Below are positions 1-57,344 of a stretch of 57,344 nt of DNA, piece by piece (positions within the stretch are counted from its first letter, which is position 1; each line of letters begins with the position of its first letter). The stretch comes from Tepidibacillus decaturensis (GTDB lineage Bacteria > Bacillota > Bacilli > Tepidibacillales > Tepidibacillaceae): assembly GCF_001561915.1 (NCBI RefSeq), contig NZ_LSKU01000001.1, positions 1,213,296 to 1,270,639 on the forward strand. The letters are read 5' to 3'. Position numbers and translations under genes: made by a program. The notes below the pieces were generated by a model that saw only the letters and a list, made by a program, of their open reading frames with translations, had not been told where the DNA came from and made no database searches.

Positions 1-1014
1 GATCCAAATCCCAGCGAAATATAAAATAGCAGGGATTGCAGCAGCTTTTGCAATCTCCCAATAAGATAATCCAATAAACTCTGCCATCAAAAATGCTGCT
101 GCCCCCATAATAGGTGGCATAATTTGACCACCAGTAGAAGCAGCAGCTTCTACTGCTCCGGCAAATTCAGGACGATAACCTAATTTTCTCATCATTGGAA
201 TGGTAAATGAACCAGAGGTAACAACATTAGCAACTGAACTACCACTAATTGTACCTTGTAATGCACTTGAGAAAACAGCAACTTTGGCTGGCCCCCCTAC
301 TCTTCTACCAGCAATCAATAATGCCAGATCATTAAAGTATTGACCAACTCCTGTTTTCTCTAAAAAAGCGCCAAACAATAAGAACAAAAAAATAAATTTA
401 GCTGAAACCCATAAGGGTGTTCCTAGGATTCCATTAAGTGTGAAATACATATGGGAGATAATTCTTTCCCATGAGAGACCACGAAAGGCTAGAAAACCAG
501 GAAAATAATTTCCAAACTTCGCATAAATCAAGAAGAGTGCAGCAATCAACGTAATTGGAATACCCACTACTCTTCTTGAAGCTTCAAGTACCAATAGAAC
601 AGCTAATAATCCAATAATGAAATCTAGTTGGTTATAATTTCCTGCTCTCATGACTAATCCATCATATTCATATACCCAATAAAGCCCGACAGATGCACCT
701 AAAATAGGCAAAATAATATCTAATATTTTTACAAAAATATTTAATATGGGGAAATCAAGTTTTATATATTTCTTTGTTGGAAATAAAATATAAATTAAAC
801 TTAACCCAAATGCTAGATGGATTGTAATTAAAAGCTGTGAAGGTAAGTTTCCTGTTAAAGATGCATAAACTTGGAAGATTGAGAAACTAATAGCTAAAAT
901 GGTAACGATCCACTTCATTAATCCCTTATACTGATAAAAAGCTGATTCACGATCATACTTTGTTAATAATTGATGAACTTCTTCTTGTGATAAATGTTGA
1001 ATGTCATGACTCAT
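1..1014 (-). CDS. TRAP transporter fused permease (TAXI type), partial at window edge
   Basis: The frame is open from an ATG at 1014 to the window edge, giving the first 338 residues of a polytopic membrane protein. After a short cytoplasmic N-terminus there are repeated hydrophobic helices, then a segment near residues 253-265 with GTISGSSVANV, followed by GGQIMPPIMGAAAF. Both are typical of the DctM-like large subunit of TRAP transporters. It should import an organic acid with the receptor encoded at 1567-2517, driven by an ion gradient. Its start overlaps the upstream DUF1850 gene by 11 bp, which suggests translational coupling. In TAXI systems the small and large membrane subunits are usually fused, and the long N-terminal helical part fits that. 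The substrate cannot be told from the sequence. Confidence 0.9.
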   Translation of the reverse strand, partial: MSHDIQHLSQEEVHQLLTKYDRESAFYQYKGLMKWIVTILAISFSIFQVYASLTGNLPSQLLITIHLAFGLSLIYILFPTKKYIKLDFPILNIFVKILDIILPILGASVGLYWVYEYDGLVMRAGNYNQLDFIIGLLAVLLVLEASRRVVGIPITLIAALFLIYAKFGNYFPGFLAFRGLSWERIISHMYFTLNGILGTPLWVSAKFIFLFLLFGAFLEKTGVGQYFNDLALLIAGRRVGGPAKVAVFSSALQGTISGSSVANVVTSGSFTIPMMRKLGYRPEFAGAVEAAASTGGQIMPPIMGAAAFLMAEFIGLSYWEIAKAAAIPAILYFAGIWI

Positions 1015-1570
1015 TCCTATCCCTCCCTTTTATCCACTGTACTAAGTTGCTTTTCGTTGCTTCAAATCGGATCCAATGACCTGGCACTGTTAACTTTGAA
1101 AGTGGGAGTTCTTTATTTTGGATCAATAATTTGTGGTTGGCGATCACTTGCCCAACCCTTTGATCAAAATATGGAAATACACGATGAATGGAGTCGAGAA
1201 TAAATTTACCATTCTCTATCTTAAATTTCTCTCCATTTTCTATTTCAGATGGGATTCCAACCCCATAGCTTTCAAAAATGACTTTATCAAGGACAATATT
1301 TAATTGTTTATCAACATGATAAAACTCTTGAACAGGTGTTCGGTGTATTGAATGAATATATAGAATCGAAAACTTGTTATTATTTTGCAATGAAAAACGT
1401 TCAAGAACTTGATCAGTTTGACCATCTGTAAGAACTAACATTGGAAACAACGGTATATTGATTAGAATTAGAATGATAATTAGTAAGATGATTAGAATCA
1501 TGAATGGAGGATGAAAGAAAAACCGAGGTAACAGGTGCCACCTCGGTTTAGAATGTAAGACTGGCATCAT
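1004..1570 (-). CDS. DUF1850 protein of TAXI-TRAP operon
   Basis: A protein of up to 188 residues with one hydrophobic segment near residues 24-44, then an extracytoplasmic part containing YIHSIHRTPVQEFY. That matches the HSxxKTPVxE-type core of DUF1850, a family of unknown function commonly encoded between TAXI receptor and permease genes. The first ATG overlaps the receptor stop as ATGA, so translation is probably coupled. The first 23 codons run through a terminator-like hairpin (1513-1549), so an internal start at ATG 1501 is possible, although it lacks a Shine-Dalgarno sequence. The 3' end overlaps the permease gene. The likely role is accessory to transport; this is inferred from context only. 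Confidence 0.8.
   Translation of the reverse strand: MMPVLHSKPRWHLLPRFFFHPPFMILIILLIIILILINIPLFPMLVLTDGQTDQVLERFSLQNNNKFSILYIHSIHRTPVQEFYHVDKQLNIVLDKVIFESYGVGIPSEIENGEKFKIENGKFILDSIHRVFPYFDQRVGQVIANHKLLIQNKELPLSKLTVPGHWIRFEATKSNLVQWIKGRDRNES
1513..1549 (-). terminator. Hairpin with T-box-like core inside the TRAP operon
   Basis: A perfect 10-bp inverted repeat (1520-1529 with 1540-1549) is followed on the minus strand by TTTTTCTTT, the form of an intrinsic terminator. The 5' arm and loop contain GGTGGCACC (1534-1542), matching the conserved T-box core GGTGGNACC. It lies just after the receptor stop codon and inside the first codons of the DUF1850 ORF. It may lower expression of the permease relative to the receptor. 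A full T-box leader cannot fit, because the sequence upstream is coding. Confidence 0.55.
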
Positions 1571-2517
1571 TTAATGCCTTTTTCCTCAAAGTACTTAGCA
1601 GCTCCTGGATGTAGTGGTAGACTAATCCCTTGAGTCGCAGTTTCTAAACTGATTTGCTCTGCTTTTTTATTGATGGCTACTAATCCACCTAAATTTTCAA
1701 ATAAAGCTTTTGTAATATTATAAACTTGGTCTTCAGACAAACCAGAACGTGCAACTAACATCGCTTTAACAGCAACAGTTTTAACATCTTCATTTTGTCC
1801 AGAATAGGTTCCAGCAGGAATAACTTCTTCTGTGTAGTATGGGTATTTAGCAATTAACCCTTGAATTTTGTCATCATTTAAATTTAAGATTTTTACTCCT
1901 TTAGTCGCTGATAGTTCAGATACTGCAGAAGTTGGAGCACCAGCTGTTATAAATGCTGCATCTAATTGGCCATCCTGGATTTTCTGTGAAGAATCACCAA
2001 AAGAAAGACGTTCAGCTTGCAAATCATCAAATGTCAAACCATAGATTTCTAAAATTTGTTTAGCGTTAGCTTCAACCCCACTTCCAGCATCACCAACAGA
2101 TACTCTTCTACCTTTTAAATCAGCAACAGATTTGATATCGCTGTCAGCTGGTAATACGATTTGTACTGTTTCATTATATAATGAGGCAATTGCTTGTAGA
2201 TTTTCAACTGGTTTATCAAACATCTCTGTACCTTTTACAGCATAATCAGCAATATCTGTCTGGGTAAAAGCAAGGTCAACTTCTTCACTTGCAATTAAAC
2301 GCATGTTTTCAGCAGAAGCCCCTGTTGTTTGGGCAGTAGCATCCATATCTGTGTTATCCTTAATGATCTGTGCGATTCCACCACCTAAAGGATAATAAGT
2401 ACCTGAGGTCCCACCAGTGGCAATAATTAATTGATTGCTACCACCTTGGTCACCACATCCAACCAAAGCAATAGATAATAGCATAGTAATGGCAAGTAAA
2501 AAAGCAAATTTTTTCAT
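1567..2517 (-). CDS. TAXI family TRAP transporter solute receptor, lipoprotein
   Basis: A 316-residue secreted receptor. Residues 1-21 form a lipoprotein signal with lipobox LVGC and Cys21 as the lipidation site, so the protein should be anchored outside the membrane. The mature part begins with IATGGTSGTYYPLGG, the hallmark of TAXI (TRAP-associated extracytoplasmic immunogenic) receptors, and later has LKGRRVSVGDAGSG. It captures a small anionic substrate, probably a carboxylate or amino acid, for the permease. It is first in a three-gene operon (receptor, DUF1850, permease) with ATGA coupling to the second gene. A GGGGG-rich ribosome site precedes the ATG. The substrate is not determined. 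Confidence 0.93.
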   Translation of the reverse strand: MKKFAFLLAITMLLSIALVGCGDQGGSNQLIIATGGTSGTYYPLGGGIAQIIKDNTDMDATAQTTGASAENMRLIASEEVDLAFTQTDIADYAVKGTEMFDKPVENLQAIASLYNETVQIVLPADSDIKSVADLKGRRVSVGDAGSGVEANAKQILEIYGLTFDDLQAERLSFGDSSQKIQDGQLDAAFITAGAPTSAVSELSATKGVKILNLNDDKIQGLIAKYPYYTEEVIPAGTYSGQNEDVKTVAVKAMLVARSGLSEDQVYNITKALFENLGGLVAINKKAEQISLETATQGISLPLHPGAAKYFEEKGIK

Positions 2518-2686
2518 AACTTGGCCCCCTTCTTCATTATGTATTTTTTAGTCAATTTTAATTTTAAACTATTTTCTAATAATTTGTATAGACTTTTTTG
2601 ATATTTGTAAAAGGATAAATCTAAATTACAACATGTTCAAATAAAATTCAATAAATCTTCAATTTTTTTTGAACTTATCATGACAT

Positions 2687-2716
2687 TTGTTTATTTAAAT
2701 TTTAAGTTCATATACT
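2687..2716 (+). promoter_or_regulatory. Possible sigma-A promoter for the osmC-like gene
   Basis: TTGTTT at 2687-2692 and TATACT at 2711-2716 are 18 bp apart. They lie 58 bp before the ATG of the OsmC-family gene in the divergent intergenic region. The match is moderate. A second possible -10, TAAAAT at 2725-2730, is also present. Confidence 0.4.
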
Positions 2717-2736
2717 AAATTTGCTAAAATAGTTAT

Positions 2737-2752
2737 TGTGATCAATTTCACA
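2737..2752. promoter_or_regulatory. Fnr/CRP-family palindrome TGTGA-N6-TCACA
   Basis: TGTGA (2737-2741) and TCACA (2748-2752) are separated by six bases. This is the exact consensus of CRP-family sites and of Bacillus Fnr. It sits between the divergent TRAP operon and the osmC-like gene, downstream of the osmC -10 candidates and just before its ribosome site. Binding would therefore block osmC transcription; action on the TRAP operon is possible but distant. The regulator is not in this window. Confidence 0.6.
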
Positions 2753-2774
2753 TTTATTTGGGAGGTATAGATGA

Positions 2775-3230
2775 ATGGCTAAGACCGAGTTTCAATCAAC
2801 AGTTTCTTTGAAAGAAGGTTTATTTGTAGAAGCAATTTCTAGAGGGTTTGCTGTCCACATGGACGAACCAGAACAGCTTGGTGGTACCGACAAAGCAATG
2901 AATCCAGTGGAACTATTATTATCAGCATTAGGAGGATGTTTGGCTATTACTGTTGGCGCATTTAGTAAAGCTGCGCATGTAGACATTAAGGAATGCAAGG
3001 TACATGTGACTGGTGATCTTGATCCTGAAGGTTTCTTGGGTTTAAACAAAGAAGTACGTAAAGGATTTAGTCAAATTCGTTATCAAATTGAAATCCTCTC
3101 TGATTCTCCTGAAGAACGAATTAAGAAGTTGATGCAAATGGTTGAAGAAAGATGCCCAGTATCTGATACATTAAAAGGTGTAGAAGTTAAAGGGGATTAC
3201 GTTCTTCAAAACCAAGTTGCAAATAAGTGA
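2775..3230 (+). CDS. OsmC/Ohr family protein
   Basis: A 151-residue protein of the OsmC superfamily, whose members reduce organic or fatty-acid hydroperoxides with two cysteines. The expected pair is present: Cys55 in SALGGCLAI and Cys127 in ERCPVSDTL. The full length matches the YhfA-like branch. GGAGG at 2761-2765 lies 9 bp before ATG 2775. An ATG at 2771 is out of frame and closes at once. It is a single-gene unit, with a terminator directly behind it and an Fnr/CRP-type palindrome in front, so oxygen or redox control is plausible. The exact substrate is unknown. Confidence 0.88.
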   Translation: MAKTEFQSTVSLKEGLFVEAISRGFAVHMDEPEQLGGTDKAMNPVELLLSALGGCLAITVGAFSKAAHVDIKECKVHVTGDLDPEGFLGLNKEVRKGFSQIRYQIEILSDSPEERIKKLMQMVEERCPVSDTLKGVEVKGDYVLQNQVANK

Positions 3231-3240
3231 TCTTATTATC

Positions 3241-3266
3241 AAGAGAGCCTTTTAACGGCTCTCTTT
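3241..3266 (+). terminator. Terminator after the osmC-like gene
   Basis: AAGAGAGCC (3241-3249) pairs with GGCTCTCTT (3257-3265) around a 7-base loop, with a short T-rich tail. It lies 10 bp after the stop codon. Confidence 0.8.
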
Positions 3267-3359
3267 CATTTAAATGAGAAAAATATGTGTGCACTTGTGA
3301 ATATAGGACATCTTGTGATATAACCTTTTTATGCAATGAAATGATATGAAAGGAAGAAG

Positions 3360-3731
3360 ATGATGGAAACCATTTTTACACCAGAATATCTTTTTATTCA
3401 ATCCAATACCCTCTATATTTCAAGTGAAAAACTTTCAAATTTTATTCAAAAACAAGGAGAAGCTCATCCAAAGATGATTAGTTTGGATGCTCCTATTTTG
3501 TGGGAACGATTAGACAATCAAGAAAAAACAGAAGTTTTACTGCACATCGATTGGAATGCTTTCTCCGATTTAATTACAATCCAATTCTCGGAAAAAGATC
3601 TAAATTTGTTACAGGAGAATCGAGAGATTGAATCATTAGGCATTTTAGTTCATTTTGATCCAGATGATGGAAATGCAGAACAGGTCATATTCATCATGGG
3701 CATTCAAGAAGGATTAAGAGTCATTCTCTAA
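3360..3731 (+). CDS. Hypothetical protein, 123 residues
   Basis: I do not recognise this family. It is an acidic, soluble-looking protein with no signal peptide or membrane segment. It begins MMETIFTPEYLFIQ and its C-terminal half alternates hydrophobic and acidic residues (LGILVHFDPDDGNAEQVIF). AAAGGAAG lies just before the tandem ATGs. It is one of the few plus-strand genes here, and its 3' end overlaps the convergent dnaD gene by 18 bp. With no terminator in between, transcription of the two could interfere. It may be lineage-specific. Confidence 0.6.
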   Translation: MMETIFTPEYLFIQSNTLYISSEKLSNFIQKQGEAHPKMISLDAPILWERLDNQEKTEVLLHIDWNAFSDLITIQFSEKDLNLLQENREIESLGILVHFDPDDGNAEQVIFIMGIQEGLRVIL

Positions 3732-4445
3732 CCAGTTATAAAATTCAAATTTTTCGTTTCCATTCTTTTTTGTATGCCTTGTGCTACTCTGATCTTGGTT
3801 GACCCTAAACTGTTTCGTATGTTCTTTTATCTGTTCTACGGTCTTTAAATTCTTCTTCTGCCATTCGAATAAGATTTTGTCAATATACCGGAAATTTAAC
3901 TTATTTGAGAAAACAGCCTCTTTCAATGCGTATAGAATTATTTCGTTAGAATAATGATCCTGGTCTAACCAAGCTGAGATCAATTCAACTTCCATAGGTG
4001 ATAACGGTCTGCCAAACTCCTGTTCAAAAACCTTAAAGAGATTATTTTCTTTTAATTCTTTTTCTGATTTCTTTTTCTCGATCCTGTCCATTTGCATTTC
4101 TCTTTCAAAGTGGTCAATGATTTTTAAATAGAATGGTGTTAGGTTATACGTCTCATAGAGAATTCCAGATGTCTCATCTTTCATTTCATCAATTTGAAGA
4201 TATCCTTGTTTTACAAGCCGTTGCAAGATTCGTACTAATTCTTCCGTTTTCAAAGCCATTCTTTGTTCCAATTCTGAAATACTGGGAAATAGCTTCCCCT
4301 TACTTTGAAAGTATAGAATATGTATAATTAACATCATTTCTTGATCTGATAAACCTATCTTTTTATAATTTGATAGTAAATGGTTTAAAATAGGAGTTGT
4401 CCCTTCTTGTAAAATAGATAAAAATAATTCATGTTTTAATATCAC
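3714..4445 (-). CDS. dnaD: DnaD replication initiation/remodelling protein
   Basis: DnaD works with DnaB and DnaI to load the replicative helicase at oriC and at stalled forks in Firmicutes. The protein has an N-terminal winged-helix part (residues 1-110), a charged linker, and the DnaB/DnaD C-terminal domain with EFGRPLSPMEVELISAWLDQ, ALKEAVFSNKLNFRYIDKILFEW and the closing FYNWLE motif. I chose the GTG at 4445: GAGGTG lies 7 bp upstream and the product (243 residues) then aligns with known DnaD N-termini. The longer frame from 4505 reads through a terminator and is unlikely. It follows asnS as in B. subtilis, but a terminator and a hairpin element separate them. Confidence 0.93.
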   Translation of the reverse strand: MILKHELFLSILQEGTTPILNHLLSNYKKIGLSDQEMMLIIHILYFQSKGKLFPSISELEQRMALKTEELVRILQRLVKQGYLQIDEMKDETSGILYETYNLTPFYLKIIDHFEREMQMDRIEKKKSEKELKENNLFKVFEQEFGRPLSPMEVELISAWLDQDHYSNEIILYALKEAVFSNKLNFRYIDKILFEWQKKNLKTVEQIKEHTKQFRVNQDQSSTRHTKKNGNEKFEFYNWLENDS

Positions 4446-4473
4446 AGTAAACACCTCAAAGCTAGTATACACC

Positions 4474-4502
4474 AAAAAAGAGCACCAAAGGTGCTCTTTT
4501 TT
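4474..4502 (-). terminator. Intrinsic terminator between asnS and dnaD
   Basis: A perfect stem, AAAAAAGAGCACC (4474-4486) with GGTGCTCTTTTTT (4490-4502), has a 3-base loop and T-runs on both strands. It ends the asnS transcript and can work in either direction. dnaD starts only 29 bp beyond it. Confidence 0.85.
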
Positions 4503-4503
4503 C

Positions 4504-4682
4504 AAATGTAAAGAAAGTATAACTTTCTTCCACTTGTCATTTAGGGGTTTGTATATTCCATAAGCTGCGACCTTCAGAAGTGCCCTTCTCTCCTTAATCT
4601 TTATTTATAGAAGGGCACGGATGACGGAGCGCGATGGAATATACAAACCTTTTCTTAAATGTAAAGAAAGTATTACGTTCTT
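4504..4682. repeat. Hairpin element bounded by 26-bp direct repeats
   Basis: Two near-identical 26-bp sequences (4504-4529 and 4657-4682, 24 of 26 equal) flank a long inverted repeat. The outer arms GGTTTGTATATTCCAT (4546-4561) and their perfect complement (4634-4649) enclose an inner pair, GTGCCCTTCT (4580-4589) and AGAAGGGCAC (4609-4618). It contains no ORF of note. It may be a small non-autonomous mobile element (MITE-like), a REP-type repeat, or a structured 3' untranslated region of asnS. A sequence resembling the direct repeat occurs at 39550-39574. Confidence 0.65.
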
Positions 4683-4695
4683 ATCTATTTTCATA

Positions 4696-5985
4696 TTATG
4701 GATATAAACGGTTGAGCAAACGCGGGAAGGGAATGGTTTCTCTTACATGCTCCAAACCGCAAATCCATGCAACTGTGCGCTCTAATCCTAATCCAAATCC
4801 TGAATGAGGTACTGAACCATATTTTCTAATATCTAAATACCACTTATAAGAATCGATCGATAGATGATGATCTTTAAATCGTTGTTCAAGCAAATTTGGA
4901 TCATCAATTCTTTGGCTACCGCCAATAATTTCTCCATAGCCTTCTGGGGCAATAAGATCTGCACATAAAACAACTTCAGGGCGATTAGGATCTGGTTTCA
5001 TATAGAATGCTTTTAATTCAGTAGGGTAATGAGTAATAAAGACAGGCTTCTCAAATTTTTCAGCAATTGCAGTTTCATGAGGTGCGCCAAAATCATCTCC
5101 CCATTGAATTTCATGGCCTTCTTCTTGTAAAAATTTAATGGCATCATCATACGTAATCCGTGGAAAAGGAGCCATAACTTTTTCTAGCTTAGAAATATCC
5201 CTATCAAGTGTTTGTAATTCTATCTTGCAATTTTTTAATACGGATTGAACAACATGTGAAACGAATTCCTCTTGAATTTTAAGATTTTCTTCATGATCAA
5301 TAAAGGCCATCTCAGGTTCAATCATCCAAAATTCTATTAAATGCCTTCTAGTCTTAGATTTTTCTGCACGAAAGGTTGGGCCAAAAGAATAGACTCTGCC
5401 TAAGGCCATCGCTGTTGCTTCCATGTATAATTGACCACTTTGTGAAAGATAAGCATCTTCATCAAAATATTTCGTGTGAAATAAATTAGTCGTTCCTTCA
5501 GCAGAAGTCGGAGTTAAAATAGGTGGATCAACCAATGTAAAACCATTTTGATCCAAATACTCTTGAATAGCACGAATAATTTCGCCTCGAATCTTTAAAA
5601 TAGCTCTTTGCCTAGGCGTTCTAATCCATAAATGACGATGATCCATTAAAAAATCAGTACCATGCTCTTTTTTAGTGATTGGATATTCTTCAGCAATTTG
5701 AATGATTTCAATCCCAGTTACGGAGAGTTCATAACCAATGTTAGATCGATCATCCTTACGAACAGTTCCTGTTACATACAATGAGCTTTCTTGGGTTAAT
5801 TGAGTAGCAGACTCCCAAACTTCTTCATAAACTTCGTTTTTCACAACAACACCTTGAATAAAGCCTGTTCCGTCACGAAGTTGTAAAAATTGAATTTTTC
5901 CGCTTGAGCGTTTGTTATACAGCCATACACCAAGTTTTACTTCTTGTTCAACATATTGAGCGATATCCTTTATCGTGGCTAACAA
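4696..5985 (-). CDS. asnS: Asparaginyl-tRNA synthetase
   Basis: Charges tRNA-Asn with asparagine. The 429-residue protein has an N-terminal OB-fold (residues ~15-100) and a class II catalytic core: motif 2 around [12 protein letters not shown] and motif 3 [10 protein letters not shown] near residue 400. Full length matches bacterial AsnRS, and the WMIEPEMAF segment after motif 2 is typical. Translation appears to start at TTG 5985, with GGAGGGG 8 bp upstream; there is no better ATG near the OB-fold. It follows aspB (aspartate aminotransferase) at 34 bp, the usual Bacillales order, so the two are probably co-transcribed. No T-box leader is seen before it. Confidence 0.95.
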
Positions 5986-6019
5986 TGACTTTCCCCTCCA
6001 ATAGATATGGACTGAATGT

Positions 6020-7195
6020 TTAAGACATCACAAATTCTTTGATACGTTTCACTGCTACTGTTAGTTGCTCTAATGAAGTTGCATACGATAAACGAATGAA
6101 ATTAGGAGCACCAAACCCTGAACCTGGAACAACGGCTACCTTTGCTTCCTCTAATAAAGCATTTGCCCAGTCATCAGCATTTGCGAATTTTTTCTCCTGA
6201 ATACTTTTTGTTACATCAACAAAAATGTAAAATGCCCCTAGTGGCTTGATTGGTTTTATACTTGGTATTTCCTCTAATAATTCCAGTACCTTATTTCTTC
6301 GTTTTTCAAATACATTTCTCATCTCAACTAATTCAGATTGAGGTCCTACCAGTGCTTCTAATGCACCATATTGTGCAAAAGTAACAGGATTTGACGTACT
6401 ATGACTGGCCAAATTAGTCATTGCTTTGATGATTGTTGCATCTCCTGCAGCATATCCAATTCGCCAACCCGTCATTGCATAAGGTTTAGATACCCCATTG
6501 ATAACTAGCGTACGTTTGAATGCATCTTCACTTAAACTAGCAATACTGACATGTTCAATTCCATCATAGATTAATTTTTCATAAATTTCATCAGAAACGA
6601 TGAGGATATCATGTCTTTTACAAATCTCAGCAATTGCAATGAGTTCATCGCGAGAATAGATGGTACCTGTTGGATTACTTGGTGAGTTGATAATCAGGGC
6701 TTTTGTTTTCGAAGTAATCGCCGATTCCAACTGTTCTGGTGTAATCTTATATTGATTTTCCTCTTTTCCTTCAAGGTAAACTGGAATAGCTTCCGCTAAC
6801 TTAACCTGTTCAGGATAACTAACCCAATATGGTGCTGGAATGATTACTTCATCTCCAGGGTCACAGACCACCTGAAAGAAATTATAAAGAGCATGTTTTG
6901 CCCCTAAAGCTACCATGATTTGGTTTGAATGATAATGTAGACCATTATCCTTTGCAAACTTCTCTATAATGGCCTCTTTTAACTCTGGAATTCCTGAAGC
7001 AGCTGTATATTTGGTTTGACCATTTTTCATTGCTTGAATAGCTGCATCAATGATGTGGTCTGGTGTATTGAAATCTGGTTCTCCTGCACCAAGTCCCACG
7101 ACATCCATTCCCTTACTTCGTAATTCTTTTGCCTTTGCGTTAATAGCTAAAGTTGATGAAGGTGTTAAACCCATGACCCGATTAGCTAATTGCAT
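6020..7195 (-). CDS. aspB: Aspartate aminotransferase, class I/II PLP enzyme
   Basis: Converts aspartate and 2-oxoglutarate to oxaloacetate and glutamate. The 391-residue protein has the family features: [12 protein letters not shown] near residue 35, SPSNPTGT (171-178), SDEIYEKL (201-208) and the pyridoxal-phosphate lysine K237 in [23 protein letters not shown] lies just before ATG 7195. In B. subtilis aspB is next to ypmB; here ackA, a dehydrogenase and a protease pair have been placed between them. Together with ackA and asnS it forms a compact minus-strand run. Confidence 0.95.
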
Positions 7196-7224
7196 CGATA
7201 CATCCTCCCCATAGTAAAATATTT

Positions 7225-8427
7225 TTATTTACTTGATTTTACTATTCTTAGGGTGTCTCTTGCAATCATAAGTTCTTCATTTGTAGGTACAACAAGTACT
7301 TCAACCTTGGACTCTGGTGTGCTGATTCTTCTGATCTGCTTAGAACGAGTATTATTTATTTCATCATCAATTTCAACACCCAAATAGCTTAAATGGTCAG
7401 TAATTGCCTTTCGAAGCAAATTTGAATTCTCTCCTACACCAGCAGTAAAGATCAATACATCAATTCCATCCATAGCTGCAGCATAGGCACCAATATACTT
7501 TCTAATACGATATTCGTACATATCAAAAGCTAACTTTGCATTTTCATTTGTTTCCATGTTTTCTTCAATATCTCTCATATCACTACCAATTCCTGATACC
7601 CCAAGAAGTCCACTATGTTTATTCAACATAGAATTTACTTCATTTAAAGTTAAATCTTCTTTATCCATAACAAATGGAATAATTGCAGGGTCGATGTCCC
7701 CACTTCTTGTCCCCATCATCAAACCTTCTAAAGGAGTCATTCCCATACTCGTGTCTATAGATTGACCTTTATTTACAGCTGTAACACTTGCACCATTTCC
7801 AATATGGCAGGAAACGATTTTTAGTTGTTCCAATGGTTTATTTAAAAATTCTGCTGCCTTCATACATACATATTTATGGGAGGTGCCATGAAAACCGTAT
7901 CTTCTAATTTTATGCTTTTTATAAAGAATTCGAGGTAATGCATACATAAAGGCATTTTGAGGCATCGTTTGATGAAAAGCAGTATCAAACACTGCAACAT
8001 TGGGTACATTGGGCAAAACAGTTTCAACTGCCTCTATTCCCACAAGGTTTGCAGGATTATGTAATGGAGCTAAATCAAAAGTTCCTTTGATCGCCGCTTT
8101 TACTTGTCCATCTACTTTTACAGAATCGGAAAAAACTTCTCCTCCATGAACAACCCGATGACCGACTGCTTCAATCTCCGTAACATTTTTGATCACGCCA
8201 TGTTTTGGGTCAACTAAGAAATCAAATACTTTTTCAATTGCCGTAGTATGATCAAGAATTTCAGTTACCAACTTTACTTCTTCTTTATCTGTAGGTTCAT
8301 GCGTTAATATCGCATCCTCCATTCCAATTCTTTCTACTTTGCCTGAAGCAATAACGGATTCGTCTTGCATGTCAAATAATTGGTATTTTAATGAGGAACT
8401 ACCACAATTTAGTACAAAAATTTTCAT
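7225..8427 (-). CDS. ackA: Acetate kinase
   Basis: Interconverts acetyl phosphate and acetate with ADP/ATP, giving substrate-level ATP in overflow or fermentative metabolism. The 400-residue sequence carries the ASKHA family signatures: N-terminal FVLNCGSSSLKYQ, GHRVVHGGE, HNPANL, FDTAFHQTMP and GFHGTSHKY, and near the end FTAGVGENS. It lies 16 bp after a 3-hydroxyacyl-CoA dehydrogenase gene and 29 bp before aspB. In B. subtilis ackA is elsewhere, so this is a local rearrangement. The pairing with a hydroxyacyl-CoA dehydrogenase suggests joint use in CoA-ester fermentation, which is an inference. No pta gene is present in the window. Confidence 0.96.
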   Translation of the reverse strand: MKIFVLNCGSSSLKYQLFDMQDESVIASGKVERIGMEDAILTHEPTDKEEVKLVTEILDHTTAIEKVFDFLVDPKHGVIKNVTEIEAVGHRVVHGGEVFSDSVKVDGQVKAAIKGTFDLAPLHNPANLVGIEAVETVLPNVPNVAVFDTAFHQTMPQNAFMYALPRILYKKHKIRRYGFHGTSHKYVCMKAAEFLNKPLEQLKIVSCHIGNGASVTAVNKGQSIDTSMGMTPLEGLMMGTRSGDIDPAIIPFVMDKEDLTLNEVNSMLNKHSGLLGVSGIGSDMRDIEENMETNENAKLAFDMYEYRIRKYIGAYAAAMDGIDVLIFTAGVGENSNLLRKAITDHLSYLGVEIDDEINNTRSKQIRRISTPESKVEVLVVPTNEELMIARDTLRIVKSSK

Positions 8428-8443
8428 CTGAAAAACCTCTCCT

Positions 8444-9313
8444 TTACTTTACACGTTCTCCATTTTCATATTTAAAAAAGCCTTGTCCAGTTTTTTCACC
8501 AAGATGTCCTGCACGTACTAATTTTTTTAGGAAAGAAGAAGGGCGATACTTCACTTCTCCATACTCTTTGTACATTGCTTCCATCACACGCAATACAGCA
8601 TCAAGTCCCATTCGATCGGCCATCTCTAATGGTCCATAAGGAAAATCAAAACCTAACTTCATCGCGGTGTCTACATCATCTTCTGAAGCAACACCTTCCA
8701 TTACGATATTTATCGCTTCAGTAATCAATGGCATCATTAAACGAACAGTTACATAGCCAGGAGCTTCAAAGACTTGAATACCTGTTTTATTCATTTGTTC
8801 TACAAATGTTTTAGAGATAGCAAAGGTTTCATCTGAAGTTTTCAATCCACGAACAATTTGGACTAATTCTCTTTTAACGACAGGGTATGTAAAGTTAAGA
8901 CCAATGAACTTCTCAGGTCTGCTTGTTACACTTGCCAACTCAGTTACACTTAGTGTCGATGTATTCGTAGCAAAAATGGCATTAGGATTACAGATTTGAT
9001 CTATCTCTTTAAAAATTGCTTTTTTAAGTTCTAAAATCTCATCTACTGATTCTATTACTAATTCAACATCTTTAAGTAATTCTTTCTTAACAGAGTAAGT
9101 TATCTTGGATAAAATCACTTTCTTTTCACTTTCTGTGATTCCCCATTTTTCGATTGCTTTATTTAGGGAATGATTTAAATTTTCTTTGGCCTTTTCTAAA
9201 AGGGTCTCTTCCTTATCAATTAAATTAACATCGATTCCGTGTTCAGCTAGCATTTGAGCTATACCTAATCCCATTACGCCAGCACCGATAACACCCACTT
9301 TACGAATTGTCAT
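8444..9313 (-). CDS. hbd: 3-hydroxyacyl-CoA (3-hydroxybutyryl-CoA) dehydrogenase
   Basis: NAD(P)-dependent oxidoreductase of 3-hydroxyacyl-CoA esters, used in butyrate-type pathways or beta-oxidation. The 289-residue product has a Rossmann fold with GVIGAGVMGLGIA at the N-terminus, ATNTSTLSVTELA in the middle, and the C-terminal helical domain with FDFPYGPLEMADRMG and GEKTGQGFFKY at the end. The start is ATG 9313 (GGGAGGT 9 bp upstream), not the upstream in-frame codon at 9343. It probably heads an operon with ackA and aspB. Three copies of a TGTGTTATA-like word lie just upstream. The substrate chain length is not certain. Confidence 0.9.
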   Translation of the reverse strand: MTIRKVGVIGAGVMGLGIAQMLAEHGIDVNLIDKEETLLEKAKENLNHSLNKAIEKWGITESEKKVILSKITYSVKKELLKDVELVIESVDEILELKKAIFKEIDQICNPNAIFATNTSTLSVTELASVTSRPEKFIGLNFTYPVVKRELVQIVRGLKTSDETFAISKTFVEQMNKTGIQVFEAPGYVTVRLMMPLITEAINIVMEGVASEDDVDTAMKLGFDFPYGPLEMADRMGLDAVLRVMEAMYKEYGEVKYRPSSFLKKLVRAGHLGEKTGQGFFKYENGERVK

Positions 9314-9340
9314 GCAAAAATACCTCCCTTTAATTGTAAA

Positions 9341-9415
9341 CATAACACAAATAATATATTAACATAATCCAGCAAAAATGTGTTATAGTTATTTCTAATT
9401 TAATTATATAACACA
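9341..9415. promoter_or_regulatory. Possible operator cluster before the hydroxyacyl-CoA dehydrogenase
   Basis: The word TGTGTTATA and its complement occur three times in 75 bp: CATAACACA (9341-9349, one mismatch), TGTGTTATA (9379-9387) and TATAACACA (9407-9415). The last two form a perfect 9-bp inverted repeat with a 19-bp gap. The position, directly upstream of the gene, fits a regulator-binding region. I cannot assign the protein. Confidence 0.4.
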
Positions 9416-9423
9416 AGTAAAAA

Positions 9424-9451
9424 ATAAGCCAAATCATCCGATTTGGCTTAT
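9424..9451 (-). terminator. Terminator of the M41 protease gene
   Basis: ATAAGCCAAAT (9424-9434) pairs perfectly with ATTTGGCTTAT (9441-9451) around six bases, and a TTTTTTA tract follows on the minus strand. It overlaps the last codon of the protease gene. Confidence 0.85.
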
Positions 9452-10945
9452 CATTGTTTCATTAGATAGCTGACGAATCATCTCTCTAAACTCATTTCCT
9501 GAAAGTACTTCTTCATTTTCAAGATGTTCAAGAGCTTTTACAATAACTTCTTTATGTGATTGTAACAGATTGCTAGTTTTTTGTAGTAACAGATTTAAAA
9601 TCTCATTGCTCTCTTTTTCAAGTTTATCCTTCGAAATATAATTAGTATTGACGATTCCTAAGGATGTTAAACCTGTATCGATCAAGTAATTAACTAAATT
9701 TAGTGCTTGTTCAAAATCATTTTTAGATCCAGTACTACGGTGACCATAAAAGATCTCCTCTGCAACCGAACCCCCTAAAGCAATCATGATCTGTTGTTCT
9801 AATGATTCACGTGTATGCAAGTATTGTTCCTCTTGGGGATTATGACGAACATATCCTAATGCTTGTCCACGTGGTCTCAAAGCAACTTGCGAGATACTAC
9901 CAGGTTTCACGTTTTCAGCAACAATTGCATGCCCAAGTTCATGTATCGCTACCCTTCTTTTTTCTTGTTGCGAAGCAGTACGGTCCATTTGTTCCCCCAT
10001 GATGACTTTATCAATCGCACTTGAAAAATGCTTACTCTTGATCTCTTTACTTTTGTCCCTCATCGCATAGATCGCAGCTTCGTTTGCAACACTCTCTAAC
10101 TGTGCTCCAGAAAATTGATACGTTTCAATTGCTATTTGATTCAGATCAACGTCTGACGCTAGTGGTTTATTTGAAGTATGAATTTCCAAAATCTTTTTTC
10201 TGGCATTCTTATCAGGTAGATCGACTAAAATATGACGATCAAAGCGACCTGGCCTTAATAGAGCAGGATCCAACATATCCTTTCTGTTTGTTGCTGCAAT
10301 AACTAAGATTTGAGGTTGATCTCTACTTTGGATACCATCCATTTCGGTAAGTAGCTGGTTCAAGGTTTGGTCATATTCTCGTTGACTATTTGCGTCGCGT
10401 TTTCCACCGATTACATCAATTTCATCAATAAAAATGATCGCACTATTTTTTTGCTGCTTCTTTGCCAATGTTTTTGCTTCTTTAAATAAATCACGAACTC
10501 TTTGTGCTCCAACTCCTACATACATCTCAATAAACTCACTACCAGATGAAGCCACAAATACCGATCCCGTATAATCTGCAGCAGCTTTTGCCAATAATGT
10601 CTTACCTGTACCTGGTGGACCATCCATTAAAATTCCTTTCAATGGTCTTATCCCGTATTCTTTCATCTCTTCAGAATGTATTAAAAAGTCTAACGCCTCT
10701 TTTAATTCTTGTTTAGTTCTTTCGAGTCCACCAATATCTTCAAAAGTAACAATGGTTTTGCCAACAATATGATTTTTTTTCTTTATCTCTTGGTGTAATC
10801 CAGGTATACCACCTTTTTTCTCTGTGAGATAAAATGCTAATCCACCGATCAAGGTTAAGAAGAGAAGGGGCCCTATATTTAAACCAATAAATGCAAAGAA
10901 GATAAATAAAGCGGGAATGATTCCCCAAAAAATATGTTTAGCCAA
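9434..10945 (-). CDS. FtsH-like AAA ATPase with M41 peptidase domain, short form
   Basis: A 503-residue membrane-anchored ATP-dependent protease. Two N-terminal hydrophobic segments (residues ~5-40) are followed by an AAA domain with Walker A GPPGTGKT, Walker B IIFIDEID and the second region of homology NRKDMLDPALLRPGRFDR. The peptidase zinc motif is HELGH, where canonical FtsH has HEAGH. Canonical FtsH is about 640 residues with a sizeable periplasmic domain; this one lacks that domain, so it is probably a second, specialised paralogue. TTG at 10945 appears to be the start (GGAGGTG 8 bp upstream). It directly follows a single-pass membrane protein gene, which may be an adaptor or substrate. 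The target is unknown. Confidence 0.85.
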   Translation of the reverse strand: MAKHIFWGIIPALFIFFAFIGLNIGPLLFLTLIGGLAFYLTEKKGGIPGLHQEIKKKNHIVGKTIVTFEDIGGLERTKQELKEALDFLIHSEEMKEYGIRPLKGILMDGPPGTGKTLLAKAAADYTGSVFVASSGSEFIEMYVGVGAQRVRDLFKEAKTLAKKQQKNSAIIFIDEIDVIGGKRDANSQREYDQTLNQLLTEMDGIQSRDQPQILVIAATNRKDMLDPALLRPGRFDRHILVDLPDKNARKKILEIHTSNKPLASDVDLNQIAIETYQFSGAQLESVANEAAIYAMRDKSKEIKSKHFSSAIDKVIMGEQMDRTASQQEKRRVAIHELGHAIVAENVKPGSISQVALRPRGQALGYVRHNPQEEQYLHTRESLEQQIMIALGGSVAEEIFYGHRSTGSKNDFEQALNLVNYLIDTGLTSLGIVNTNYISKDKLEKESNEILNLLLQKTSNLLQSHKEVIVKALEHLENEEVLSGNEFREMIRQLSNETMISQIG

Positions 10946-10951
10946 TCTTTT

Positions 10952-11479
10952 TCACCTCCAGATTATTCGTTCGAGGCAAAATGAGATATAAAGAAGAATT
11001 TTTTGATGAAGATCAATGTAGATTTGATTTTCATCCATAGAATAATTTGCCTTATCTAATTGGTATTCATTCTTTAAGGCATTTATTGTTTTGGGTATTA
11101 AACTATATTGATGTTGATCAATAGCTTGTGCAATATAAAAATAAGATTCACTCCATGCCTTCATCAACTTTTCGTCCTCAATTCCTTTACTTTTAAAATC
11201 CAAATTTAATTGACGTTTACCAAGATAGGGTTGTAATTTATCTTGTATTTGGTGATAGGTCAGCTGAAAGTTGTCAATTTTTTGGATAGATATACTTACG
11301 TTTATTTGATCTCGATCTATTTTTAAATCATAAAGAATAATCCCTTCAATAGAGGCTAATGCATTTTCAATAGGTTTTTTTATTTGAACGGTTTGATAGG
11401 TAAACCACCCACCGAATAAAACAACAAGAGACAATACAAGTATTGTGATCGTTACTATCCATGGTTTTTTCTTTATCAT
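10952..11479 (-). CDS. Single-pass membrane protein of unknown function, protease partner
   Basis: About 175 residues, no family recognised. A basic N-terminus (MIKKKPW) and a hydrophobic segment (residues ~8-28) suggest a membrane anchor with an outer domain. The start is ATG 11479, since the upstream ATG at 11497 lies within the GGAGGGG ribosome site. The last 16 residues look unnatural (several aromatic residues and a Cys). One extra A in the A6 run at 10999-11004 would give a smoother tail containing SSLYLILPR and a stop at 10938, overlapping the protease start, so a frame error is possible. Tight linkage to the M41 gene suggests a shared function. Confidence 0.6.
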   Translation of the reverse strand: MIKKKPWIVTITILVLSLVVLFGGWFTYQTVQIKKPIENALASIEGIILYDLKIDRDQINVSISIQKIDNFQLTYHQIQDKLQPYLGKRQLNLDFKSKGIEDEKLMKAWSESYFYIAQAIDQHQYSLIPKTINALKNEYQLDKANYSMDENQIYIDLHQKILLYISFCLERIIWR

Positions 11480-11521
11480 TTTATTTCGCCCCTCCATATC
11501 TGTAAATCGAATACATATAAT

Positions 11522-11527
11522 AGTATA
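11522..11527 (-). promoter_or_regulatory. Possible extended -10 before the membrane-protein/protease operon
   Basis: On the minus strand TGATATACT reads as an extended -10 (TGN-TATACT), 43 bp before the ATG at 11479, inside a small AT-rich palindrome. No clear -35 is present. Confidence 0.3.
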
Positions 11528-11597
11528 TCACATGATATATCATCTGTTCTTTAGTAATTGCTACCATAAGAGTTGTATAGTAAATCATCAAAAATAA

Positions 11598-11622
11598 AAA
11601 AAGACTGTGACATTGCACAGCC
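11598..11622 (-). terminator. Terminator after ypmB
   Basis: On the minus strand GCTGTG and CACAGT form a short hairpin followed by seven T residues. It lies 15 bp beyond the ypmB stop codon. Confidence 0.65.
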
Positions 11623-11636
11623 AAATTAAAAAGAGA

Positions 11637-12116
11637 TTATTTTCCCAATAGATACATTTTTATTAGTTCCCCTGTTTTTAAATCAAAATATTGATAACCA
11701 AATCTTCCTTGGTCATCCTTAAAAAGTACCTCATAAATCAAACGATCTACCTGCATAATTCCCGGTGTGATCCGTTTAATCGAACTATTAGGTTGTAGAG
11801 ATAAGGCCTTCTTCTCAATCTCCTCTTTTTTTACCCAATTAGTTAAAAACTGGTAATTAATTTTATCTTTTTCATTTAGCCAAATGATGAGTTGAATACC
11901 TAAATGATCTTTTCCCATAATTACATAATATTGCTTTTCACCAGTAAAATAGGAAATTTCATCTATCTTGTCTAAAATAGAAACCTCTTGCCTTGCCTTC
12001 ATCACCATTTGTTCTTCAACTTTTTTTTCTTTTGCCCAAATTCGATAAAAATAGGCAAACACAATAACTAACAATATGATCAGCAAGATTAAAATTCTAA
12101 TAATAAATTTTTTCAT
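11637..12116 (-). CDS. ypmB: YpmB family membrane-anchored protein
   Basis: A 159-residue protein with an N-terminal membrane anchor (residues ~4-26), then an extracytoplasmic domain containing PepSY-like strands: YYVIMGKDHLGIQLIIW and a C-terminal GYQYFDLKTGELIKMYLLGK. Length, anchor and order next to ypmA match B. subtilis YpmB. Its function is not established; PepSY-type domains are often thought to modulate extracytoplasmic proteases or binding. It is separated from ypmA by 204 bp and is followed by a terminator, so the pair forms a short transcription unit starting at the ypmA promoter. Confidence 0.8.
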   Translation of the reverse strand: MKKFIIRILILLIILLVIVFAYFYRIWAKEKKVEEQMVMKARQEVSILDKIDEISYFTGEKQYYVIMGKDHLGIQLIIWLNEKDKINYQFLTNWVKKEEIEKKALSLQPNSSIKRITPGIMQVDRLIYEVLFKDDQGRFGYQYFDLKTGELIKMYLLGK

Positions 12117-12156
12117 TTTATCCCCTATAAACTTTTCTTTTTAATTCTTCTATTTT

Positions 12157-12321
12157 TTAAGTACGGTAAATGGTAAAAACCATCAAATTTGGATCATCTT
12201 CATCTTTTGCTAATCCAAACATCAGATCGTCATATTTTAAATTTTTGTTTAAAAGATCCACTATTTTATATAAATCTGAAGTAGCTGTGACTTTTACTGA
12301 TGCGATCAATTCAATTCCCAT
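12157..12321 (-). CDS. ypmA: YpmA family small protein
   Basis: A 54-residue protein beginning MGIELIASVKV and ending LMVFTIYRT. It closely follows B. subtilis YpmA (KIVDxLNxxLKxDxLMFGLA core, then VFTIYRT). The start is ATG 12321, with GGAAGGTC just upstream; the longer frame from 12381 adds a lysine-rich stretch not present in the family. Function is unknown. The gene lies before ypmB, as in other Bacillales, but the NHEJ cluster now separates it from dinG. Its promoter region contains a palindrome that may be an operator. Confidence 0.85.
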   Translation of the reverse strand: MGIELIASVKVTATSDLYKIVDLLNKNLKYDDLMFGLAKDEDDPNLMVFTIYRT

Positions 12322-12396
12322 AAAGTGACCTTCCTTTTTTAACGGTAAATTAAGTATAATTTTCTTCTTGTATTCGTCCAAGTCTTTTCTTCCCTT

Positions 12397-12429
12397 ATTA
12401 TACTAGAGAAAACTTGACTTCTGTCAAGT
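12397..12429 (-). promoter_or_regulatory. ypmA promoter with overlapping palindrome
   Basis: On the minus strand TTGACA (12422-12427) and TATAAT (12397-12402) are 19 bp apart, a perfect -35 and -10 at slightly long spacing. The -35 lies inside a perfect palindrome, ACTTGAC-TTCT-GTCAAGT (12412-12429). A protein bound there would block RNA polymerase. The regulator is unknown. Confidence 0.65.
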
Positions 12430-12508
12430 CTTTGTGCAAACAGAAACCCTAGTACTAAGAACATAAGACGCGCTACATGACTAAAGTAGTGAAAAAAGGA
12501 TAGAAAAA

Positions 12509-12599
12509 ACAGACATCACAAAAATATGGGGGTCTGCCTGAAATAGGATTTCATATCCGCTAGATTTCAGGTAATAATAATATTACACCTAAGGAGGTG
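12509..12599 (+). promoter_or_regulatory. Structured leader of the plus-strand small ORF
   Basis: Three possible stems precede the small ORF: CAGAC/GTCTG; a nested hairpin with outer CCTGAAAT/ATTTCAGG and inner GGAT/ATCC; and CACCT-AAGG-AGGTG (12586-12599), which covers the ribosome site AAGGAGGTGA. This could be translational control, but it matches no riboswitch class that I can recall. Confidence 0.35.
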
Positions 12600-12782
12600 A
12601 TTAGCCTGAACGGCATCTCCAAAGGTCTAATATCACCGTTACATGTCAATCAAAGAGATCAGGTTAAGATTCATGAAATGACAGCATGGTTTTTGCTATT
12701 GAAAGATCAAATGGACTTGCTGGATTCAAAGGATGAAGTGATTGGAAATTTTCGTATGAAGGATAATTTATTTACTATTTAA
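12597..12782 (+). CDS. Small plus-strand ORF, about 58-61 residues, unknown
   Basis: An ORF on the opposite strand to its neighbours, with a full anti-Shine-Dalgarno match AAGGAGGTGA at 12591-12600. The GTG at 12597 is inside that site, so translation may begin at a weak codon such as CTG 12606, giving 58 residues. The product is soluble-looking (DQVKIHEMTAWFLLLKDQ, then an acidic stretch) and I recognise no family. A good plus-strand terminator follows at 12838. Support comes from the ribosome site, the terminator and the structured leader; no clear promoter was found. Confidence 0.45.
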   Translation: MISLNGISKGLISPLHVNQRDQVKIHEMTAWFLLLKDQMDLLDSKDEVIGNFRMKDNLFTI

Positions 12783-12817
12783 ACATGTTTGTTAAATTTA
12801 GTATGAATAAAATTAGT

Positions 12818-13777
12818 CTACCTTATACCTCTTTCTTGCCTGCTACCTTGCAGGCCTTTTTTATCAGTAGAGAAAGTGTCATTTTTTCCTTTTGATAAGA
12901 ACTGTATGATAGGATCTAAATTTTGTTTTGCTGATTCGGATAATAATGGGGAAAAAAGGTCTCCCTTTTTCTTTAATCGCTCGATTACATTTAATAAATG
13001 AAATTGCTTGGGAGTGATTCCTTTTTCTAATTCTCTCCATTCAACAGGCATGGAAATAGTTGCTTCTATTGTGGCTCTTGGTGAATATACCATGGTTATG
13101 GTTTTTCCATGCCACATTTGCAGATAATCAAAGTATAGTTTTTTCCCCCTTTTATTAACTATTCTCTCGATCGTCACAATATCAGGAAATTTTTGGCTAA
13201 AGTATTGTGCAAAAAATTCATTAAGTTTTCTTGCCGTTTCATAAGTATATTTCTTTTCTATTGGGATATAAATTTGTAACCCTGTTGCCCCAGAGGTTTT
13301 TACCCAGCTTTTTATTTGTAAAGAATGAAGAGTTTCGTGAACCTTTAATGCAATATCAACTACTTCATCAAAGATTTGTCCTTCAGATGGGTCTAAATCA
13401 AATACTAATGCTGTAGGATAATTTTCTGTTTGATATAGGTTAAACGCCGTATGAAATTCTAAAACAGCTTGATTGGCTAACCATGCCAAGGTTGCCCGAT
13501 TATTTAGCAGAATATATTGAACCCCTCTCCATTCGTAACGATCCACCCAGTTCGGTGCATAAACAGGAATATTCTTTTGGTAAAAAGATTTTCCACCTAT
13601 GCCATCAGGAAAACGAATCGTTGTGAGTAAACGATCTCGAGCATGAGGTAATATATAGGGCGCTAGTTCTAATAATTTAGTAATGTAATCAATTTTGCGA
13701 ATTTCCAAATTTGGCCATAACATTTTTTCAGGATTTGTAATACGAACCGGATACCCATCAATGGTGATAGAATTCAC
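12818..13777 (-). CDS. LigD-type polymerase (primase-polymerase) domain protein
   Basis: The polymerase half of bacterial NHEJ, which adds nucleotides at broken ends. It shows VRITNPEKMLWP at the N-terminus, HDR-like PHARDRLLTTIRFPDG, the metal site ALVFDLDPSEG near residues 125-132, VKTSGATGLQIYIP, and IVNKRGKKLYFDYLQ near the C-terminus. In B. subtilis it is fused behind the ligase in one LigD; here it is a separate frame. I chose GTG 13777 (AAGGGA upstream); an ATG at 13822 would add 15 poorly conserved residues and overlap the ligase gene. It is the last gene of the Ku-ligase-polymerase operon. Confidence 0.88.
   Translation of the reverse strand: MNSITIDGYPVRITNPEKMLWPNLEIRKIDYITKLLELAPYILPHARDRLLTTIRFPDGIGGKSFYQKNIPVYAPNWVDRYEWRGVQYILLNNRATLAWLANQAVLEFHTAFNLYQTENYPTALVFDLDPSEGQIFDEVVDIALKVHETLHSLQIKSWVKTSGATGLQIYIPIEKKYTYETARKLNEFFAQYFSQKFPDIVTIERIVNKRGKKLYFDYLQMWHGKTITMVYSPRATIEATISMPVEWRELEKGITPKQFHLLNVIERLKKKGDLFSPLLSESAKQNLDPIIQFLSKGKNDTFSTDKKGLQGSRQERGIR
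12838..12862 (+). terminator. Terminator for the plus-strand small ORF
   Basis: GCCTGC (12838-12843) pairs with GCAGGC (12850-12855), followed by CTTTTTT on the plus strand only. It lies within the 3' end of the minus-strand polymerase gene and supports plus-strand transcription here. Confidence 0.7.
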
Positions 13778-13809
13778 TGGCCAACATTCCCTTCTTACAT
13801 AACATACTT

Positions 13810-14747
13810 TTAGAAAGTACATTCATCTTTTGGATGATCAACAAAACCTTGAATACTTGGTTGTCTTAGGGTTTGATTCTCTGTCCATTCCATAAATTTA
13901 ACTTTTACTGTGATTTGAGGACGAATCCAAATTACCTCATTCATTCGCTCAGGTTTATTTATAAACGGACGTTCTTTTTGCACATGTTCCTTCACTTTTT
14001 TTGTAAAGCTTCTCCAATCAGTATGTGTTAACTTTCCTGTACCAGCATGTCCAATATACCAAAGCTGTCCTTCTTGATCATATAATCCTAATAAAATTGC
14101 ATTTACAATCCCCTCGCGAAGGGTGACCCCTCCAACTACTGCAATTAAATCTTGATAGTTTTTTATCTTTTGCCAACGACTATCTTTTCCATTGATGATG
14201 TATGAACTGTTAAGGTTCTTGACCACTATTCCTTCCATTTGATGTTGAACCACAACATTGAATAATTCCTTACCATCGTGATGAGAGGATACCAATTGTA
14301 TAGTTGGATTAGGTTTAATGATCGCTGAAAGCGCCTTTATTCTTTTTTTAATGGCCAGCTATTAATCCATTCCCCATTAAGATAGAGGATGTCAAAAATC
14401 ATATAGGTGATCGGTACAATATTTTGCATACGTTTTATTTTGTCTAATCGGCGTATTCCATCTCGTTTCATGATTTCGTGAAATGAAGGTTTACCATCAT
14501 TACCAAGGGCTATCACTTCGCCATCCAAAATAACAGAGTTTACATTACAATAGGTTTGAATGTCAATCAATTCTGGGTAATGGTTTGTTCGTTCATTTAA
14601 TTTTCGATTAAAAAGTTTGACATGATGACCATTAAAATATGATAAAATTCTTACTCCATCCCACTTTATCTGAGCAATCCATTTATCCCCCGTAGGTATC
14701 TCCTTTGTGATCGTCGGTTCAAAAGGAACAATTGGTTTGAATTCCAT
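13810..14747 (-). pseudogene. ligD: ATP-dependent DNA ligase (LigD ligase domain), single-base frameshift
   Basis: Seals double-strand breaks in NHEJ. The first frame (14747-14337) holds the nucleotidyltransferase part with the adenylation lysine K28 in IKWDGVR and LDGEVIAL; the second (ending 13810) holds EGIVVKN, WQKIKNYQDL and the OB-fold end. They join exactly if the A7 run at 14343-14349 is read as A8, giving WPLKKRIKALSAI and a 312-residue protein. As written, a TAA follows the run at once. Sequencing error, true inactivation or slippage at A_AAA_AAA are possible. It lies 10 bp after Ku. Confidence 0.88.
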
Positions 14748-14757
14748 GATCTAACCC

Positions 14758-15573
14758 CTAACTTGCCGTTGTTTTCTTTTTTCTGCCTCTTGTTGTCTTT
14801 TTATTTGGAGAGGTCTGTTCGATACTTGCTTGTAAAGCTTGCATCAAATCGATTATATTTTTTTGAGGAGCTGATGGCGCCTGTTCAATCTCTTCTCCCT
14901 CAACTTTCTTCGCAATCAGATCTTGAAGTGCTTTACGATATTCATCGGTATACTTTTCCGGTTGAAAAGGTGCAGTAAGATTTTCAATTAACTGAATAGC
15001 CATATTTAATTCTTTATCATCAAGCTTCATCTTTTGTGGGATGCCAGGGATAAGTTGAACATCCCTTACCTCATCTGGGTAAAAGATCGTTTCAAGTACA
15101 AGAAGATTTTGATAGACACGCAGTGCAGCCAAGGATTGTTTTGACCTGATAGCAATTTTGGCAATGGCGATTTTCCCGGTGTCATTCATCGCTTGCCTTA
15201 GCAGATGATAGGCTTTTTCCCCAGTATCTTGTGGTGACAAATAATAGGATTTATCAAAATAAATTGGATCAATTTCACTAAGATTGACAAAATCTAAGAT
15301 CTCGATTGATTTCTTGATTTCTGGTTTAATCGATTCCAAGTCTTCATCGTCAATTAAAACAAAACGCCCTGGCTCATATTCAAACCCTTTTACAATATCA
15401 TCCCATTCCACTTCTACATTACAAGTCGGACAAGTACGTACGTATTTTAACGGAGTACGGCAATCCCTGTGAAGATAGCGAAATTTTACTTCCTTTTCTT
15501 CTGTAGAAGCATACATTCTGATTGGGATATTCACTAAACCAAAACTAATAGAACCTTTCCACATGGTATGCAT
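14758..15573 (-). CDS. ku: Ku protein, NHEJ end-binding
   Basis: Homodimeric Ku binds double-strand DNA ends and recruits LigD. The 271-residue protein starts with the conserved MHTMWKGSISFGLVNIPI, has a Cys/His cluster H35, C38, C48, C51 that may bind zinc, and ends in a lysine/arginine-rich tail (KKTTRGRKKKTTAS), as usual for bacterial Ku. AGGAGGTG lies upstream of ATG 15573. It begins the NHEJ operon. In spore-formers Ku/LigD repair matters during germination and dry or heat damage. In B. subtilis these genes are elsewhere (ykoUV); here they sit between dinG and ypmA. Confidence 0.95.
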   Translation of the reverse strand: MHTMWKGSISFGLVNIPIRMYASTEEKEVKFRYLHRDCRTPLKYVRTCPTCNVEVEWDDIVKGFEYEPGRFVLIDDEDLESIKPEIKKSIEILDFVNLSEIDPIYFDKSYYLSPQDTGEKAYHLLRQAMNDTGKIAIAKIAIRSKQSLAALRVYQNLLVLETIFYPDEVRDVQLIPGIPQKMKLDDKELNMAIQLIENLTAPFQPEKYTDEYRKALQDLIAKKVEGEEIEQAPSAPQKNIIDLMQALQASIEQTSPNKKTTRGRKKKTTAS

Positions 15574-15631
15574 TGATAAGCACCTCCTATTCAGTTAGTG
15601 TTCGTCGAAATAGTAAAATCATACAAAAAAA

Positions 15632-15648
15632 AAGCCTGCTTGTGGCTT
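15632..15648 (-). terminator. Terminator after the metallo-beta-lactamase-like gene
   Basis: AAGCC (15632-15636) and GGCTT (15644-15648) form a short hairpin, followed on the minus strand by nine T residues. It separates that gene from ku. Confidence 0.7.
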
Positions 15649-15674
15649 GTTTGCATTGATCAGTTAACCTAACC

Positions 15675-16535
15675 TCAATAGTTAACTCTTTCTAATGAAT
15701 AATTCGTTCCATTACTAAGGATTTGCACTTCTCCTTCTTTCTCTAAAATCATCACGTCCATCCAAGATTCGTTTAACCGTTCAAGGACATCCTCGCTTAA
15801 TGCATAAAGTTCACGATCACTTGAGAAAATGATACCAACTTGGGCATCCACTTTTTCCAAAAATGTTGCATCAGATCCAGCAACCCCACCAAAATCACTG
15901 ACCTTCAAAATTTCAGATTTTAACGGATAGCGTTCTAATAACCTTTGTTCTATTTCTTGATTGATATCGCTTGTAAACAAGATTTGCACATCTTTATGGA
16001 TTAATTGAAAAACAAGTGAATTCGCTTGAGGAGACAGAGAAAGAGGTTCGATTGGTGAAAGAACAACTATTTTTATATTTTGATTGATCTGAATTTCATC
16101 CTGAGCTTTTATTTTTTTATTTTTTTGGTAAGCAGAGGGAATTGGAAAAGTCGACGAGATTAATTCTGGAATATAGATAGATTGTATCGAATACTGGTTG
16201 AGAATCTGATTAAAACCTCCAAAGTGATCATCACTTGGATTGGTCAAGATCAAGCCCTTTAATTGCCCAACTCCATGTTGATTTAACATTGTTAATAATT
16301 GTTCTGTACACTCAGGTGAACCCGTATCAATTAAATAAAATTCTCGATCTGAAAGTTGAATGAGAGTAGCTTCCCCCTGTTTTAGTGGTAAAAAAGAGAC
16401 TAACATTTCATTAGGCTCAATCTCTATAAATTTGGCTGAAGGGACGGTTTTTTGATCTGGTAAACGAATATAAATAAAAGCAAAAATAAAGAGGATAACA
16501 GTGAAGACTCTGATAGTGAATTGCAAAACAATCAC
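15675..16535 (-). CDS. ComEC/Rec2-type metallo-beta-lactamase-like protein, membrane-anchored
   Basis: A 286-residue protein with an N-terminal hydrophobic anchor (residues ~5-25) and a domain like the soluble hydrolase part of ComEC. It contains LKQGEATLIQLSDREFYLIDTGS, LILTNPSDDHFGGFNQIL, LSPIEPLSLSPQANSLVFQL and ILFTSDINQEIEQRLL. The canonical metal motif HxHxDH is reduced: the first histidine is replaced (NPSDDH), and an aspartate plus one histidine remain. Catalysis is thus uncertain. It is not the competence channel, since the multi-helix part is missing. It lies between dinG and ku, and a terminator follows it. Confidence 0.75.
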   Translation of the reverse strand: MIVLQFTIRVFTVILFIFAFIYIRLPDQKTVPSAKFIEIEPNEMLVSFLPLKQGEATLIQLSDREFYLIDTGSPECTEQLLTMLNQHGVGQLKGLILTNPSDDHFGGFNQILNQYSIQSIYIPELISSTFPIPSAYQKNKKIKAQDEIQINQNIKIVVLSPIEPLSLSPQANSLVFQLIHKDVQILFTSDINQEIEQRLLERYPLKSEILKVSDFGGVAGSDATFLEKVDAQVGIIFSSDRELYALSEDVLERLNESWMDVMILEKEGEVQILSNGTNYSLERVNY

Positions 16536-16587
16536 CTTCTAGTCAAAAAGAAATGTTACCCTCTATCTATATGAGTCAATACCAATT

Positions 16588-19406
16588 TTATTCCTTTTGC
16601 ATCCAATCCTCAATAAACGCAATGATTTTTGTAAAGGGTTGATATTTAATATCGACTGGGGGTAATGACTTAATAAATGACTTCCCATAACGAGATTCAA
16701 CTACCCTACGATCAAAGATAATGACAACACCCTTATCCTTTTTTGTCCTGATTAATCGTCCAAACCCCTGTTTGAATCGAATAATAGCTTGAGGAACTGA
16801 TAATTCCATAAACGGATTTTTATGATTCTCTTTTAATTTCTCTGTTTTTGCCTCATTGATCGGATGATTTGGTGGGGTAAAAGGTAAACGAACGATAACT
16901 AAGGCGCTTAGTGCCTCTCCTGGAACATCTACCCCTTCCCAAAAACTACTTGTCCCAAGCAAAATGGTATTCGGGTTCTCTGTAAACATCGTTGTTAGTT
17001 TAGAACGACTGTTGCTATCAATGCCATGACCTAAAACCTTTATTTGAAAAGGTGCTAGAATTTCTTTTAAGAGTGTATGAGTTCTTTGTAGCATCGAATG
17101 AGAAGTAAAGAGAACCAGAACTTTTCCACTTAGAGAAATCGCCACATCAGCGATATCTTTTGCCAAATGTTCGATATAAATATGTTCAGATACTTCTTGT
17201 ATATTTGGGAAATCGCTGGGTATACAGACTAGTGCTTGTTTCTTGTAATGAAAGGGTGAATCTAGCTTTATTTTTTTAAATCTTTATCATCAGCTTCAAA
17301 CCCAAATTCCCTACTACTAAAGTTGAATGAGTCATTTACACTTAATGTTGCAGATGTGAATATCACACTTTCTTTCCTATCAAATAAGAATTCCTTCAGG
17401 TAGGACCCAACTTCAATCGGTGCCGCATATAAGTATGAGCTCAATCTTTTTCCACGACTTTCTGTTTCAACCCAAAATACCATTTCTTTATTTTGTAGAT
17501 AATTCCATTCTGAAAAAGCAAACATCATTTCCTTTACCTCTTTTAGATATCCATTCAAATCAATAACCATGCTTTCTTCTGCTTCAACATGTTTCAATCG
17601 GCGCAAAACATCCTCAAGTAAATTGCTTAAGTCAGTAAGCTGAATATAAAGATTGTTCGCGATCTCCTGAATGGTGATCCAATTTTCTCGTTCTTTTATT
17701 TTGTCTGTAACTCTTAATGTCTTGCGACCACTCTCCTGAGCAGAAGCTTCTTTGTTCACAAAATCCCCAATCATTGAAAAATAAAGTTGAAAATCATTTT
17801 CTATTCTTGGTAATAAAGAAATGATCTGGTTTTGAATAAAGTTGGCAATAGGAAAATAGTCTGGATTTTGCGAATGAATCAAATCATTCATAAGCAAAAC
17901 AAGAAAACCATTTTTGGCATCTTTATATAATCTTTGCAATAAACGGTTTACCACATATTGATTGACCTCAAATCCTAAATGTTTTGATGCCACTTCACTA
18001 AAATGATGAGCTTCGTCAATCACCAACCGTTGATAAGCAGGTAAAATCCGATGTTCAGCTTTTAAATCAGTTAATAACAATGAATGATTTGTAATAATAA
18101 GATCAGCATTTTGAGCCTTTTGTTTTGCTTTATGATAAAAACACTGTCTAAACCAAGGGCATGAACGATTTAAACATGAATCCGCATCGCTTTTCACTTG
18201 TTGCCAAAGATCACGTCCACTTAAAGATAAGTTAATTTCTTCAACATCGCCTGTTTCGGTTTGAGCAACCCATGTTAGCATCTGAGATAAATTTACAGAC
18301 TGCTCTTTGTTTGGTTCTTCATATGGAAATTGATTTAGTTGAAGTTCAAACTTTCTTAAACATAAGTAATTATTTCGTCCTTTTAAAATCGTTGCCTTAA
18401 AATCAAAAGGTAAGGTTTTTTTTAGTAAGGGAATATCCCTTTGATATAACTGCTCTTGCAGGTTGATTGTATGAGTAACAATTACAATTTTTTCTTCATG
18501 TTGTTTTGCCCAAAAAATAGCAGGGATTAAATAGGCTAAAGATTTCCCAGTTCCAGTTCCTGCTTCGACCATTAAATGATATCCTTCCTCAAAAGCATTC
18601 ATGACTTCTAAAGCCATTTGTTCCTGAGCAGGTCTTATTTCAAAATCAGGAAAACGTTCAGATAATAATCCATTTTTTTCAAATATAAGATCGAATGATA
18701 ACTTAGTTGATTTTTCAGTAGGAATCCTAGAATTATCTATCTCTTCTTTTTTCAAGGCGATTTGATTGATCAACTCATAATGCTCATCTTCAGAATAAAA
18801 ACATATTTTTTGATGAGTCATTTCTTCTACGATTAGATACAAATCGTGGTGAGTGTTCTTTATCAATTCTTGTAAACGCTGGAGATAGGCCAATGGCATT
18901 TCTTTTAGGCGATTAAACAATTGTAAAAGTATAGTTGCTGTTGCATATGCATCAGCATCAGCACGGTGTGGTTGTTCATGAATAATCTCTAATTCCTGTG
19001 TCATCGAGTCTAACTTATAACTTTGCACCATTGGTAATAAAATCCTGGACATATCCAATGTATCGATAACAAGGCCAGAAAATGGGAGGTAGCCAAGTTG
19101 GTCTAGAGCATTTTGGATAAAAGCTAAGTCAAAAGGGGCATTGTGGGCAACAAAAACCGAACCTTCTAATAAAGAAAGCAGCTTTTGCATGACTTCATCG
19201 ATTTTTGGTGCATTCTTAAGCATATCTTCATTGATTCCAGTTAAATCTTGGATATATGATGGAATTAATTTGTCGGTATATACAAAAGAAGAATAGGTTT
19301 GTTTGATTTTATCATCTTCTATTAAAACGGCACCAACTTGAATGATGGTATCCTTATCCGGCTGATTACCTGTTGTTTCTAAATCTATGACTATAAAGCG
19401 ATTCAA
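16588..19406 (-). pseudogene. dinG: DinG/YoaA-type ATP-dependent helicase with exonuclease domain, single-base frameshift
   Basis: DinG-family XPD-like helicase fused to a DEDDh exonuclease, as in Bacillales. Domains in order: exonuclease (IDLETTG near the start; HNAPFDL; HRADADAYATA), Walker A EAGTGTGKS, an Fe-S-type cysteine set (CLRKFELQ, CLNRSCPWFRQC), DEAH box IDEAHHF, then motifs V-VI (LLGTSSFWEGVDVPG, RFKQGFGRLIR). The frame breaks at an A7 run (17271-17277); reading A8 gives DLKKIKLDSPFHYKK and about 939 residues. An A8 run earlier in the gene (18416-18423) is intact. I chose TTG 19406 (AGAGGTG upstream). Confidence 0.88.
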
Positions 19407-19486
19407 TTGTGTCACCTCTAACCTTTTCACGCATTCTTTTATACTATACTAGGAAATAAAGGATATGAAAAGGTGAAAGAAGAAAA

Positions 19487-19506
19487 AAGCCCAAAACAAA
19501 GGGCTT
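19487..19506 (-). terminator. Terminator after the TPR gene
   Basis: AAGCCC and GGGCTT (19487-19492, 19501-19506) enclose eight bases, with TTTTTTC following on the minus strand. It directly follows the restored TPR stop codon at 19511. Confidence 0.75.
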
Positions 19507-19510
19507 ATCT

Positions 19511-20557
19511 TTAATGAATCAACTTTAGCCAAGAATTTTTAGCTTCCTCCACATGGCCAAGTAAATAATGGTTATAGCCTAAATAATAAAACCATTCCCG
19601 TCTCTTTATTCCCTTTTAACCATTCATTCTTGGCTAAGCCAAGCAAAGCTTCTGATTGAAAAGGTTCAAGTTCCAGCCATTTTTTATACCATTGTGTCGC
19701 CTGTTCGAAATGAAGTCGTTTTTCAAAATTAACGGCGATTTGTCGGACGATCATCGGTTGTTTGGCAATGGTATATGTTTTTTTAGCCATTCAATCGCTT
19801 GGTCATATTCCCCTAATTTTTGATATGCTTTACCCAAATAAAATAAGACTTCCCAATCATTTGTATTGATTTGAGCCAATTCTTTCAAATAGGAAATGGA
19901 TTCATGATAATGCTTAGTTTGATAGTAAAGCATTGCTAAATTAAAAATAGGTTCTGTCCAATTCTTCTTTAATTCTATTGCTTTCTTAAAGTGATAAATT
20001 GCTTGTTCTTCATCACGTTCAAGACCATAGATCATCCCTAATAGATTATGTCCAAGAGAAAGAAGGTCTGGATCATCTGAATATTTGAAAAGAATCAGAA
20101 TTTCACGTTTGGAATAAGCGTATTCTTTCTTCTTAAAATAGGTCATTGCTGTATATAACCGAGCTAAATTAAAATCAGGATATTTCTTCGTTGTTGTCTC
20201 AAGATGAAGTATAGCTTGATCGTACATCCATAAATCAAAGAAACCTATACCCTTTTGAAAAGTGATGAAATCCTCTTCATCAAGTTTTATGACGACTTCA
20301 GAATATTTTTCAGTCATCGTGTCAGTATCTTTCATTACATGAAGATCCATATCTAATAAACCATGATCTTTTTCGAACTGACGTATTTTTTCATTTAATT
20401 TTTTTAATTCTCCAGTAATCTCTTCACTCATCTCTTTGATCGATAAATATTTTTCTAATAAAGATAATTCTTCATCTATGCTATTGGTAACCTCAAATTC
20501 TTTACCTAATCGATCCAATGTTTGAGTCATATGGGCAAATAGCTCATGGTGAATCAT
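19511..20557 (-). pseudogene. Tetratricopeptide repeat protein, two frameshifts
   Basis: A TPR protein: an N-terminal coiled-coil-like part, then repeats of the type FDLWMYDQAILHLE, AIYHFKKAIELKKNW and AIEWLKK. As written, the frame breaks twice. At the A7 run 19778-19784 one more A gives IEWLKKTYTIAKQP. At CCC 19611-19613 one fewer base gives REWFYYLGYNHYLLGHVEEAKNSW and a stop at 19511. With both corrections the protein has 348 residues. TPRs mediate protein contacts; no partner is known. It lies between birA and dinG on the same strand. I cannot name an orthologue. Confidence 0.7.
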
Positions 20558-20625
20558 TAAATAGCCCTCCCTTCCTATCCACAGTGTTTGTCATAGATAG
20601 GAAGAATATACGACCCTAAACTGAT

Positions 20626-21585
20626 TTAGATGGTTATATCACCGGAAACAACTTTAATCATTTCTCCATTTTCTTTCTTAACGATTAAATATCCGTTCTC
20701 ATCTACCCCATATATTTGACCATAAATAAAAGATGTTGATTGCGTAACAACGATAGGGGTTCCTTTCTTTAATAAAAGTTGATTATATTCATCAAAAAAG
20801 GGTGCAAATCCTTTCTGATGAAATAGCTCATAGTTTTTTTCAAATTGTTCTAGGAATTTACATAGAATTTCAATTCTTTTTGGATTCTGATTGATAAATT
20901 CTTCTAAAGATCCTGCTTTTTGTTTAAGTTCCAATGGATATTTGGTTTTATGCGTATTAATTCCAATTCCAATGATCAAATAGTGAATCTGATCTTGCTC
21001 TCCATGCATCTCTGTAAGAATTCCTGCAATTTTTTTCTTTTCAAAATACAGATCATTTGGCCATTTAATTCGAATATCAATTCCATATAAACTTCTTAAT
21101 GCATTTGTAAGTATGATAGAGGCAAATAAAGTAATTTGAGGTGCTTCGTTATAACTAAAAGAGGGGCGTAATAGGATACTCATCCAAATCCCTTTTCCTT
21201 CGTTAGAAAACCAAGATCTTCCTAGTCTACCTTTTCCATTTGTTTGTTCATTCGCAATGACAATTGTTCCATGCTTAGCCCCTTGTCTAGCTAATTCATG
21301 TGCTTTAGTCTGGGTAGAATCGATTGATTTAAAATAGACAACGTTGCTCCCAAATATCTTTGTGTGACATTCTCTTTGGATGATCTCTGAAGAAATATCA
21401 TCGGGTTCATTTAATAATCGATACCCTTTTTTTCTTACGGCTTCAAATTGGTAACCTTCCTTTTTTAACTCTTCAATTTGTTTCCAAATTGCTGTTCTTG
21501 AAATTTGCATTTGTTGACTTAGTTCTTCTCCGGAAATAAACTGGTGATTCGATTTTAAAAAAATTTCCTTTAGCTTTTCCCTCAT
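20626..21585 (-). CDS. birA: Biotin operon repressor / biotin-protein ligase
   Basis: Bifunctional BirA: it activates biotin with ATP, transfers it to biotin carboxyl carrier protein, and represses biotin genes. The 319-residue sequence starts with a helix-turn-helix domain (SGEELSQQMQISRTAIWKQI), then the ligase with NGKGRLGRSW (biotin/ATP loop) and IRIKWPNDLYF, and ends with an SH3-like domain (TPIVVTQSTSFIYGQIYGVD). Full length fits class II BirA. The start overlaps the cca stop as ATGA, so the genes are translationally coupled, as in B. subtilis. The biotin synthesis genes are not in this window. Confidence 0.95.
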   Translation of the reverse strand: MREKLKEIFLKSNHQFISGEELSQQMQISRTAIWKQIEELKKEGYQFEAVRKKGYRLLNEPDDISSEIIQRECHTKIFGSNVVYFKSIDSTQTKAHELARQGAKHGTIVIANEQTNGKGRLGRSWFSNEGKGIWMSILLRPSFSYNEAPQITLFASIILTNALRSLYGIDIRIKWPNDLYFEKKKIAGILTEMHGEQDQIHYLIIGIGINTHKTKYPLELKQKAGSLEEFINQNPKRIEILCKFLEQFEKNYELFHQKGFAPFFDEYNQLLLKKGTPIVVTQSTSFIYGQIYGVDENGYLIVKKENGEMIKVVSGDITI

Positions 21586-22808
21586 TTTTGATCCCCTTTT
21601 AATTCTAATGATTTCTTTAATAAGATCTTAGGATCGTTTAAAAGTTGGCCATATACCACCTGCTCAAAAAGCTCCTCTAAAAGTTCTCTTACCCAAGGCC
21701 CACCTGGGCGATTAAAGAATTGCAGAAGATCATTTCCTGTAATGGCTAAATCTTTTATTTTTCTTACCTTTAAATCTTGATCTGTATAGAGTAGCTTTTG
21801 TTGCCAGTATAACCTTTCTTCTTCGCTGATCTGCCCTAACATCCAGGTCATTTCTATTGCTTTAGAACACGATTGAAAATCTAATTCAACCAAGCAACGT
21901 TTAAGCTGAATCAGTTGTATTCCACCTTGCATCATAGTTAAGGCACTAAAGATTTTATTGATCTTTACTTGTTCTTTTTTAGAAAATTTCATTTCACTTA
22001 ATAAAAACAACCGTTCCTCTTCCTTTAAAAAATAAAATATGATTACCCAGCGTAAGAGGACATCAGATGTTTTAGATAATAATTCAGATAATTCTTTAGG
22101 ATATAAGCTTATAAAACGTGTATCCTTCAACCCTCGTATATATTGGATCAGGCCAAGTTCAAATAAACCCGAAATTCCATATCCCGGGTTTTCTGAAGCC
22201 ATTATCTTGTCCATTTCTGATTTAATTCTCTCCATTGCAATATATTGTAAGTAGGATCCAACCTCTAAGATGCCTTGTTTTGTTTCTTCCTCTATCTGAA
22301 ATTGTAGTTGAGAAGCAAAGCGAATAGCTCTCATGATACGCAAAGGATCTTCGAGAAAACGGTCTTTTGGTTTACCGACGCTAATAACCAACTTAGATTT
22401 AAGAGCGGCCTGTCCTTGGAATGGGTCAATTAATAGACCATTAACATCCATGGCCATAGCATTTATGGTAAAATCCCTTCTCTTTAAATCTTCAACTAAA
22501 CTAGAGACAAATTCAAGATGCGAAGGATGACGATAATCAAGGTACTGACCCTCCTTACGAAAGGTCGTAACTTCAAAAGGGACTCCTTCTTCAACGATCG
22601 TAACAGTGCCATGCTTCAATCCAGTTGGAATTGATTTAGGAAAAATCTGCATCACCTCTTCGGGTAAAGCATTTGTTGCGATATCGATGTCATGAATTTC
22701 CCTTCCTAAGAGAAGGTCTCTAACCATTCCGCCAACAAAGTATGCTTGATAGCTATTCGTGTTAAGTTGTTTTAATATTTTTCTTCCAACTTCAATCTTC
22801 TCCAACAT
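21582..22808 (-). CDS. cca: CCA tRNA nucleotidyltransferase
   Basis: Adds or repairs the 3' CCA end of tRNAs. The 408-residue class II enzyme has the nucleotidyltransferase signature GGMVRDLLLGREIHDIDIATNA with metal aspartates, RRDFTINAMAMDVNG, the RIMRAIRFASQL motif, and a long helical tail that places the tRNA. It lies directly after mgsA (no gap) and overlaps birA by 4 bp, the usual Bacillales arrangement except that bshA is missing between mgsA and cca. The ribosome site for this gene lies inside the end of mgsA. Confidence 0.95.
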   Translation of the reverse strand: MLEKIEVGRKILKQLNTNSYQAYFVGGMVRDLLLGREIHDIDIATNALPEEVMQIFPKSIPTGLKHGTVTIVEEGVPFEVTTFRKEGQYLDYRHPSHLEFVSSLVEDLKRRDFTINAMAMDVNGLLIDPFQGQAALKSKLVISVGKPKDRFLEDPLRIMRAIRFASQLQFQIEEETKQGILEVGSYLQYIAMERIKSEMDKIMASENPGYGISGLFELGLIQYIRGLKDTRFISLYPKELSELLSKTSDVLLRWVIIFYFLKEEERLFLLSEMKFSKKEQVKINKIFSALTMMQGGIQLIQLKRCLVELDFQSCSKAIEMTWMLGQISEEERLYWQQKLLYTDQDLKVRKIKDLAITGNDLLQFFNRPGGPWVRELLEELFEQVVYGQLLNDPKILLKKSLELKGDQK

Positions 22809-23219
22809 TTATTCTCCTTTATACTTGTGTACAACCTCTCTCCAGGCAAAATCTCCTTTTTCCATCGCTTTAACGAGGATTTCAGCAGTCGCAACATTTG
22901 TGGCAACAGGTATACCATAAACATCACATAAGCGTAATAGTGCAATAATATCAGGCTCATGGGGTTGAGCTGTAAGCGGATCTCTAAAGAAAATAATAAG
23001 ATCCAACTCATTTTCCGCTACCATTGCACCGATTTGCTGATCTCCTCCCAAGGGACCAGATTGAAAACGATGAATTTGCAAATTGGTTTGTTCCATAATT
23101 CTCTTTCCTGAAGTCCCTGTCGCATATAACTGATGTTTTGAAAAAATAATTTCATAGGCAATCATGAAATTTACCAATTCATCTTTTTTACGGTCATGTG
23201 CTACTAAAGCAATTTTCAT
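22809..23219 (-). CDS. mgsA: Methylglyoxal synthase
   Basis: Converts dihydroxyacetone phosphate to methylglyoxal and phosphate, a bypass when sugar phosphates accumulate. The 136-residue protein has [16 protein letters not shown] at the start, the phosphate-binding ATGTSGKRI and the catalytic-region [11 protein letters not shown], then [18 protein letters not shown] and [11 protein letters not shown], all typical of MgsA. It lies 31 bp after dapB and directly abuts cca. In B. subtilis, bshA for bacillithiol synthesis follows here; its absence may mean bacillithiol is not made or that the gene is elsewhere. Confidence 0.96.
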
Positions 23220-23250
23220 TTTTTTCTCCTCTATTCTTTTGATTTCTTGA

Positions 23251-24006
23251 CTAATCTAATAAATGTTCTAATCCATAAACTATGCCGCGTAAACTTTTTA
23301 CTTTTTTAATGGCTAAATTCACTCCAGGCATAAAAGACTCTCGATGAATAGAATCATGACGAATGGTTAAAGTCTGACCTAAGTCACCAAAAATCACTTC
23401 TTGATGAGCAACCAGACCAGGAAGTCTTACACTGTGAATGCGAAAACCTGAATATTCCCCACCTCGTGCACCTTTTAAAACCTCTTTTTCATCAGGGTGA
23501 CCTTGGTAAATTTTCTTTCTACTTTTGCTAATCAGTTCAGCTGTTTTTATTGCCGTACCCGATGGTGCATCAAGTTTTTGATTATGGTGCATTTCAATGA
23601 TTTCAACATGGGGCATGTATTTTGCTGCGATTTCTGAAAATCTCATCATCAAAACGGCACCTATTGCAAAATTTGGGGCAATTAAACCACCAATGTCAAG
23701 CTCTTTCGCTAGCTTGTCCAAAGTTGAAATTTCCTCTTGAGAAAGCCCAGTGGTTCCAACGACTGGGCTAACCCCCATTTGCAATGCGATTTCTATATTT
23801 TTTTTAACAACATGTGGCGTTGTAAAATCAACATAGACATCTGGCCTTCCAGCAATGATTCCCTCTTCAAGCGTTCGATAACAATCAGATTCAGTTGGAT
23901 CGACTCCGCCAACATATTCTAATTCCTCATCATTTAATACCATCTTGACTACCTCTTGACCCATCTTGCCATTCGCTCCAGCGACCATTACTTTCATTTT
24001 GCTCAT
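23251..24006 (-). CDS. dapB: 4-hydroxy-tetrahydrodipicolinate reductase
   Basis: Reduces 4-hydroxy-tetrahydrodipicolinate with NAD(P)H in the lysine/diaminopimelate pathway, needed for cell wall and for spore dipicolinate. The 251-residue protein has the Rossmann motif [23 protein letters not shown] and the catalytic segment [15 protein letters not shown], followed by the conserved [16 protein letters not shown]. The length is slightly short (about 265 is common) because of a compact region near residue 40. The start ATG abuts the stop of the upstream TPR gene (TGAATG), so translation is probably coupled. Confidence 0.96.
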
Positions 24007-24513
24007 TCAATCACCCTCTTTGTACAATTTAGAATAATATTCACGTAGTTCTTTTGCTTGTTGATGAAATGGATCTAATCCAAATACCATATTAAATTCC
24101 TTTATAGCTTGCGGTAGTCGTTGTTTTTCACCATAATAAATACCTAAGATAAGGTAAGCCTCAATATTTAAAGGATCCAGTGTTTTAGCTTGAATCAATA
24201 TATTTTCAATTTCTTCTGTAAGTATCCCTTTTTTCATCAAATCTGCTGCAACCATGACTAGATTTTTGGCCTGTAAGATTTGAAGATGGTACCTATAGGT
24301 TAGGTTATACTGGAGTTCGCAAGCTTTTTTGGCTGCTTCTATTGCTTCTTTCATATCCCCATTTCTAGAGTAAGTGATAGATAATTTGTAATAATATGAA
24401 GCATTTGTTGGTTCACACCGAATGGCTTTATTAAAAGCATCAATCGCTTTTTGAAAATCATTTTGGAATATGGCATGATAGGCTTCTAAAAGATATTTTC
24501 TTCCTGAACTCAT
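24007..24513 (-). CDS. TPR repeat protein, 168 residues
   Basis: Three to four tetratricopeptide-like repeats: AYHAIFQNDFQKAIDAFNKAIRCEPTNASYYYKLSITYSRNG, then MKEAIEAAKKAC, and LNIEAYLILGIYYGEKQRLPQAIKEFNMV. No signal peptide or membrane segment. It lies directly before dapB and may be co-transcribed with it; in B. subtilis the neighbour at this point is the MazG-type ypjD, which is absent here. Function is unknown; TPRs suggest a scaffold role. The divergent yitT-family gene begins 216 bp away on the other strand. Confidence 0.75.
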   Translation of the reverse strand: MSSGRKYLLEAYHAIFQNDFQKAIDAFNKAIRCEPTNASYYYKLSITYSRNGDMKEAIEAAKKACELQYNLTYRYHLQILQAKNLVMVAADLMKKGILTEEIENILIQAKTLDPLNIEAYLILGIYYGEKQRLPQAIKEFNMVFGLDPFHQQAKELREYYSKLYKEGD

Positions 24514-24669
24514 TTGCCTTCACACCTTTTTGCTAGCTGTAGCCCTTTGTATAAGATAATATATGACTGAAGCACTAGTTCGGTGTATTCTAGTGTCCAT
24601 TTCATCAATATTTTTAATAACGTTATCGTACCCAATTTTTTCTTATAAATCAATAGATATGGGAAATTC

Positions 24670-24699
24670 TTGCATTTGACGAGAGATTATTTGTATAAT
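24670..24699 (+). promoter_or_regulatory. Sigma-A promoter of the yitT-family gene
   Basis: TTGCAT (24670-24675) and TATAAT (24694-24699) are 18 bp apart and lie 31 bp upstream of ATG 24730, with GAGGAG in between as ribosome site. The -10 is perfect. Confidence 0.65.
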
Positions 24700-24729
24700 G
24701 AGAATGATTTTGACATGAGGAGTTGTCCT

Positions 24730-25580
24730 ATGAACTTGAGTTTTAAAAATTTGAGCTATCATCTTAAGAATCTTTTTTTATTGCAATCGGAGCCTTCATT
24801 TTTGCCTTTGGTCTTAATTATTTTACAATTGCTAATCGTTTGTCGGAGGGTGGCTTTACTGGGATTTCTTTATTACTGAACTACATCTTTGGTTGGTCTC
24901 CAAGTGTTGTAATCCTTATCTTAAACATTCCTTTATTCATTATTGGTTGGATGAAGCTTGGCCGCAATTCAATGATTTACACCATCATTGCCACTGTTTT
25001 AGTCTCTTTATTCCTATGGTTAACAGAGGATTTTCGAGAACCTGTTCTTGATCTACTTCTTGCCTCCCTATATGCAGGTGTGTCCGTAGGAGTTGGTTTA
25101 GGCATTATTTTCCGTTATGGCGGGACAACTGGAGGTGCAGATATTATTGCTAGATTAGCTCATAAGTACTTTGGTTGGGGCATGGGTCGTACGATGTTTA
25201 TTTTTGATGCCTTTGTCATCGCTGCTTCCTATTTTTATATTGGAAGGGAAAAAGCAATGTATACATTAGTTGCTGTTTTTGTTGGGGCTAGAATTATCGA
25301 TTTTGTACAAGAAGGAGCTTATGCAGCAAAAGCTGCCACAATTATTTCGGATCATGTACCAGAAATCTCAACAAAAATCATAAAGGAAATGGACCGAGGT
25401 GCAACCATTTTGAAAGGAAAAGGTGGATACACTGGAAGTGATAAAGAGGTTCTCTACTGTGTGATTAGTAGAAATGAATTAACACGATTAAAATATTTAA
25501 TTCATTCCATCGACCCAAAAGCTTTTGTGGTTGTCAATGACGTTCATGATGTGTTAGGTGAAGGATTTGAAAAAAAATAA
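24730..25580 (+). pseudogene. YitT/DUF161-family membrane protein (ypjC position), frameshift near the start
   Basis: A polytopic membrane protein with a C-terminal DUF2179 domain. The intact frame from 24840 gives SEGGFTGISLLLNYIFG, helices, then GGTTGGADIIARL, and the soluble DUF2179 part (DRGATILKGKGGYTGSDKEVLYCVI). The N-terminal helix (AIGAFIFAFGLNYFTIANRL) is in another frame. Reading the T7 run 24773-24779 as T8 joins it to ATG 24730 (GAGGAG upstream) and gives 283 residues. As written, T_TTT_TTA would permit a -1 shift. It occupies the position of B. subtilis ypjC. Transport substrate unknown. It is one of few plus-strand genes. Confidence 0.85.
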
Positions 25581-25587
25581 AATAGCA

Positions 25588-25619
25588 AAATCAGGTGGAG
25601 TAACTCCCCCACCTGATTT
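25588..25619. terminator. Bidirectional terminator between the yitT-family gene and ypjB
   Basis: AAATCAGGTGG (25588-25598) pairs perfectly with CCACCTGATTT (25609-25619) between the two convergent genes. The T-tract is modest on either strand. Confidence 0.75.
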
Positions 25620-25654
25620 CCTGAAATACTAATGTAATTTAAATAAGTTTATTT

Positions 25655-26443
25655 TTAAGTTGAATAACGAACTCCTTTAAACTTACGCCAGATTACATAG
25701 CTTAAGGCTATAAAGATTGTAATACCCATTCCAACAGATGTTTTCCAAATCGTATTTTCCCCTATATAGTTAACCCATGTTTCTTTTCCATCACCATAAA
25801 ATAATTGATTTATATTTGTTCGTAATTGATTGAGAAGGATTTCCTTATTTTGATCTACTTGTTGGCTAACCAGTGCCTTAATCAATGAATCAGTTCTTTC
25901 AACAACATACGGAGGCTTTACTACGATAATAGCTGGCCTAATTAAGAGATAGTCATTTTGAAAATGAGTATAGGCTACTTCTATTTGTTTTGCATCTTTA
26001 GTTTTTATTTTTTGCTCGATTGTATTTAAATCTTTATTAATTACCGGATAGTAACGATGCCAATAAGGTTGTAACGGGTGAGTAAGAGCATCTATCGCTA
26101 GATACAATTGTGTCGCTGAATAGAGAATAGATTTTTCATTTGGTGAAATAGCTGCAAGCTCTTTTTTTGAGTGGATAATGACTGCTGATATTGCTTCAAT
26201 TCCTTCTGTAGTGGTTAACCCCTTATAGGAGATGGTAGGAAATAAGAGTGACAACTTTACAAGTTCCCCTTTTGCAGCTGCGTACTCTTTTATCTTTACT
26301 TTTTCATAGAATATTTGCGATAATCTTTGCAATTCTTGTAATTTGCTCTCTTCTGTCTCTGAAGCATGAACGAATGGTATATATAATTGAAAGAAAAAGA
26401 AGATTATCGCTATAACCATGACAACATAATTTTTATTAAACAT
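25655..26443 (-). CDS. ypjB: YpjB family sporulation-linked membrane protein
   Basis: About 262 residues: a signal peptide or N-terminal anchor (ending near PFVHASE), a helical extracytoplasmic part, and one C-terminal membrane segment (SVGMGITIFIALSYVIW) with a basic tail. This layout and the place next to ypjA fit the YpjB family, known in B. subtilis for a sporulation-related phenotype. I chose ATG 26443 (AAGGGGTG upstream); a GTG three codons earlier is inside the ribosome site. It follows ypjA by 42 bp. The biochemical role is unknown. Confidence 0.75.
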   Translation of the reverse strand: MFNKNYVVMVIAIIFFFFQLYIPFVHASETEESKLQELQRLSQIFYEKVKIKEYAAAKGELVKLSLLFPTISYKGLTTTEGIEAISAVIIHSKKELAAISPNEKSILYSATQLYLAIDALTHPLQPYWHRYYPVINKDLNTIEQKIKTKDAKQIEVAYTHFQNDYLLIRPAIIVVKPPYVVERTDSLIKALVSQQVDQNKEILLNQLRTNINQLFYGDGKETWVNYIGENTIWKTSVGMGITIFIALSYVIWRKFKGVRYST

Positions 26444-26485
26444 CCGATTCACCCCTTATCCTATACTATTAGGGGTTGTACGACT

Positions 26486-27103
26486 TTATGCTTTGTTTCT
26501 CCTTAAAGTGAAAAATAATAAAAAAGTAAATAGACTTAGAGCAAGTGTATATTTCCCTACAACATGATCGATTTGACTAATGCTTTCCGGTAACCATGGA
26601 TGTACATCCTGAGTATAATCAACAAAATCATTGATGATAATCCATACCCCTGAGATAAGAAGTTCGGTTATGCCAAAGGAATACTTCTTGACATATAAAA
26701 TTGCTTCAAATGCCATTCCTAAATGGGAAATTATTAACATCACATCAATCCATGTAATCGATTGGATTGTAATAAGATGAATTAATGAGTGATCTTTTGC
26801 TAATGCACCCCAAATAATCATCGCTACCGCCCATATTCCATATTTGAAGGAAGTTAGTGCTGCAATTGCTTCGATTAGAGGGGCTTTCTTTTTAAAAAGG
26901 AAAAGGATAAGAAACAAAGTAAAAAAAGTACTAGATGTTGGGCTATCAGGTACAAAAATGATCCATTTTTTTGGGGAGGCCATAAGTTGATTTTTGTACC
27001 AATAAAATCCATAAATCGAACCTAAAAAATTAATCACAATTAATGAGATTAGAAACCATCGTTTTTCTAAATAGGATTGAATCGAATTCCATATGTACTG
27101 CAT
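26486..27103 (-). CDS. ypjA: YpjA family (DUF1405) membrane protein
   Basis: A 205-residue integral membrane protein with six or so hydrophobic helices: INFLGSIYGFYWYKNQL, then VPDSPTSSTFFTLFLILFLF, ALTSFKYGIWAVAMIIWG and SHLGMAFEAILYV. The VPDSPTS and HLGMAFEA motifs are typical of DUF1405. It precedes ypjB as in B. subtilis. There qcrABC (menaquinol:cytochrome c reductase) stands between ypiF and ypjA; here ypiB comes directly upstream, so qcr is missing from this place. Function is unknown. Confidence 0.82.
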   Translation of the reverse strand: MQYIWNSIQSYLEKRWFLISLIVINFLGSIYGFYWYKNQLMASPKKWIIFVPDSPTSSTFFTLFLILFLFKKKAPLIEAIAALTSFKYGIWAVAMIIWGALAKDHSLIHLITIQSITWIDVMLIISHLGMAFEAILYVKKYSFGITELLISGVWIIINDFVDYTQDVHPWLPESISQIDHVVGKYTLALSLFTFLLFFTLRRNKA

Positions 27104-27183
27104 CGTATTACTCCTCTCAACTAAGTAGAAAAAATATCCACTCTATTTTAACACAAAACCCATAATATTGAAGCAAACAGAAA

Positions 27184-27212
27184 AAACCTGAGTATAAAGG
27201 ATACCCAGGTTT
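27184..27212 (-). terminator. Terminator after ypiB
   Basis: AAACCTG (27184-27190) and CAGGTTT (27206-27212) form the stem base, with further pairing inside (GTAT/ATAC), and TTTTTT follows on the minus strand. It lies 8 bp after the ypiB stop. Confidence 0.8.
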
Positions 27213-27219
27213 AGAAAAT

Positions 27220-27767
27220 TTATTTTTCTTCTTCATTTAATAATTGTTTAAGTTGATTGGTTAGTTCTATAAAGGTTTCTTTATCACCTTTGATTAAAGC
27301 CACATCGATTGCCGCGTATAATTGCTCCTTATTAAACTGACGAACCGCCTTATCCAAGACCATCTCCGCCATAAGATCCAGCAAAGAATCCTTCACAAGG
27401 TTTTGTCTTTCCATCGGATTTCCCTCCAATACCGCGGCATATTCCGGGGAGTTTTCCCGGTCTTTAAAAAATAAACCGATATATATTTCTTCCTCTGGAT
27501 TAGAACGAATATCTAAGAATGCTGCCTCTACATCAGGAGTGACACGATTTTTTTGTAAAACTTAAAAGGTGTTAATGTAACACACTCAGATGAAATAAAT
27601 AAAGATTTGGGTAGGTCATGAATGTCTTCAACGAAATGTACTTTTTCTAATATTTTATCATTTGAAGCGATATAAGTAAGTAGCCAAGCTGCTTCTTTTT
27701 TTGCTAATGTGTACGAACTTAAAAACCATTTAATAAAATCTTTTTTGTCATTCACTGTGATCATCAT
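27220..27767 (-). pseudogene. ypiB: YpiB/ReoY-type protein with IDEAL domain, single-base frameshift
   Basis: UPF0302 (YpiB) N-terminal domain (DFIKWFLSSYTLAKKEAAWLLTYI, VHFVE, LTPFKFYKK) plus a C-terminal IDEAL domain (YAAIDVALIKGDKETFIEL). In B. subtilis and Listeria this protein (ReoY) helps ClpCP degrade MurA, so it tunes peptidoglycan synthesis; that role is inferred here. The two parts lie in different frames and join if the A7 run 27548-27554 is A8, giving FYKKNRVTPDVEAAFLD and 182 residues. The joined segment DIRSNPEEEIYIGLFFKD is typical of the family. GGAGG precedes tandem ATGs. Confidence 0.85.
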
Positions 27768-27875
27768 AGTGCCTACCTCCTATCATATAAATATGTTTGT
27801 GTTTTTATATTATATTCGAAAAATAGCAAGATTTCCTTTCCTTTTTTTAAAAAAGTGTCAGAAAAGTTTTGGAAC

Positions 27876-29030
27876 TTAATATACGATCTCCTTTGCCTCA
27901 AAACTCTCAAAGTCATTAATCCAGTGATGTCCTTCTTCCGTAACACGTAAAAATGGAATCCCATCATCATTTCCTAATTGAATGAGACCAAGATGTAGCA
28001 TCATTTTGATGATTCGTTCTTGAAAAATCTGTTCTTTTTTTTCATAATAATGGTCTTTCAACCAAAAGAGAGTTAACTCTTGTAAATGATCTAAACGTAC
28101 CCATTGTTGATATGACATCAGATCGATAAAACGAACGATCAAAGGCAAAAAGGGAATGGGATGTTTATATAAACGAACCCAAAATTGATATAGTTTCTTG
28201 CTTTCCTTCATTCGTTGATGTGATCGTTCAACCCATTGGATTCCTAATGTGGTTAAGCCTAAAAAACCTTTTTCTCCTTCATCAATCCATTTTTGATAAT
28301 ATGCATAATCATACAGCAACGAGAAACGGTCTGGATATTCATCATACCTTCTACCATATCCAAAACGAAATGCTTGTCGTTTTAAAGGCTCCTCAGGTAT
28401 GATAAAGGACTGAAAAATGGCATATTGCTGTCTTTTGTAGATGTTCCCTTCATTTGTTAGATAGATATCCTCTTTGCGTATTGTATTTAGAAAGGTGAGT
28501 AAATCAGAAAATAAAAGATCTATCTCATCACGGTAAAAGGGGATTTCCTCTTTCACAAGCACTTGTTTTTGTAATTTTCGAATAAGTGATTGTAATATTT
28601 TCTTTTTTAGGTCTTCGGGTACTAAATAGATCAGTAAATGTTTCTTCCCTACTCCTTGAAAGATCCAACCTTTTTTCAATGCTGTTAATACAATTTCTCT
28701 TGGTTTTTCATTTGATTGTTGAAGTTCAATTGCTTGTTTTCCTTTTGCTAATAAATCTTCAATTGTGTACTTGGTTCGTGAGTCTAAATATAATAATTGA
28801 ACAAAAGTGCGTTCTATATCAGTTAGTTGATCGATCATTTCCTCCAATGTGTTATTTTGAAAAAGAGTATAAATAATGGATTGAATCATCTCTGTTTTCG
28901 AATGGCGGTCACATTGACATTGATAATGGTCAACAATTTTATTGATATGCTGTATATCTGCATAGATTAACATTTCATTAAGATTCAATGTGATCATCTC
29001 CATGGCCTGTATTTTTACTATTATTGCCAT
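27876..29030 (-). CDS. Helicase-associated (XPB/Ssl2-like) domain protein, no helicase motor
   Basis: Up to 384 residues without Walker motifs. The pattern LTDIERTFVQLLYLDSR, then VLTALKKGWIFQG and LVPEDLKKKIL resembles the helicase-associated domain found at the N-terminus of XPB/Ssl2-like proteins. The rest looks like stacked winged helices (DHLQELTLFWLKDHYYEK, LRVTEEGHHWI). Such stand-alone forms exist in Firmicutes, with unknown role. The start is unclear: ATG 29030 has no good ribosome site, while a TTG 14 codons later has GGAG 9 bp upstream. It lies between ypiA and ypiB. Confidence 0.6.
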   Translation of the reverse strand: MAIIVKIQAMEMITLNLNEMLIYADIQHINKIVDHYQCQCDRHSKTEMIQSIIYTLFQNNTLEEMIDQLTDIERTFVQLLYLDSRTKYTIEDLLAKGKQAIELQQSNEKPREIVLTALKKGWIFQGVGKKHLLIYLVPEDLKKKILQSLIRKLQKQVLVKEEIPFYRDEIDLLFSDLLTFLNTIRKEDIYLTNEGNIYKRQQYAIFQSFIIPEEPLKRQAFRFGYGRRYDEYPDRFSLLYDYAYYQKWIDEGEKGFLGLTTLGIQWVERSHQRMKESKKLYQFWVRLYKHPIPFLPLIVRFIDLMSYQQWVRLDHLQELTLFWLKDHYYEKKEQIFQERIIKMMLHLGLIQLGNDDGIPFLRVTEEGHHWINDFESFEAKEIVY

Positions 29031-29064
29031 GATTTAACAATAAATATTCCATTTAATATCAAAA

Positions 29065-29093
29065 AAAAGACCAAAATCTACTCTTGGTCTTTT
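29065..29093 (-). terminator. Terminator after ypiA
   Basis: AAAAGACCAA (29065-29074) pairs perfectly with TTGGTCTTTT (29084-29093), with eight T residues on the minus strand. The distal arm lies in the last codons of ypiA. Confidence 0.85.
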
Positions 29094-30355
29094 AATAATT
29101 GTAAGAGTTGTTCCTTAATCATGTTCAGTTGTACCTGTGTAGGATCTATTGCTAAAGATTGTTCCATCATTGATAATGCCTTATTATACTGCTTTGTTTC
29201 TGCATAACAAGCAGCTAATTGTGTCAATATTTTTGGGTCAGGCTCTATTTCGATCTGTTTTTCATAACACTCAATCGCTTTTTCTATCTCACCATTTTTA
29301 AAATACAAATCACCTAAATCATGACAAATTTCTTCATCTGAAAATTCATGATATATCATTTCATATTGCTGGATTGCCTCTTTAACATCTCCATATGCTT
29401 TAATTATTTTGGCATACATCAAATGTAAATTTAGATCATCCGGATCAATTTCCAACGCTTTATATAGAATTTCTTTTGCTTTTTCCCATTCTTCCTGGTG
29501 TAAATAAATTTTCCCTATTCTTTTTAAAGCAGGTAAAAAGTATTCATCGATACTTAATATCTTCTCTAATTTCTGAAGTGCCTGTTCATGTTCATGTTCC
29601 CTTTCATAGGCATCAGCCAAAGAGGTCAAAACCTCTAAATTTTCTGGTTGTAATTCTGCGACCCTTTTTAAAGCTTTAATCCCTTCAGAAATTTGACCGA
29701 TCTGAACAAGTAACATTCCTTTTAGGTATAAAGCCTCCTCTTGATCAGGATACCTTTTAAGAACCTCTTCGTAGTGGTGTAATGCTTCATCAAAATGTCC
29801 AATACTATATTCAGCTTCACCTAATGCTAAAAAATATAAAGGTTCTTCTCCATCTAGTTCAGTTGCCTGTCTAAAGCCTTCAATTGCAGACTCAAAATCA
29901 CCTAATTCAAAAGCGTATAACCCTTTCTGATAATAATAAAAGGGAATCTCCTTATTTTCTTCAATTGCTTTGTTAATATATCGATAAGCCACTTCTGGTA
30001 ACCCTTCATCAAAATAAAGTTGGGATAAAAAAACATAATCATCATCTGTGGGATCAAGACTAATAATTTGATGCATTAATTCTAGTGCCTGGTCATAATC
30101 CCCTTCTTTATAAAAGATTTCAGCTTGTAATCTATTTAATTCAATTGGCTGAATCTGATCTTTAATCTGTTGAAGCATATCCTTGGCATCCTCAACATGC
30201 CCTAAAAATAAATGAATCTTTATGATATCTATTTTTTCTTCTGAATTTAGCTTATGTACATCAATACTTTTTAAAAGAGTTAATCCTTCTTCAATATTTC
30301 CACTTTTAAATTGCTGAACCATATCTGCAATGCGCTCGGAAAAAGACTGCGGCAT
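29078..30355 (-). CDS. ypiA: YpiA family TPR protein
   Basis: A 425-residue protein made almost entirely of tetratricopeptide repeats, about eleven of them (for example YDQALELMHQIISLDPTDD, FDEALHHYEEVLKRYPDQ, WEKAKEILYKALEIDPDD). This fits B. subtilis YpiA in size, repeat content and position upstream of ypiB. The start is ATG 30355 with AAGGAGTG just before; the in-frame extension to 30454 crosses a terminator. In Firmicutes the ypiA/ypiB neighbourhood is tied to control of MurA stability; a scaffold role is plausible but not proven. A terminator follows. Confidence 0.8.
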   Translation of the reverse strand: MPQSFSERIADMVQQFKSGNIEEGLTLLKSIDVHKLNSEEKIDIIKIHLFLGHVEDAKDMLQQIKDQIQPIELNRLQAEIFYKEGDYDQALELMHQIISLDPTDDDYVFLSQLYFDEGLPEVAYRYINKAIEENKEIPFYYYQKGLYAFELGDFESAIEGFRQATELDGEEPLYFLALGEAEYSIGHFDEALHHYEEVLKRYPDQEEALYLKGMLLVQIGQISEGIKALKRVAELQPENLEVLTSLADAYEREHEHEQALQKLEKILSIDEYFLPALKRIGKIYLHQEEWEKAKEILYKALEIDPDDLNLHLMYAKIIKAYGDVKEAIQQYEMIYHEFSDEEICHDLGDLYFKNGEIEKAIECYEKQIEIEPDPKILTQLAACYAETKQYNKALSMMEQSLAIDPTQVQLNMIKEQLLQLLKDQE

Positions 30356-30413
30356 AAAATTGCACTCCTTAATATTGCTTAATATTGGATTGTTACACTC
30401 ATCATATATAAAA

Positions 30414-30437
30414 AACCACACTTCTTCAAGTGTGGTT
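30414..30437 (-). terminator. Terminator after the sigma factor operon
   Basis: AACCACACTT (30414-30423) pairs perfectly with AAGTGTGGTT (30428-30437), four-base loop, with TTTTTT after it on the minus strand. It overlaps the end of the membrane-partner gene. Confidence 0.85.
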
Positions 30438-30893
30438 AGAGTTCTTTTCTTCATTTGAGATCCAATTCATCAATAAAGTGATCATCGATAAACCCAAAAT
30501 AATGATTACAAGAAAAAGTTGCAATTTTGTTTGATCATTTTCATGTGGATGATAAAGCTTTGGTTCACCTATACTTGCTACCATTCCTTCTTGGATTTCA
30601 GAAAAACCTAGGTTAGTAAAGGATTTAGCGAAGTCGGTTGATTTTATAATCGATATAAATGAATCATTCGGTGCAGATGGGGTATACGTATTAGGGCTAG
30701 GTTTTAAAAATAGAAAACTAAGAACAACCCCAATAAGGAAAACAATAGCAATCAAAGAACCAATGTTTATCGTGCTCTTATGATTGGTAATAGGCTGCTC
30801 ATGAACCGGGACAGCCCATCTATTTTCATTGATAATCCTTTCCATCACTTTCCTTGATAGATCACTTTTTTCAATTGGTTGGATCCTATCCAT
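30426..30893 (-). CDS. Two-helix membrane protein, probable anti-sigma factor
   Basis: 155 residues: a cytoplasmic N-terminus of about 45 residues (SRKVMERIINENRWAVP), a membrane helix (GSLIAIVFLIGVVLSFLFL), an outer segment, and a second helix near the C-terminus (LFLVIIILGLSMITLLM). No family recognised. It lies 9 bp after the sigma factor gene. That pairing, with a short cytoplasmic domain and membrane anchor, is the normal form of an ECF anti-sigma factor. It has no HxxxCxxC zinc motif. The signal it would sense is unknown. Confidence 0.65.
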   Translation of the reverse strand: MDRIQPIEKSDLSRKVMERIINENRWAVPVHEQPITNHKSTINIGSLIAIVFLIGVVLSFLFLKPSPNTYTPSAPNDSFISIIKSTDFAKSFTNLGFSEIQEGMVASIGEPKLYHPHENDQTKLQLFLVIIILGLSMITLLMNWISNEEKNSNHT

Positions 30894-30902
30894 GTTATCT
30901 TT

Positions 30903-31487
30903 TCATCCCTTCATATCAGACCATTGATGTTCATTATGTACGTAAGTCTCTAATTGGGATTTAATACTTCCCCTTGCTCTAAATAATAATGATTTTACCG
31001 AGCTTACAGTCGAATTTAAAATATGAGCAATTTCTTTATAATCCATTTGCTCATATTCTCTTAGAATGAGAGCTGATCTTTGCTTTTCAGGTAAACAGTT
31101 GATCGCTTCTCTTACTTTTTGTACGCTTTCATTCCTTAATAACTCTTGTTCTGGTAATAAATTAAGTGAAACTTGAAAAGTTTGTACTGTTTCATCCAAA
31201 AACAACTCTGAATGTTTAGATTTTCTAATTTCACTTAATGTGGTATTTCTAGCAATCGTATATAACCAAGTAGAAAAAGTTGCCTCTTCATCTCTAAATG
31301 TATCTAAACTCTTAAATGCTTTGTAGAAGGTTTCTTGGCATATATCCTCTGCATAGGCCTCCATTCGATACGTTCGAAGTAATTGCAGGATAAAAGCTTG
31401 TATTTTCTTTTCATATCTTTGAATCAAGATGGAATACAGCTCAATTTGACCATCTTTTATCTCCCGGATTACCTGAGAATCTGTCAT
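30903..31487 (-). CDS. ECF-type RNA polymerase sigma factor
   Basis: A 194-residue sigma-70 family member with region 2 (YAEDICQETFYKAFKSLDTFRDE, then FSTWLYTIARN) and region 4 (LPEKQRSALILREYEQMDYKEIAHILNSTVSSVKSLLFRAR). It lacks region 3, the pattern of ECF (group 4) factors. A probable anti-sigma gene follows. The promoter upstream (31546-31575) looks like sigma-A rather than an ECF autoregulatory type. The pair sits between ypiA and aroA, a place with no sigma factor in B. subtilis. The regulon cannot be told. Confidence 0.92.
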   Translation of the reverse strand: MTDSQVIREIKDGQIELYSILIQRYEKKIQAFILQLLRTYRMEAYAEDICQETFYKAFKSLDTFRDEEATFSTWLYTIARNTTLSEIRKSKHSELFLDETVQTFQVSLNLLPEQELLRNESVQKVREAINCLPEKQRSALILREYEQMDYKEIAHILNSTVSSVKSLLFRARGSIKSQLETYVHNEHQWSDMKG

Positions 31488-31545
31488 CCCAAGAATCCCC
31501 CTTTAAAGTTTCCACTCTCATACTATATGTTTATCTCTTATTTTT

Positions 31546-31575
31546 AGAATAGCTTTAAATAAATTGATTCGTCAA
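31546..31575 (-). promoter_or_regulatory. Promoter of the sigma factor gene
   Basis: On the minus strand TTGACG (31570-31575) and TATTCT (31546-31551) are 18 bp apart, 59 bp before the sigma factor ATG. It looks like a sigma-A promoter; no AAC..CGTC ECF motif was seen. Confidence 0.6.
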
Positions 31576-31592
31576 TAGATTTCTTCATATAT

Positions 31593-32885
31593 TCACTTAA
31601 TTGTTGATATTTGGCGCAAATGTTCAAAAAACTGGGGATAAGAAATATTAACGGCTTCTGCCTGCTGAATAATAATAGGCTCCTTTGCAATCAACCCAGC
31701 TATAGCCATTGCCATTCCGATCCGATGATCACCATGGGTAGATACCTGACCCCCTTGTATCCTTTGCTTACCCTCGATAACAAACCCATCTGTTAACTCT
31801 TCTACTTTGACACCTACTTGGCGCAATTCATTGACAATGGTGGAAATTCGATCACTTTCTTTAACCCTTAACTCTTCTGCATTCGTTACTTTTGTTATCC
31901 CTTCTGCTTGTGTTGCAACAACCGCAAATAAAGGTAATTCATCAATAATTTTTGGAATCCAATCCCCCGAGATGGTTATTCCCTGTAGATTACTAGATTT
32001 AACAAGAATATCACCTACAGATTCATTTCCTTCATAGTGTAAATTTAATATTTCTATTTGGCCATTCATTTGTTGCATTGCTTGTAGAAAACCAATTCTT
32101 GTCGGGTTTAATCCGATATTCTTTATTCTTAATAAACTATTTGGAACTAAAAGAGCGGCAGCTATAAAAAAAGCTGCAGAAGAAAAATCACCGGGTATAT
32201 TTACTTCTTGGCCTTCTAATCTTGGACTTGGCCAAATGGTCACTTCTTGGTTTGTTTTTTCTAATTTTGCTCCAAACTGAAGCAACATATTTTCACTGTG
32301 ATCTCTAGATTGAAATGGCTCGATCACTGTTGTTTTCTGATCTGCAAATAATCCAGCAAATAGAATTGCTGATTTTACTTGAGCGCTGGCTACTGGTGAA
32401 TGGTAGGCGATTCCTTTTAATTTACCGCCTCTAATAGATAGGGGTGCATATTTCCCCTCTTCCCGACCATCTATTTTGGCTCCCATTAAAGAAAGGGGTT
32501 CCTTGATCCGTTTCATCGGACGTTTTAAGATAGAGTCATCTCCAATAAGTACACTATGAAAGGGTTGCCCAGCTAAGATACCAGCAGTTAAGCGTATTGT
32601 TGTCCCAGAATTTCCTACATCAAGAACATATTTTGGTTCTTGTAATTGATTAAGACCCTTTCCCTTAATAATATATGAAGTCTCAGCAACTCTATCAATT
32701 TCCACACCTAATTGTCGAAATACCCTTATTGTGCTTAAACAATCTTCTCCATTTAAAAAACCATGAATATGGGTATTCCCAAGGGAAAGGGCACCAAGCA
32801 TCACAGCTCGATGAGAAATCGACTTATCTCCAGGTACCTCAATAGACCCTTTAATCGATGTAATGGGATGAATAATCTGATTCAT
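31593..32885 (-). CDS. aroA: 3-phosphoshikimate 1-carboxyvinyltransferase (EPSP synthase)
   Basis: Joins phosphoenolpyruvate and shikimate-3-phosphate, the sixth shikimate step. The 430-residue protein has GSIEVPGDKSISHRAVMLGAL at the start, DVGNSGTTIRLTAGIL (the PEP-binding motif), SAQVKSAILFAGL, and LRVKESDRISTIVNELR near the end. The glyphosate-related segment reads GNSGTTIRL. It follows hisC by 28 bp and closes the aroC-aroB-hisC-aroA run. In B. subtilis tyrA lies between hisC and aroE (the EPSP synthase gene there); tyrA is absent here. Confidence 0.96.
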   Translation of the reverse strand: MNQIIHPITSIKGSIEVPGDKSISHRAVMLGALSLGNTHIHGFLNGEDCLSTIRVFRQLGVEIDRVAETSYIIKGKGLNQLQEPKYVLDVGNSGTTIRLTAGILAGQPFHSVLIGDDSILKRPMKRIKEPLSLMGAKIDGREEGKYAPLSIRGGKLKGIAYHSPVASAQVKSAILFAGLFADQKTTVIEPFQSRDHSENMLLQFGAKLEKTNQEVTIWPSPRLEGQEVNIPGDFSSAAFFIAAALLVPNSLLRIKNIGLNPTRIGFLQAMQQMNGQIEILNLHYEGNESVGDILVKSSNLQGITISGDWIPKIIDELPLFAVVATQAEGITKVTNAEELRVKESDRISTIVNELRQVGVKVEELTDGFVIEGKQRIQGGQVSTHGDHRIGMAMAIAGLIAKEPIIIQQAEAVNISYPQFFEHLRQISTIK

Positions 32886-32913
32886 AAACTCCCCTGCCTA
32901 TACAAATATTTTA

Positions 32914-33993
32914 TTAAGCAAATTGTTTTAAAGTATCCACTACTTTTTCCATTTGTTCTTTTGTGCCAATGGTCACACGTATCCAACCTGGAAAGCCAAG
33001 TTTGGACCCAGCCCTAATGATAATTCCTTCTTCTAAAAGTTTCTGAAAAACTAGCTGATCATCTGTGTTCACATTTACAAGAACAAAATTGGTTTCTGAT
33101 GGAAAATAAGAAAAACCAAGTTGTTGAAGTTCATCTAAAAAATATTGTTTATTTTTCTCGTTCTGTTCTTTGCAATATTGAATAAATTCCTGATCCAAAA
33201 TGGCCTCTTCAGCACTTACTTGAGCAAAACGATTGGCATTAAAAGGTTCCTTAATTCTTAATAGATCTTGAATCACTTTTAGATTTGAAATACCATAACC
33301 AATCCGAAGTGAAGCCAAACCATATATTTTGGAAAAGGTACGTAATATCATCAAATTTGGGTATTTAGATAGAAGTTGTAAAGAATCAGGGTATGTTTGA
33401 TCAGTTACATATTCAGCATATGCTTCATCTAGGATGACTAATTTATCTTTTGGTACAAAGTCGAGAAAAGAAATAAGTTCTTGCTCTGATATGATCGTTC
33501 CCGTAGGATTATTTGGGTTACAGATCCAAATTAAAGCTGTCTTTTCGGAGATTACCTCAGCCATTTTCTCTAAATCATGTTTTCCTTCTACTAAAGGGAT
33601 TTCGATCACTTTTGCCCCTTCCATTAAAGCATTCGTTTTGTACATAGGAAATGTAGGGGTAGCCATGATCACCTCAGTATTTGAATTAAGATAAGCCCTT
33701 GAAAGATATTGTATGATTTCATCAGAGCCATTTCCTAAAATAATCTGTTCTGGAGCAATATGATATAAATCAGCAATTCGTTCTTTTAAATTTCTACCTG
33801 CACCATCAGGATAAATCGTGATCATCTCTAGTTCTTTCAAGATCCGTTCTCGAATCCGTTTTGAGGCACCAAAAGGATTTTCATTTGATGCTAATTTCAT
33901 AACATTTGTAAGACCTAATTCTTCTTGTACGTCTTCGATCGGTTTACCAGGTTGGTAGATCGGGATCTCCTTTAATTCAGGATTTAAAATCAT
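32914..33993 (-). CDS. hisC: Histidinol-phosphate / aromatic aminotransferase
   Basis: A PLP aminotransferase for histidinol phosphate and, in Bacillus, also phenylalanine and tyrosine synthesis. The 359-residue protein has KLASNENPFGASKRI, ILGNGSDEIIQYL, CNPNNPTGTI, LDEAYAEYV and the PLP lysine in RTFSKIYGLASLRIGYG. I chose ATG 33993 (GAGGTG upstream); a GTG at 34002 is part of that site. Its place between aroB and aroA suggests use in aromatic amino acid synthesis. In B. subtilis the trp operon stands between aroB and hisC; here only 78 bp separate aroB and hisC. Confidence 0.95.
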   Translation of the reverse strand: MILNPELKEIPIYQPGKPIEDVQEELGLTNVMKLASNENPFGASKRIRERILKELEMITIYPDGAGRNLKERIADLYHIAPEQIILGNGSDEIIQYLSRAYLNSNTEVIMATPTFPMYKTNALMEGAKVIEIPLVEGKHDLEKMAEVISEKTALIWICNPNNPTGTIISEQELISFLDFVPKDKLVILDEAYAEYVTDQTYPDSLQLLSKYPNLMILRTFSKIYGLASLRIGYGISNLKVIQDLLRIKEPFNANRFAQVSAEEAILDQEFIQYCKEQNEKNKQYFLDELQQLGFSYFPSETNFVLVNVNTDDQLVFQKLLEEGIIIRAGSKLGFPGWIRVTIGTKEQMEKVVDTLKQFA

Positions 33994-34071
33994 TTCTTTC
34001 ACCTCATTTCAATGTTTAATTTTATCACTTTACTATATTAAAATCTATAAATAATTGATCTTCCTTTTCTT

Positions 34072-35154
34072 CTATCTTTTTAATTCATTTAATGTCTCAA
34101 ATATAAACTTTGGATCAATATTTTGTTCAATTTTTACCTGGCCGATGGCAATAGGCAATACCATTCGAATTTGGCCATTTTTAAATTTTTTGTCTCTCAA
34201 CATAATATTCATCATTTGGTTTGTATCATATTCTTTTGGAATAGAAGTTTTACATTTAAATTTTTGAAGAAGATGTTGATAAAATGCCTCTTCTTCTTTA
34301 CTTAACCATCCAAGTTTTGCAGCTAATTTGGCCGCAAAAAACATCCCAATTGCTACTGCTTCCCCATGCAGATATTGATAATTTGAAAGTGTTTCTATCA
34401 CATGTCCTAATGTATGGCCAAAATTTAAGATTGCTCTAATCCCTTGTTCTTTTTCATCTTCCATTACAATATCAGCTTTAATTTTAATTCCTTGTTTAAG
34501 AGCATAGCTTACTGCCTCTTGATCAAGATGTAGGAGAGAATCTGCGTTTTTCTCCAACCAATCCACAAATTGCCGATCTGCAATCAATCCATGCTTCAAT
34601 ACTTCCACTAAACCAGAGCGGACTTCTCTCGTTGGTAAGGTAGTCAAAAAAGAAGTATCATATAAAACGAATTGTGGTTGATAGAAAGAACCGATTAAAT
34701 TTTTTCCTAAAGCATGATTTATACCTACTTTGCCACCAACACTACTGTCGTGTGCCAGTATGGTAGTTGGACATTGAACATAACGAATTCCTCGCATGTA
34801 AATAGAGGCAACAAATCCAGCTAAATCACCAATGACTCCTCCGCCTAAAGCCAAAATGACAGAAGAACGATCTAACCCATGTTGTATAGCATAAGTGATG
34901 ATCTTTTCAACTTCTCCGATGGCCTTTGAAACATCCCCTGCAGGAACCACATAAGAGATGGCATCAAATTTGTTTAATTGGTCAACCACAACTTGCAAAT
35001 AAAGAGGGGCAACATTTTCATCAGAAATAATTAATATTTTCGTTTTTTGACTGATTCCAGTTTGTATTAGTAATTTAGGCAACTGGTTTATGATTTTCGA
35101 ACCAATGAGGACTGGATAAGCATGGTTAGTTGTTTCGATTCTAATCGTCTTCAT
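34072..35154 (-). CDS. aroB: 3-dehydroquinate synthase
   Basis: Makes 3-dehydroquinate from DAHP, using NAD and a metal ion. The 360-residue sequence shows the N-terminal Rossmann-like part (YPVLIGSKII), ALGGGVIGDLAGFVASIYMRG, the metal-ligand region HDSSVGGKVGINH, and GHTLGHVIE with histidine ligands near the C-terminus. Length and order next to aroC are as expected in Bacillales. It starts one base after the aroC stop codon, so translation is probably coupled. aroH (chorismate mutase), which normally follows in B. subtilis, is not here. Confidence 0.96.
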   Translation of the reverse strand: MKTIRIETTNHAYPVLIGSKIINQLPKLLIQTGISQKTKILIISDENVAPLYLQVVVDQLNKFDAISYVVPAGDVSKAIGEVEKIITYAIQHGLDRSSVILALGGGVIGDLAGFVASIYMRGIRYVQCPTTILAHDSSVGGKVGINHALGKNLIGSFYQPQFVLYDTSFLTTLPTREVRSGLVEVLKHGLIADRQFVDWLEKNADSLLHLDQEAVSYALKQGIKIKADIVMEDEKEQGIRAILNFGHTLGHVIETLSNYQYLHGEAVAIGMFFAAKLAAKLGWLSKEEEAFYQHLLQKFKCKTSIPKEYDTNQMMNIMLRDKKFKNGQIRMVLPIAIGQVKIEQNIDPKFIFETLNELKR

Positions 35155-35155
35155 A

Positions 35156-36328
35156 TCAATACTTCCTTATCTGTTCTTTGTAAATTTGGTATTGATGCGT
35201 AATTTCTTCATAAGAATCTCCTGAAAATTTTTCAAAAAAGGCATTTGCCAATTCCCAAGCGATCACATGCTCGGCAACAATACTAGCTGCAGGAACGGCA
35301 CAAGCATCTGAGCGCTCTATGCTTGCTGCGAAGGCTTCTTTTGTGTCGATATCAACACTTTGTAATGGCTTATATAACGTAGGAATTGGCTTCATAACGC
35401 CTCTTACAATTAAAGGTTCACCCGTAGTCATACCACCTTCAATCCCTCCAGCCCGATTCGTTGAACGATAAAAACCCTTCTCTTCTGACCATAAAATTTC
35501 ATCATGAACCATAGAACCAGGTAGATTTGCTACTTTAAAACCCATTCCTATTTCTACACCTTTAAACGCTTGAATACTTAAAATGGATTGAGCTATCTTA
35601 CCATCAAGCTTCAGATCCCAATGAACATGACTTCCTAATCCAATCGGTAGTCCTAAAGCAACGACTTCTACAATACCCCCGATTGAGTCCCCTATCTCTT
35701 TTGCTTCATCTATTTTCTTTATCATTAAATTACTTTCTATTTCTTCTGCGCATCTTACTTCCGATTGTTCGATCTGTTTCTGAAGTTGTTCTAACGAACG
35801 ATCTACTGATAGTTGAATAAATGTTTTAGATTGAATACCACCAATATTAACAACATGACTCATAAGAATAATACCATACGGTTTAAGTAATTGTTTCACT
35901 AATGCTCCTACTGCCACTCTAATCGCTGTTTCCCTTGCGCTTGATCTTTCTAATATATTTCTTAAATCTCTATGGTTATATTTTAAACCACCGTTTAAAT
36001 CGGCATGTCCAGGTCTAGGCTTAGAAACTCTTCTCGCTGATTCATCATCCACTTGATCAACACTCATGATTTTCTTCCAATGAGAATAATCTTTATTTTC
36101 TATGACTAAAGTGATTGGGGCACCAGTTGTTTTCCCAAATCGAATCCCACTTTTGATTTGGACTTGATCATTTTCTATTTCCATTCTTCTGCCCCGACCA
36201 TATCCTCCTTGTCTTTTCTTTAGAATATCATTGATTTCCTCTATCGAAATAGAGAAACCACTAGGTACTCCTTCGATAATTGCAGTTAACTGAGGTCCAT
36301 GAGACTCACCAGCAGTTAAAAATCTCAT
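35156..36328 (-). CDS. aroC: Chorismate synthase
   Basis: Last step of the shikimate pathway, converting EPSP to chorismate with reduced FMN as cofactor. The 390-residue protein has [13 protein letters not shown] at the start, [34 protein letters not shown] and the late [16 protein letters not shown], all family signatures (the gene is called aroF in B. subtilis). It heads the aro run. Upstream, a terminator at 36441-36469 isolates it from the small gene before it. Chorismate also supplies the menaquinone pathway served by hepS-menG-hepT nearby. Confidence 0.96.
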
Positions 36329-36440
36329 TACATCTTCCCCCTGTTCAAGAAAATAATCTACCTTCTTTTTTCAATCCAGCTTAAGTTTTCTTTAAAATAT
36401 ATCATATCTCATTGATATTTTAAAACAGTAAAACAAAAAA

Positions 36441-36469
36441 AATCTGGATTAGGTGCACTAATCCAGATT
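36441..36469 (-). terminator. Terminator upstream of the aro operon
   Basis: AATCTGGATTA (36441-36451) pairs perfectly with TAATCCAGATT (36459-36469), seven-base loop, with TTTTTTTTG after it on the minus strand. It directly follows the 47-residue ORF. Confidence 0.9.
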
Positions 36470-36477
36470 CGTCAGCT

Positions 36478-36621
36478 TTAATGAATATATCTCATAGCGT
36501 CGTATTCTAGTTGATTTGTACTTTTTTCTAAAATAGTTGGATCGATCCCTAAAATTTTTGTACATTCGTCCTTTGATAATAAACCTCGATAATAAGCTTC
36601 TATAATTGTATCCTTATCCAT
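36478..36621 (-). CDS. Small protein, 47 residues, unknown
   Basis: An ORF with GGAGGG 9 bp before ATG 36621 and a strong terminator 9 bp after its stop. The product starts MDKDTIIEAYYRGLLSKDE and contains CTKILGIDPTILEKS, so it is charged and helical with one cysteine; no membrane segment. I do not recognise a family. The clean ribosome site and terminator make a real gene likely. It lies between the 101-residue membrane protein gene and aroC. Confidence 0.65.
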   Translation of the reverse strand: MDKDTIIEAYYRGLLSKDECTKILGIDPTILEKSTNQLEYDAMRYIH

Positions 36622-36689
36622 CTTCTGATACCCTCCAACAAAATTCTACTTAGTATCAGTATAGGATAATCAACCATTTTCTATACACA

Positions 36690-36995
36690 TTACTTTTTTT
36701 CATTCATGACTACTCTTTGCACTAACTTATTATTTCGATAATACACATATTCGCCAGAAGAAATAGAAACAAAAGTGGTGATGACTATCATTTCCCAAGT
36801 TGTTAAGTAGTTAAAGAAGCTTTCAATCACAGTCAATGACAAATACTCACCTAAAGCAACACCACTAAGCATCAGAAAAATATAAGCGAAATGCTCTGAT
36901 CTATTGTCAGATAACAATCTACTCTTAAATAGATAACGAATTCCTTGTCTATAGAATAGATAACTTAATCCAATCGTTATAATAAAATACAGCAT
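36690..36995 (-). CDS. Small membrane protein, 101 residues
   Basis: Three hydrophobic segments: residues ~3-20 (FIITIGLSYLFYRQGI), ~35-60 (FAYIFLMLSGVALGEYLSL) and ~68-88 (WEMIVITTFVSISSG), with basic residues at the end (YYRNNKLVQRVVMNEKK). No family recognised. It lies 49 bp after cheR on the same strand. A role in chemotaxis is not supported by sequence. It is likely a real gene because of its consistent membrane topology. Confidence 0.6.
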   Translation of the reverse strand: MLYFIITIGLSYLFYRQGIRYLFKSRLLSDNRSEHFAYIFLMLSGVALGEYLSLTVIESFFNYLTTWEMIVITTFVSISSGEYVYYRNNKLVQRVVMNEKK

Positions 36996-37044
36996 CTTTG
37001 ATTCTCCCTAATTCAGTTTCAATCTTCTATTAGTGTAACAAAGT

Positions 37045-37827
37045 TTACCTTATCTTTCTATAGAAAAATGTATCTATCGTTTCTAATTGGTATTGTGCTG
37101 GATTGAAGATTTGTTCAGTACTTCCAACAAAGAGAACTCCTCCTGGTTTTAAAGCTTGACTAAACTTTTGGTACAGGTGATTTTTCGCTTCTTCAGTAAA
37201 ATAGATCATCACATTTCTACAGATAATCAGATCAAAGTTCTTGTCAAAAGGATCTGATAATAGGTTATGCTTGCGAAATTTTATTTTATTTTTTATTTCT
37301 GGTATCACGTGCAATACTTGATTTTGTTTTACAAAATATTTGTTTAGCATCTCTTTAGGCACTTCCTGTATAGACCTTTCCGTATAAATCGCTTCTGCTG
37401 CTTTTTTTAAAGCACCTTCATCCAAATCAGTCGCCAATAGTTCTACTTGAAGATGAGGAAAATGATTCGCGAGAATCATCATCAGTGTATACGGTTCTTC
37501 CCCGGTAGAACAGGCTGCACTCCAACATTTTATTTTTCTTTGATCTGGCAATTGGTGGATCACTTTGTCTGTAAGTACCTTCCATCTGCTATAGTTACGA
37601 AAAAATTCGGTTACATTGATCGTCATTCGATCTAACATTTCAGCAAAAAGTTGTTGATCTTTCTCAAGTGCATGAAAATAGTCTACAAAATTAGCGTATC
37701 CTCGCTTCATTCTTAAAGAATTAAGCCTTCTTTTCATTTGTGCTTCTTTATATAAAGATAAATCAATACCCGTTTTTTTCTTTATTTTTTGTATAAATTG
37801 ATAATAATCTTGATCTAACGCTGTCAT
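37045..37827 (-). CDS. cheR: Chemotaxis protein methyltransferase CheR
   Basis: Methylates glutamates on chemoreceptors using S-adenosylmethionine, setting adaptation. The 260-residue protein has the N-terminal helical domain (IKKKTGIDLSLYKEAQMKRRLNSLR) and the methyltransferase domain with CWSAACSTGEEPYTLMMIL, ELLATDLDEGAL and DLIICRNVMIYF. GGAGAAG precedes ATG 37827. Its position between ndk and aroC is the same as in B. subtilis, so the organism is probably motile, in line with ypfA (motility brake) at 54 kb. Confidence 0.95.
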   Translation of the reverse strand: MTALDQDYYQFIQKIKKKTGIDLSLYKEAQMKRRLNSLRMKRGYANFVDYFHALEKDQQLFAEMLDRMTINVTEFFRNYSRWKVLTDKVIHQLPDQRKIKCWSAACSTGEEPYTLMMILANHFPHLQVELLATDLDEGALKKAAEAIYTERSIQEVPKEMLNKYFVKQNQVLHVIPEIKNKIKFRKHNLLSDPFDKNFDLIICRNVMIYFTEEAKNHLYQKFSQALKPGGVLFVGSTEQIFNPAQYQLETIDTFFYRKIR

Positions 37828-37919
37828 TCTACTTCTCCTCGAATGTTCAATAATCTAATCTCTGTTTAATGATATTCTCCATTAAATAGATAAAATCCTC
37901 CATCAAGTATAAAAACATA

Positions 37920-37950
37920 AAAGACTACTGACTTTACAACAGTAGTCTTT
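37920..37950 (-). terminator. Terminator after ndk
   Basis: AAAGACTACTG (37920-37930) pairs perfectly with CAGTAGTCTTT (37940-37950), nine-base loop, with a T-rich tail on the minus strand. It lies 38 bp after the ndk stop. Confidence 0.85.
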
Positions 37951-37987
37951 CAAGTAAAAAAATTGTCCAAATGCTGGGTTTTTAACT

Positions 37988-38431
37988 CTATATCCAGCGA
38001 TTGATATCCTTATTATATGTAAGTAGTTCTTCCTCATTGAAAAATAATTGAATTTCACGTTGAGCGCTTTCTAGAGAGTCAGAACCATGAATGACATTCA
38101 TACTAACATTAACTCCATAATCGCCTCTAATCGTTCCAGAAGCAGCTTCTGCAGGGTTTGTCTTCCCCATCATATTTCTCGCTACTTGTACGACATTTTT
38201 CCCTTCCCAAACCATTGCAAAAACTGGACCAGATGTTATAAAATCAACTAATTCGGGAAAGAAAGGCTTTTCTTTATGCTCTTGATAGTGTTTTTCTGCT
38301 AGTTCTGAATCGATCATCATCAATTTAGCACCTATAAGCTGAAATCCTTTCTCCTCAAATTTTGCTACGATTTTACCAATTAAAGATCTTTGCACACCAT
38401 CTGGTTTAACCATTAGAAAAGTTCTTTCCAT
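37988..38431 (-). CDS. ndk: Nucleoside diphosphate kinase
   Basis: Balances nucleoside triphosphate pools by phosphotransfer through a histidine. The 147-residue protein begins [15 protein letters not shown], has [17 protein letters not shown] with the catalytic histidine in VIHGSDS, and the fold-typical [15 protein letters not shown] chose ATG 38431 (TGGGGGT upstream) since the frame from 38488 adds 19 residues unlike the family. It lies between hepT and cheR as in B. subtilis, separated from each by a terminator. Confidence 0.95.
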
Positions 38432-38531
38432 ATTGATACCCCCATAAAATGTAGTAAGATGCCAACGAAATTTTAACAAATTTTTCATACTATTTCAACT
38501 ATGAGAAAAATTCATGCATCAAATAATAAAA

Positions 38532-38558
38532 AAACCAAAGTCGATATAACTTTGGTTT
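38532..38558 (-). terminator. Terminator after hepT
   Basis: AAACCAAAGT (38532-38541) pairs perfectly with ACTTTGGTTT (38549-38558), seven-base loop, with TTTTTTTATT on the minus strand. It closes the hepS-menG-hepT operon. Confidence 0.85.
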
Positions 38559-38564
38559 GAAAGA

Positions 38565-39530
38565 CTAATAAGTGCGATCTGCGATAAAATCACTAATTTC
38601 TAATAAGGTTTTTCTTTCTTTAATATTAGGTAGTTCCATTAAAGCTTTTTTGGCTTTTTGAATATATGTTTGTGCTAACTCTTTTGAATAGTCAATTCCT
38701 TCAGACTTGCGAACAATGTCTACCATTTCATCCATCTGTTCTTGAAGGTGATCACTCTTTACCATCCGTTGTAGTTTTTCCTTATCGTTGGAGTAATGCA
38801 ATGCATACAATGCAGGTATTGTAATATTACCTTGACGAAGGTCACTTCCAGCAGGTTTTCCAAGTTGTTCTGTTGTTCCTGTAAAATCTAAAATATCATC
38901 TACAATTTGAAAAGCCATCCCTACATTATAACCATATTGATATAGCCTTCTTACCGTTTTGAGATCTGCATTACTGGCTAGACCCCCTAATTTACAGGAA
39001 ATCGCAATAAGAAGCGCAGTTTTGCGTTTTATCCTTCTTAAATATTGTTTTAATGATTGGTTCCAGTTATTAAAATCTTTAATTTGTTCAATTTCTCCTT
39101 CACACATACGAACAATTGCATTTGAAAGAGTTTGGTGAATCTCAGGGTTTTCAAATTCAGTAATTAACATTAAAGCTTCGGCAAAAATATAATCACCAGT
39201 ATACATCGCAATTTTATTATCCCATTGCGCTTTTACGGTTAATTTACCACGCCTTTTATCTGCATCGTCAATCACATCATCGTGAACAAGGGTGGCCATA
39301 TGTATTAATTCAAGAGCAGCAGCCACTTTTTTCAGCTTATCAAAATCATATTCCCCAAAATGGCCAGATAACAACACAAAAACAGGACGAATTCTCTTTC
39401 CTCCAGCTTTTAATAAATGATTAGCAGATTGATTTAATATTCCTTGATCTGTTGTAATCGCACGAGATAATTCTTTTTCTATTTCATTTATATCTTTTTT
39501 CATTCTGTAGTAAATATCTACAAGCTTCAT
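38565..39530 (-). CDS. hepT: Heptaprenyl diphosphate synthase component II
   Basis: Catalytic subunit that makes the C35 side chain of menaquinone-7 from isoprenyl diphosphates. The 321-residue protein has the first aspartate-rich motif LVHDDVIDDADKRRG, IAMYTGDYIFAEAL, and the second motif QIVDDILDFTGT, with LRRIKRKTALLIAISC in between. It needs the small subunit HepS, encoded two genes upstream. I chose ATG 39530 (AAGGTG upstream) over GTG 39539. It lies 70 bp after menG; a palindromic AAGAAAG/CTTTCTT word in that gap resembles the asnS repeat. Confidence 0.95.
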   Translation of the reverse strand: MKLVDIYYRMKKDINEIEKELSRAITTDQGILNQSANHLLKAGGKRIRPVFVLLSGHFGEYDFDKLKKVAAALELIHMATLVHDDVIDDADKRRGKLTVKAQWDNKIAMYTGDYIFAEALMLITEFENPEIHQTLSNAIVRMCEGEIEQIKDFNNWNQSLKQYLRRIKRKTALLIAISCKLGGLASNADLKTVRRLYQYGYNVGMAFQIVDDILDFTGTTEQLGKPAGSDLRQGNITIPALYALHYSNDKEKLQRMVKSDHLQEQMDEMVDIVRKSEGIDYSKELAQTYIQKAKKALMELPNIKERKTLLEISDFIADRTY

Positions 39531-39549
39531 CCATTTCACCTTGTTTTTT

Positions 39550-39574
39550 AATGATAAAGAAAGGTAACTTTCTT
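39550..39574. repeat. Sequence related to the asnS-dnaD direct repeat
   Basis: AATGATAAAGAAAGGTAACTTTCTT resembles the 26-bp repeats at 4504 and 4657, including the palindromic AAGAAAG..CTTTCTT core. As there, it follows a gene ending in AAAATAGATA. Possibly one family of dispersed repeats; the similarity is short. Confidence 0.3.
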
Positions 39575-39600
39575 TTCTGTTTTTTTCTATCTATTCTTTT

Positions 39601-40335
39601 CTATCTATTTTCTTTTTTATGCCCAATATGAAGAGCAGCAATTCCGCCTGTAAGTGGATAGACTTCGACCTTTTCCATCCCTACTTTTTCAAAAATAGCA
39701 GCAAGCTCTTGTTGATCAGGAAAATTGGTTAATGATTCAGGTAACCATGCATATTGTTCATATCGATTTGCAAATAATTTACCTAACCATGGGAGTATTT
39801 TATAAAAGTAAAAAAAGTAAATTTTACGAAATATTGGCCAGTTTGGTTTAGATAATTCAAGAGAAACTACTTTACCTCCTGGCTTAATTACTCTAAGCAT
39901 TTCAGATAAAACGGTTTCAATGTCTGGAACATTTCTTAAGGCAAAACCAATGGTTGCATGGTCAAATGTATCATCAGGAAAAGGTAATTTCATTGCATTC
40001 CCATTAATTAATTCAATCTGCTTGTCCAAACCTTGTTCCTGGACTTTCTTTTTTCCAATTTTTAACATATTTTTACTGAAATCAAGACCAACGATTCTCC
40101 CAGTTTTTGAAGCCTTTGCTAATGCAATTGTCCAATCAGCTGTACCGCAAGCTACGTCTAGCGCTTTATCACCTTGTTGGACTTTCATCTTCTTCATGGT
40201 GAAATTCCGCCATGCTTTATGCCGACGGAAACTAAGCAAATTATTCATTAAGTCATATTTACTTGCAATATTTTCAAAGACGGAATGAACAAATTCCTCT
40301 TTCTTTTTTCCTCGTATAAGAACCTGTTTTTCCAC
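39601..40335 (-). CDS. menG: Demethylmenaquinone methyltransferase
   Basis: Final step of menaquinone synthesis, methylating the quinone ring with S-adenosylmethionine (ubiE/menH family). The 244-residue protein has HSVFENIASKYDLMNNLLSF, the SAM motif ALDVACGTADWTIAL, and GFALRNVPDIETVLSEMLRV, all strongly conserved. The start is GTG 40335 with GGAGGGG upstream. It lies between hepS and hepT, as in B. subtilis. Together the three genes supply menaquinone for respiration. Confidence 0.96.
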   Translation of the reverse strand: MEKQVLIRGKKKEEFVHSVFENIASKYDLMNNLLSFRRHKAWRNFTMKKMKVQQGDKALDVACGTADWTIALAKASKTGRIVGLDFSKNMLKIGKKKVQEQGLDKQIELINGNAMKLPFPDDTFDHATIGFALRNVPDIETVLSEMLRVIKPGGKVVSLELSKPNWPIFRKIYFFYFYKILPWLGKLFANRYEQYAWLPESLTNFPDQQELAAIFEKVGMEKVEVYPLTGGIAALHIGHKKENR

Positions 40336-40366
40336 TTAAAGTCCCCCTCCATTTTCTTAGAAGTTT

Positions 40367-41170
40367 CTAACTTCTTTCAACCATATTTATCGGCTGTTGA
40401 AGTAGATGAGAGAATTGGTCAAGAAGCAATAGTAACTCTCCTTTTACCATTCCATTCTCTATACTTTGAATCCTTTCTTCAATGTTTCTATATAGTCCTT
40501 GTAACATTTCTTCTATTTTTTCTGGGATTAAATGCTTTTGAAAAAATGGTTTATTTGCAAAATGATTCACAAATAGGTGGGGAAAATCGATTAGGGAAAA
40601 GAGTAACACAAAATCTTCAATGAGTCGTTTCCATAAAATCTTATGCTCTGAAGAATTTAGTTCGTCTACAAATTGAATGTATAGATCACTCTCTTTTACT
40701 TTTATCAATTCTACTAGTTGGGTCATTGATTGGAAACCTTCCCCATTATTTTGCGTATATAATTTCATTTTTGCAATATTGATATTTCGAATTCCTTTTG
40801 CTAATTTTTTTACCCCGTCTATTAAATTATTTTTAGAAAGTAAGGAATAATATTGGCTACTGTAGTAATCGCCTGCCAAGATAGAAAGTTGTCTTCTTCT
40901 GACTTCTTTGTCATTATATTCCTTTTGATTCGTGATTGTTTCATGTATATCAAGTCCCAATTGGACTAGCCCTGTTGTTACACAATAAGATCTCCGTTTA
41001 TATTGAGGAACAGAGGCAAAATAGAAAAATAAATTTAGTAATTCAAGACGAAAAATGGAGATTTTAGGTAATGTTACATATTTTTCAATAAACAAATTTT
41101 GAGAAAGTTGATTGATCTCAGCCACAATTTCTTCTATTTCTCTACGGAAAGTACTATGCGTCATTGTCAT
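40367..41170 (-). CDS. hepS: Heptaprenyl diphosphate synthase component I
   Basis: Small, non-catalytic partner of HepT. The 267-residue protein is mostly helical and contains TGLVQLGLDIHETITN and ILAGDYYSSQYYSLLS, the best conserved stretch in the HepS family, followed by a less conserved C-terminus. I chose ATG 41170 (GGGGGAT upstream); the longer frame from 41290 overlaps the upstream gene. It begins the hepS-menG-hepT operon and lies 101 bp after an unassigned membrane-anchored gene. Confidence 0.85.
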   Translation of the reverse strand: MTMTHSTFRREIEEIVAEINQLSQNLFIEKYVTLPKISIFRLELLNLFFYFASVPQYKRRSYCVTTGLVQLGLDIHETITNQKEYNDKEVRRRQLSILAGDYYSSQYYSLLSKNNLIDGVKKLAKGIRNINIAKMKLYTQNNGEGFQSMTQLVELIKVKESDLYIQFVDELNSSEHKILWKRLIEDFVLLFSLIDFPHLFVNHFANKPFFQKHLIPEKIEEMLQGLYRNIEERIQSIENGMVKGELLLLLDQFSHLLQQPINMVERS

Positions 41171-41270
41171 TTGATATCCCCCAGATTTTAAACTACATAA
41201 ATTCACTTCCGAACACAAGTATAACATAATTATCTGATAGGTAACAGGAATTATCAATACCACTTTTTCT

Positions 41271-41786
41271 CTATCTGATCGCATTTCCATAATTCAAACC
41301 AAAATATTGGTCTAAGAAATCTTTATTCGACATTGATGATCCTAATTTCATTGTTCGATTATTCATAATATCTTCTTTTTTTGCTGAAGTTGCAACAAAT
41401 ATTTTTTCTGAGTCCTTTAGAAACACTCGTATGAATATTTCATTAACATTATTTTTTTCAACAAATCCTTTTTGAATCAATGTAAATAAATCTAGATAAA
41501 CAACTTCCGTATCAAGTACTTCATCAGAAGTTAATGTAAGATCGACGGACAATGTATTATGGTCCCAGATTACTTTTTTGATCGGTAAGTGAAGGGGAAT
41601 TGAGCTAATAAAATCAACAAGATTATCATTTGAAAGCACCATGTTTTTTTGTATTTTAAAGACTGGTAAATCATAATTGATTTGAGCTATTTTGGCATTG
41701 GGGATTAAAGAAATCATAAATGCAATGATCACAGATAATGTTAAAGCTGCCACCATTCCTTTGGAAACATGTTTATATGCATGCAT
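41271..41786 (-). CDS. Membrane-anchored protein of unknown function
   Basis: 171 residues with one N-terminal hydrophobic segment (MVAALTLSVIIAFMISLIP) and an outer domain with alternating strands (KVIWDHNTLSVDLTL, EVVYLDLFTLIQKGF, EIFIRVFLKDSEKIFVATSAKK). I do not recognise a family. The start is ATG 41786 with GGAGGTG upstream. It lies between mtrB and hepS, where B. subtilis has no equivalent gene. A terminator separates it from mtrB upstream. Confidence 0.65.
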   Translation of the reverse strand: MHAYKHVSKGMVAALTLSVIIAFMISLIPNAKIAQINYDLPVFKIQKNMVLSNDNLVDFISSIPLHLPIKKVIWDHNTLSVDLTLTSDEVLDTEVVYLDLFTLIQKGFVEKNNVNEIFIRVFLKDSEKIFVATSAKKEDIMNNRTMKLGSSMSNKDFLDQYFGLNYGNAIR

Positions 41787-41817
41787 TGAAATACACCTCC
41801 AATACATTGTACAAAAA

Positions 41818-41842
41818 AACAAGCCGGCTATTCCAGCTTGTT
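41818..41842 (-). terminator. Terminator after mtrB
   Basis: AACAAGC (41818-41824) and GCTTGTT (41836-41842) form the stem, with TTTTTTTG after it on the minus strand. It lies 17 bp after the mtrB stop. Confidence 0.8.
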
Positions 41843-41858
41843 CGAAAAAATCATTTTT

Positions 41859-42080
41859 TTAATCCTCAGTTGAAATGATGCCATAAGGGGTAAAGATTTC
41901 TGCTTTACCTCGCACTTTGACCGCAGAAGTATGTTCAGTAAATTGTGCGATCATGACTTCTCCTCGATCTAATTTCTCAAGATGGTGAAATTTGGTATCT
42001 TGCCCGCGAGTAAGCCCGATCACATTCACTCCATTTTCCTTCGCTTTAATCACAAAAAAGGAATTGTCTTGATTATTCAT
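41859..42080 (-). CDS. mtrB: Tryptophan RNA-binding attenuation protein MtrB (TRAP)
   Basis: An 11-subunit ring protein that, with tryptophan bound, wraps trp leader RNA carrying GAG/UAG repeats and causes termination. The 73-residue product has [54 protein letters not shown], closely following Bacillus TRAP, including the lysine/arginine residues that contact RNA. Start ATG 42080 (GTGGGGAT upstream) rather than GTG 42092. In B. subtilis it directly follows folE (mtrA); here a tRNA gene lies between. The trp operon is not in this window. Confidence 0.95.
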
Positions 42081-42122
42081 TTTGATCCCCACTTTTATCC
42101 AGACTATGTATATTTAATGTAA

Positions 42123-42159
42123 AACCACTCCATTCAATGTTCCCATTGAAGAAGTGGTT
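42123..42159 (-). terminator. Terminator after tRNA-Pro
   Basis: On the minus strand AACCACTT and AGTGGTT form the base of a hairpin, with TTCAATG/CATTGAA as the upper stem, followed by TTTTAC. It lies 17 bp after the tRNA. Confidence 0.7.
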
Positions 42160-42175
42160 ATGTATATGGAAAGAA

Positions 42176-42252
42176 TGGTCGGAACGACAGGATTTGAACC
42201 TGCGACCTCACCCACCCCAAGGGTGCGCGCTACCGAGCTGCGCCACGTCCCG
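42176..42252 (-). tRNA. tRNA-Pro (anticodon GGG)
   Basis: A 77-base cloverleaf on the minus strand. The acceptor stem pairs CGGGACG with CGTTCCG, the D arm is GCGC..GCGC, the anticodon stem CACCC/GGGTG holds loop TTGGGGT (anticodon GGG), and the T arm contains GGTTCAAATCC. The 3' CCA is encoded. It reads CCC/CCU proline codons. It sits between folE and mtrB with its own terminator. Confidence 0.96.
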
Positions 42253-42334
42253 ACTAAAATAGCAACATATTTTATTATATCTAATTAATTATATTTTTCA
42301 AGCCCAATTTTTATCCATCAGTTCCTTCAAGTCA

Positions 42335-42898
42335 TTATGAACGAATTAATTGTAGAATTTCATTTCGTAATTGCGGATCTTCTTTATAAATTCCTCTAGC
42401 AGTAATTGTGACGGTTTTAGAGCCAGGCTTTTTTACTCCTCGCATCGTCATACACATATGTTCTGCTTCTATCATGACTAAAACTCCAAAAGGTTCTAAT
42501 TTTTCCATGATCGCATCCGCAATCGTATCAGTCATTCTTTCTTGTAACTGAGGTCTTTTGGCAACAGCTTCAACAGCTCTAGCCAATTTACTTAAGCCAG
42601 TCACTCTTCCATCTCTTGGTATATATGCTACATGCGCAATACCAAAAAAAGGAACTAAATGATGTTCACAAGTAGAATAAAAAGGGATATCTTTGACTAG
42701 TACAACTTCCTCGTGTTTTTCACTAAAAATCACATCAAAATAATCTTTTGGATCCTGTTCTAAACCAACGAAAATCTCCTCGTACATACGTGCCACTCTT
42801 GCTGGTGTTTCTAATAACCCTTCTCTTTCAGGGTCTTCACCAATGGACTTTAAAATAACTTTAACCGCTTCTTCTATTTGTTTATGATTAACGCCCAT
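42335..42898 (-). CDS. folE: GTP cyclohydrolase I
   Basis: First step of folate synthesis, making dihydroneopterin triphosphate from GTP. The 187-residue protein has the zinc-binding [12 protein letters not shown], the conserved [27 protein letters not shown], and [15 protein letters not shown] with the second metal cysteine. Length and motifs match FolE1 (MtrA in B. subtilis). It lies 116 bp after the hup stop on the same strand and before tRNA-Pro, with a strong terminator from hup in between. Confidence 0.97.
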
Positions 42899-42965
42899 TT
42901 ATCTTGCCTCCTTCTAACTCCAAAAGCAAAATTAATGTTAGCATAAATAAATATTAAAAGCAAAA

Positions 42966-42995
42966 AAGAAGAGTTACACAAGTGTAACTCTTCTT
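42966..42995 (-). terminator. Terminator after hup
   Basis: A perfect 14-bp stem, AAGAAGAGTTACAC (42966-42979) with GTGTAACTCTTCTT (42982-42995), has only two unpaired bases and a TTTTTTG tail on the minus strand. It lies 19 bp after the hup stop. Confidence 0.9.
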
Positions 42996-43014
42996 TACTG
43001 TATGTAACACATTA

Positions 43015-43296
43015 TTACTTAAGTGCATCCTTCAATGCTTTACCTGGTTTGAAAGCAGGTACCTTGCTAGCGGCAATTTCAATTTCTTCCCCAGTTTGTG
43101 GGTTGCGCCCTTTACGAGCAGCACGCTCACGAACTTCAAAATTACCAAAACCAATGATTTGAACTTTGTCGTTTGTAGCAAGAGCATCAGAAATAGAAGC
43201 AAATACAGCGTCTACAGCTTTGGTAGCATCCTTTTTCGTTAACTCTGTCATTTCAGCAACTTTTGCGATTAATTCCGTTTTATTCAATGTATTCAC
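43015..43296 (-). CDS. hup: DNA-binding protein HU
   Basis: Nucleoid protein that bends and compacts DNA as a homodimer. The 93-residue sequence has [15 protein letters not shown] at the start, a central [23 protein letters not shown] (the DNA-binding arm with RNPQTG) and ends [13 protein letters not shown]. This is the B. subtilis hbs position between spoIVA and folE. A strong GGGAGG ribosome site lies just before the ATG, in line with high expression. Confidence 0.97.
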
Positions 43297-43349
43297 CTCC
43301 TCCCAAGGTAAAAATCTTGTTATATCCTTGTGTTACCGTTTCTTAGAAA

Positions 43350-43379
43350 TTTATACATGTTTCAACAAGGATTTTCCAA
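43350..43379 (-). promoter_or_regulatory. Possible sigma-A promoter of hup
   Basis: On the minus strand TTGGAA (43374-43379) and TATAAA (43350-43355) are 18 bp apart, 53 bp before the hup ATG. The match is moderate. Confidence 0.5.
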
Positions 43380-43450
43380 AATTTTTATAGACAAGCATAT
43401 AGTAATATACAAACGCTGTAATTTCAAGGATTTTCTTTAGAAAGACATAA

Positions 43451-43476
43451 AAAAAGCACTACTATGAGTGCTTTTT
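43451..43476 (-). terminator. Terminator after spoIVA
   Basis: AAAAAGCACT (43451-43460) pairs perfectly with AGTGCTTTTT (43467-43476), six-base loop, with a T-run on the minus strand. It lies 22 bp after the spoIVA stop. Confidence 0.85.
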
Positions 43477-43498
43477 GGTATTATATTCCATTTATTTG

Positions 43499-44977
43499 CT
43501 ATAAAATAATAGCAATGAGTCCTCCTGACCCTTCATTTATAATTCTCTCTAATGTTTCTTTTAATTTATACCTCGCATTATCTGGCATCATGGAGAGTTT
43601 CGCTTGGATCCCGTCACGAACAATACTTGCTAATGATCTACCAAAGATATCGGACTCCCACATTTTTAATGGGTCATCTTCAAAATCCTGCATTAAATAC
43701 CGTAATAATTCTTCACTTTGTTTTTCTGTTCCGATAATCGGTGCAAACTCGGACTCAACATCTACTTTAATCATATGAATAGATGGTGCAGTTGCTTTTA
43801 AGCGCACACCAAACCTTGAACCCTGTCTGATCAATTCTGGTTCGTCCAAAGTCATATCTTCTATAACAGGATTAGCGATACCATAACCTGTTTGTTGCAC
43901 CATGGTTAAAGCTTCTGCCACTTTGTCATATTCTTTTTTCGCATGGGTAAATTCAACCATAAGTTGGAGTAAATGATCTTTTCCTTTAATTTCTACTCCA
44001 ACGATCTCCATTAAAATTTGATCATAAAGCTCATCTGGAGCAAATAAATCAATTTCTGCTACCCCTTGGCCCATATTCATGTCAGCTAATATAGCATCAG
44101 CAATAAATTCATAGTTTTTAAATTGATCTACGACAACGCGCACATCACGTAATCTACGAATATCTTTGACCGTTTCTTGAACAGACTCTTCAAAGTTCTT
44201 TCTGAGCCAATGTTCTTTATTTAAAACCATGACCCAGCTAGGTAGATTTACATTGACCTCATGCACTGGGAATTCGAATAAGACTTCACGTAATACACCA
44301 ACAATATCTTCCTCTTGCATATTGGCTACACTCATTGCAAGAACAGGAATATCATATTTTTCTGCTAATTCACTTCTTAGGGAATCTACCCGTTCCGAAT
44401 ATGGTTCAGTGGTATTGATCACCATGACAAAGGGTTTGCCTACCTCTTTTAATTCTTCAACTACTCTTTCCTCAGCGGATACATAGGATTCCCTTGGAAT
44501 TTCTGTAATCGAACCATCGGTCGTCATCACTACACCCAATGTGGAGTGATCTTGGATTACTTTTCTTGTTCCAATTTCAGCTGCTTCTTGGAAAGGAACT
44601 GGGTCTTCGAACCATGGTGTATTTACCATTCTTGGACCATTTTCGTCCTCATATCCCTTTGCTCCTTCAACAGTATAACCAACACAATCGACTAGGCGAA
44701 TGTTGATGTCTAATCCTTCATCCACATGGACTTCAACCGCTTGGTTTGGTACAAATTTTGGTTCAGTTGTCATGATTGTACGTCCTGCAGCACTTTGTGG
44801 TAATTCATCCGTTGCTCTTAGTTTGTCGTTTTCATTTTGAATATTAGGAATAACTAATGATTCCATGAATTTCTTAATAAATGTTGACTTTCCTGTTCGG
44901 ACGGCCCCAACAACACCTATGTATATGTCTCCACCTGTCCGTTCTGCAATATCTTTAAAGATATCAAACTTTTCCAC
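43499..44977 (-). CDS. spoIVA: Stage IV sporulation protein A, spore coat ATPase
   Basis: Cytoskeletal ATPase that polymerises on the forespore surface and forms the coat basement layer, anchored by SpoVM. The 492-residue protein has the Walker A GAVRTGKST, the middle domain (YDIPVLAMSVANMQEEDI) and the conserved C-terminus ending RIINEGSGGLIAIIL. Translation starts at GTG 44977 with GAGGAGGG upstream. A sigma-E-type promoter lies about 110 bp before it, so expression should be in the mother cell. It is in the usual place between hup and gpsA. Confidence 0.97.
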   Translation of the reverse strand: MEKFDIFKDIAERTGGDIYIGVVGAVRTGKSTFIKKFMESLVIPNIQNENDKLRATDELPQSAAGRTIMTTEPKFVPNQAVEVHVDEGLDINIRLVDCVGYTVEGAKGYEDENGPRMVNTPWFEDPVPFQEAAEIGTRKVIQDHSTLGVVMTTDGSITEIPRESYVSAEERVVEELKEVGKPFVMVINTTEPYSERVDSLRSELAEKYDIPVLAMSVANMQEEDIVGVLREVLFEFPVHEVNVNLPSWVMVLNKEHWLRKNFEESVQETVKDIRRLRDVRVVVDQFKNYEFIADAILADMNMGQGVAEIDLFAPDELYDQILMEIVGVEIKGKDHLLQLMVEFTHAKKEYDKVAEALTMVQQTGYGIANPVIEDMTLDEPELIRQGSRFGVRLKATAPSIHMIKVDVESEFAPIIGTEKQSEELLRYLMQDFEDDPLKMWESDIFGRSLASIVRDGIQAKLSMMPDNARYKLKETLERIINEGSGGLIAIIL

Positions 44978-45089
44978 AGTATCCCTCCTCGATTAAAATC
45001 AACACTTGTATCTCCATATCCCTTATGATATTAACCATCCCTCCCCATACAGTCATAAATCGACTCGTACCATAAAATTGGACAGTATA

Positions 45090-45118
45090 AATATATGAGA
45101 CTTTTTTGCCAATATGAC
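45090..45118 (-). promoter_or_regulatory. Sigma-E-type promoter of spoIVA
   Basis: On the minus strand GTCATATT (45111-45118) and CATATATT (45090-45097) are 13 bp apart. These match the sigma-E -35 (TCATATT type) and -10 (CATACAHT type) patterns at normal spacing. Confidence 0.65.
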
Positions 45119-45209
45119 GTAAAATAAAAACTTTCATCAGTTTGCTAATAAAAAATTTTCCTTAGCAAATTCTTAATCAAATACTAAAATTTATGATGTT
45201 AAACATAAA

Positions 45210-45236
45210 AAAAGAACGATTTTTTATCGTTCTTTT
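45210..45236 (-). terminator. Terminator after the ferredoxin gene
   Basis: AAAGAACGAT and ATCGTTCTTT pair around a run of T residues; TTTTTTA follows on the minus strand. It overlaps the last codon of the ferredoxin gene. Confidence 0.75.
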
Positions 45237-45585
45237 AATCATCCCAGATACTCTCATTCTTTTGTTTGGCCAATTGCTTTCGAATGGCTGCCTTTAAAGG
45301 TTCTTCAGGAACTTCGACTTTTAATCTCTTTAGTACTTTTGTTTGACAACCTAATCTTGTTCCGGCTTTTATTAAATTTTTCCCTAATTTTTGTAACTCG
45401 CTTTTGGTGGGCTGAGATACTGCAGAGTTGTCATCTATTTTTACTTTACAGGTCAAACAAGCTCCTCTTCCACCACACTTATGTCCTAGATGAATCCCCG
45501 ACTTTAAAGCTGCTTGTAATATCGTTGTACCTGGTTTCACTTCAAATTTTTTTTGATCTGGGAGAAATAGTATAGTTTCCGACAA
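45235..45585 (-). CDS. 2Fe-2S ferredoxin, plant/vertebrate type
   Basis: A 116-residue electron-transfer protein. Residues ~35-46 read HKCGGRGACLTC, the CX5CX2C iron-sulfur motif of 2Fe-2S ferredoxins, and the fourth cysteine is in GTRLGCQTKVL. The N-terminus ILFLPDQKKFEVKPGTTILQAAL is typical of the fold. The tail is lysine-rich, unusual for a ferredoxin. It lies 17 bp after gpsA. Its partner is unknown; in B. subtilis the genes here are yphE/yphF, which it does not resemble. It may be anaplerotic to a reductase encoded elsewhere. Confidence 0.85.
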   Translation of the reverse strand: MSETILFLPDQKKFEVKPGTTILQAALKSGIHLGHKCGGRGACLTCKVKIDDNSAVSQPTKSELQKLGKNLIKAGTRLGCQTKVLKRLKVEVPEEPLKAAIRKQLAKQKNESIWDD

Positions 45586-45602
45586 TGTTGATGTTCACCC
45601 TC

Positions 45603-46646
45603 TCATGATCTTTTAAAAACTTCTGATAAAGCAACTTCTTCCATCTCATGTGTTCTTACACGCCCCATAAGATCTTCGACAGCTATTTTGGGGCTTTTGT
45701 TTTCAAAAAGTACCTTAAATAATTCATTTGTAATCGGCATTTGAATTTGATATTTTTGTGATAAGTAAAAGGCAGCTTTCGTTGTTTTGACACCTTCTAC
45801 CACCATTCCCATTTGCTTAAGTATAGCATCTAAGTTTTGACCCTTTCCAAGCATATATCCAGCTCGCCAATTGCGGCTATGTTGACTTGTACAGGTGACT
45901 ACCAAATCACCTACGCCTGCTAAACCTGAAAATGTTAGTGGATTTGCTCCTAATTCTATACCTAATCGTGCAATTTCCGCAAGTCCTCTGGTTAGTAAAG
46001 CAGCCTTTGCATTGTCCCCAAATTCTAGACCATCGGATAGGCCAGCGCCTAAGGCAATAATATTTTTTAGTGCTCCAGCAATTTCGACGCCAATAATATC
46101 TGGATTAGTGTATACACGAAAATTTGAATTGATGAATAAATCCTGTACCTCTTCAGCAACAGAAATGTTACGACCAGCTACTACAACTGTCGTCGGCAAA
46201 AGACGACTTACCTCTTCAGCATGGCTTGGACCTGATAAAACAAGGATCTGATCTGATGGTAAACCAGGAAGTTCTTCATGTATCACTTCACTCATTCGTT
46301 GATATGTCCCTTGATCTAACCCTTTTGTTGCATGAATGAGAACTGTTTGATCGGAAATATATGGTTTAACCATTTTTGCAGTATCACGCATAGCATGAGA
46401 AGGTACGACGAGAACAATATATTTTTTGCCTTTAAGTGCTTCTTTAACATCAGCATGGGCTAGGATCGTATCTGGAAGTTTGATTTCTGGTAAGTATTTA
46501 TGATTCGTATGATTGTAGTTGATCTCGTCTTTATGTTTATCGGTTCTAGCTAATAAATCAACGGCAAAACCATTGTTTGCGAGTACGATGGAAAGTGCCG
46601 TGCCCCAACTACCGGCTCCGATCACAGCGATCGACATATTCGCCAT
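45603..46646 (-). CDS. gpsA: Glycerol-3-phosphate dehydrogenase [NAD(P)+]
   Basis: Makes sn-glycerol-3-phosphate from dihydroxyacetone phosphate for phospholipid synthesis. The 347-residue protein has IAVIGAGSWGTALSIVLANNG, VLSGPSHAEEV, VEIAGALKNIIALGAGLSDGLEFGDNAKAAL and GLAGVGDLVVTCTS, all GpsA signatures. It lies 21 bp after der as in B. subtilis. The plsC-like acyltransferase at 52.5 kb would use its product downstream in the same pathway. Confidence 0.97.
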   Translation of the reverse strand: MANMSIAVIGAGSWGTALSIVLANNGFAVDLLARTDKHKDEINYNHTNHKYLPEIKLPDTILAHADVKEALKGKKYIVLVVPSHAMRDTAKMVKPYISDQTVLIHATKGLDQGTYQRMSEVIHEELPGLPSDQILVLSGPSHAEEVSRLLPTTVVVAGRNISVAEEVQDLFINSNFRVYTNPDIIGVEIAGALKNIIALGAGLSDGLEFGDNAKAALLTRGLAEIARLGIELGANPLTFSGLAGVGDLVVTCTSQHSRNWRAGYMLGKGQNLDAILKQMGMVVEGVKTTKAAFYLSQKYQIQMPITNELFKVLFENKSPKIAVEDLMGRVRTHEMEEVALSEVFKRS

Positions 46647-46667
46647 TTTTGTTATTCCTCCTCTTTT

Positions 46668-47990
46668 TTAATCCTCTTCATTCTTTTTCCTAACCAGGAT
46701 TCGAATCGGTGTACCTTCAAAGTGAAAAGAATCTCTGATTTTGTTTTCCAAATACCTTTCATAAGAGAAGTGCATAAGTTCAGGATCGTTAACGAAAAGG
46801 ACAAAAGTTGGTGGTTTTACCGCAACTTGTGTAGCGTATTTGATTTTCAATCTTTTACCTTTGTCTGATGGAGGTGGATTGATAGCTACTGCATCAGAAA
46901 TAATATCGTTTAAGACAGGTGTTTGGACTCTCATTGCATGTGATTCAGCCACTTCATTAACCATAGGCAAAATTTGATTCACCCTTTGTTTTGTTTTAGC
47001 TGAAACAAAAACAATTGGAGCATAAGACATAAATAGGAAGTGATCTCGAATCTTTTGTGCAAATTGATGCATCGTCTTGTCATCTTTCTCTACAATATCC
47101 CATTTGTTTACTACAAATATGGAGGCTTTACCAGCTTCATGTGCATAGCCAGCTATTCTTTTGTCTTGTTCAATAACACCAGAATGACCGTCAATCACTA
47201 CTAATACAACATCCGCATTTTCAATTGCTTTTAGAGCACGTAATACACTGTATTTTTCGGTTGTTTCATAGACCTTTCCTTTTTTTCTCATTCCCGCTGT
47301 ATCCACTAAAACATAATCTTGTTCATCTGTTGAGAACAATGTATCGACTGCATCCCGAGTCGTTCCAGCTACATTACTTACGATAACTCTTTCTTCTCCT
47401 AATATGGCGTTCACTAATGAGGATTTACCTACATTAGGACGCCCGATTAGAGCTACACGAATCACATCATCATCATAGTTTTCCTCTTCTTCATCTGGAA
47501 AATGGGACACAACCTCATCTAATAGATCACCAAGACCTGTTCCATGTGCTCCCGAAATAGGATATGGATCGCCAAACCCTAAAGCATAAAAATCATAGAT
47601 TTCTTGCTGCATTTTAATGTTATCGATCTTGTTTACTGCGACAACAACTGGTTTTTTGGATCGATGTAAAATATTTGCAATCTCCTTATCTTGTTCTGTT
47701 AAACCTACCTTTCCATCAACCATAAAGATGATCACATCTGCCTCATCGATCGCAAGCTCTGCTTGTTGTCGAATCAGCATGAGGATTTCATTCTCAACAT
47801 CAATTTCGATACCACCTGTATCAATGAGATGAAAAGAGTGGGTCAACCATTCACCGGTGCTATAAATTCGATCACGAGTAACACCTGGTTTATCTTCAAC
47901 AATAGCAATTCGTTCTCCAGCTAAACGGTTAAATATCGTTGACTTTCCAACATTTGGTCTACCTACGATTGCAATGACAGGTTTAGACAT
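46668..47990 (-). CDS. der: Ribosome-associated GTPase Der (EngA)
   Basis: Essential GTPase in 50S subunit maturation. The 440-residue protein carries two tandem GTPase domains, each with GRPNVGKS (residues 8-15 and ~182-189), DxxG (DTGG and DTAG), and NKID/NKWD base-specific motifs, followed by the KH-like C-terminal domain ([26 protein letters not shown]-type end). Standard length and order before gpsA. Confidence 0.97.
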
Positions 47991-48083
47991 TAAACTTCAA
48001 CCTTTCCATACAAATTACCCAATTAGATTTTAAATGCGTCTATACTATTATAAACAAATTATTCCATCAATCAATAGGATAAA

Positions 48084-48278
48084 CTAATGTCTTACAATGA
48101 TTAGAGAGCCATTTTCTAAATCATGAGCTATTCCATCAAGGATTTTTTCTAGCAAAAAGGCGGTTCTCTGTAATTCCTTTTCATTATTAGCAATAAAGAT
48201 AGGAACACCACCACTTAACACTTTATCTTTATGTAGAGTGACAACAGCTAGGATATATTGTTCAATTGTAGTTCCCAT
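48084..48278 (-). CDS. Capping-complex small subunit for YIEGIA
   Basis: A 64-residue protein (MGTTIEQYILAVVTLHKDK, then VPIFIANNEKELQRTAFLLEKILDG). It matches the small family encoded next to YIEGIA-domain membrane proteins in spore-formers and thought to act with them. GGAGG lies just upstream of ATG 48278. It follows the YIEGIA gene by 10 bp, so the pair is coupled. The biochemical function is unknown. Confidence 0.8.
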   Translation of the reverse strand: MGTTIEQYILAVVTLHKDKVLSGGVPIFIANNEKELQRTAFLLEKILDGIAHDLENGSLIIVRH

Positions 48279-48288
48279 TTTTCTCCTC

Positions 48289-49170
48289 CTATTCGTTTAC
48301 TTCTGATTCAGAAGGTAATCTTACGGCATTTTCCAATACGGGTGTCTGTTTAACCACCTCAATTGCCTTTTGAATATCCTTGATCTGAGGTAAGAAAAAT
48401 ACGCCCAATCTTCCATCATTTAAATCACGTTTAGCCAATGGAACCAAGGCTGGTTCGCCTGAATCACGATATACACCCATTATTGTGGCTAAATTATGGA
48501 GTATCGCTTGTCTTTGCCCTAAATTTGCAATCGTAACGATACTGTTTTGATCTTTAGGCTTTAAGATAATGCCAACCCCATGTTCAAGAATTCGGTCTTG
48601 ATTGTCTTTTAAGCCAATATTCATAATATAAATATCATCTACATATAGATGAGGCCCATTGACAATTACTTTTCCTTCTACAACCTCAGCAAGTTCTTTT
48701 ATGCTACTACCTGACATGTATTTTTTACTAACAAATAAAGTTATGATTCCCGCGAGAATGCCCCATTTCCAATCCATTAATATTGAAATTAAGGAAACAA
48801 AAAAGGAGGTAAATATAACTAAGTAATTTCTTCCTTCAAACACCATTGCAATGCCTTCAATATATGTGACTCCACGTGGAACCAATTCCAAACTATCTAA
48901 TGTTGTTAACGTTTGTCTTTCCATATTCCGAACATCACGGAATTGTTGGGCTGCCAACCCTAAAAAGGTTATTGCCGTATAATTTTCTTTTAATAATGAA
49001 GGTACCGCTACTGCTCCTAAGCCTGCAGCTATAAAACCTAGTGAAAGGTGAATGATTCTGCCATGGGTATGTGTTGGATATTGACGATAATCGGTCTTAA
49101 GCATTAACAATCGATTTAGAAAACCTATAATCACACCTAATATGACAGCAATCATATTATTGTTTAGCAT
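48289..49170 (-). CDS. YIEGIA domain membrane protein
   Basis: A 293-residue membrane protein with the defining motif GVTYIEGIAMVFEGRNY and N-terminal helices (MIAVILGVIIGFLNRLL; HGRIIHLSLGFIAAGLGAVAVPSLL). The C-terminal third is soluble (GKVIVNGPHLYVDDIYIMNIG, KPKDQNSIVTIANLGQRQAILHNL). The family is confined mainly to endospore formers and is linked to sporulation; no enzymatic activity is known. It sits with its small partner between yphA and der. Confidence 0.85.
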   Translation of the reverse strand: MLNNNMIAVILGVIIGFLNRLLMLKTDYRQYPTHTHGRIIHLSLGFIAAGLGAVAVPSLLKENYTAITFLGLAAQQFRDVRNMERQTLTTLDSLELVPRGVTYIEGIAMVFEGRNYLVIFTSFFVSLISILMDWKWGILAGIITLFVSKKYMSGSSIKELAEVVEGKVIVNGPHLYVDDIYIMNIGLKDNQDRILEHGVGIILKPKDQNSIVTIANLGQRQAILHNLATIMGVYRDSGEPALVPLAKRDLNDGRLGVFFLPQIKDIQKAIEVVKQTPVLENAVRLPSESEVNE

Positions 49171-49177
49171 ATTTTAA

Positions 49178-49798
49178 TCACCTGATTCGTAAGTATTTAA
49201 TCAGTTGTTTATCCTTAACCCAATTTTTGACCAAAATCATTAAATGTTGAAAGAAATAGAGCTGTATCAAAGAGAGCCATAAAATATCCCGTTGTAAAGC
49301 ATTCCCAAGTATAATCTGAGGAAAATGAGTTCTATGGTGAAAGGAATAAAATATTTCTCCTAAAAGTAACCCACCTATTAGTAATGCAAGACGCACTACT
49401 AATTTATTGGATACAAAGAGTACAATCATAACTAAAAAAAATGTAATTTCTATTTGCTCATTCCAAAGCATGAGAATCGGATCTAGGCGAATTAATTCTT
49501 TGAACAAGAAATAGATTGCACCTAATAATGTGGTAGCAGCAAATAAATAAGGTTTATCTGCTTTATCCCCTTTTATCCAAAAATAAAAATAAAAAACCAT
49601 TGGTACGATAAAACCTCCCATATTCACTTTCCATTGATAATTAAAAGGAAGTTCAATCATTGATAGAATAAAAATCGCCAAGAAGATGAAGATTACTTTT
49701 CCTTTTCCTATCTCTGATACAATGGATTGGAACCATCCTGTTGAAACTAAGATGATCATAATTAATAGAATAAGATTTGTTAATACACCATCATTCAT
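49178..49798 (-). CDS. yphA: YphA family integral membrane protein
   Basis: A 206-residue protein with six to seven membrane helices: N-terminal LILLIMIILVSTGWF, KVIFIFLAIFILSMIELPF, MGGFIVPMVFYFYFW, and later helices ending at LSLIQLYFFQHLMIL. Length and position between the S1-protein/fni genes and der fit B. subtilis YphA. The function is not known; the gene is close to sporulation genes. It lies 7 bp before the YIEGIA gene and is probably co-transcribed with it. Confidence 0.7.
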   Translation of the reverse strand: MNDGVLTNLILLIMIILVSTGWFQSIVSEIGKGKVIFIFLAIFILSMIELPFNYQWKVNMGGFIVPMVFYFYFWIKGDKADKPYLFAATTLLGAIYFLFKELIRLDPILMLWNEQIEITFFLVMIVLFVSNKLVVRLALLIGGLLLGEIFYSFHHRTHFPQIILGNALQRDILWLSLIQLYFFQHLMILVKNWVKDKQLIKYLRIR

Positions 49799-49853
49799 AC
49801 TCTTTACCTCCTTTTGTCACTATTATGTAGTATTTCTTTTTTTGGCATAAAAA

Positions 49854-49877
49854 AACCCATTACTAACATAATGGGTT
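49854..49877 (-). terminator. Terminator after fni
   Basis: AACCCATTA (49854-49862) pairs perfectly with TAATGGGTT (49869-49877), with TTTTTTTA after it on the minus strand. It overlaps the fni stop codon. Confidence 0.85.
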
Positions 49878-50928
49878 AAAGAAACTCTCTTCTTGCAAGT
49901 TCATTTATTGGAATACCTCTTAGTTCACACCAATCTTTTGTTTCCCCTAGAATAACCATTGGTTTTTTTTGCAAATCTAACAATTCTACTGCGCCTAAGC
50001 TTGTCATGATCAATTTTATTTCGTGGTGAAGTTGATTTACATATCCTAATGTTTGTTTAAATCCTTCATTTACTAACTTTCTTAAAATCATTCCAGACAT
50101 TCCTACAGCATTAGCACCTAAACCTATTGCCTTTGCAATATGTAAACTATTCTGGATACCTCCTGTAGCTATGATTTCTGTCTTGTTTACCGTTGTAGCT
50201 TCAAGAATACTTGTAGCTGTATGTATTCCCCAATCATTGAAGAAGGGATATGGGTCTAACCGCCTCTTATTTTCAATCAAGGCAAAGTTTGTTCCTCCCC
50301 TTCCACCCACATCAATAATCTTTATCCCTCGTTTCACTAGTTGAAAAACTACCTCTTTGGACATTCCAAATCCTACCTCTTTAACAATGAAAGGGATTTT
50401 TACAGACTCTTTAATTGCCTGTAATCGATCCAATATTCCTGTAAAGTCTCGATCACCTTCAGGCATGGTAAGTTCTTGTATTACATTTATATGTATTTGG
50501 ATTCCATCTGCTTCGATCATTTCAATCGCTTCGTTAGCTTGTTCCGGCGTTGCATCTGCACCAAGATTGGCAAAAATGATCCCTTTTGGATTGTTACCAC
50601 GTACAATCTGATAGGTAGAACGATACTCTTTGTTTTTAATAGCAGACATCTGCGAACCAACCGCCATTACCAAATTCAGCTCATTCGCTAGTGCGGCTAA
50701 ATGTTGATTTATTTTAACCGTTTCATAAGCTCCACCCGTCATCGCGTTAATAATAATCGGCGAACTCAATTGAAGTCCGCCGATAGAAGTAGCAATCGAG
50801 GTTTGGGATAGAGCAACTTCTGGTAAAGCTTGATGGACAAAATGAACATTTTCAAAGCCTTGAACACCCGTTTGACCAGTCTCAATGGCATATTTTAAAT
50901 GTTCAAGCTTTCTAGAAGCTCGACTCAT
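49876..50928 (-). CDS. fni: Isopentenyl-diphosphate delta-isomerase, type 2 (FMN)
   Basis: Interconverts isopentenyl and dimethylallyl diphosphate, using reduced FMN. The 350-residue protein has SPIIINAMTGGAYETVKINQHLA, FVKEVGFGMSKEVV, IIDVGGRGGTNFALIENKR and the FMN-phosphate region IATGGIQNSLHIAKAIGLGANAVGMSG. It feeds the heptaprenyl chain made by HepS/HepT. It follows the S1-domain gene by 14 bp. Type 2 is the usual isomerase of Bacillales and archaea. Confidence 0.95.
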   Translation of the reverse strand: MSRASRKLEHLKYAIETGQTGVQGFENVHFVHQALPEVALSQTSIATSIGGLQLSSPIIINAMTGGAYETVKINQHLAALANELNLVMAVGSQMSAIKNKEYRSTYQIVRGNNPKGIIFANLGADATPEQANEAIEMIEADGIQIHINVIQELTMPEGDRDFTGILDRLQAIKESVKIPFIVKEVGFGMSKEVVFQLVKRGIKIIDVGGRGGTNFALIENKRRLDPYPFFNDWGIHTATSILEATTVNKTEIIATGGIQNSLHIAKAIGLGANAVGMSGMILRKLVNEGFKQTLGYVNQLHHEIKLIMTSLGAVELLDLQKKPMVILGETKDWCELRGIPINELARREFL

Positions 50929-50942
50929 GTCGTTTCCTCACT

Positions 50943-52097
50943 TTATTTTAATTTTTTTAATTTGTCACCTAGAATATCTGCTAAAGTGAAACCAGTATTA
51001 TGTTGTTCCTGAATGAGGTGATTTTCCTTTACTTCTTTTTCTACCTCTTGTTCTTCTGCTTCACGAATACTTAAACTAATGCGTTCAGAGGAAGGATCAA
51101 CATCTAATACTTTCACTTTTACTTCTTGACCGATTTTAAGAACTTCACTTGGTTGGCCAATATGCTGATGCGAAATTTGAGAGATATGAACCAGGCCTTC
51201 TACATTAGGTTGAATTTCTACAAAAGCACCAAAGCTAACTAGCCTTTTTACAATCCCCGTATAGATTTCACCAATTTTTAAATTCTCGATTGCTAGATGA
51301 ATAGGATTTTGCATAGTTTCTTTGATGCTTAGACTAATCCGTTTTGTCTCTGGATCAACTCGTAGTACTTTAACATTGACTTTATCTCCTTCTTTTAATA
51401 CATCAACAGGTTTGCCAATTCGATTCCATGAAATTTCAGATACATGAACTAAACCATCAACCCTACCTAAATCGATAAACGCGCCAAAGTTAGTAAGTCT
51501 TTGAACAGTACCTAATAAAATGTCCCCTACTTTAATTTGTGCAACTAGTTCTTTTTGTTTCTTATTGAATTCCTCATCTAAAACAGCTCGTTGAGATAAA
51601 ATCACTTTATTTTTATCTTGGTCAATTTCAACAACCTTAACACGTAAAGTTTTTCCTTTATAATCAGCAAAATCTTCAACAAAATGTCTTTCTACCATTG
51701 AAGCTGGTACAAACCCGCGTACTCCAACATCAACAACCAAACCACCTTTAACAACATCTGCTACCTTAACTTCAAAAACTTCACCTGTGCTTAGCTTATG
51801 TTGTAATGTATCCCAAGCTTTTTCACGGTCGATCACCTTTTTGGAAAGGAGTACCTGTTCCTTTCCATCGTTGACACGAAGGACTTTGCATTCTACTTGA
51901 TCGCCAACTTTCAAAACATCGGTTATTTTTTCAATATGTACATTTGCAATTTCGCCTATAGGAAGAATGCCATCATATTTGTAGCCTATATTGACTAATG
52001 CTTCCTTTTCTTCAATTTTTGCTATGGTTCCTTTTACAATATCTCCTTCTTTTAAAGACATTACGTTTGTCATTTCTGAATTCATTTCCTCAACCAT
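50943..52097 (-). CDS. ypfD: S1-domain RNA-binding protein (RpsA-like, YpfD)
   Basis: A 384-residue protein made of four S1 domains (starting near residues 17, 103, 186 and 271), with repeated signatures such as [49 protein letters not shown] and [20 protein letters not shown]. It resembles the B. subtilis protein annotated as ribosomal protein S1 homologue, which has fewer domains than E. coli S1 and is not essential for ribosomes. I chose ATG 52097 (AAGGAGGG upstream). A lysine-rich C-terminus (LGDKLKKLK) follows the last domain. Confidence 0.92.
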
Positions 52098-52203
52098 AAT
52101 TACAATTCCCTCCTTAAAGTAACAAAACACTTCAAAAAACTTATAATCATACCCTAACGATAAAGCCGACCTTTATCAGGTGGAATACGGTTGGGCATAA
52201 AAA

Positions 52204-52494
52204 CTATTTCAACTTGGTAAAGAGATAGAAAATCGTTAAGAAAATAATAAATAAAATAATTGCTCCAAGCCAAAGCAATCGGTCTATTGAAAGGACATTC
52301 ATTTCATAAAGGATAAAAAGTATCATGATCATTGTTAAATTTATTATGAAGCTATTTAAAACATTCCATACAATCTTTTTAATCTCTTCAAGTTGATAAC
52401 CTTTTAATATACAACGTTTTGCAATGATTCGACTAAGGTTTAATATGAAGATCATTAAACTTAAATAAATCATACTGTAATAAAAAAAATTCAT
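52204..52494 (-). CDS. Small membrane protein, 96 residues
   Basis: Three hydrophobic segments (residues ~5-22, ~45-65, ~72-92): MNFFYYSMIYLSLMIFILN, NSFIINLTMIMILFILYEM and WLGAIILFIIFLTIFYLF. No family recognised. It starts directly after the acyltransferase stop, so translation is probably coupled. It lies between plsC-like and ypfD genes, where B. subtilis has no such gene that I recall. A T8 run is present in the first codons and the frame is open. Confidence 0.6.
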   Translation of the reverse strand: MNFFYYSMIYLSLMIFILNLSRIIAKRCILKGYQLEEIKKIVWNVLNSFIINLTMIMILFILYEMNVLSIDRLLWLGAIILFIIFLTIFYLFTKLK

Positions 52495-53085
52495 TTATTT
52501 TATTTCCTCTAGTTGTTTCTTAATTTGAGCCATCATAAAAGTCATCGTTTCTGTTAAATCCTCAGATGAAACCTTCTCTTTTTTAAAAGAATCTAACTGA
52601 ATAGGATTACCTATATTCACGATAATCGGCTGAAACCACTTATAACTTGAATCGATCCCAATCGGAATCACTTTTACATCTGACTTTAAAGCAAATAAGG
52701 CAGCACCAGGTAACCCAGGCTTTAATTCTTTATCTTTGCTACGCGTCCCTTCAGGGAAAATGCCTAGAACTTCTTGCTCCTTAAGGAGGTCTAATGCTGT
52801 TTTAATCGCCTTACGATCACTTCCTCCTCTATTGATAGGAAATTGACCCACTTTTTTTAAAAAGGAACCCAAAATAGGGATGTCGAACAATTCCTTTTTT
52901 GCCATAAAATGAACTTTCCTATTTACTGAACAAGCGATCACTACTGGATCAAAATTACTAATGTGGTTTGAAATCAAGATAAGAGGACCCTCTTTTGGAA
53001 TATTTTTAACTCCATACACTTTTAGTTTGTAAAAAGTTTTCAAGTATCCTTTGATTAATACTCTAGCAAAAGTATAGAGTGACAT
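52495..53085 (-). CDS. plsC: 1-acyl-sn-glycerol-3-phosphate acyltransferase (PlsC-like)
   Basis: Adds the second acyl chain to make phosphatidic acid. The 196-residue protein has the acyltransferase block I SNHISNFDPV (HX4D), block III LGIFPEGTRSKDKELKPG and block IV-like VKVIPIGIDSS. An N-terminal hydrophobic/basic stretch fits peripheral or single-pass membrane binding. It follows cmk by one base. With gpsA nearby it suggests local grouping of phospholipid genes. Confidence 0.93.
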   Translation of the reverse strand: MSLYTFARVLIKGYLKTFYKLKVYGVKNIPKEGPLILISNHISNFDPVVIACSVNRKVHFMAKKELFDIPILGSFLKKVGQFPINRGGSDRKAIKTALDLLKEQEVLGIFPEGTRSKDKELKPGLPGAALFALKSDVKVIPIGIDSSYKWFQPIIVNIGNPIQLDSFKKEKVSSEDLTETMTFMMAQIKKQLEEIK

Positions 53086-53086
53086 T

Positions 53087-53767
53087 TTAGTTCTCTCCTC
53101 TCATTCTTTCTCTAGCTAGACTTAAAATTACATCTACCACCTGTTCAATGGAAAGTTGAGAAGTATCAATCAAAATAGCGTCTTTTGCTTGTTTTAAAGG
53201 TGCAACGGTCCTTTCTTGGTCTTTTTTATCCCGCAATTCAATTTCCTCGACGATCTGCTCCAACTTTATTTCGTAACCGTTTTTTGTCATTTCTAAGTAC
53301 CTTCTATGTGCTCGTTCTTCAATTGAGGCTGTCAAAAATATTTTTAACTCTGCATTTGGTAATACATTGGTTCCAATATCTCTTCCATCCATGACAACAG
53401 AACCTTCTTTTGCTAATCTACGTTGAAGTTCAACCATTGTTTCCCTCACTTTAGCATGAGAAGCAACCAATGAGACCTGTTTAGTAATCTCTGGTGTTCT
53501 AATTGCCTCTGTTACATCTGTTGTCCCAATTTTTACCCTTTGTATGTGTTGATCAATTTCAAATTGAATAGGGTTACGAAGAAGACATTTGTTTAATTGA
53601 TCTTCATCATGAAGGTCTATATTTTCATTTATCGCTTTTAAGGTCAGTGCCCTATACATCGCTCCAGTATCAATATATAAAAATCCCAATTCATTAGCAA
53701 CCTTTTTTGCAACGGTACTTTTTCCCGCTCCTGCAGGTCCATCAATGGCAATACTTATTTTTTTCAT
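53087..53767 (-). CDS. cmk: Cytidylate kinase
   Basis: Phosphorylates CMP and dCMP. The 226-residue protein begins SIAIDGPAGAGKSTVAKKVANELGF (P-loop), has YIDTGAMYRALTLKA, VVMDGRDIGTNVLPNAELKIFLTAS and RDKKDQERTVAPLKQAKDAILIDTS, all typical of bacterial Cmk. It is in the normal position between ypfB and the plsC/S1 genes. A terminator lies just upstream of it. Confidence 0.96.
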   Translation of the reverse strand: MKKISIAIDGPAGAGKSTVAKKVANELGFLYIDTGAMYRALTLKAINENIDLHDEDQLNKCLLRNPIQFEIDQHIQRVKIGTTDVTEAIRTPEITKQVSLVASHAKVRETMVELQRRLAKEGSVVMDGRDIGTNVLPNAELKIFLTASIEERAHRRYLEMTKNGYEIKLEQIVEEIELRDKKDQERTVAPLKQAKDAILIDTSQLSIEQVVDVILSLARERMRGEN

Positions 53768-53816
53768 TCTAATCCTCCAAAATATGTAGGGTCACAACTT
53801 TCTATATCATAAAAAA

Positions 53817-53834
53817 AACAGGCCGGTGCCTGTT
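53817..53834 (-). terminator. Terminator after the ypfB-like gene
   Basis: AACAGGC (53817-53823) pairs with GCCTGTT (53828-53834), four-base loop, with eight T residues after it on the minus strand. It separates ypfB from cmk. Confidence 0.85.
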
Positions 53835-53859
53835 GAACAATATGTTCATAAAAATCTTA

Positions 53860-54084
53860 TCATATTCTTCCAATATAATCAATTGTATGATGGAATTTAG
53901 AAGCTGATCCTTCCATTTTTTCCACTGGAATAAATTCTTTGCGAAACGATTCAAAGCACAAAAGAAATTGAATACCAATGAGGAGAATAAGCACTAAGAT
54001 AAATATTTTTTTGATCGTCTTTTCTACATAATCAGAAAATAAGATAAACTTTTCCTCATAAGGACGGTAACGGGTTTTTATCAT
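53860..54084 (-). CDS. ypfB: YpfB-like small membrane protein
   Basis: 74 residues with a basic/acidic N-terminus (KTRYRPYEEKF), one membrane helix (FILVLILLIGIQFLLCF) and a short outer tail (VEKMEGS near the end). Position between ypfA and cmk and the single-helix layout with EG near the C-terminus fit the YpfB/DUF5359 family. I took the third of three tandem ATG codons, since GGAGGG touches the first. The function is unknown; similarity is by layout and context rather than strong sequence identity. Confidence 0.6.
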   Translation of the reverse strand: MIKTRYRPYEEKFILFSDYVEKTIKKIFILVLILLIGIQFLLCFESFRKEFIPVEKMEGSASKFHHTIDYIGRI

Positions 54085-54139
54085 CATCATCCCTCCGTTA
54101 ACTATCCTTAACAAAGGATAGACAAGATATACTCTTCTT

Positions 54140-54796
54140 TTATAAACCTTTTTCCCTTAGTTCTACTTGTCTTTCATAACAAAACCGGATGATTTTTGAC
54201 CTCATTGTTTCATTGATTGTTGTAAATGAAATAGAAACCCAAGTTACGTTTGTTTTTTGATTGGGAATTTCTGATCTTATAATTTCTCCTATATAAGAGA
54301 TATGCTCAATCGTTCCATTTTTAAACGGCAACACAATCCAACCTTCGATCATTTCTCCAGTCATTACTTTTTTCGGGAAAGGTAATACAACTTGCATGCC
54401 CCCACCACTGAGATCCAACGTTTGAACTACTGTCCAATCCTGTTTATCTAATGGCTTAAATGCTGTTTCCACATGAACTGGAACTCTTAGAAAGTTTCTC
54501 CTTTGCACTCGATGAATCTTAGATACCACTGGCTTAGTTAATATCAATAGAGGGATCTGTTCTTGTTTTCTCCCCACAACAATAGTATCAAAAGAGAATT
54601 GCCCATGGACATTAGACATATACCATACTTTTACTTTTTGGCCAACCGGTATCAATTCGAGTTTACCAGTTTCTTCATTGATTGGCACCTCAATACTTAT
54701 TTCATTTTCAGAAACTTCAGCAATTCTTGATTTTAAAGAAAATTGATGTTCATGACCAATATTTATTTTTACGACTTGATTAATACTAGGTAACAA
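54140..54796 (-). CDS. ypfA: c-di-GMP-binding PilZ protein YpfA (MotI/DgrA)
   Basis: Flagellar brake: in B. subtilis this protein (MotI) with bound c-di-GMP acts on MotA and stops the motor. The 218-residue protein has a YcgR-like N-terminal domain (residues 1-95), then PilZ with the two c-di-GMP motifs RRNFLR (99-104) and DLSGGG (128-133). Both arginine and the D/N-x-S-x-x-G residues are in place, so binding should be retained. It lies 43 bp... from ypfB and 69 bp after ypeB, as in B. subtilis. Confidence 0.92.
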   Translation of the reverse strand: MLPSINQVVKINIGHEHQFSLKSRIAEVSENEISIEVPINEETGKLELIPVGQKVKVWYMSNVHGQFSFDTIVVGRKQEQIPLLILTKPVVSKIHRVQRRNFLRVPVHVETAFKPLDKQDWTVVQTLDLSGGGMQVVLPFPKKVMTGEMIEGWIVLPFKNGTIEHISYIGEIIRSEIPNQKTNVTWVSISFTTINETMRSKIIRFCYERQVELREKGL

Positions 54797-54822
54797 AGGC
54801 CTCTCCCCTTATATGTTGTAAA

Positions 54823-54849
54823 AACAGGAGGCATTTTAATCCTCCTGTT
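54823..54849 (-). terminator. Terminator after ypeB
   Basis: AACAGGAGG (54823-54831) pairs perfectly with CCTCCTGTT (54841-54849), nine-base loop, with TTTTTAC after it on the minus strand. It closes the sleB-ypeB operon. Confidence 0.85.
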
Positions 54850-54865
54850 CATAATCGTCTTTCTT

Positions 54866-56203
54866 TTAACTTACTATATCTTCCTCTACTTTTTCAACTA
54901 CTTCTTCTTCACCATTTTGCGCATTGATATAAATTCTGTAGGTAACTTTGTCAAAATCCCCTGTTACCTCATAGGTGAGTACTTCTTTTCCATCACTGTT
55001 TTCAATCAATGCAGGACGGATAGAGAAAATTTTCAAATGGGGGTTTACTTTTGTTTGGACTGTTTCTTTTGTAATAGTTGGTGATGGAATTACTCTCTTT
55101 TTATGATTAAAGGTATAACCTGTGGATTCAAAACCGATAATCTCCCCATTATCTAAAGCGACCTTGACACTTAGCATATCAGGATAAACAACCACACCAT
55201 TTTGTTTGTAAGCATATGTAAAAATTAAGCTATTATCATACTGATCAATCGTAGTTGGTACCATTGAGGTATAACCACGTTTTTGTAAAAAAGCATTTGC
55301 TTTTTCTGTCGCTTGTTCTAATGAGATTTTTTTGCCATCGATCTCCCGATTTATGATCATCCAGACTATGTGGCCACCCACTTTAGTAACGTCCAAATTA
55401 ACTATATTCTTTCCTTTTATTTGTACGCTAAAGGCTTCAAAATTAGATCCTTTTCCCGTTTTATCCACTTTTATTTGATCTGAAACAGGTACTTTCATAA
55501 ATTCGGCAGCCTTTTTCTTTGCTTCTTCAGCAGTAATCAAACGTCCTTTTAAGTTTTTTCCTTTCTCTTTATTTTTCTTTTCTAAACTCATCATTTCTGG
55601 ACCCCAATCTAATTCGGGGAATTCCTGTACTTTTTTGTCGATTGTTTTAAATCCATCAATAATCGTGTTGTCCATCTTTTTGTCTTCTTCTGCCAAAGCA
55701 ATTTCAACATCCATCCATCGTAATTGTTTATCGATGACTTCTGTTTGCACATGATTTAGTTCGTTTCGTATTTCTTTAGATCTCTCGTACAAGGTTTTTA
55801 ATGTCTTATATTCCTGATCAGTTAAAGGTTCTTTTCCCAAATCTCTTATTGCAATACGATAGGAGAAATCCCCGATTTTTGCTAAGAATTCTTCTGTTTT
55901 ACTAAATGGCATCAATGTTAATGGCAACTGACCTACATCAGATTGAGCAGAATAGGCTAACCTCCAAACATTCGCTAATGAAGGGGATAACTGTCTACGG
56001 GAATTAACGGCTAATGTTTTACCTAATTCATCATGTAAGGCATCAATATGAAAATTTAGATCATGAAATGCCCGTTGATACTGATTTTCTGCTTTAATCA
56101 AAATTGAGTTTTTCTCTTGATTTTCTTGATAACCCCAAAAACCTGCTCCAATTACAGCAATGACTAATACAGGGATTAAAATACCTGTTATACCCTTATA
56201 CAT
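54866..56203 (-). CDS. ypeB: Germination protein YpeB
   Basis: Partner of the spore cortex lytic enzyme SleB; each needs the other for stability in the spore. The 445-residue protein has an N-terminal membrane anchor (GILIPVLVIAVIGAGFWGY), a helical domain with repeats up to about residue 200, and C-terminal PepSY-type modules (ITAEEAKKKAAEFM, ISLEQATEKANAFLQKRGY). AAGGAGTG precedes ATG 56203. It follows sleB at once and should share its forespore promoter. Confidence 0.96.
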   Translation of the reverse strand: MYKGITGILIPVLVIAVIGAGFWGYQENQEKNSILIKAENQYQRAFHDLNFHIDALHDELGKTLAVNSRRQLSPSLANVWRLAYSAQSDVGQLPLTLMPFSKTEEFLAKIGDFSYRIAIRDLGKEPLTDQEYKTLKTLYERSKEIRNELNHVQTEVIDKQLRWMDVEIALAEEDKKMDNTIIDGFKTIDKKVQEFPELDWGPEMMSLEKKNKEKGKNLKGRLITAEEAKKKAAEFMKVPVSDQIKVDKTGKGSNFEAFSVQIKGKNIVNLDVTKVGGHIVWMIINREIDGKKISLEQATEKANAFLQKRGYTSMVPTTIDQYDNSLIFTYAYKQNGVVVYPDMLSVKVALDNGEIIGFESTGYTFNHKKRVIPSPTITKETVQTKVNPHLKIFSIRPALIENSDGKEVLTYEVTGDFDKVTYRIYINAQNGEEEVVEKVEEDIVS

Positions 56204-56691
56204 TTCATTTTCACTCCTTCATCGACAAAAAATATGTTTGCCAATTTTTTTACTTGTGGCCTTGACCAAATCCATTTTGAAGTGGCTGTTTGTGGGTTAA
56301 AGTAATATTCACATCCATCTGTTGGATCCCAACCACTTAAAGCATCCTTTACAGCCTTTTCCGCTTGTTTATTAGGAGTTAAATAGATTTGTCCATCTGC
56401 AACAGCAGTAAAAGCTCCCGGTTCAAAAATAACACCGGAAACAGTGTCTGGAAAAGAGGAGCTTTTAACGCGGTTTAAGATAACTGCCGCAACAGCAACT
56501 TGACCAACATATGGTTCTCCTCTTGATTCGCCATAAACAGCATTCGCCATCAATTTCATATCATTAGCAGATAATGTGGTTCGCTGTGCTTTTACATCAT
56601 TCTCATCAGGGGCTATTGGATTAAAAATAAAAGTGAGGATGAAAAATAATAAACTGAACAATAGGCAATAACGAACAACTTTTTTCATCAT
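56188..56691 (-). pseudogene. sleB: Spore cortex lytic enzyme SleB, short form, frameshift at the end
   Basis: Lytic transglycosylase that opens cortex peptidoglycan on germination. A signal segment (residues ~5-25) leads directly into the Hydrolase_2 domain (MANAVYGESRGEPYVGQVAVAAVILNRVKSSSFPDTVSGVIFEPG, with the catalytic glutamate in YGESRGEP). Usual SleB has a peptidoglycan-binding domain in between; it is absent here. The A7 run 56245-56251 ends the frame oddly (overlap with ypeB); A8 gives VKKIGKHIFCR and a stop at 56219, the normal SleB end, 157 residues. Span given is the written frame. Confidence 0.9.
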
Positions 56692-56711
56692 GAGATCCGC
56701 CTCCTATTTCT

Positions 56712-56741
56712 AGTTTGAGTTTAAATGCTCCATACTATGCA
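56712..56741 (-). promoter_or_regulatory. Sigma-G-type promoter of sleB
   Basis: On the minus strand GCATA (56737-56741) and CAAACTA (56712-56718) are 18 bp apart, fitting the sigma-F/sigma-G pattern (GHATR-N18-CATxxTA). It lies 21 bp before the sleB start; sleB is a sigma-G gene in B. subtilis. Confidence 0.6.
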
Positions 56742-56768
56742 ATAAGGTAACAACCTGAAGAATAAAGA

Positions 56769-56798
56769 AAGACCCTTTCCTTTTTTGGAAAGAGTCTT
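56769..56798 (-). terminator. Terminator upstream of sleB
   Basis: AAGACCCTTTCC (56769-56780) pairs with GGAAAGAGTCTT (56787-56798) with one mismatch, six-base loop; TTTCTTTA follows on the minus strand. Confidence 0.75.
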
Positions 56799-56820
56799 AA
56801 ATGCTGATCCATTCTTCCTC

Positions 56821-56877
56821 TTAAAAAAACTTTTCACCACATTGGTTACAACGAATGATTACCTTAACTCGTGTCAA
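56821..56877 (-). CDS. Possible small CxxC protein fragment
   Basis: An 18-residue frame from TTG 56877 (AGGGGG upstream) reads TRVKVIIRCNQCGEKFF and stops at a T7 run. It looks like the start of a small Bacillales zinc-ribbon protein found near prsW. One more T would extend it (LRGRMDQ) but then it runs through the terminator. It could be a real remnant, another homopolymer error, or chance. Confidence 0.25.
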   Translation of the reverse strand: MTRVKVIIRCNQCGEKFF

Positions 56878-56913
56878 ATCATTCACCCCCTAGTTCCATT
56901 TTAACCACTTTTT

Positions 56914-57344
56914 TCAGTAATTTACTTCAGGGGGTTCACTTTCGTGAAAAGGTGATAATTTTGTTGCTATTTTTATTTTCTTTAACCCATACCACCACAA
57001 AAAAGTTAAAAATGGTAGCATCAGATATACCCAATCCATCATCTTTTGTTCTAAAATAAAATTGTAGGTTGCATGAGCAATCATTGGAATGATCCATGAT
57101 AAGAACAGAAATATCTTTTTATAATGGATGCATGAAAATTTAGCTTTTCCCAAAAAATATCCCATCATAATGGCAAAAAGAGCATGGCCTGAAACAGGTA
57201 ATAGACCTCTTAATAAAATCATAGCTGGTTGACTAGAATGAAAAAACAAATACCCTAAGTTCTCAAGCGTTGCAAATCCAATTGAGACAGCAACAGAATA
57301 GACCACCCCATCATAAGGTTCATTAAATTCAACATGTTTAAAAA
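56914..57344 (-). CDS. prsW: PrsW-type intramembrane protease, partial at window edge
   Basis: The frame continues past the window end; 143 residues are visible. They read NEPYDGVVYSVAVSIGFATLENLGY, then SGHALFAIMMGYFLGKAKF and PMIAHATYNFILE, which match the PrsW family (glutamates in the E-rich motif, then H-containing helices). In B. subtilis PrsW starts cleavage of the anti-sigma factor RsiW and so activates sigma-W. The gene is in the usual place upstream of sleB. No sigma-W gene lies in this window, so the substrate here is inferred only. Confidence 0.9.
   Translation of the reverse strand, partial: FKHVEFNEPYDGVVYSVAVSIGFATLENLGYLFFHSSQPAMILLRGLLPVSGHALFAIMMGYFLGKAKFSCIHYKKIFLFLSWIIPMIAHATYNFILEQKMMDWVYLMLPFLTFLWWYGLKKIKIATKLSPFHESEPPEVNY

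Follow-up and report, generated by a model that had tools for sequence, protein, structure and literature searches.

What is the strongly base-paired, apparently non-coding stretch that lies between asnS and dnaD in Tepidibacillus decaturensis? An earlier note on the window (the whole 57,344-nucleotide stretch of DNA that was analysed) described nested inverted arms bounded by near-identical direct repeats, and read them as a MITE- or REP-type element or a structured RNA. We find that this intergenic element is one of about 60 copies of a short non-coding hairpin repeat in the genome. The repeat occurs in many copies and is missing from the orthologous site in relatives; its plus-strand fold is conserved, it is placed behind intrinsic terminators and gene 3' ends, and its orientation is biased with respect to replication. 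The best reading is that these non-autonomous interspersed repeats form a new family, specific to the lineage and of the BOX/bcr1/REP kind, BOX and bcr1 having been compared by description only.

The flanking genes were identified with NCBIfam as asparagine--tRNA ligase (asnS) and a DnaD-domain protein (dnaD). Both are on the minus strand, and the hairpin element is on the plus strand, opposite to both; the element thus has the asnS stop codon (4696) on one side and the bidirectional terminator of asnS (4474-4502) on the other, upstream of dnaD. The T-run of this terminator stops where the element begins, and we treat the terminator as context, outside the element. At this site the element is about 155 nt long, and its main hairpin 104 nt. 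Positions 4490-4700 fold with -67.6 kcal/mol, compared with -39.3 for shuffled sequences (z -6.7; 0 of 200 shuffles as good). The geometry described earlier was reproduced: perfect 16-bp outer arms (4546-4561 with 4634-4649, 100% complementary), perfect 10-bp inner arms (GTGCCCTTCT at 4580-4589, AGAAGGGCAC at 4609-4618), and direct repeats at 4504-4529 and 4657-4682 that are identical at 24 of 26 positions, a pair that a repeat finder stretches to 34 nt at 88%. The element is also free of any convincing ORF, as had been claimed, the only entries in the list of reading frames being dnaD, when extended to 4505 from a TTG, and a 57-aa ORF at 4634-4807. From left to right the parts are as follows.

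4474-4502, no strand assigned: host bidirectional intrinsic terminator on the asnS side, with 13-bp perfect arms; the same kind is found behind asnS in the relatives G001-G004
4503-4529, plus strand: 5' module, an independent repeat made of a spacer and a small hairpin, AAGAAAGT-ATA-ACTTTCTT, at 4511-4529
4530-4545, plus strand: linker CCACTTGTCATTTAGG, present in most copies having the 5' module
4546-4561, plus strand: 5' arm of outer stem P1, a 16-bp perfect arm; 10 of the 16 pairs of this helix have changed on both sides
4562-4579, plus strand: 5' strand of the conserved core, AAGCTGCGACCTTCAGAA, from alignment A1 and the structure; paired segments with a conserved bulge, a U.C mismatch and a 3x3 purine loop
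4580-4589, plus strand: 5' arm of inner stem P3, with changes on both sides in 8 of 10 pairs
4609-4618, plus strand: 3' arm of inner stem P3, a 10-bp perfect arm with covariation
4619-4633, plus strand: 3' strand of the conserved core, GGATGACGGAGCGCG, whose motif CGGAYRACGRAGYGYR is recurrent in the genome
4634-4649, plus strand: 3' arm of outer stem P1, a 16-bp perfect arm with covariation
4650-4657, plus strand: right end, TTTTCTTA, which recurs as CC-TTTTYTTA where most subtype-1 copies meet their right flank
4657-4682, plus strand: second, degenerate 5' module, which is the right direct repeat (24/26 against 4504-4529)

Further copies are plentiful, both in this genome and in relatives. 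A covariance model (R1) built from 27 copies gave 65 rows in the genome itself, of which 6 are opposite-strand duplicates, leaving 59 distinct places. A blastn-type search gave 64 match rows, and the core motif CGGAYRACGRAGYGYR had 58 matches, compared with 2 in the control; these own-genome copy counts are lower bounds, as several copies enter masked stretches (for example L142 and L143). Fifty-one sequences were excised from the genome, G002 and G003 for alignment, 37 of them short forms and 14 long forms, in which about 53 extra nucleotides fold as two more hairpins within the outer stem. Mini forms of 47-62 nt exist too, and a 79-nt minimal hairpin form is recurrent in G004, where at one place (C78:61778-62036, L172) it stands in tandem with a 90-nt spacing.

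Hairpins of a second family, roughly CCCACAAAAGTAATCGGAATAYGCTTCGAAGGAGGTCGTCACTTTTGTGGG, were seen at L136, L140, L157 and L161 (from about 1520) and, in L003 and L009, on the right-hand side of the copies; they stand behind the same 5' module as the element has, or immediately behind the main hairpin, so that the modules form arrays. A local cluster at C1:2208268-2261614 (L030, L198, L199, L200) holds five copies with differing outer arms. Each has a truncated copy a short distance upstream, and the arms within a locus are alike, a pattern of concerted change.

The range of the family is narrow. Among 398 genomes of the class, the covariance model matched exactly the five of the same family, each of another genus, and had 0 matches in the 393 others, the filters of this search dropping weak matches. 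A pattern search of contigs found two places, on two contigs of one Tepidibacillus decaturensis MAG; these are the only named records found, and one of them has the same sequence and score as a copy in G003. Plasmid and phage records gave no blastn match to the element, and Rfam 15 gave none over the gathering score (the best sub-threshold match had 25.3 bits against a gathering score of 70). We found no published description of the element in the literature on bcr1, on Tepidibacillus and Vulcanibacillus repeats, and on intergenic Bacillus repeats, terminators and MITEs. In one viral contig (L218:1600-1740), GCGACTTTCGGAAGT...ACGGACAACGGAGTGC precedes a small ORF and the gene of a serine recombinase. 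The core words are alike, but the fold is not, model R1 does not match the contig, and we treat this match to the gapped core pattern as chance. Other viral matches to the L218 core have, by eye, no such hairpin around them, plasmids hold nothing similar, and a second gapped pattern, for the minimal form, had 0 matches in viral contigs.

The hairpin fold is conserved by compensatory change, and to this extent the structural suspicion of the earlier note was well founded. The two outcomes that the earlier note named as refuting it, a lack of other copies and a lack of compensatory changes, are both contradicted. In the 27-sequence alignment, 23 of 35 pairs have changed on both sides, and 96.3% of pair cells hold standard pairs. 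None of 500 shuffles reached any of five covariation measures, and controls with slid partners were at most 53% paired, with at most 7 pairs changed on both sides. All three helices vary (both-side changes in 10/16, 5/9 and 8/10 pairs), while the core between them, a U.C mismatch between C-Y and U-Y-R pairs together with the 3x3 purine loop, shows little variation; thus the outer and inner stems drift yet stay paired around a fixed core.

The plus strand is the one that folds well. Folded as RNA it does better than its complement in 57 of 60 distinct copies, by a mean of 5.5 kcal/mol, and with DNA parameters in 55 of 60, by a mean of 1.5. Paired positions hold 139 G.T against 28 A.C; these preferences are to be read with the alignment having been fitted to the model and the copies being related. 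The alignment used (A2) mixes strands, and its first 70 rows (60 distinct) were taken, 46 rows with opposite-strand matches or weak or short copies being dropped. The excess of G.T over A.C does not depend on the outermost pair or on one pair in which U.G is largely fixed; without these two it persists in own copies oriented with replication (32 against 8 in 26 copies), in own copies oriented against it (11 against 3 in 8 copies) and in copies from relatives (31 against 12 in 24 copies), a split that omits 2 of the 60 rows, from the terminus zone. Strand-biased C-to-T mutation is not supported as the cause, because unpaired columns show 18 C>T against 21 G>A, and because the plus strand folds better in 8 of 8 copies oriented against replication. 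The strand data favour a folded single strand, either RNA or ssDNA, over a plain cruciform.

Comparison with relatives bears on whether the element has moved. The asnS site is without the main hairpin in all four relatives (G001-G004), and a terminator of the same kind is kept there, the pattern of empty sites that goes with the mobile element first suspected. Between clpP and cysK, the genome has a copy directly behind the clpP stop codon; there G001 has a terminator only, G002 has other, diverged hairpins, and G003 has no such hairpin by eye in the 260 nt viewed behind clpP. In G004 an open reading frame, which we take to resemble an IS3-type orfA, lies between the two genes. The diverged hairpins behind clpP of G002 (L242), which occupy the orthologous position, share the core word AAGCTGCGACTTTAG and are followed by further repeats, so that the place is an insertion hot spot. 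Identity between genomes is also informative. Against G002, the asnS DNA is 77.9% identical and clpP 78.1%, yet two long copies of G002 are 93-97% identical to eight of the nine own long copies compared (73-76% to the ninth, which is divergent), and own long copies have a mean identity of 92% among themselves. With long copies at 93-97% and genes at about 78%, transfer or recent activity fits better than vertical keeping.

Copies lie at the 3' ends of genes. For the 52 of 59 copies with both neighbours, read with a simple ORF reader on the flanks and no annotation, 21 lie between convergent genes, 19 in tandem in the gene sense, 10 in tandem against it and 2 between divergent genes. With origin and terminus inferred from the GC skew of genome pieces only, 43 of the 55 chromosomal copies outside the terminus zone are oriented with replication and 12 against (43:7 without the local cluster at 2.2 Mb). 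Gene direction is a partial confounder here, the element following the genes 19:10 in tandem contexts; in convergent regions the ratio is 17:3 (p 0.003). The orientation bias fits insertion into the lagging-strand template, with gene sense a confounder. IS608 is described in PMC6006769 as inserting into the lagging-strand template.

On balance we favour a non-autonomous interspersed repeat that is spread by a trans-acting enzyme recognising the folded plus strand, and that is inserted beside terminator T-runs. The strongest rival is a structured RNA kept by the host, transcribed by read-through, whose 3'-end hairpin would stop transcription or protect the mRNA from 3'-5' decay. We think this unlikely. 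The far better folding of the plus strand as RNA, the position of copies at gene 3' ends and the U-rich stretch that ends subtype 1 all agree with it, but many module-bearing copies already stand behind an existing terminator, the U-rich end is lost in relatives, the asnS site is empty there, and no Rfam family reaches its gathering score. Moreover, the copies oriented against replication, mostly antisense to both neighbours, keep the plus-strand preference (8/8). As copies antisense to their neighbours retain this preference, we infer that it is the spreading element, rather than host transcripts, that is under selection.

Another rival is a classical MITE, in which the transposase of a DDE insertion sequence would move, as double-stranded DNA, a shortened derivative that arose from that sequence by deletion. 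The direct repeats are two copies of an independent post-terminator hairpin module, the left one belonging to the element and the right one being a second, degenerate module. The 19-nt hairpin of this module, AAGAAAGTATAACTTTCTT, also recurs independently, with 99 matches in the genome at three mismatches or fewer, against 8 in the control, although the hairpin is palindromic and many places are therefore counted twice in the 99. At 19 of 30 loci a T-run stands 5-11 nt ahead of the module, whether the module is alone or precedes the main hairpin, compared with 0 of 30 on the mirrored side, and a stable hairpin precedes this T-run in 17 of 30, again compared with 0 of 30. We rejected the direct repeats as a target-site duplication, the module being found alone elsewhere and in part already at the empty site of a relative. 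This empty site, at asnS in G002, already carries half a module, thus at least part of the module predates the insertion. The MITE explanation does account for a short, non-coding, multicopy and strongly base-paired element, but no target-site duplication was found in the 10 of 59 copies that could be measured (mean 1.2, compared with 1.31 by permutation), the long arms are internal, with the very ends sharing only about TAAGAAA, and a one-strand fold preference would be unexpected; we regard it as improbable. Least probable is a double-stranded DNA site or cruciform (a protein-binding, nucleoid or supercoiling element) multiplied by recombination, which has in its favour the perfect palindromic arms and the likeness of arms within a locus (2214526/2214652, 2215554/2215679) expected from gene conversion, but which would treat both strands alike, against the 139:28 excess of G.T that persists in every group. 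Nor is there a palindrome in the conserved U.C mismatch and the purine loop.

We return to the interspersed repeat spread in trans. The element looks like a small mobile parasite, and its probable mode of spread is as a folded single strand that is mobilised in trans. The plus strand would fold while single-stranded, either as ssDNA exposed on the lagging-strand template or as an RNA copy. A trans-acting enzyme would then recognise it by the conserved core that the large hairpin encloses, and the same enzyme would insert the element next to the T-run of a terminator, leaving the arms of P1 and P3 free to drift while remaining paired. A bolder version, which we put forward only tentatively, makes the element the first of a new class of minimal mobile elements. 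An enzyme unrelated to Y1 transposases and reverse transcriptases would move it, recognising it as a single strand (ssDNA or RNA) in its folded state by a conserved non-palindromic core, and the element would target the 3' flank of intrinsic terminators.

Searches for a Y1 transposase, a reverse transcriptase and TnpB found no mobiliser in the genome. Y1 transposase (PF01797) has 0 matches in both this genome (G000) and G004, and in G001-G003, which do have Y1 genes, the hairpin does not flank them; a REP/RAYT origin was rejected on these grounds. An omega-RNA of the TnpB (IS200/IS605-derived) kind was likewise set aside, the genome having only PF07282 fragments below the cut-off and no Y1. 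Group IIC introns insert next to terminator stem-loops, and the element resembles them in its placement; unlike them, it occurs in two genomes (this one and G004) from which reverse transcriptase (PF00078) is absent, and it has no Rfam group II intron match over the gathering score, so that a retroelement or group II intron was rejected as well.

The closest described kinds appear to be the BOX/RUP/SPRITE and bcr repeats, with which the element has in common size, modularity or 3'-end placement, and lineage restriction. The BOX, RUP and SPRITE repeats of Streptococcus pneumoniae, judged parasitic in the relevant passages of PMC3049150, are likewise modular short interspersed repeats with extensive secondary structure and a distribution with coding bias, and they, SPRITE above all, are enriched at gene 3' ends between convergent genes. 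The terminal inverted repeats and proposed IS link of BOX and RUP described there were not found here, in a comparison by described architecture only. Bcr1 and other BCRs of the Bacillus cereus group (100-400 bp, lineage-restricted, with features of mobile elements) are also similar; bcr1 has tens of copies per genome, and the passages of PMC6542083 concerned name no transposase. There the mobility of bcr repeats is tied to a TTTAT motif, whereas insertion here is at the point where a terminator T-run ends, with no sign of a duplication. The REP/BIME repeats with TnpA-REP (RAYT), and IS200/IS605, share palindromic structures recognised as a folded strand and a link to the lagging-strand template, according to PMC8266576 and PMC6006769; the Y1 results above set the element apart from REP/BIME. 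REPs are described in PMC3733652, in the part bearing on them, as palindromes of 20-40 bp with a GTAG or CGTC tag, in contrast to a main hairpin of 104 nt with, by eye, no such tag conserved at its foot. The interspersed repeat with a conserved fold that the MITE/REP-type suggestion implied therefore stands, but a MITE in the strict sense (no target duplication) and a REP (no RAYT link) do not, and we file the element as a new BOX/bcr-like family because defining features of MITEs (the target duplication) and of REPs (the RAYT) were looked for and not found.

The kind is thus already known; out of the routine are the strong one-strand covariation across genera, the sharp placement at terminators, and the failure of the Y1, reverse transcriptase and TnpB searches to find an enzyme. 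We know of no mobiliser for most short bacterial repeats. The present family is clean and spans the lineage, and in it mobility, structural selection on one strand and the targeting of terminators can be told apart. As five genomes share the element, two of them (this one and G004) without Y1 and reverse transcriptase genes, and as copies from different genera are up to 97% identical, a co-occurrence search for the enzyme and a core-binding test are both feasible.

The earlier note also pointed to a related word at 39550-39574. The likeness is to the 5' hairpin module only, and the covariance model finds no second full copy of the element in the window. At three mismatches or fewer, AAGAAAGTATAACTTTCTT has 5 matches in the window against 0.15 expected, of which 4 are the two direct repeats on both strands, and the word at 39550 is absent from these matches. 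It is a solitary palindrome, AAAGAAAGGTAACTTTCTTT, resembling the 5' module and lying between two same-strand ORFs, presumably polyprenyl synthase-like and methyltransferase-like.
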